Source of the DNA: a virus
DNA length: 20,930 nt
IMG/VR virus record: IMGVR_UViG_3300025769_001038
Span: 1 to 20,930 of that record
Reading direction: 5' to 3' (one strand)
Under the pieces are notes generated by a model. The model ran no database searches, was not told the DNA's origin, and was given only the letters and a program-made list of their open reading frames with translations. Every line of letters begins with the position of its first letter. The first letter of the stretch is position 1. Positions 1-20,930 of the stretch are shown here, one piece after another. Made by a program: the position numbers and the translations under genes.

Positions 1-163
1 TATTCTATTAGCTATTTCAGCCTAAAAATTACCTTTTAAAATATCTTTAGTTAAATCAGCTAGTTGGACTTGGTTTAAAATTGCTCTTTTGCAAGTTTGG
101 GGGGCTACTATAATTATTACTGACCCCATCTCCCCCCTCCCGCCCCTTCAATCGACCCTACCT

Positions 164-214
164 CCATCGAACGAACGCTCGATATATCTCCTGGCCATCG
201 AACAATCGCTCGAT
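164..214. repeat. Two 20-bp operator-like repeats, ATCGA...TCGAT
   Basis: Positions 164-183 and 195-214 are direct repeats matching at 18 of 20 bases, 31 bp apart start to start (about three helical turns). Each core begins ATCGA and ends TCGAT, so each is itself an inverted repeat. The spacing on one DNA face and the dyad symmetry are typical of a dimeric regulator's tandem operators. The binding protein is unknown. Origin iterons are the alternative. Confidence 0.55.
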
Positions 215-216
215 AA

Positions 217-257
217 TTGGTCAGACCAAATTGGTCAGACCAAATTGGTAGGGCCAA
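217..257. repeat. Three tandem 14-bp palindromic repeats, TTGGTCAGACCAA
   Basis: TTGGTCAGACCAA occurs exactly at 217-229 and 231-243, and a degenerate third copy TTGGTAGGGCCAA lies at 245-257, giving a strict 14-bp period. Each unit is a perfect or near-perfect inverted repeat (TTGGTC / GACCAA). The array directly follows the ATCGA repeats. The most likely role is a protein-binding array (operator or replication iterons). No protein can be assigned from sequence alone. Confidence 0.55.
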
Positions 258-331
258 ATGGTGTGAGGGGTTTTGTGGTAGCCATTAAACAGCAACTCGC
301 TAACCACTCAAGCCAATCCACGACCATAAAC

Positions 332-351
332 TACTGTATAAAAGAACAGTA
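332..351. promoter_or_regulatory. LexA (SOS) box
   Basis: The 20-mer TACTGTATAAAAGAACAGTA fits the gammaproteobacterial LexA consensus TACTG-(TA)5-CAGTA at every conserved outer base, with an AT-rich core. CTG is at 334-336 and CAG at 347-349, with the required 10 bases between them. It abuts a possible -35 element at 350-355 and lies about 95 bases upstream of the first early gene, which is a normal place for LexA to block transcription. This implies control by host LexA or a phage LexA-like repressor. Binding itself is inferred. Confidence 0.65.
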
Positions 352-378
352 GACAAGATAGAATTTATTATATAGACT
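350..378 (+). promoter_or_regulatory. Candidate sigma70-type early promoter
   Basis: TAGACA (350-355, 5 of 6 matches to TTGACA) and TAGACT (373-378, 4 of 6 matches to TATAAT) are separated by 17 bases. The -35 overlaps the right end of the LexA box, and the start point would fall next to the second palindrome (387-402). The arrangement would let a repressor on either site block initiation. A TATAAA inside the LexA box (337-342) is an alternative -10, but I see no good -35 for it. Confidence 0.4.
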
Positions 379-386
379 CTTAATCA

Positions 387-402
387 CTGTCAACAATGAC
401 AG
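387..402. promoter_or_regulatory. Second CTG-N10-CAG palindrome, LexA-like
   Basis: CTGTCAACAATGACAG is a perfect 6-4-6 inverted repeat with the CTGT-N8-ACAG skeleton of a LexA box but a non-alternating core, so it would be a weaker site. It starts 53 bp after the equivalent base of the first box, about five helical turns, compatible with cooperative binding on one face. It sits close to the predicted transcription start. It could instead form an RNA hairpin in the leader of the first early mRNA. Confidence 0.4.
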
Positions 403-444
403 CAACTAAACAAACACACTAACCAATAAATAGGAGAAATTAAG

Positions 445-606
445 ATGAATAAGTATTACTCGAACAACTACATCGGACAAATTGAAGTAACAGACCCTAA
501 CGGCGACACTAATATTGTTCACTTGGTAGAAATAATCGGCGGACCGGATTACAGCTTCGCTATTTATGCGGTTCATTCTAACGGCTATTACACTTATTCC
601 GAGTAA
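445..606 (+). CDS. Small early protein, unknown (53 aa)
   Basis: The first gene after the SOS-type control region encodes 53 residues beginning MNKYYSNNYIGQIEV. A clear AGGAG ribosome site (432-436) sits 8 bases before the ATG. The product is rich in Tyr, Asn and Gly, with no Cys, no membrane segment and no motif I recognise; alternating polar and hydrophobic residues suggest a small beta-rich fold. First position in an early operon is a typical place for host-takeover or anti-defence proteins, but that is position-based inference. The opposite-strand open frame over this locus has no comparable ribosome site. Confidence 0.6.
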   Translation: MNKYYSNNYIGQIEVTDPNGDTNIVHLVEIIGGPDYSFAIYAVHSNGYYTYSE

Positions 607-619
607 CCACACTGACGAG

Positions 620-666
620 AGCCAGACTTAGTACCGTTATAGGAGCGGTACTGCTGGTTGGCTTTT
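620..666 (+). terminator. Possible terminator or leader hairpin between the first two genes
   Basis: GTACCG (631-636) pairs with CGGTAC (646-651). An outer stem of AGCC (620-623) with GGCT (660-663), and CCAG (622-625) facing CTGG (654-657), could extend it with bulges, ending in TTTT (663-666). The U tract is short and the stem imperfect, so it may be a weak terminator or a processing hairpin. Confidence 0.3.
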
Positions 667-681
667 CAACCGTAACCCTGA

Positions 682-706
682 TGACACTTGTCATCAACAA
701 TGACAG
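682..706. promoter_or_regulatory. TGACA/TGTCA palindrome cluster
   Basis: TGACA-CT-TGTCA (682-693) is an inverted repeat, and another TGACA follows at 701-705. The 13-mer TCAACAATGACAG (694-706) is identical to 390-402 in the first palindrome upstream of the 445 gene. Both copies precede small genes. This could be a shared regulator site or a shared mRNA leader element. It is not a LexA box because the CTG-N10-CAG spacing fails. Confidence 0.35.
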
Positions 707-728
707 GAACAAAAAAGAGGAAAAGACA

Positions 729-887
729 ATGAAAGATGAAAAGAAATTGTATGCGGTATGGGTGGGAGGTGTTGCCGACTATTTTGATGATGAAGTGAGC
801 GCGGAATTGTCTGCACGTTATTGGAAGGCAGAAGGCTATGACGACGTGCAAGTAGAATTAATCGGGGCGATAGAATCTAATCAATAA
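729..887 (+). CDS. Small early protein, unknown (52 aa)
   Basis: The start at 729 is preferred over the in-frame ATG at 681 because AGAGGAAA lies just upstream at normal spacing, whereas 681 sits inside the TGACA palindrome cluster. The 52-residue product (MKDEKKLYAVWVGGVADYFD...) has the look of short phage proteins combining a V-W-V strand, an acidic DYFDDE segment, a helix with ELSARYWKAEGYDD, and a closing VQVELI strand, that is a small alpha/beta domain. No catalytic motif is visible. Function is unknown; it is likely co-regulated with the flanking small genes. Confidence 0.6.
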   Translation: MKDEKKLYAVWVGGVADYFDDEVSAELSARYWKAEGYDDVQVELIGAIESNQ

Positions 888-894
888 CAATCAC

Positions 895-912
895 TGGGGG
901 CTTCGACCCCCA
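895..912 (+). other. Strong GC stem-loop between early genes
   Basis: TGGGGG (895-900), loop CTTCGA, and CCCCCA (907-912) form a perfect 6-bp GC-rich hairpin directly after the stop at 887 and before the ribosome site of the 930 gene. It lacks a T tract, so it is more likely an mRNA stability or processing element than a full intrinsic terminator. Confidence 0.4.
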
Positions 913-929
913 TTACAGAGGGTTAAACA

Positions 930-1157
930 ATGAGATCGGTATATATCGGTTCGGCAACACGGCCAGACGGTTATTTCGGGGACACTGTAAGGGTTTACCT
1001 AGTTTTTGATAATGGTTATCTGTACGAGGTTCACAGGTACGGATACCATAAGTCCCCCGTTCTGCCTATGCAATTCGCAGATTATATAGAGGCGGCTGCA
1101 TATATAGGTTTCAATCCAGAAGCAAAAGAATTTTATTCGGACGTTATTTATTCTTAG
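930..1157 (+). CDS. Small early protein, unknown (75 aa)
   Basis: Encodes 75 residues starting MRSVYIGSATRPDGYFGD, with AGAGGG (917-922) 7 bases before the ATG. Aromatic residues are abundant (many Tyr and Phe), the N-terminal half looks like strands, and there is a probable helix around ADYIEAAAYIG. No signal peptide, Cys or membrane segment is seen. The stop codon TAG overlaps the AGGAGG ribosome site of the next gene, implying tight co-expression. Family not recognised. Confidence 0.6.
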   Translation: MRSVYIGSATRPDGYFGDTVRVYLVFDNGYLYEVHRYGYHKSPVLPMQFADYIEAAAYIGFNPEAKEFYSDVIYS

Positions 1158-1169
1158 GAGGGTAAGACA

Positions 1170-1487
1170 ATGAATGACTTTATTATCAATGACTACATAC
1201 TGAACCAAGAAGCACGCGAGATCGTGGACGAGATTCTATCTCAAGCCGATGAAGGTCAGGATATTGAGGAGCTGATCAGTCAGACGGTAGACGGCCACGA
1301 GTGGGTTATCTACACCTACAAGGCGCTTAGACTCTGCGCTGAGTGCAACACCACAGAAGGAGAGGCAATGCTAGAGGATACGGGTCAGACGTTTTCAGAC
1401 GTAGGCAAACACGCAACAGCGGTCGCATACTGGACTCTATGCGTGGCGTGTTATAACTACTTAAACGAATTACAGGAGGCGGCATAA
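1170..1487 (+). CDS. Strongly acidic early protein, unknown (105 aa)
   Basis: AGGAGGG (1156-1162) gives an excellent start. The 105-residue product has 21 Asp/Glu against 4 Lys/Arg, a net charge near -17, with an acidic helix-rich N-terminal half (REIVDEILSQADEG, then DIEELISQTVDGHEW) and a hydrophobic C-terminal half containing several Cys (AYWTLCVACYNYLNEL). The early position and negative charge resemble DNA-mimic anti-restriction proteins such as T7 Ocr in general properties only; I see no specific sequence match. It overlaps the next start by one base (TAATG). Confidence 0.65.
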   Translation: MNDFIINDYILNQEAREIVDEILSQADEGQDIEELISQTVDGHEWVIYTYKALRLCAECNTTEGEAMLEDTGQTFSDVGKHATAVAYWTLCVACYNYLNELQEAA

Positions 1488-1720
1488 TGAACATTAAACC
1501 AATAGCATCAAATCAAACCGAACTAACTACAACAGAGGGAACCGTTATCCTGTTCTCATATCAGACACCAGTGGCAGCACTGCTACCCTCTGGGAGGTAC
1601 GTCAGGACTTCCAACTGGTACAGTCAGACAACCACTAGGCATATCAACAAGTGGCTATCTGGTGTGACTGCTGACGTTGAAGAACAACCAGAATCATTCT
1701 TCCACAGCTTAACGGCCTAG
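1487..1720 (+). CDS. Small early protein with TPVA...TTRHINKWL motif (77 aa)
   Basis: Translation is coupled to the previous gene (TAATG) with AGGAGG at 1474-1479. Residues about 22-58 read as a strand with SYQTPVAALLP, then RYVRTSNWYSQTTTRHINKWL. I associate this pattern with a family of small phage and plasmid proteins of unknown function, possibly the one labelled DUF8033; that label is from memory and uncertain. The conserved Tyr, Trp, Ser/Thr-rich and Arg-His cluster suggests a binding surface. Function unknown. Confidence 0.6.
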   Translation: MNIKPIASNQTELTTTEGTVILFSYQTPVAALLPSGRYVRTSNWYSQTTTRHINKWLSGVTADVEEQPESFFHSLTA

Positions 1721-1735
1721 TTGTTAAAGAACATC

Positions 1736-1784
1736 GGGGAGGAAATCAGAGGGCAAACCCACAACGGAAACCCCTCACCTCCCC
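1736..1784 (+). other. Structured intergenic RNA element
   Basis: GGGGAGG (1736-1742) is exactly complementary to CCTCCCC (1778-1784), and inside it GAGGG (1749-1753) is complementary to CCCTC (1772-1776). This gives an extended stem with an internal loop and a roughly 18-base terminal loop. The intergenic space (1721-1831) is otherwise empty. No U tract follows, so it may act in mRNA processing or translation control of the 1832 gene. Confidence 0.35.
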
Positions 1785-1831
1785 TGTACCATCGGAACCG
1801 AAGTAACAAATTTAATCTATGGGGGTGAACC

Positions 1832-2158
1832 ATGAAATTTACATTTAGCGGTAAAGAATTGCGGGCGGTTGTCAAAACGTCCTTAAAGGATAACTGCCAG
1901 TTGCCATACGGTCAGGGGCCGTCAGAGCAGCGTGGTGTTTGGTTAGTAAATGACGCCGGTGTATATCTCATGCCAGCTAATAGCAAGGGCATACCAAAGC
2001 ATATTGCCTACGCTCAAGGATTTAAAGATGAAGGGCTTTATGGTGATGACTTTGCGGAATTTATACCGCTATCAATCGGCCAGCTTGACAGGATTATCAA
2101 CGGTAATCGGCCCCTATATGTTGAAGTTAGCGAAAACAGTCTAAAGGTGACAGCGTGA
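1832..2158 (+). CDS. DUF3085-like protein (108 aa)
   Basis: A GGGGGTG ribosome site precedes the ATG. The segment GVWLVNDAGVYLMPAN (residues about 35-50), then HIAYAQGF and a downstream GDDFAEFIPL, matches the pattern I know for DUF3085 proteins of plasmids and phages (G-WLV-D-GVYLM ... YA-G ... GDD--EF). The domain fills the whole protein and has no known activity. It overlaps the methyltransferase start by 4 bases, so the two are co-translated; a joint role in DNA modification is only a guess. Confidence 0.6.
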   Translation: MKFTFSGKELRAVVKTSLKDNCQLPYGQGPSEQRGVWLVNDAGVYLMPANSKGIPKHIAYAQGFKDEGLYGDDFAEFIPLSIGQLDRIINGNRPLYVEVSENSLKVTA

Positions 2159-2751
2159 GAGTCCTTGTTGCTTGTGAATTCTCTGGACGTGTTCGAGATG
2201 CTTTTATCGCAAGAGGTCATAACGCAATAAGTTGTGACCTCCTGCCAAATGACGGGCCACATATTCAGGGTGATGTTAGAGGCTTACTGAGTGAGCCTTG
2301 GGATCTTGTCATAGCTCACCCACCATGCACTAGACTCTGCAATTCTGGCGTGCGTTGGCTACATGAAAGGAACCTCTGGGCTGAAATGGAAGCCGCAGCA
2401 AATTTCTTCTTGGAATGCTTGGGGGCTAATGCGTCAAAAGTAGCAGTCGAAAACCCAGTGATGCATAGGTACGCCAGAGAAATAATTGGACGTGGGCCTG
2501 ACTTCACGATTCAACCTTGGAATTTCGGCGATCCTTTCAAAAAACGAACTTGTTTTTGGACTAAAGGGCTTGACCCACTTACTCCAACCTCTACAATGAC
2601 TGCGGCCGATGCCGTTGCGGAAGTCCATTTAATGCCGCCATCGAAGGACAGATGGAAGAAGCGGTCAGTTACATATCAAGGCATCGCAAACGCAATGGCC
2701 GAGCAATGGGGATCGAAAGGGGAGAATTGCGCCATAAGTGGCCCAGAATAG
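2155..2751 (+). CDS. Short C5-cytosine DNA methyltransferase (198 aa)
   Basis: A GTG start with AAGGTGA upstream opens a 198-residue protein with the C5-methyltransferase order of motifs: SAM-binding motif I (VLVACEFSGRVRDAF, residues 3-17), an acidic residue after strand 2 (D28), catalytic PPC (56-58) in VIAHPPCTRLCNSG, VENP (98-101) as the ENV motif, a basic QPWNFGDPFKKRT stretch (120-132) where motif VIII would lie, and a motif X-like TYQGIANAMAEQW (173-185). It would transfer a methyl group to cytosine C5 in phage DNA, probably protecting it from restriction. It is far shorter than full enzymes (300-400 aa) and lacks an obvious target-recognition domain. No partner endonuclease is adjacent. 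Its 3' end is partly duplicated at 3144-3246. Confidence 0.75.
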   Translation: MRVLVACEFSGRVRDAFIARGHNAISCDLLPNDGPHIQGDVRGLLSEPWDLVIAHPPCTRLCNSGVRWLHERNLWAEMEAAANFFLECLGANASKVAVENPVMHRYAREIIGRGPDFTIQPWNFGDPFKKRTCFWTKGLDPLTPTSTMTAADAVAEVHLMPPSKDRWKKRSVTYQGIANAMAEQWGSKGENCAISGPE

Positions 2752-2891
2752 CCCAGAATCGGGATAATAGAATCGGGCATAGGCCTGACGGGCTGTTAAC
2801 AGGTGCCAATAGGCCACATATAACTGGCAAGGGGCGTGAATTCTTCGCCAATGTCATAATGAAAGACGGACTAATTCAGTCAGTAAAGTAG
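2706..2891 (+). CDS. Possible small ORF overlapping the methyltransferase end (61 aa)
   Basis: Bases 2752-2899 are otherwise unexplained. A frame open from ATG 2706 gives 61 residues (MGIERGELRHKWPRIAQNRD... ending FFANVIMKDGLIQSVK). The first 46 bases lie out of frame within the methyltransferase. The C-terminal half reads like a plausible protein, but the ribosome site is poor and the N-terminal part is arginine-rich in the way shadow frames often are. It could be real, a remnant or chance. A tandem 10-bp near-repeat (GCCCAGAATA / GCCCAGAATC) lies at 2741-2760. Confidence 0.3.
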   Translation: MGIERGELRHKWPRIAQNRDNRIGHRPDGLLTGANRPHITGKGREFFANVIMKDGLIQSVK

Positions 2892-2899
2892 GGGGCAAC

Positions 2900-3142
2900 A
2901 TGAAAAGGCAAGTCATAATGGCAAGGCAAAGATCAAAAACACGGCGGCAATTTGCGGCAGTTTATTTAGCGGAAGGCATAGCATACCTACTGCCCGTTTT
3001 TGCGATCCTAACGATAATCTGCCTAGTTTCCTTGGCTGGAAAGTGGGACGCGCAAGAGGCAGAAGCTACAGTTGATCTCTGTCAAGAAATGCAAACAATT
3101 TATAAACAATCAAACGGCGAATATGGGTGGCCTACATGTTAA
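2900..3142 (+). CDS. Small single-pass membrane protein (80 aa)
   Basis: AGGGGG precedes ATG 2900; an in-frame ATG at 2918 is an alternative start. The basic N-terminus (about ten Lys/Arg in the first 17 residues) is followed by a membrane segment, residues about 29-47 (YLLPVFAILTIICLVSLAG). A soluble tail ends LCQEMQTIYKQSNGEYGWPTC. The basic-in charge pattern predicts a cytoplasmic N-terminus and an outside tail. The tail pattern, Cys-x-E-Met then Y-K/Q-x-x-x-G-x-YGWP, recurs in small phage inner-membrane proteins as far as I recall. Function unknown. It sits between the methyltransferase and a fragment of a second methyltransferase, so it may be an inserted cargo gene. Confidence 0.65.
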   Translation: MKRQVIMARQRSKTRRQFAAVYLAEGIAYLLPVFAILTIICLVSLAGKWDAQEAEATVDLCQEMQTIYKQSNGEYGWPTC

Positions 3143-3143
3143 A

Positions 3144-3246
3144 GATGGAAGAAGCGGTCTATCACGTATCAAGGCATTGCTAACGCTATCGCTGCACAAT
3201 GGGGATCGGGCCGAAGTACTTGTGCCCGATGTGAAAAGGGGGACTG
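3144..3246 (+). pseudogene. Orphan 3' fragment of a second C5-methyltransferase
   Basis: Bases 3144-3208 match 2651-2715 at 54 of 65 positions (about 83%). In the methyltransferase frame this stretch reads WKKRSITYQGIANAIAAQWG and continues SGRSTCARCEKGD to a stop at 3244-3246. That is the motif X C-terminus of a related enzyme with its own tail. It has no start: an in-frame TAA, the stop of the preceding membrane-protein gene (3140-3142), sits just before it. Differences are mostly at third codon positions, so it is a diverged homologue and not a fresh tandem duplication. It looks like a recombination scar. Confidence 0.65.
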
Positions 3247-3267
3247 AATGTGAGGGGCTATAATTAA

Positions 3268-3444
3268 ATGCAAAAAGAACAAGTCAAGGTTTTGCCAATG
3301 GAAGATAGCGAAATTAGAGCAAACCTTCAAAGATATGGCTACAGTAAACGCAATCTTGCACATCTTGCTAATCGTTTAACTGCAATTCACAAAGTTAAAC
3401 ATATAGTGCGTGCTGATAAAATTTATAGGGAAAAGGTGGACTGA
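3268..3444 (+). CDS. Small basic protein, unknown (58 aa)
   Basis: A 58-residue frame (MQKEQVKVLPMEDSEIRANL...) with GAGGGG about 11 bases upstream ends in TGA directly abutting the next ATG (3445), so it fits the operon exactly. The product is mostly helical with a net positive charge (RYGYSKRNLAHLANRLTAIHKVKHIVRADKI in pieces), suggesting nucleic-acid contact. There are no Cys or membrane segments. Family not recognised. Confidence 0.55.
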   Translation: MQKEQVKVLPMEDSEIRANLQRYGYSKRNLAHLANRLTAIHKVKHIVRADKIYREKVD

Positions 3445-3657
3445 ATGAATGAATTAATTGGCAGAATAGGAATTTTTGAAGATTCAAAGGAGCTGGCGCA
3501 AGCTTTGCGAATGATTGCTTCCAACCTTGAACCTGACGAGGCCTACTTTTTAAAGGAAGGCGCAATACAGATTGAAGAGATGTGGCAACTCCTCAAGCAA
3601 ATCAGAAAAAAAGCGGGGAAAGTGGGGAAAGTGGGTAAAGCTAACAAAACGCTCTAG
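3445..3657 (+). CDS. Small protein with Lys-Gly-Val repeat tail (70 aa)
   Basis: The AAGGTGGA ribosome site lies inside the end of the previous gene, whose stop touches this ATG. Residues 1-54 look helical (DSKELAQALRMIASNLEPDEAYFLKEGA, then EEMWQLLKQIRKK). The tail AGKVGKVGKANK comes from a short tandem nucleotide repeat (GGGGAAAGT units, about 3615-3640), a spot prone to slippage. A basic tail could bind nucleic acid. Function unknown. Confidence 0.6.
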   Translation: MNELIGRIGIFEDSKELAQALRMIASNLEPDEAYFLKEGAIQIEEMWQLLKQIRKKAGKVGKVGKANKTL

Positions 3658-3671
3658 AATGGATTTTATTT

Positions 3672-3700
3672 CTACCCTTTAGGTAGGTATTACCCTACCT
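3672..3700. promoter_or_regulatory. Overlapping inverted repeats before the replication module
   Basis: AGGTAGGTATTACCCTACCT (3681-3700) is a 7-6-7 perfect inverted repeat. An overlapping one pairs CTACC (3672-3676) with GGTAG (3682-3686), so alternative pairings share one arm. The region 3658-3758 has no other content apart from the AAGGAGG ribosome site of the 3759 gene. It could be an operator or an alternating hairpin. No T tract follows. Confidence 0.4.
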
Positions 3701-3758
3701 CATAAAATTGATTCTAGGGACTAAATTTGGCCTATTTAGCGCAAAAAGGAGGTATTTC

Positions 3759-4142
3759 ATGCGGGCGCAAAAACTATTGGATCGACTTGAATTTTATAGA
3801 TCAACAGGAAAGTCTACCTTTCTTGGAATCTGCCCAGCGCACAATGACAGATCGCCCAGCCTGAGAATCACTCAATGTGACGACTCAAGAGTCCTGATTC
3901 ATTGCTACGCTGGCTGTGGTGCAAATGAAATCCTGGCTTCCCTGGGGCTGAGGTGGGGCGATTTGTTCCCTGATTCTGAAAACTACTCAGCACACTGGTC
4001 TGTGAAGAAAAAAGAGCAGGAAACGATTGAGGAATGGGTTTTAAAGCTTGCAGAAAGTGACTTGAAGGCTGGCAAAAGGCTGTCTGAAAAGCAAAAAGAG
4101 GTAGTAAAACAAGCAAAGATCAAGAAATTGTATTCCCTATAA
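3759..4142 (+). CDS. Primase-type zinc-finger protein lacking a TOPRIM domain (127 aa)
   Basis: ATG 3759 with AAGGAGG is chosen over the longer in-frame start at 3708. Residues 20-70 form a CHC2-like zinc module: ICPAHNDRSPSLRI (C25, H28), then VLIHCYAGCG (H48, C49, C53), followed by EILASLGLRWGDLFP, the helix that ends this module in phage and plasmid primases. The remaining 55 residues are charged and helical. In primases this module recognises template DNA. The catalytic TOPRIM domain is absent, so on its own it should not synthesise primers; it may recruit or regulate the helicase encoded two genes downstream or a host primase. Confidence 0.7.
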   Translation: MRAQKLLDRLEFYRSTGKSTFLGICPAHNDRSPSLRITQCDDSRVLIHCYAGCGANEILASLGLRWGDLFPDSENYSAHWSVKKKEQETIEEWVLKLAESDLKAGKRLSEKQKEVVKQAKIKKLYSL

Positions 4143-4267
4143 GTAGTTATGGTGAAAAATAATTGTTATACTATTTTTGGAGCTAGGCTGGTCTGATCCA
4201 CTGGCTGAAGGGGTTTCCCTCTTTTCCCCGCGCTCCATTCCACTTAAAGAGGCCAAAAGGAGGCGCA
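4143..4267 (+). promoter_or_regulatory. 125-base intergenic leader with possible promoter and hairpins
   Basis: TATACT (4167-4172) is a fair -10, but the -35 at 17-base spacing (TAGTTA, 4144-4149) is poor. Beyond it, GGAGC (4179-4183) and GCTCC (4232-4236) are complementary and could close a folded domain containing smaller stems (AGGG 4209-4212 with CCCT 4217-4220). The AAGGAGG ribosome site follows (4257-4263). This is the largest gap in the replication module and may hold a promoter and structured leader. It does not fold as a normal tRNA. Confidence 0.3.
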
Positions 4268-4846
4268 ATGATCTTTTATCCTTTCCATATTGGTGACTAC
4301 CAATCACACACAGCACACCTCACGCCGCTTGAGGACATAACCTACAGGCGATTGCTTGATTTGTACTATCTGCACGAGGTTCCACTGGTCAATGACATCG
4401 ACAAGCTGGCAAGGCTGACTCGCCTTCAAGGACATGAGGCTGAGATCCAAAACATCTTAAATGAATTCTTTACCCTTAAAGAAGGCTGGGAAAACTCAAG
4501 AGCAAACAGGGAGATAGATAAATATCTTAATAAATCACATAAGGCTAGACAGTCTGCTCAGTCACGATGGAATAATGCGAACGCAATGCGAACGCAATGC
4601 GAAGGCAATGCTACCATTACCAAGACCAAGACCAAGACCAATATTATTAGCAGGCCTACTCGTGAGGAGGTGGAAAATTATGCAAGTCAAATAGACTTTC
4701 ATGTTGATCCAGAAAGATTCATTGACTACTACGCAGTCAGAGGCTGGAAACTAAAGGATGGCAGTCCTCTCAAGGACTGGAAGGCTGCGCTCAGGACTTG
4801 GAAGAAGAATCAGAAAAAGAATAATACTGAGGAGCGCATCCTATGA
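4268..4846 (+). CDS. DUF1376-type replication initiator or helicase-loader protein (192 aa)
   Basis: Residues 1-90 match the DUF1376 (YdaU-like) pattern: YPFHIGDYQSHTAHL, EDITYRRLLDLYYLHEVPL, then a winged-helix-like stretch. A low-complexity linker (about 95-125) follows, and the C-terminal domain carries IDYYAVRGWKLKDGSPLKDWKAALRTW, the signature of phage replisome-organiser C-termini. Such proteins bind the phage origin and bring the replicative helicase; the helicase gene follows with an ATGA overlap. The linker is encoded by three 11-bp nucleotide repeats (4574-4606) and a Thr-Lys tract from CAAGAC repeats, the place where lambda-type phages keep their origin inside the initiator gene. 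Confidence 0.75.
   Translation: MIFYPFHIGDYQSHTAHLTPLEDITYRRLLDLYYLHEVPLVNDIDKLARLTRLQGHEAEIQNILNEFFTLKEGWENSRANREIDKYLNKSHKARQSAQSRWNNANAMRTQCEGNATITKTKTKTNIISRPTREEVENYASQIDFHVDPERFIDYYAVRGWKLKDGSPLKDWKAALRTWKKNQKKNNTEERIL
4574..4637. repeat. Three 11-bp iterons plus CAAGAC repeats in the initiator gene: candidate origin
   Basis: AATGCGAACGC occurs at 4574-4584 and 4585-4595, and AATGCGAAGGC at 4596-4606, with a truncated AATGC at 4607-4611. The 11-bp period is not a multiple of 3, so it is not an amino-acid repeat, and it is close to one helical turn. CAAGAC units follow (4621-4637), then a short AT run AATATTATTA. AT-rich DNA also lies upstream (4513-4540). Iterons inside an initiator gene are known from lambda O. 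Origin function here is inferred. Confidence 0.5.
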
Positions 4847-5814
4847 AGATCCCAGACAAAATTGATCTCAGGGACTACATCAAGTTAGTGGGAGAGCTTG
4901 AGGCTCAAGAGATTCACTCAGCAGGCAAGTGGAGGGATGAGCTACTTGCCAAGGCTCTGGGAGACGAGGAAGTCACAGGTGATACTCTTCCTTGGGGGAA
5001 AGTGAAGGAATATTTCAGGCTCAGACCATCAGAAGTTACCGTTTGGGCTGGTATGAACGGACATAGGAAGTCGATGGCAACTGGCATGGTGGCTCTGGAT
5101 CTTGCACATCAAGGGAAAAGAATCGCCATAGCATCACTTGAGATGAAACCAGCAGAGACTCTGTGGAGAATGTGTCTTCAGGCCAGTGGGATTGCTCATG
5201 GCAAGCCATCCAAGGGATTTGTCGATGACTTCACTGACTTTGCTGATGAACACATCCTGATTTATGACCAACTAGACTCGATAGCTACTGAAAAAGTCTT
5301 AGGATTTGTGAATTACGTTGGGTCTGAACTCAAGTGCAATCACATCTTCCTGGACTCTCTGGCTAAATGTGGGATAGGAGTTGAGAACCGTGAAGGTGAA
5401 TCTGATTTCATCAATAATTTGGCTTGGTCTGCAAAACATCTAGGTACTCACATACACCTTGTCTCTCACGTAAGAAAACCTCACTCGGCTGGGGAAGAGT
5501 ATGTGCCAAGTAAGTTTGATGTGAAGGGTAACTCTGCAATCGTGGATCTGGCTGACAATTTGATTGTCTGCTGGGCTGACAAGAGGCGGGAGAACTTGAA
5601 ACATCTCCCAATCCTAGACGATAAACAATTGGAATACATGAACAATACTTTTGACCAAAAGCTGATTGTCGCAAAGCAAAGGCATGGTGCCTGGGAAGGC
5701 ACGATTGGCCTGTACTCGCATCATAGTTTGCAGTTCACAGCAAACAAAGGAAAGTCGATTGAATATGACTTGACTGTTAGAAACGACAGTGCTACTGTTT
5801 GCAATGACAACTAA
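4843..5814 (+). CDS. DnaB-like replicative helicase, RecA-fold domain (323 aa)
   Basis: Overlaps the initiator stop (ATGA) with a GAGGAG ribosome site. Walker A is GMNGHRKSM (residues 70-78, K76 and S77), the ESLEMKP-type segment ASLEMKPAETLWRM follows at 97-110, Walker B is HIFLDSL (167-173, D171), a sensor-like LVSHVRKP occurs at 206-213, and KGNSAIVDLADNLI (228-241) matches the DnaB/gp4 helicase core around the DNA-binding loop. A basic RHG...G motif lies near residues 274-280. It should form a hexamer unwinding DNA at the fork. It has no DnaB N-terminal domain and no primase; an unusual short N-terminal segment (1-55) takes their place, perhaps contacting the initiator or the zinc-finger protein. 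Confidence 0.8.
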   Translation: MKIPDKIDLRDYIKLVGELEAQEIHSAGKWRDELLAKALGDEEVTGDTLPWGKVKEYFRLRPSEVTVWAGMNGHRKSMATGMVALDLAHQGKRIAIASLEMKPAETLWRMCLQASGIAHGKPSKGFVDDFTDFADEHILIYDQLDSIATEKVLGFVNYVGSELKCNHIFLDSLAKCGIGVENREGESDFINNLAWSAKHLGTHIHLVSHVRKPHSAGEEYVPSKFDVKGNSAIVDLADNLIVCWADKRRENLKHLPILDDKQLEYMNNTFDQKLIVAKQRHGAWEGTIGLYSHHSLQFTANKGKSIEYDLTVRNDSATVCNDN

Positions 5815-5827
5815 AGAGGAGATTGTT

Positions 5828-6283
5828 ATGAACGTGACAGAACAGATGCGTCAATTTTTTGGCGATCAAATCAACCAGGCAATATCAAAAGAGGTAATCA
5901 TGATTAAACATCCTATCGAACGATGGATTGATAAAAACCATTTATATCTAAGAATCAAGGACTGGCCTGAGCCAACTTCAGAGCAGCTTAAAGAGCTAGT
6001 CAACTATCTTTTAAATCAAGATGAAGACTTCATTTATAACGCTTTATACATGTCAGGTGACGGTTCTGAGTTTGAGCAACTTGTCGTGAAGTTTTGGGAA
6101 GACCCAACCTTTGTTGACATGAAGGCTTTGAAGTCACACATCTCCACTGCTTTCCAAGACCACGCAGCCTATCTTTTGGATCAATCTTCAGACTATATAA
6201 GGCAGGTCAACTCTGATTATTCCAACGGATATCACGAGGCTGAATCAATCACACATCGAGTGCTAACGCAGGAGGAGCTATGA
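5828..6283 (+). CDS. Unknown protein between helicase and ERF genes (151 aa)
   Basis: ATG 5828 follows AAAGAGGAG at good spacing. An in-frame ATG at 5900 (residue 25) also has AAGAGG upstream, so two products are possible. The protein is helical, acidic and aromatic-rich, with repeated short patterns such as WIDKNHLYLRIKDWPEP and DEDFIYNALYMSGDGSEFEQLVVKFW split by loops. No Cys or membrane segment is seen. It overlaps the ERF start by ATGA, so it is probably linked to recombination or replication. Family not recognised. Confidence 0.65.
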   Translation: MNVTEQMRQFFGDQINQAISKEVIMIKHPIERWIDKNHLYLRIKDWPEPTSEQLKELVNYLLNQDEDFIYNALYMSGDGSEFEQLVVKFWEDPTFVDMKALKSHISTAFQDHAAYLLDQSSDYIRQVNSDYSNGYHEAESITHRVLTQEEL

Positions 6284-6672
6284 AATCGTCAGAGTCGTTG
6301 AAAGAATTTAATCCAGCCTTCATTAAGGCTCAAATAGACATGGAAACAGTTGCTAAATCATCAAGCAATCCTTTCTTCAAGTCGAAATACGCTGACATAA
6401 ATTCAGTCATAGAGGCTATTAAGGAAGCTCTCAATAAAAACGGCTTGGCTTTCTCTCAACATCCGGTCTCTGGTGATAAGTCAGTGGGGGTATCCACCAG
6501 GATAATGCACGAATCAGGTGAATGGATCGAAGAGGAATTTGTCATGCCATTGATGAAGCCTGATCCGCAAGCCTCTGGTTCTACCATCACGTATGCCAGA
6601 AGGTATGCCTTGCAAGCCATGTGTGGGCTTCAGGCTGTCGATGATGACGCTGAGAGGGGGATGATTCGATGA
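6280..6672 (+). CDS. erf: ERF-family single-strand annealing protein (130 aa)
   Basis: The AGGAGG site and ATGA overlap fix the start. Residues 10-45 carry the ERF N-terminal pattern (ALVKAQ-like FIKAQIDMETVAKSSSNPFFKSKYADINSVIEAI). Residues 96-123 carry the hallmark PQASGSTITYARRYALQAMCGLQAVDDDAE. ERF proteins form rings on single-stranded DNA and anneal complementary strands during phage recombination, working with a 5'-3' exonuclease, here encoded two genes downstream. At 130 residues it holds the core without the extended C-terminal tail of P22 Erf. Confidence 0.85.
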   Translation: MKSSESLKEFNPAFIKAQIDMETVAKSSSNPFFKSKYADINSVIEAIKEALNKNGLAFSQHPVSGDKSVGVSTRIMHESGEWIEEEFVMPLMKPDPQASGSTITYARRYALQAMCGLQAVDDDAERGMIR

Positions 6673-6869
6673 CCAGAGGTAAAGCTATTTATAATATGTG
6701 CAAGGAATGTATCTACGATCCATACCAACTAGGAACATGGAAGCAGCAAGTAACAGCCTGTACAAGCCCTAAATGCCCATTATTTCCCTACAGACCCATA
6801 ACTAGGGGTAAGGTATTGGTTAGCAAAGAAAACGACTATAACAGCACTTTAAGTATCGAAAAGGGGTAA
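6669..6869 (+). CDS. Four-cysteine zinc-ribbon protein in the recombination cassette (66 aa)
   Basis: Overlaps erf by ATGA. Cys residues at 11, 14, 31 and 36 form C-x2-C...C-x4-C in KECIYDPYQLGTWKQQVTAC followed by TSPKCPLFPYRP. The ending C-PL-PYRP is a pattern I recall from many small phage proteins that sit near recombination or MazG-type genes. It very likely binds one zinc ion and may contact DNA or a recombinase. Placement between erf and the exonuclease gene suggests a role in that pathway. Confidence 0.65.
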   Translation: MTRGKAIYNMCKECIYDPYQLGTWKQQVTACTSPKCPLFPYRPITRGKVLVSKENDYNSTLSIEKG

Positions 6870-6872
6870 CCA

Positions 6873-7472
6873 ATGAGGGTAATTGAATTTGACCAAGGAA
6901 CCGAGGAATGGCTGAATGCCAGACTTGGGATTCCAACAGCAAGCAATTTCTCAAAGATCTTAACGGCTAGTGGTAAAAGGTCTACTCAACTTGAGGGGTA
7001 TGTAAATCAACTGGTGAGTGAGAAGCTTACTTTGGAACCAGCTTTCAAGTTTACCTCTGATGCTATTGAAAGAGGGACTGAGTTGGAACCCCATGCCAGA
7101 CTCTCTTACATGCACGAGACTGGACGTAATGTTGACATGATAGGCCTATGCCTACTTGATGATATTGACGCAGGAGCGTCCCCTGATGGGCTTGTAGAGG
7201 ATGGTTTGCTTGAGATCAAATGCCCACTAGGGCATACGATGATTGATTACCTGGATAACCTTGGGTTACCTGGCAATTACAAACCACAAGTTCAGGGTCA
7301 ATTATGGGTGACAGGCAGGGAGTGGTGTGATTTCTACGCATGGCATCCTGACATGATCTCTATGTTAGTCAGAGTAGAGAGAGATGAGAAATATATCTCT
7401 TTGTTAAAAGAGTTAGTCGAAGAAGTAGTTAATTCAGTAAACGTAAAGTACGAAAAGTACAGGAGGAAGTAA
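6873..7472 (+). CDS. YqaJ/lambda-Exo-type 5'-3' exonuclease (199 aa)
   Basis: The motifs of the PD-(D/E)XK viral recombinase family appear in order: QGTEEWLNARLGIPTASNFS (residues 8-27), RGTELEPHAR (67-76, acidic E72), SPDGLV (103-108, D105), LEIKCP (113-118, E114 and K116), and PQVQGQLWVTGREW (138-151). The enzyme should degrade one strand of double-stranded ends, exposing single strands for ERF annealing. Its length is normal for the family (about 200-220). It ends TAATG, overlapping the next gene by one base. Confidence 0.85.
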   Translation: MRVIEFDQGTEEWLNARLGIPTASNFSKILTASGKRSTQLEGYVNQLVSEKLTLEPAFKFTSDAIERGTELEPHARLSYMHETGRNVDMIGLCLLDDIDAGASPDGLVEDGLLEIKCPLGHTMIDYLDNLGLPGNYKPQVQGQLWVTGREWCDFYAWHPDMISMLVRVERDEKYISLLKELVEEVVNSVNVKYEKYRRK

Positions 7473-7705
7473 TGAGCGATTATGATAATACAAACCGTGG
7501 AGCCTTGTTTAAGAACGACAGAAAGGACAGCGAGAAGCATCCAGACTACACTGGAAAACTTAATGTAGATGGTACTGACAGGTACTTCGCAGCTTGGATC
7601 AAAAAGTCCAAGAGTGGAAACGCATTCATGTCTCTTTCTTTGGGGGATTCTGTTGAGGCTAAGAAGCAGGAGTCTGATGACTTTAGTATGGATATCCCAT
7701 TCTAG
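7472..7705 (+). CDS. Small protein with SSB-like acidic tail (77 aa)
   Basis: Starts at TAATG with AGGAGGAAG. The body (NRGALFKNDRKDSEKHPDY, then GKLNVDGTDRYFAAWIKKS, then GNAFMSLSLGDSVE) has the strand spacing of a small OB-like fold and matches short phage and rhizobial-type proteins (DUF736-like) in my memory. The last ten residues, SDDFSMDIPF, closely resemble the SSB C-terminal tip (D-D-D-I-P-F in E. coli), which docks host replication and repair proteins. A single-strand-binding or SSB-mimic role beside ERF and the exonuclease is a reasonable inference. At 77 residues it is less than half the size of host SSB. Confidence 0.65.
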   Translation: MSDYDNTNRGALFKNDRKDSEKHPDYTGKLNVDGTDRYFAAWIKKSKSGNAFMSLSLGDSVEAKKQESDDFSMDIPF

Positions 7706-7714
7706 GAGGAACAG

Positions 7715-7915
7715 ATGAACTGTGGGGAGATGTTAAAGCGTTTGCATAAAGAAAGCGGAATGACCAAGGCTGAAGTGTCAAAAGCACTAAATATGGACAG
7801 TGGGAATTACTGCAGAACTTTACAGCAGAATGATATGTTGTTCTCCACCTTCTTTAGGATTGCAGATCAAATGACAACCAGGGACAAGATATGCCAAATG
7901 TTGATACAGCGTTAA
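7715..7915 (+). CDS. Small HTH (Cro/CI-like) protein (66 aa)
   Basis: AGGAGGA lies 6 bases before the ATG. Residues 2-50 fit a compact Xre-type helix-turn-helix: GEMLKRLHKESGMTKAEVSKAL (helices 1-2), NMDSGNYCRTLQQNDMLFS (turn and recognition helix), then TFFRIADQM. Nothing else is fused to it. It could bind one of the palindromes at 164-257 or 3672-3700 as a Cro-like switch, but location mid-operon also fits a local role. The following gene's start lies 25 bases inside this gene. Confidence 0.6.
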   Translation: MNCGEMLKRLHKESGMTKAEVSKALNMDSGNYCRTLQQNDMLFSTFFRIADQMTTRDKICQMLIQR

Positions 7916-8364
7916 ATCTTGATGATCTGAAAAGGATATTCAATACTGTCAAGGAGTTGGTCAATAAGACTGGCTTTGTCAATATAGCATGGTCTAACAA
8001 GGGGATGAGAGTAGAAGAGGCTACTCTCTCTTCCCTTCCTCAAAAAGCTTTAAAGGCTATCTGGATACGTGAAGCTACGAAAGATAACTTCAAATTAAAG
8101 GAAGTCGATGAAGCTCATTATGAAGGAATGAATAGATGGTTAAAGCTTCAATGTTATAAAGAGACAAAACAGAAGTTCTTAATCAGGTTTATAGTCAACC
8201 CCGAAAACCAGGAACATAAAGCAGAAGTTACCTCTTCAGCTAAATGGACTGTTGGCGAGATGACATTCTTCTTAGATTGGATGCAGGAGTTCTGCTCAAG
8301 AGCTGGCTTAATATTAGAAGCCAAAGGAGAATATGTTGAACTATCGAAGAAGCAAAATGATTGA
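7891..8364 (+). CDS. Possible NinB/Orf-like recombination mediator (157 aa)
   Basis: Begins inside the HTH gene (25-base overlap) with only a weak AGGGAC site. The C-terminal third, residues about 112-140 (EVTSSAKWTVGEMTFFLDWMQEF and CSRAGL), resembles the end of lambda NinB (STS-x-M-x-VGEF...LI-x-AF...RGV) in order and spacing. The preceding EHYEGMNRWL-LQCYKET part is not obviously alike. NinB (Orf) helps recombinases load on SSB-coated DNA. Neighbouring ERF, exonuclease and NinG-like genes support this, but the match is by eye only and could be coincidental. Confidence 0.45.
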   Translation: MPNVDTALNLDDLKRIFNTVKELVNKTGFVNIAWSNKGMRVEEATLSSLPQKALKAIWIREATKDNFKLKEVDEAHYEGMNRWLKLQCYKETKQKFLIRFIVNPENQEHKAEVTSSAKWTVGEMTFFLDWMQEFCSRAGLILEAKGEYVELSKKQND

Positions 8365-8536
8365 TAATCTAGCTTGGGTAATTATTTTAGTTATTACAAG
8401 TGTAGCTTTTATGATTGGTTATACTTTTGCTCATGCCAAGATCCAAAGAGAATGCAGGGAGTATAATGGTTTCCCTGGTTTGTATGATGAGTATTATCAG
8501 ATAAGAAGTTATTACCATTGCACAAGAGTTGAATGA
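8357..8536 (+). CDS. Small single-pass membrane protein (59 aa)
   Basis: ATG 8357 is preferred over 8333, whose AAGGAGA lies only three bases away. Residues about 4-26 (NLAWVIILVITSVAFMIGYT) form one membrane helix. The tail (KIQRECREYNGFPGLYDEYYQIRSYYHCTRVE) is Tyr-rich with two Cys and follows a basic KIQRE stretch, suggesting an N-out or signal-anchor orientation that cannot be settled. It ends in an ATGA overlap with the next gene. Function unknown; small membrane proteins in phage early regions sometimes affect superinfection. Confidence 0.6.
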   Translation: MIDNLAWVIILVITSVAFMIGYTFAHAKIQRECREYNGFPGLYDEYYQIRSYYHCTRVE

Positions 8537-8931
8537 TTACATCAGTCTGTAAATACTGTAAGGAGAAGTTTAAAGCAAAGCAAATAAAAAGCTTCTGCTC
8601 TAATTCCTGCAGGTGTAAGTTCTGGTACTACAATAAGAAGAACAGTCCTACAAACAGTATTAAGTGTCAAAACTGTGAGATTTTATTTGAGCCTCCAAAG
8701 TGGGTTAAGAGTGACCAAAAGAATAATCTATCCTATTGTTCTGATAAGTGTCGAAATACCGTATTTACAACTAAAGCAATGTATACCTGTACGATATCTA
8801 TGCCTGAATATAGAATAGTTTGCGCTAATAATAAGGCTTTTCAGATGTGGCATGACGCAATCACAAAAATACAGGGGCCAGATGTTAATAGTGGCGAGGT
8901 TTGGATTTATGGAAGTGAGAAAGATATCTGA
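8533..8931 (+). CDS. Protein with two FCS/MYM-like zinc fingers (132 aa)
   Basis: The ATGA overlap sets the start. Finger 1 (residues 6-30) is CKYCKEKF...FCSNSCRCKFWYY; finger 2 (45-75) is CQNCEILFEPP...YCSDKCRNTVF. Each has the C-x2-C...C-x3-C spacing of treble-clef or TRASH/FCS fingers found in phage and transposon-associated proteins. The C-terminal 50 residues (TISMPEYRIVCANN, then FQMWHDAITKIQG) form another small domain. Likely zinc-dependent nucleic-acid or protein binding. No nuclease motif is visible. Confidence 0.65.
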   Translation: MITSVCKYCKEKFKAKQIKSFCSNSCRCKFWYYNKKNSPTNSIKCQNCEILFEPPKWVKSDQKNNLSYCSDKCRNTVFTTKAMYTCTISMPEYRIVCANNKAFQMWHDAITKIQGPDVNSGEVWIYGSEKDI

Positions 8932-9094
8932 CATCTTATACGTTGAGAACTGTAGAGAATGTCCCTACTACCAGAAGGATGAGTACAACCCATCCAGGAC
9001 ATATTGTAATAAGTTTAAGGAGACTCATGGAGAACGAAAAGAAATCTCTGTGAACTTACTGTTCCCCGTCATATGTCCACTACCCAAGGTTTAA
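8909..9094 (+). CDS. Small Cys-rich protein (61 aa)
   Basis: ATG 8909 has GAGG about 10 bases upstream and leaves a 23-base overlap with the previous gene; the longer frame from 8852 would overlap more with no ribosome site. The product has NCRECPYYQKDEY, then YCNKFK, and ends FPVICPLPKV, a C-x2-CP...C...CPLPK layout recurrent in tiny phage proteins. One zinc site is likely. Function unknown. Confidence 0.55.
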   Translation: MEVRKISDILYVENCRECPYYQKDEYNPSRTYCNKFKETHGERKEISVNLLFPVICPLPKV

Positions 9095-9127
9095 TTGGAG
9101 GAAACAAATGATATCTAGGAGACAGAT

Positions 9128-10336
9128 ATGCACAAGAGTGATCCCCCAGATCCAAAAATACTTGAGCTTGGAGAGCCTACTCAGTTACAGAGAAAATTAC
9201 TTCAAGCATGGATTGATGAAGGGAGCAAGAGGAAAGCTGCCAAAGCATTAAACCATCCGTTAAGCCCATTCTCCACAGCCAGAAGCTCTGTTGAAAAAAG
9301 AGCAGCAGAGAAAGGCTGGACAAAAGGAGGAGACAACTCCCACCTTGTACCTTCAGGATATTATGTAAGAGGAACTTCTACATTAATAGACTCTGAAACT
9401 GGAGAAGAGAAGCTAAAATGGGTAAAGGTAGATAAAGAGAAAGAAGCCTACGAACAGGCCCTTAAAGATTTCATAGAGGTACTAACAGATAGCGTTCCGC
9501 CAAAGAAGCCAGAAAGGAACACAATCAAAGCTTATGAAGAGAACCTGATGAGCGGGATCTTTATAGGAGATTCACATTTTGGTATGTACGCTACTGCTGA
9601 TGAGACTAAACACTCAGACTATGATTCAGACATTGCTACAGAGCTTATGAGGGACGCTATTGATGACCTTGTTGATAGATCTCCTAATAGTTCTATTGGC
9701 CTCCTGGTTGACGTTGGTGACTATATGCACAGCAACTCATCTCATAATAAGACTTTTAAAGGAACCCCTGTAGATACGGATACGAGATTCTCCAGGGTTC
9801 TTAGGAAGGCTGGTCAAGCAATGAACCATGCAGTATCCAGAATGTTAGAGAAGTTTCCCAAAGTAGTTGTCGTAATAGCAAAGGGGAATCATAATCCTGA
9901 TATAGCTGTGTGTGTTCAAGAGATAGTAAAGGCTTACTATAGGGATGAACCAAGGGTTACAGTCTTAGATACTAATGGTGATTTTCATTACTTAGCCTGG
10001 GGAGATTGGTTAATAGGCATAAATCATGGAGACAAGATTCGCCCTGAAAGATTGGTTTCATGTATGGCAAGAGATATGCCTAAAGCCTGGGGGAGAAGTA
10101 AATCAAGAATGTGGGCTGTAGGTCATTACCATCATCAAGATGTTAAAGAAATAGATGGGTGTATAGTCCAGAAGTTTGCTGCTCTACCTCCCCCTGATGG
10201 CTGGCATTCATCTTCTGGTTATGGATCTAACCAGGCAATGCAGATGATAGTGTTTAAAAAGGAAGGAGGGAGACATTCTACTTTAATCTATGAACTCCCA
10301 AGACCAGAAACAGAACCTGACATTGTTATCGAGTAA
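9128..10336 (+). CDS. Calcineurin-like metallophosphoesterase with N-terminal HTH segment (402 aa)
   Basis: TAGGAGACAG precedes the ATG. Residues 15-65 look like a helix-turn-helix (TQLQRKLLQAWIDEGSKRKAAKAL, then SSVEKRAAEKGW). From about 140 the metallophosphoesterase motifs appear in order: GDSHFG (D148, H150), VGDYMH (D198), KGNHN (N254, H255), NHGD (H300) and GHYHHQ (H333, H335). These bind two metal ions for phosphodiester cleavage. Phage members of this architecture are usually annotated as DNA phosphoesterases, related in fold to Mre11/SbcD. The position among recombination genes and the DNA-binding-like N-terminus suggest it acts on DNA ends or hairpins; the substrate is unproven. Confidence 0.75.
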   Translation: MHKSDPPDPKILELGEPTQLQRKLLQAWIDEGSKRKAAKALNHPLSPFSTARSSVEKRAAEKGWTKGGDNSHLVPSGYYVRGTSTLIDSETGEEKLKWVKVDKEKEAYEQALKDFIEVLTDSVPPKKPERNTIKAYEENLMSGIFIGDSHFGMYATADETKHSDYDSDIATELMRDAIDDLVDRSPNSSIGLLVDVGDYMHSNSSHNKTFKGTPVDTDTRFSRVLRKAGQAMNHAVSRMLEKFPKVVVVIAKGNHNPDIAVCVQEIVKAYYRDEPRVTVLDTNGDFHYLAWGDWLIGINHGDKIRPERLVSCMARDMPKAWGRSKSRMWAVGHYHHQDVKEIDGCIVQKFAALPPPDGWHSSSGYGSNQAMQMIVFKKEGGRHSTLIYELPRPETEPDIVIE

Positions 10337-10338
10337 TT

Positions 10339-10761
10339 ATGAAGATTAAAAGCTTAAACGCATTAGTCGATGAAGTTGCAGTCCTTCTCCAAAAGAGGGT
10401 CAGATTAAAGGCTGCTCTATCTGCCAATAAGGGTGGATTTATAGAGTGTGTTACTTGTAATAAGTGGTATCACTGGAAGAATATGCAGGGAGGCCACTGG
10501 ATAGAAAGAGGGAAGAAAGCTACCAAAACTTTAGAAGAGAATATTCATCCTCAATGCGCTGGCTGTAATCAGTATGGGATGAAACATAGAACTCTTGTTA
10601 GAGAGAATTACTCTAAATACATGAGAGAGATGTATGGAGATGATTTCTGTGAGCAGCTTCTTATTAACTGTAATAGGCCAGTCAAATTTTATAGAGAAGA
10701 CCTAAAAGAACAGATCAAAGAGTTAAAGAAAGAGAACAAAGAGATGGAGGCGCAGCTATAA
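10339..10761 (+). CDS. ninG: NinG (Rap)-like recombination endonuclease (140 aa)
   Basis: Starts two bases after the previous stop without a clear ribosome site, so coupled translation is likely. The core matches NinG: FIECVTCNKWYHWKNMQGGHWIERG (C37, C40, H53), then NIHPQCAGCNQYG (C73, C76), followed by a basic helix, and a coiled C-terminal tail rich in Lys and Glu (about 122-140). Lambda NinG cuts Holliday junctions and D-loops during recombination, with an HNH-like zinc fold. It complements the ERF and exonuclease genes upstream. Confidence 0.75.
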   Translation: MKIKSLNALVDEVAVLLQKRVRLKAALSANKGGFIECVTCNKWYHWKNMQGGHWIERGKKATKTLEENIHPQCAGCNQYGMKHRTLVRENYSKYMREMYGDDFCEQLLINCNRPVKFYREDLKEQIKELKKENKEMEAQL

Positions 10762-10973
10762 TGCAAATATATTTTGCAGGATATCAAATGGACACAGTAT
10801 CAGAAGAAGAAGCTGAGAAGTGGATAGAGGATAATGTCCATGCTATGGATGAAGATACTAGAAGAATGATTGGCACTCTTTGTTATATGCTTTATAGATA
10901 TGGGAACTTTATAGAAGAGAATGAAGTGCTGGCTGAATATTTTTATGAACTACAGGATAAGGAATTACACTAA
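10761..10973 (+). CDS. Small acidic protein, unknown (70 aa)
   Basis: TAATG overlaps at both ends couple it to NinG and DUF3310. The 70 residues are helical and acidic (VSEEEAEKWIEDNVHAMDED, then YGNFIEENEVLAEYFYEL). No motif is recognised and no membrane segment is seen. Co-expression suggests it assists a nucleic-acid or nucleotide process, but nothing in the sequence specifies it. Confidence 0.6.
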   Translation: MQIYFAGYQMDTVSEEEAEKWIEDNVHAMDEDTRRMIGTLCYMLYRYGNFIEENEVLAEYFYELQDKELH

Positions 10974-11179
10974 TGGCTGCTAAGGAAGAACAGATTGGTG
11001 GTAATCACTATAAGGATATGAAGATCCAGCCTATTGAGTATATCCTGGGTAACAACTTAAATTATTGTGAGGCCAATGTAGTGAAATACATTTCTCGTTG
11101 GAAGTCTAAGGGAGGAATCGAAGACTTGAGAAAGGCAAAACACTACATTGACCTACTTATTGAGTCAGCCAGTGCTTAA
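10973..11179 (+). CDS. DUF3310 protein (68 aa)
   Basis: Residues 7-62 match DUF3310 closely: QIGGNHYKDMKIQPIEYIL, then NYCEANVVKYISRWKSKGG, then IEDLRKAKHYIDLLIE. The family occurs in many phages and includes part of T7 gp1.7, a nucleotide kinase, so the domain may bind nucleotides; standing alone its activity is unknown. This is the last rightward gene. Its stop lies 2 bases from the stop of the opposing 672-aa gene, and no hairpin with a T tract is visible at the junction. Confidence 0.8.
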   Translation: MAAKEEQIGGNHYKDMKIQPIEYILGNNLNYCEANVVKYISRWKSKGGIEDLRKAKHYIDLLIESASA

Positions 11180-11181
11180 TT

Positions 11182-13200
11182 TCATCTTCCAAAATTGTAA
11201 TTAGGATCAGAAACAGCCTGCCTTATATCTAACAGATCTTCTTCCGAAAGTTCTTTTAACAATTTAGAAGCATTAGATACTATGATCTCTGGCATTTGCC
11301 TAGATGACGTTGTTCTTGATGCTTTTTGAAGCTGGTTATCTAAAGCAATATATTTATTAACAAGAGATGGCTTTGATGATAACTTATATAAAAGAATTGG
11401 CGCAGTCAAAATTGTTGCAGCACCAAAAAGCCCTGCGCCAGCAGCGCCCAAAAGCCCTGCTCCAGCAGCGCCAAAAGCAGCGGGAATAGCAAGGCCAGCT
11501 CCAACCTCAGCAGACCTTAGAGCAAGAGAAAAAGTTTCTCTTTTTCTTGTTTGAGACATTGCCACAACATGATTTAATAGCTTTTTAAACTCAGGCCATC
11601 TTTCGCCAAAAATAATTTTTGAGCTTTCAGAATTTTTTAAAAGTGACATTGCTCCAGAGGCTTGAGAAAAAATATTTTCTATTGGATTTGCTCTACCAAC
11701 ATCTATTGCTTCTATCATATTTTTTTCTTTTAAGTATGAGGCTCTAATAGTTTCTCTAAACTTATTAATCTCTGAGCTAACATCCATCTTCGGTCTAGTC
11801 TTTGCCTTCATAACAATACTTCTTTCTGCTAAATTTAGAAGTTTTTTTGCTTTTTCTGGATTCTTTCCAAGAAGATCTCTTCCTATATTTTGATAAATAT
11901 CTTTGTTAAACCCATTTTTTACTAAGTTTTCAATTCCTTTTTCGTCAAGAAAATCTAAACCATCAGAATATTCTTTCTGCATTCTTTGATAAATCTTTGC
12001 CATTGAAGGGTCTAATCTTCTCATCATACCTATAGTTGTTTTTCTTATATCATCGTGAAGCCCTCTTAACTGACTTCTTGCAACACCATTACCATAAGCT
12101 CCACCAGGAACCATTTTAGATATTTCGTCATTTACACGTTTTTCTAATTTTAATACGTCTTCAAGCCTAAATTTAGCAAACCTTCCAGGGACAGATCCAG
12201 ATAACTCTGAAATAAGATCATTAATTAAAGATGAAGCTCCTTCATCTAAGCTAGATGTAATAACCTTGCCCTCAAAAGGAATAACGCCAGTAGATTCGTA
12301 TTTTTTAGAAAAGTCTCGTAAAGTATTAACGATTGGCTCTAAACTTACCCAGTTTCTTGCTGACGGCAAACTACTAAGCGTATCAAGCTGACTTCCATAA
12401 ACAGTGTGCATTGCTTTATCAGCAGCAGACTTTAATCCAATAAACTCTTTCCCAAGCTCTGTTTGCGTTTTTGCAAGCCCTTGACTTGAAAAAGAAGTAA
12501 AAGCATCTAAAACTATATCTTTTTGCTTTTTTATATCTGCATCATAATACTTTGAAGAAAAAATACCCATTTCTCCAAGCTCTCTACCAATCTGAGCAAC
12601 CATTGAAGCAGATTCGGTAGCTATAGGAGACAATGAGGGGCCGCCAGACTTTTGTAAAAAGTCTTGAGCCTGCGCTAACGCTACTGGGCTATCTGGGGCA
12701 GAATCTATAATGTCTAAAACAGGTCTAAACTCTTGACCCATTTCAGATAAACTTTTGTTTGCAGACCTGTAAGCACGATATGCTCTTATGCCCTTTCCTG
12801 CTCCTAAAAATAATGTATCAAACACAGCGCCAATAGAAGCCTCTCTAGCTGCACCACCTTTCTGAAATCCTAACTGAACTTCTCTATCAGCTATTACGTC
12901 TTCAGCAACTTCTCCAGCAAAAGTACCAACAGCTCCACCAAGAACCCCTCCTATTACAGTACCAACAACTGGCACAGCAGAGCCAATAGCAGCTCCTGCC
13001 GTTGCTCCTGCAATAGCGCCACCAATATCAAGAAATTCGCCAATGCCTAAATCTTCTTTTCCTTTAATAAGGATTTGAAGGCCAGACATTGATACATCTT
13101 CATCTCTACCATCTGCTATGGCATTTAGATCATCTGTAGAAAGCTGTCTGGCGTATCTTTCAGGTATTTCCCTGATTACTTCTAATAATTTCTCTGCCAT
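11182..13200 (-). CDS. Internal virion / DNA-ejection protein, glycine-alanine hydrophobic ends (672 aa)
   Basis: GAGG upstream supports the ATG. The protein has two long Gly/Ala-rich hydrophobic stretches, residues about 57-95 (DIGGAIAGATAGAAIGSAVP and so on) and about 568-607 (GAGLAIPAAFGAAGAGLLGA and so on), flanking a charged helical middle. Paired amphiphilic glycine zippers are typical of podovirus ejection proteins that form a channel in the host envelope. It is the last gene of the leftward late operon, a usual position for the largest internal core protein. No lytic transglycosylase motif is seen. The family assignment rests on composition and context. Confidence 0.6.
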   Translation of the reverse strand: MAEKLLEVIREIPERYARQLSTDDLNAIADGRDEDVSMSGLQILIKGKEDLGIGEFLDIGGAIAGATAGAAIGSAVPVVGTVIGGVLGGAVGTFAGEVAEDVIADREVQLGFQKGGAAREASIGAVFDTLFLGAGKGIRAYRAYRSANKSLSEMGQEFRPVLDIIDSAPDSPVALAQAQDFLQKSGGPSLSPIATESASMVAQIGRELGEMGIFSSKYYDADIKKQKDIVLDAFTSFSSQGLAKTQTELGKEFIGLKSAADKAMHTVYGSQLDTLSSLPSARNWVSLEPIVNTLRDFSKKYESTGVIPFEGKVITSSLDEGASSLINDLISELSGSVPGRFAKFRLEDVLKLEKRVNDEISKMVPGGAYGNGVARSQLRGLHDDIRKTTIGMMRRLDPSMAKIYQRMQKEYSDGLDFLDEKGIENLVKNGFNKDIYQNIGRDLLGKNPEKAKKLLNLAERSIVMKAKTRPKMDVSSEINKFRETIRASYLKEKNMIEAIDVGRANPIENIFSQASGAMSLLKNSESSKIIFGERWPEFKKLLNHVVAMSQTRKRETFSLALRSAEVGAGLAIPAAFGAAGAGLLGAAGAGLFGAATILTAPILLYKLSSKPSLVNKYIALDNQLQKASRTTSSRQMPEIIVSNASKLLKELSEEDLLDIRQAVSDPNYNFGR

Positions 13201-13201
13201 T

Positions 13202-14512
13202 TTATCTGCCTCTACGAATTTCTCTTCCTAATACTCTACTTAATGCCCTTTGGTGTTCAGGATCTTCCTCATCTGACGCTTGATCATTTTCAACTTCGCT
13301 GTCTCTTAATTGACGCTGCATTTCAATCCACTCTCCAGGACTTGCTCCAGGCTGACTAAAGTAAACAGCTTGTTGCTCTAAAACAGAAAGGGCTTTTTCT
13401 GTAGCATTAGCTTTATCTCTGTACCAATTAATAATTTCTGTTTTATTAAATCCACTTGGAGCAGCAGTCGCTTGAAGAAGCTCAAGTTCTTTTTCACTTA
13501 AAGCCCCCATAGTAACTTGACTAAGTTGGTTTAAAGTAAGCTGTCCAGTGACTGTTTTTAAGAAATTTGTAGCCTGATTTAGTGGAGTTAAAAATTCTTC
13601 TAATTGTGATGTTGCTGCACCTTGTTCAACAAGACTTGCTGCGTCTCTTAAAGCAACAATCATTTTCCTAGTGTTTCCAATGTTTTCAAATGAATCTGCA
13701 GCAATTTGTGCAGATCTAGTTCCTATCCTTCTTGCTTGATAAATATCTCTTTGATGTTGCGTTTCTAAAGCAAACCCTTCATTTAAAGCATTTTGAGCTT
13801 CTTCCCCAATAAGAACATTTCCATTTATATCTTTTACTATTGGGTTTCCATCCTTAGAAGCATAATAGATAACTCCATTAGGAAGTATCTTTTGACCTCC
13901 AAATATTTCATCTGCTGATTCACCAGCTTTTAGTCTTTCTAAATTAATTCTAGCCTCTTCAAGATTTATTTCATTCATCGACTGTTGATATTCAAAATTC
14001 GTAGATTCTTGAAATCTTCTTTGTTGAGCAAGAAGCTGATTATCAAGAGAGGTTTGTTGCCTTTGCGTTGACTCTGCAATTTGTTGTTCTGCAGCATCTA
14101 TAGCTAATTGATCTATAGTTGCTTTTCTTTCTGCTTGTTCTTGTTCTTGAATAGCTTGTGTACTCATGCCGAGAATCTGAGCAGCCTGAGAACCAAGCCC
14201 AACATTTCTAAGCATCTGAACTGTATTCTGAACAGACTGAGGATCTGTTAAATCCAAACCAGACAAAGCCTCCTGGGCCTTCTCAGAAGTAGACCTCATA
14301 TCTAATCCAAGAGCAGAACCAAGACCAGTTGTAGCTCTATTAACATTACTTAAAAAGCCTGGAACCATTCCTGCAAAGGGAGCAGCATAACGACTTGTTA
14401 TATTCCGAGTCATCTCCCTAGACCTCAAAGTAGTCTCAGCCAACTCTCTTTGTTGTCTTTGCTCTGGAGTTTCCAGAATATCTCTAAACAGGGATTGAAT
14501 ATCTATGTTCAT
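13202..14512 (-). CDS. Coiled-coil internal virion protein (436 aa)
   Basis: Lies one base upstream of the 672-aa gene. Residues about 120-205 form a Gln/Glu-rich coiled coil (QEQEQAERKATIDQLAID, then EQQIAESTQRQQTSLDNQL). The C-terminal part (LEFLTPLNQATNFLKTVTGQ, LSEKELELLQATAAPSGF, TEIINWYRDKA) resembles segments I associate with podovirus internal or ejection proteins. No signal peptide. It probably packs in the capsid with the two neighbours and is ejected with the DNA. Function is inferred from context. Confidence 0.6.
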   Translation of the reverse strand: MNIDIQSLFRDILETPEQRQQRELAETTLRSREMTRNITSRYAAPFAGMVPGFLSNVNRATTGLGSALGLDMRSTSEKAQEALSGLDLTDPQSVQNTVQMLRNVGLGSQAAQILGMSTQAIQEQEQAERKATIDQLAIDAAEQQIAESTQRQQTSLDNQLLAQQRRFQESTNFEYQQSMNEINLEEARINLERLKAGESADEIFGGQKILPNGVIYYASKDGNPIVKDINGNVLIGEEAQNALNEGFALETQHQRDIYQARRIGTRSAQIAADSFENIGNTRKMIVALRDAASLVEQGAATSQLEEFLTPLNQATNFLKTVTGQLTLNQLSQVTMGALSEKELELLQATAAPSGFNKTEIINWYRDKANATEKALSVLEQQAVYFSQPGASPGEWIEMQRQLRDSEVENDQASDEEDPEHQRALSRVLGREIRRGR

Positions 14513-14539
14513 TTGCTTATCCAGTAATCTTTTAAGTTA

Positions 14540-15544
14540 TCAAGGCCTGGCAACGCCAGTCGCAAGAAGATTAAACAGCCCTGAAAGCTGTGTTTGTCTA
14601 AGAGCATTAGACAATGCCTCAAAATTAAGTTGAGCTTCAAGAGCAGATTCACCAAGTCCAGCAGTAAGTTCACCAGCACCACCTTGAAGAGCAGCTTGAA
14701 TTCTTGACATATCAGTAGCTGGAGCAAGAGATGCCAACAGTCCTTGTTGTGGCAAATAGGCAGCTCCTAACAAAGCAGGAATATTCCCTGCCATTGCCTG
14801 TTGCTGACCAAAGGCTTGTTGTAATCCAGCCAGTGTTTGTTGTGATTGTAATGCCTGTTCTGCCCTTGCTTGCTCCATAGCTGATACAGCAGATCCTGCT
14901 TGCTGTTCTTGTATAGCTTTTTCTAAAGCAAGTTGCTCTGGAGTTCCACCATATTGAGATGTTCTCACTCCCAACCTACCTTGGCCTAACAGTCTTTCTT
15001 CTAAAGCTAATCTTTGCCTTTCCCTTGAGCCTTGCTGAGCAGCTTCCAATCTATCAAAGATAGACTGCTCTCTGGCTGCTAACTGTTCTGGAGAAGCTGT
15101 TAGCTGAGCTATTCTCTGAGCCTCTAAAGCTGCTTGCTGTTCAGGCGATAAAGCCTGTCTCATTCTTTCTATATCTGAAAGCAAACCAGAAGTAATAGCC
15201 TGCTCTCCAGCACCCAAAGAATACTGCAAAGTACCATCACCAGGAGTAACTGTTCCTCCAGTAGCAGTAGTAACTGTATAAGGTTGGAACTGCATCTGTC
15301 CTAATGCAGACGAAAGAATACCTTGAGGAAAAGCAGCACCTGTGCTTGGAGCGCCTACCAAGCCCTGAAGAGCAGCTCTTTGAGCATCTTCTATATCTGA
15401 AATAGATCTTTGAGTTTGAATTGCACTTCCAGCAGCAGAAAGAAGATTTCCCAAAGAACTTCCAAATATTGGGCTATTATTTGTCCCTAAATTTCCTCCA
15501 AGATAATTATTTATGCTCGTAAGAGCATCTGTTAGCCATCCCAT
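14540..15544 (-). CDS. Gln/Ala-rich internal virion protein (334 aa)
   Basis: Begins at TAATG after a GGGGGT ribosome site. The N-terminus has a glycine-rich hydrophobic stretch (NNYLGGNLGTNN, GSSLGNLLSAAGSAI) and the rest is dominated by Gln, Ala and Leu in helical repeats (SPEQQAALEAQRIAQL, then SPEQLAAREQSIFDRLEA). This fits the smallest of a three-protein ejection set followed by two larger ones, as in P22 (gp7, gp20, gp16) and T7 (gp14, gp15, gp16). Sequence similarity to those is not evident by eye. Confidence 0.6.
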   Translation of the reverse strand: MGWLTDALTSINNYLGGNLGTNNSPIFGSSLGNLLSAAGSAIQTQRSISDIEDAQRAALQGLVGAPSTGAAFPQGILSSALGQMQFQPYTVTTATGGTVTPGDGTLQYSLGAGEQAITSGLLSDIERMRQALSPEQQAALEAQRIAQLTASPEQLAAREQSIFDRLEAAQQGSRERQRLALEERLLGQGRLGVRTSQYGGTPEQLALEKAIQEQQAGSAVSAMEQARAEQALQSQQTLAGLQQAFGQQQAMAGNIPALLGAAYLPQQGLLASLAPATDMSRIQAALQGGAGELTAGLGESALEAQLNFEALSNALRQTQLSGLFNLLATGVARP

Positions 15545-15756
15545 TAGTAAGTACCCCCATCAACTGTGGCTGTAAAAGTCCCAGTTACAGTAAGATTTAC
15601 AAAGCTAGAAGTAGAAGAATCTAGTTTAGTAGCTATAGCGGTAGCAATATTTGTAAACTCAGTATCTATTTCTGCACCCTTTACAATTTTTGCTGGGTTA
15701 CCACTAACCAACGAATCTTTAGCAGCAAAGTTTGTTGTTTTAGTGTAATTTGACAT
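15544..15756 (-). CDS. Short tail-fibre-like structural protein (70 aa)
   Basis: TAATG overlaps at both ends. The sequence NYTKTTNFAAKDSLVSGNPAK followed by IVKGAEIDTEFTNIATAIATK matches a conserved phage segment usually found at the N-terminus of tail fibres or as a stand-alone protein next to the tail nozzle. A short Thr-rich beta tail (NLTVTGTFTATVDGG) follows. It likely decorates the tail or forms the fibre attachment point. Confidence 0.7.
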   Translation of the reverse strand: MSNYTKTTNFAAKDSLVSGNPAKIVKGAEIDTEFTNIATAIATKLDSSTSSFVNLTVTGTFTATVDGGTY

Positions 15757-17285
15757 TAGACCATCCTTCCAATAAGAGCATGAATATTTATTTCTTGTAA
15801 CGCTATAGAGTTTCCACTAATAGTTGCTTCTAAACCAACAGAAACAACAGAACCAGAACCACTAGCATTTACAGATTGCCTGGTAATTAAACTACCTGAT
15901 GTTGAGTATTCTGCAGTTGTATTGTATTCAGAAATATTATATTGAGCAGAAGAATTGCCTTCTAAAGTAAATGCCTGTTTAGTATAGTCAACCGCATAAT
16001 CATAAGCCCAGTTCAAAGCAATAGTAGTATTTGCTCCATCAAACAAAGTTAATATTATTTTCTTTACAAACTTTAATTTAGAGCTATCACCAAAAGACAA
16101 GGGATGACTGAAGTAACTAACTTCATATCCTGAAGCATCATCTGCATATCCACTGTAATACCCAATACCATCAGCAAAACCAATATACAAATCGTCATTA
16201 ATTAAGCTGGCAAAAGAAAGAGGCTTTATAGAACTCCATGTAGTTGTTCTATACGAACCATCCTGAAGAGGAAACCTGGTATCAAAACAATATGTAGTAG
16301 AAAGAGAAGGAAATACAAGTAAAACAAACGCATCTTTTGAAGAAAAGTGCATTTTAATATTGCCAGTCTCTAAACTAGCTTTAGATTTAACATCATTATT
16401 TACATTTCTTGATATATCACCTATTGGAGATGATTTCTCTTGTATTGTTCTGGATAAACTCCTAACACCAGACCTGTCCAAAAAGACTAAATCTTTACCA
16501 GTCGATGCCACAGCATCTCTTTCTAAACACCCAATGTTTGAAATAGTATCTGATAAAACCATTGTCGATGGAGAATCAGCGCCAGCATAAACAACAATCG
16601 AGTCTCTTCCAAAGATAACTAAAAAATTATTATGAGCCTGTAAAGAAACAATCTCGTCATATCCATTAGGCCAGACTTTAGATATATCTATAGATCCTGA
16701 AGACCCTGAATTCCAAACAACTCCATTAAGAAGGTCAGACCAGTAAATAGTAGACTTATCATTTGTAATGTCAGCAACCCACAATCTACCAAAAGCACCC
16801 ATAACCTCATGTGCTTGAGGGGGTGTACCTGATGCGCCTGACACTAAAGACATCTTTTCAACAGCGCCAGAGGAGTTAGAGTAAACTAAAGGCTCATGTC
16901 CTCTTTGAAAGAAATAAGCTTTATCGTTAAAACTAATTATCTTCCAGTTATCATCTGAAATTGTATAAGACCCAGGAGTCTCATCAACCAATGTAGTAGT
17001 GCCTGAGAATATCTTACTGTTTCCAGCAGAGAATATCTTAGTATTGCCAGACCCATCTCTAAACTGATGAACAGCCTCAATACCAGGCGAAGACCCTAAT
17101 ACAGCACCACCATTAGTAGTTAAAAGATCATAACCACTTCTTGACGATACCCTTCCTTGCTTATCAATAACACAGTTATCTGCAACAGATGCAAAGCTAG
17201 GATCTTGAGTAATAGGAGCATCCTGAGTGTTAATCCCAGCAAAGCCTGGAGCTGCTATTGTTACTTGTTGAAGTTGCTGAGCCAT
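15756..17285 (-). CDS. Tail nozzle / tail tubular protein B-like (509 aa)
   Basis: The N-terminus PGFAGINTQDAPITQDPSFA, then NCVIDKQGRVSSRSGYDLL is the characteristic opening of podovirus nozzle proteins (T7 gp12 / P22 gp10 class): acquisition of a list of values followed by a beta-propeller-like body. Repeated beta blades (KIFSAGNSKIF, WKIISFNDKAYFFQRG, LWVADITNDKSTIYWS) fill residues 70-400, with a jelly-roll-like C-terminus. It closes the distal end of the tail tube. It follows the adaptor gene with a TAATG overlap. Confidence 0.75.
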   Translation of the reverse strand: MAQQLQQVTIAAPGFAGINTQDAPITQDPSFASVADNCVIDKQGRVSSRSGYDLLTTNGGAVLGSSPGIEAVHQFRDGSGNTKIFSAGNSKIFSGTTTLVDETPGSYTISDDNWKIISFNDKAYFFQRGHEPLVYSNSSGAVEKMSLVSGASGTPPQAHEVMGAFGRLWVADITNDKSTIYWSDLLNGVVWNSGSSGSIDISKVWPNGYDEIVSLQAHNNFLVIFGRDSIVVYAGADSPSTMVLSDTISNIGCLERDAVASTGKDLVFLDRSGVRSLSRTIQEKSSPIGDISRNVNNDVKSKASLETGNIKMHFSSKDAFVLLVFPSLSTTYCFDTRFPLQDGSYRTTTWSSIKPLSFASLINDDLYIGFADGIGYYSGYADDASGYEVSYFSHPLSFGDSSKLKFVKKIILTLFDGANTTIALNWAYDYAVDYTKQAFTLEGNSSAQYNISEYNTTAEYSTSGSLITRQSVNASGSGSVVSVGLEATISGNSIALQEINIHALIGRMV

Positions 17286-17932
17286 TATCTCACCACAAAA
17301 GTCATCTCTGTTGGATAACGATTTGCATCAAAAGCAATAGCATCTGACAAAACAGTAGAAGCTATTGCAAACTGTTCCATTGCTGTTTGACCGCCAGCTT
17401 CTCCCTTCTCCCTTAAAGCCATTGCGTAAGCTAGTTGTATTACAGGATTATAGGGAATTGATAAAACATCTGAATCAGAAGATAAATCTGCCTGCGGTAC
17501 TACAACATCAAACCTTAGACTATAAACAGCATCTGGTTGAGGAAATACTTTAATCTTTAAATCTGAATTAGAATCTGTGCCAATAAAAGTAAATACTTCT
17601 GGAGATCCAGAGACAACAGTATTGTTATAATAAACATTGTTAAAATAAGACTTACTTCTCTGATTCATAAACTTCTGAGAAGTAACATTCATTACATCTT
17701 TAATAACAGCCATATCCCCACTGTTGGTTAAGGAATACTCACTTACACCATTAGAAGTATTAATAGATATGGAATCTCTTAACGCAGTCCAGTCAAAAGA
17801 ATTTTCTATTGTCTTTTTAGCGTCATTAATCAAATCACCAATTAATGAAGAATAAGATGTTGCATTAGCTGTAGCAACGGTAGTTTCCCTTAGCCTTCTT
17901 AATACATTATTTATCAAGTTTAGATATGTCAT
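17285..17932 (-). CDS. Tail tubular protein A-like adaptor (215 aa)
   Basis: The N-terminus [20 protein letters not shown], then [22 protein letters not shown] is the helical start common to T7 gp11-like adaptors between portal and nozzle. The middle is beta-rich ([39 protein letters not shown]) and the C-terminus returns to helices ([20 protein letters not shown]). Length is close to the family's (about 200). Its start overlaps the stop of the 551-aa gene by ATGA. Confidence 0.8.
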
Positions 17933-19584
17933 CTTCTTAAACCAGAATATAAAATAGATTGAAACAATCCAGAATTAATATTGTCTAATTCAATTTGCCT
18001 TGGATCTCTTAACTCAGTTTTAAATATCTGAGATGTTTGTGGAGCCATACTTGCCATTGCTAATACCATTCCAGTTCCAGTTCCAGTTCCAGTACCAGTT
18101 CCAGTACCAGTTCCAGTACCAGTTCCAGTTCCAGTATTAGTTCCAGTATTAGTTCCAGTATTAGTTTCAGTATTAGTTCCAGTTCCAGTGCCAGTTCCAG
18201 TATTAGTTCCAGTTCCAGTGCCAGTGCCAGTTCCAGTTCCAGTGCCAGTGCCAGTTCCAGTTCCAGTGCCAGTGCCAGTTCCAGTTCCATTTCCACCATC
18301 TGGAGGCATATCATGTTCAGTAACAACATTATTCTCATCAATGCTGTATCCTTTGCCTGGAACAAAAACTACATCAGGAAATTCGTTAACATCTCCTTCG
18401 CGAACTTCTCCAGTAGTCGTGTTGGTAAATACACCATCGCCATTGTATTCCCAAATACCTTCATTACTTCCTGAAGTAGCTACTCCAGTTCCTGCGCCAG
18501 CAACATCTGTAGTAGTAGCTCCCCATTCTCCAAAAACTGTACCAGCATCATTTGAACTAACAATCTGACCTTCAGTATATGTACCAGGCACAGGGATAAA
18601 TGTTTCAACCCCACCTACTTGATGAAACATTCCATCTGATTCTTGATAAACCCAATCACCAGTTTGAGCAGTGCTTTGAACAGCCCCGCCTATATCTCCT
18701 GCTGCAGCTACTTCAGAATCACCTATTACGTCTAAAGGAGCTGTCTCAGCTTGTGTACCTACTGCTTCTGTAGTGGTTTGTGTAGGTTGTTGTGCTGTAT
18801 CTTGTGCAGAACCGCCACCTCCAGCGCCACCACCTCCAGAAACACCAGAATCAACAATAGTGACACGATCCAAAATAGCTCCACCAGCATCCATAGCTGT
18901 AGCAGGATCAAAAGTAGCACTATCAACAAAAATACCAAACTCTCCCAATACATCACCAGCATTTTCGCCATTAACATAAATACGTTGTGCAATCTCATCT
19001 ACTTGAGCTTGCGTAATAGGAACAGGAGTCTGCTCTGCTTGAGAAACAGCATCATAAAAATTCTCAGACTGAGAATCTAATTCCATATCAATTAAATCTT
19101 GTTGTGGAGACAGTAATTCGTTATCAAAGTCGCTGTTTTTAAGATCTGCAACTAATTCAGTCATTGTGTTTACACCAGCAGATCCAACTGTTTCTTTTAC
19201 TTTGTTATAGTAATCAATCATCATCTCAGGGCTTAATGACATAACACCTTCAGTATCTTGCCCTGTCTCAGTCTTGCCTGTCTCCCTCATCATATCTTCA
19301 TAGCCCTGCTGCATCACAGAGGCTTGTTGTTTAGGAGTTAAATCATCAAATTTAGGTGCGTCAGGATTTAACCCAAAAATGTCCCACTTTCTAGCTAAAT
19401 AAGAAAAAACAGCTAATATTGGATTAAACTGAAAAAAACCACCGCCAATAGTCCCTGACAATCCACCAGCAGTAGCTTCACCCAAGTATTGAGCGCCTTG
19501 TTCTATTGCACGACTACCGCCTATGTAGTTTCCTGCAGCGTCATACAGTGGGGAATCTAGCACTCCAACTGGATTTAATGGCAT
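17929..19584 (-). CDS. Large late protein with Gly-Thr repeat domain (551 aa)
   Basis: AAGGAG before the ATG gives a secure start. The N-terminal 100 residues include [20 protein letters not shown] and [20 protein letters not shown]. An acidic Gln-rich region follows, then a Gly-rich linker ([13 protein letters not shown], about residue 255) and a beta-like region with [15 protein letters not shown] and [18 protein letters not shown]. Residues about 434-505 are Gly-Thr and Asn-Thr dipeptides, before a short C-terminus. It is probably a virion-associated or lysis-linked structural protein placed between the lysis genes and the tail adaptor. Family not recognised. Repeats make its length changeable. 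Confidence 0.65.
18071..18286. repeat. 36-copy hexamer tandem repeat (CCAGTN family)
   Basis: Exactly 36 hexamers in register, mostly CCAGTT, CCAGTG and CCAGTA with TTAGTT variants. They encode Gly-Thr and Asn-Thr on the minus strand. A higher-order 24-bp unit (two CCAGTT then two CCAGTG) repeats at the right end. The hexamer period preserves frame, so copy-number change would lengthen or shorten the protein without breaking it. Confidence 0.9.
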
Positions 19585-19596
19585 GATGACTCCTTA

Positions 19597-19854
19597 CTAA
19601 TCCTGATTCCAACCAATAGCATTAAACGTAGATACAAGACTTGAAATAGCAACTTCTAGCGTAGGCCAAATGTCTTCAAAGCTAACAATACTCTTACTCA
19701 TACCAGAGTGCGCTACTTCTAAAATACCTCTAATTTGAGCTAGTTTCTGCTCACCCTTACCCTCTCCTGGTATTGCCTCTTCAATAGATTTAATTGCTGA
19801 GATCAAAACTGGCAATAACATAAGAACAGCCTTAGCTACTTGTATCCATTTCAT
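19597..19854 (-). CDS. Small membrane-anchored late protein (85 aa)
   Basis: TGGAG ribosome site and an ATGA overlap with the upstream lipoprotein. Residues about 7-22 (AKAVLMLLPVLISAIKS) form one hydrophobic helix at the N-terminus, followed by EEAIPGEGKGEQKLAQIRGI, and IWPTLEVAISSLVSTFNAIG at the C-terminus. I recall similar small phage proteins in lysis regions (hydrophobic N-terminus, GEGKG turn, WP-containing end). It could be a holin or holin-accessory protein; two amphipathic ends flank a soluble middle. Confidence 0.6.
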   Translation of the reverse strand: MKWIQVAKAVLMLLPVLISAIKSIEEAIPGEGKGEQKLAQIRGILEVAHSGMSKSIVSFEDIWPTLEVAISSLVSTFNAIGWNQD

Positions 19855-20033
19855 ATCTTACACTCCAGCGTTAATAAATATCCCTCAAAGCCATAAGGTC
19901 TTAACTTATGAGGATCTCTCTGTTTATAACCAGGTATTAAACTACACTCCGATCTTATCTGTGGTGGTAACTGTGAGCATGAGATTGGTAACAGAAATAA
20001 GCCCCAAAGCAATATTATTAACAGTCTCATCAT
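19851..20033 (-). CDS. Overlapping lipoprotein, possible o-spanin (60 aa)
   Basis: The N-terminus MMRLLIILLWGLFLLPISC is a lipoprotein signal peptide with lipobox LPISC and lipidated Cys19, followed by SQLPPQIRSECSLIPGY. The first 92 bases overlap the holin-like gene in another frame, as Rz1-type spanin genes overlap their partners. The remainder (19851-19941) has no other gene, and it ends in ATGA overlap with the 85-aa gene. It is likely an outer-membrane subunit for lysis; the matching inner-membrane spanin is not evident. The ribosome site is weak. Confidence 0.6.
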   Translation of the reverse strand: MMRLLIILLWGLFLLPISCSQLPPQIRSECSLIPGYKQRDPHKLRPYGFEGYLLTLECKI

Positions 20034-20196
20034 CTATTGCTATGTCATACCCAAAGGCTTTTAAAACGTCAAAAGCAGCCCAAATAAACGCAATTAAAAC
20101 AGTAGAAGTTATCTGCCTGGTCTTCCACTTCTTTGGATCTGCAACTACCTGACCACGCTTAAATAGAACCAATAGAGATTTAATTTTCGTCAGCAT
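19942..20196 (-). CDS. Holin-like membrane protein (84 aa)
   Basis: Starts 17 bases inside the peptidase gene. A basic N-terminus (KIKSLLVLFKRGQ, KKWKTRQ) is followed by two hydrophobic stretches: about 30-49 (STVLIAFIWAAFDVLKAFGY) and about 61-75 (NIALGLISVTNLMLTV), linked by an acidic turn (DIAIDDETVN) and ending in Asp/Lys. Size, two membrane segments and lysis context fit a holin, which forms holes in the inner membrane to release the lytic enzyme. Family not identified by motif. Confidence 0.6.
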   Translation of the reverse strand: MLTKIKSLLVLFKRGQVVADPKKWKTRQITSTVLIAFIWAAFDVLKAFGYDIAIDDETVNNIALGLISVTNLMLTVTTTDKIGV

Positions 20197-20533
20197 TTAA
20201 CTTATACCACACGCCATTTCTACCAATCTTTAACCACTTATATCGTAGCTCATCTTTTGATACCAGATAACGATATCTATTATCTAACACCCATCCATCT
20301 ACACTACAAACTAAATGATAACCACCTGTTTCAGTTTGAGCTAATACTAGATCAGCATCTATTCCTTTCTTTTCTAGCTCGTACTTACACCAGAGAGCAA
20401 AGTCTTCACAATCACCTTTTAAATCTGGCTGCCAGTGTTCGTTTTTTCCATAGTTATGGATATCTTCGACATACTTATGCCCTTTATGGGCTTCTGCCAA
20501 TACCTCTTTAAGTATGTCAACAGTCGATCCCAC
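20180..20533 (-). CDS. Transglutaminase-like cysteine peptidase (117 aa)
   Basis: A GTG start with GAGG 9 bases upstream, overlapping the lipoprotein gene by 17 bases. A catalytic triad is visible: C42 in GDCEDFALWCKYEL, H73 in GGYHLVCSVDG and D84 in WVLDNRYRYL, the order of bacterial transglutaminase-like cysteine proteinases. The protein is compact with no signal peptide. Beside a holin-like gene it may act as a peptidase in cell-wall lysis or at virion entry. No classical lysozyme or amidase is present in the window, so it is the best local candidate for a lytic enzyme, though that role is inferred. Confidence 0.75.
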   Translation of the reverse strand: MGSTVDILKEVLAEAHKGHKYVEDIHNYGKNEHWQPDLKGDCEDFALWCKYELEKKGIDADLVLAQTETGGYHLVCSVDGWVLDNRYRYLVSKDELRYKWLKIGRNGVWYKLNADEN

Positions 20534-20645
20534 GTTGTCTTGCCTCTACACAACCAAAAGGTGGTTCTGTTTCTTCACCTAATTCAAAAGGCGTAGCAGT
20601 CACACAACCTGTTAATAACATATTTATAATCAGTAAATGTCTCAT
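20517..20645 (-). CDS. 42-residue lipoprotein
   Basis: Overlaps the tail-fibre stop by ATGA and reaches 17 bases into the peptidase gene. MRHLLIINMLLTGC is a short lipoprotein signal with lipobox LLTGC (Cys14). The mature part (CVTATPFELGEETEPPFGCV, then EARQRGIDC) has three Cys and a Glu/Pro-rich centre. It could be a second o-spanin-like or a superinfection-exclusion lipoprotein. The exact fit between two genes and the signal peptide support it despite its size. Confidence 0.6.
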   Translation of the reverse strand: MRHLLIINMLLTGCVTATPFELGEETEPPFGCVEARQRGIDC

Positions 20646-20930
20646 GATGTTGCCGAGGCAATCGTAGTGTCGCCTATGTCCATACCGCCCCACATGCGGA
20701 ACTCATCAATCGTACCCATGAAGTCATAGCCCAAAGACAAGTTCGTAGCGGACAGGTCTGGCAGTGCTGTCGGTGTTGTATCTTCCGTCAGTGCAGTACC
20801 ATCTACAGCCCCATTGATAAACGTAGAGCCGTGTCGTGAAGCTATGTTAAACGATACATTGATGCCGGGAGTGTAGTAAGAGCCAGATGACGAAACTGTA
20901 TCAGCAACACCTGATGCGCTTTGCTGAACT
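20642..20930 (-). CDS. Tail fibre / receptor-binding protein, C-terminal part (cut by window edge)
   Basis: Open from the right edge (first full codon at 20929) to TGA at 20642. The 95 visible residues (VQQSASGVADTVSSSGSYYT, FNIASRHGSTFINGAVDGTA, LSLGYDFMGTIDEFRMWGG) form the end of a concanavalin/LamG-like beta-sandwich, where N-x-G-A-V-D-G and a final G-x-IDE-x-R-x-W strand are typical. Such domains cap phage tail fibres and bind host surface sugars. Base composition is visibly richer in G, C and CpG than the adjoining lysis genes, suggesting recent exchange. Confidence 0.7.
   Translation of the reverse strand, partial: VQQSASGVADTVSSSGSYYTPGINVSFNIASRHGSTFINGAVDGTALTEDTTPTALPDLSATNLSLGYDFMGTIDEFRMWGGMDIGDTTIASATS

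Follow-up and report, generated by a model that had tools for sequence, protein, structure and literature searches.

A predicted LexA operator in the control region of an uncultivated podovirus-like phage and its relatives

Genomic setting of the control region

The window (20,930 bases) is an entire record of IMG/VR, where it is classed as a virus; we estimate that it probably amounts to about half a genome. The early and replication genes occupy 445 to approximately 11,180 and point rightward, and the late genes point leftward, from 20,930 to 11,182. The gene assignments include a DUF1376-type primosomal protein, a DnaB/primase-like helicase, Erf, a YqaJ/RecE-like exonuclease, SSB, NinB, a metallophosphoesterase-type exonuclease, and NinG. 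Sequence lying to the left of the window is seen in two relatives, L003 and L016, both of which carry leftward terminase-small-subunit-like and lysozyme-like genes, with leftward terminase large subunit and portal genes additionally present in L003; 332-402 is therefore part of a divergent control region, that of a podovirus-like phage.

The features of this region and of the early operon that follows it are collected in Table 1. None of the early operon proteins gave a Pfam match over the cut-off, and the product of the last gene matches phrog_5643, to which PHROG assigns no function. The sole regulator-like gene seen in the window (7715-7915) encodes a 66-aa Xre-like helix-turn-helix (HTH) protein whose Pfam match is below the cut-off. 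A near-identity search of a phage collection with the window gave zero matches, and a search of genomes for the portal protein as a route to the host returned a single 7.5-kb MAG contig, which was judged a likely binning artefact. Elsewhere in the window, a 66-bp duplication (2650-2715 and 3143-3208, 83% identical) derives from the 3′ end of a methyltransferase-like gene, and a 551-aa structural-region protein (17929-19584, minus strand) contains a long Thr-Gly repeat arising from a simple repeat.

Table 1. Coordinates of the control-region and early-operon features in the window.
Feature	Position	Strand	Remarks
Conserved element TTTTGCAAGTTTGGGGGGCTACTATAATTATTAC, terminase side of control region	87-120		In nearly all relatives shown
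Repeats CGAACGAACGCTCGATA / CGAACAATCGCTCGATA and AATTGGTCAGACCAA repeats	164-258		Site of the DnaA-box and left LexA-like arrays of relatives
LexA-type operator (predicted) TACTGTATAAAAGAACAGTA	332-351	+	20.1 bits; kept in relatives
Early sigma-70 promoter (predicted)	350-378	+	-35 TAGACA (350-355), N17, -10 TAGACT (373-378)
Inverted repeat CTGTCA-ACAA-TGACAG, predicted 5′-terminal RNA hairpin of early transcript	387-402	+	9.6 bits; fold z -3.1
Early operon, five small genes, presumed under the 350-378 promoter	445-1720	+	ORF list
Early operon members	445-606, 681-887, 930-1157, 1170-1487, 1487-1720	+	
Another such hairpin, TGTCATCAACAATGACA, ahead of a following early gene	687-707	+	Direct repeat D3; RNA fold -8.2 kcal/mol

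A LexA-type box and a leader hairpin

The original prediction placed a near-ideal LexA box at 332-351, and such a box is indeed present. It is a CTGT-N8-ACAG palindrome that scores 20.0-20.1 bits on a LexA matrix, within the range of the E. coli SOS boxes themselves (13-25 bits); the matrix was compiled from some 18-20 of these E. coli boxes, and its absolute bit values are approximate. No other site in the window scores as high (the runner-up reaches 10.4 bits), and the score was attained in 5 of 1,500 simulated 20.9-kb windows (order-3 Markov), a probability of approximately 0.003 per window. The LexA of the host is assumed to have a like specificity. Comparison with relatives gives strong support to LexA-type recognition of 332-351.

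The box is also more conserved than its flanks, being identical or nearly identical in relatives whose flanks differ, with the exceptions of L129, L141, and L142. In principle the palindrome might function as RNA, or as a terminator, and not bind a protein at all; a stem of 6-7 bp and a terminator-like call on the minus strand would speak for this. The T tract is not conserved, however, and we consider this reading the most improbable of those weighed here. As a terminator, 332-351 was rejected, in that L128, L130, and L136 break a stem pair yet keep a good LexA box.

A second LexA-like palindrome had been proposed at 387-402, bracketing the early promoter together with the first. The coordinates are right, but CTGTCAACAATGACAG scores 8.2-9.6 bits on the same matrix, a level at which about two sites are expected by chance per 20.9 kb. 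It begins some 2 nt past the predicted transcription start, inside the transcribed leader, and the proposed bracketing is for that reason wrong. The leader folds at this position (z -3.1), L096 has ACTGCTTAGGCAG at the homologous place, and the sister phages have a short, energetically weak hairpin there, ATCACTGCTTAGGCAG (z -0.9). 387-402 is not a LexA operator and would most simply be a 5′ leader hairpin. The 53-bp spacing between the two palindromes, to which attention had been drawn, is constant in the window's own clade alone (L002, L003/L114, L016/L109, L117).

Distribution of the boxes among related phages

An exact scan of IMG/VR for the 20-mer found it in 19 contigs, approximately ten of which belong to the window's group. 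So that the box itself would not bias the choice, relatives were chosen via the adjacent terminase small subunit. The closer group, represented by 28 non-redundant control regions, has 40 CTGK-N8-MCAG sites in them where 0.83 would be expected, although relatedness among the phages means that these sites are not statistically independent; other half-site spacings give 0-6 sites in the same regions. The control regions of a more distant group, with terminase about 41% identical, contain zero CTGK-N8-MCAG sites. The 36 terminase-selected loci (289 kb) together contain 53 sites scoring 14 bits or more, every one of them upstream of the terminase: 50 are no more than 1.5 kb away, and the other three, at 1.5-1.8 kb, include at least one case with inserted genes. 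The structural genes contain none. The sites match LexA specificity and are confined to the control region.

Sister phages carry from one to five boxes, many of them in tandem at 15-18 bp. The right-hand box varies as TACTGTAyAAAAnnmCAGT, and the left arrays (e.g., CTGGATGGATATACAGtaCTGGATGGATTAACAG) have other centres and keep CTGK..MCAG; such variation, with fixed CTGK..MCAG and variable centres, is that of LexA sites. Most of the related phages have one or several boxes next to the early promoter and probable origin, but the right-hand box is absent from L129, L141, and L142. Loss of the box where the promoter persists, which would count against the original prediction, is therefore seen in part: the tandem pair on the left is still there in L129 and L141, and L142 has no box at all. 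This patchiness warns against calling the box essential. DSL-LC04, an isolate related to L110, has no LexA boxes. The three CTGTAT-type boxes in the 366 kb of the Erwinia jumbo phage Hallingskeid were set aside, as by our estimate they are at about the number expected by chance.

The boxes of most relatives lie within a recurrent architecture that begins, on the terminase side, with a conserved TTTTGCAAGATTGGGGGGCTACTATAATAATTAC element, followed by up to six DnaA boxes (TTATCCACA) or by CGAACGAACGCTCG repeats. The tandem left boxes come next, and after them the right box; an A/T-rich spacer leads on to a promoter resembling TTGACA-N17-TAATAT, and a leader hairpin closes the series. In L123, L133, L126, L142, and L143 the DnaA boxes form arrays of as many as six, several of them adjoining tandem LexA-like boxes, and these arrays probably mark a replication origin. 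In the window clade, other repeats replace the DnaA and left boxes; among them, at 215-258 of the window, are overlapping AATTGGTCAGACCAA palindromes, which we take to resemble operators of the PdhR/FadR family and which could form a second host-regulator site. Promoter, packaging, or origin element are all possible roles for the conserved element at 87-120. No convincing candidate was found for a leftward promoter overlapping the left arrays.

Position of the box relative to the early promoter

The candidate promoter with 17-bp spacing, also part of the original prediction, is present and matches 9 of 12 consensus bases. Taken alone it is no better than chance (1 found versus 1.9 expected from shuffles), but homologous -35/-10 pairs occur in L002, L114, and L117, and at the homologous place relatives have a better promoter than that of the window. 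Promoters with a box are not clearly weaker than those without one.

In classical LexA repression the operator overlaps the polymerase site. The end of the box lies -2 bp from the -35 in the window clade, that is, box and -35 touch, overlapping by two bases in the window; the other relatives have it 7-20 bp upstream, at 7-9 bp in L144 and L111 and at 19-20 bp in most. On this sequence geometry, the window clade alone among these relatives appears to approach the classical overlap. The distance of 19-20 bp recurs in the unrelated L098/L102 and L104/L110, in the inovirus L256, and in Cronobacter phage GAP52, and L323 and L335, whose boxes are near-ideal, have 29-30 bp.

These distances bear on whether LexA, or a LexA-like host protein, could instead act as an activator, or touch the alpha subunit of polymerase, always from the same face of the helix, in which case the early genes would be on in healthy cells. 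The distances in the window's group (-2, 7-9, and 19-20 bp) are about one helical turn apart, unrelated phages share the longest of them, and a curated list of box-to--35 distances is periodic at 10.5 bp (p ~0.003). Precedents are the gp6 protein of GIL01, a LexA homologue that works as an activator at -43.5, and reports of activation through LexA (PMC6182141). Against this, the periodicity is absent (p 0.9) from a less filtered set containing all hits of the consensus-promoter search, the phasing is post hoc, and promoters accompanied by a box are not clearly the weaker ones. We regard activation as unlikely, and helical phasing of the box to the -35 is kept as a suggestion only, because the curated set is periodic and the less filtered set is not.

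Which protein binds the box

An operator for LexA could be read by the host protein or, as the original prediction allowed, by a phage analogue. The phage records, which are partial genomes, encode no recognisable LexA DNA-binding domain, and host LexA is for this reason favoured over a phage analogue as the likelier binder. Neither a LexA/CI-type repressor, an S24 peptidase, an integrase, nor ParA was found in the records searched, again partial genomes, no gp6-like LexA homologue was detected, and no plasmid relatives were found. Within these partial genomes the combination seen in GIL01, of LexA boxes at an early promoter in a phage without its own CI/LexA repressor, is thus present.

The identical 20-mer also occurs just upstream of ORFs in L101, L108, and L112 that we take, from our reading of their translations, to be imuA-like; imuA is an SOS gene. 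It is found ahead of early promoters in unrelated phages as well. L098, a contig with T7-type replication genes, has two LexA-type boxes (9346-9365 and 8898-8917, minus strand); the additional one, TACTGTATAAATATACAGTA, is near-ideal and lies immediately after a -10 TATAAT. In L256, a filamentous-phage-like contig, the box TACTGTATAAGAGAACAGTA (5061-5080) is 19 bp upstream of TTGACA-N18-TATAAT, with a divergent repressor-like gene also present, and in L113, a contig from an isolate genome, the exact 20-mer (10469-10488) lies approximately 150 bp upstream of an integrase-like gene.

Two other kinds of protein have to be weighed. The lux box is likewise CTGT-N8-ACAG and often lies near -42, so that a quorum-sensing activator of the LuxR type could be the binder: the half-site spacing is identical, the centre of the window box is near -43.5, and one site in the V. 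fischeri luxR promoter is common to LexA and LuxR (PMC3323433). The TA...TA flanks and A/T-rich centres nevertheless fit LexA far better. Across the sites the LexA matrix gives 16-23 bits and a lux-box matrix, which is small, 0-11 (mostly below 8); for the window box the values are 20.1 and 2.3 bits, and it lacks the ACCTG...CAGGT form. With the identical 20-mer also standing ahead of the imuA-like ORFs, binding by LuxR is very improbable. Somewhat less remote, if still improbable, is a phage-encoded initiator or regulator that binds iteron-like sites beside the origin and resembles LexA in specificity only. The adjoining of tandem 15-18-bp arrays and DnaA boxes would suit such a protein, for which the small Xre-like HTH protein (66-78 aa in the window and relatives) offers a candidate. 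The sites match LexA rather than any new consensus, however, the same 20-mer recurs in unrelated phages and upstream of imuA-like ORFs, and some relatives without boxes retain the rest of the region.

Comparison with known systems

Direct LexA control has been documented mainly in temperate phages and their antirepressors, and no paper directly on LexA sites in virulent phages turned up in our literature searches. The nearest tested precedent is the Bacillus tectivirus GIL01, in which host LexA together with gp7 forms the lysogeny repressor and in which host LexA is established as the sole lysogeny regulator (PMC4551915, PMC6182141). Both systems combine early-promoter LexA boxes, some in tandem, with the lack of integration and of a CI-type repressor of the phage's own. 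GIL01, however, is temperate, a linear-plasmid tectivirus whose Gram-positive host uses another LexA box, whereas the phage described here is an uncultivated, tailed podovirus. CTX-phi, where LexA acts with RstR at the rstA/rstR promoters, likewise has a host LexA box of CTGT-N8-ACAG consensus in a phage control region, but it is filamentous and integrated and has its own repressor, of which none was found in the phage records here. In the antirepressor systems of tailed prophages (186 tum, N15 antC, and those of Salmonella), a LexA operator also ties the phage to the gammaproteobacterial SOS response; there LexA controls an antirepressor gene, whereas the box described here belongs to the region of the main early promoter and the origin.

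Possibly virulent phages whose promoters carry sites for a host master regulator include the CtrA-controlled alphaproteobacterial phages and phi29, with its Spo0A sites. Regulator and signal differ from those considered here, but the "lytic deferment" described for the CtrA phages (PMC9437464) is a precedent in concept. Cronobacter phage GAP52 (JN882286), whose host is a known enterobacterium, has, in the interval separating its late genes from the leftward early ones, DnaA boxes and then a box of LexA type that precedes TTGCAA-N17-TAATAT by 19 bp. The box, at ~338-357 on the minus strand (L302 401-420), lies ahead of the early operon; a further CTGTTTAAATGTACAG in GAP52 is conserved in three relatives. 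GAP52 is unrelated to the window, however, and its box is absent from its own relatives ECO319P1 and A24.

A proposed model for host LexA control and its significance

The reading we favour is that 332-351 is an operator for host LexA in the sole control region of an apparently non-integrating podovirus, to which we assign a probability of roughly 0.6. It is favoured because of the score and rarity of the box, the excess of sites and their confinement, the imuA-like context, and the second box of L098, and also because the records searched yielded neither a LexA domain nor an integrase, S24 peptidase, or ParA, and GIL01 provides a precedent. Relative to the original prediction the finding gains in interest because the boxes form arrays and are confined to a single region.

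The control region lies between leftward late and rightward early and replication genes, beside the probable origin, and the best reading is that host LexA would govern early transcription and perhaps origin firing too. We infer binding by host LexA, repression, and a response to damage as successive steps. Host LexA would first bind the box, which we consider probable. In the window clade, LexA at the edge of the -35 would then, somewhat less surely, lower early transcription as the phage enters a healthy cell. In the sister phages, whose one to five boxes flank both the array of DnaA boxes and the upstream part of the early promoter, which is A/T-rich and UP-like, LexA may block access to this upstream element, touch polymerase, or affect the origin. 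DNA damage, whether pre-existing or caused by infection, would finally lead to RecA-driven cleavage of LexA and release of the early genes. Repression is likelier in the window clade, where the box touches the -35, and in most relatives LexA might activate, or might disturb the contacts that polymerase makes upstream.

That damage switches on the early operon, as originally proposed, is plausible, and is weakened because the box of most relatives lies 19-20 bp upstream of the -35, a non-classical operator position. The favoured reading is further weakened because the left arrays overlap no recognisable promoter, because the right-hand box is absent from some close relatives, and because a virulent phage gains little from silencing in healthy cells. 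The asymmetric centre of the box (AAAAGA) has a fixed orientation, which weakens the reading as a site for a LexA dimer, since a symmetric dimer needs none. A broader scheme, which we offer as speculative and doubtful, is that host LexA or a LexA-like protein makes helix-phased contact with polymerase at the early promoters of several unrelated virulent phages, that tandem LexA boxes beside DnaA boxes gate the origin, and that integration-free phages time or defer lysis by the SOS state.

Uncultivated and tailed, and with neither an integrase nor a repressor that could be recognised, the phages of this group keep LexA operators, in some cases five, in the one control region they have. If the operators work, the control region would provide a sequence signature for finding such phages, and infection would be postponed or tuned by the DNA-damage state of the host without lysogeny genes. 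The conservation of the operators in most relatives suggests that these apparently non-integrating viruses sense the DNA-damage state of their hosts.
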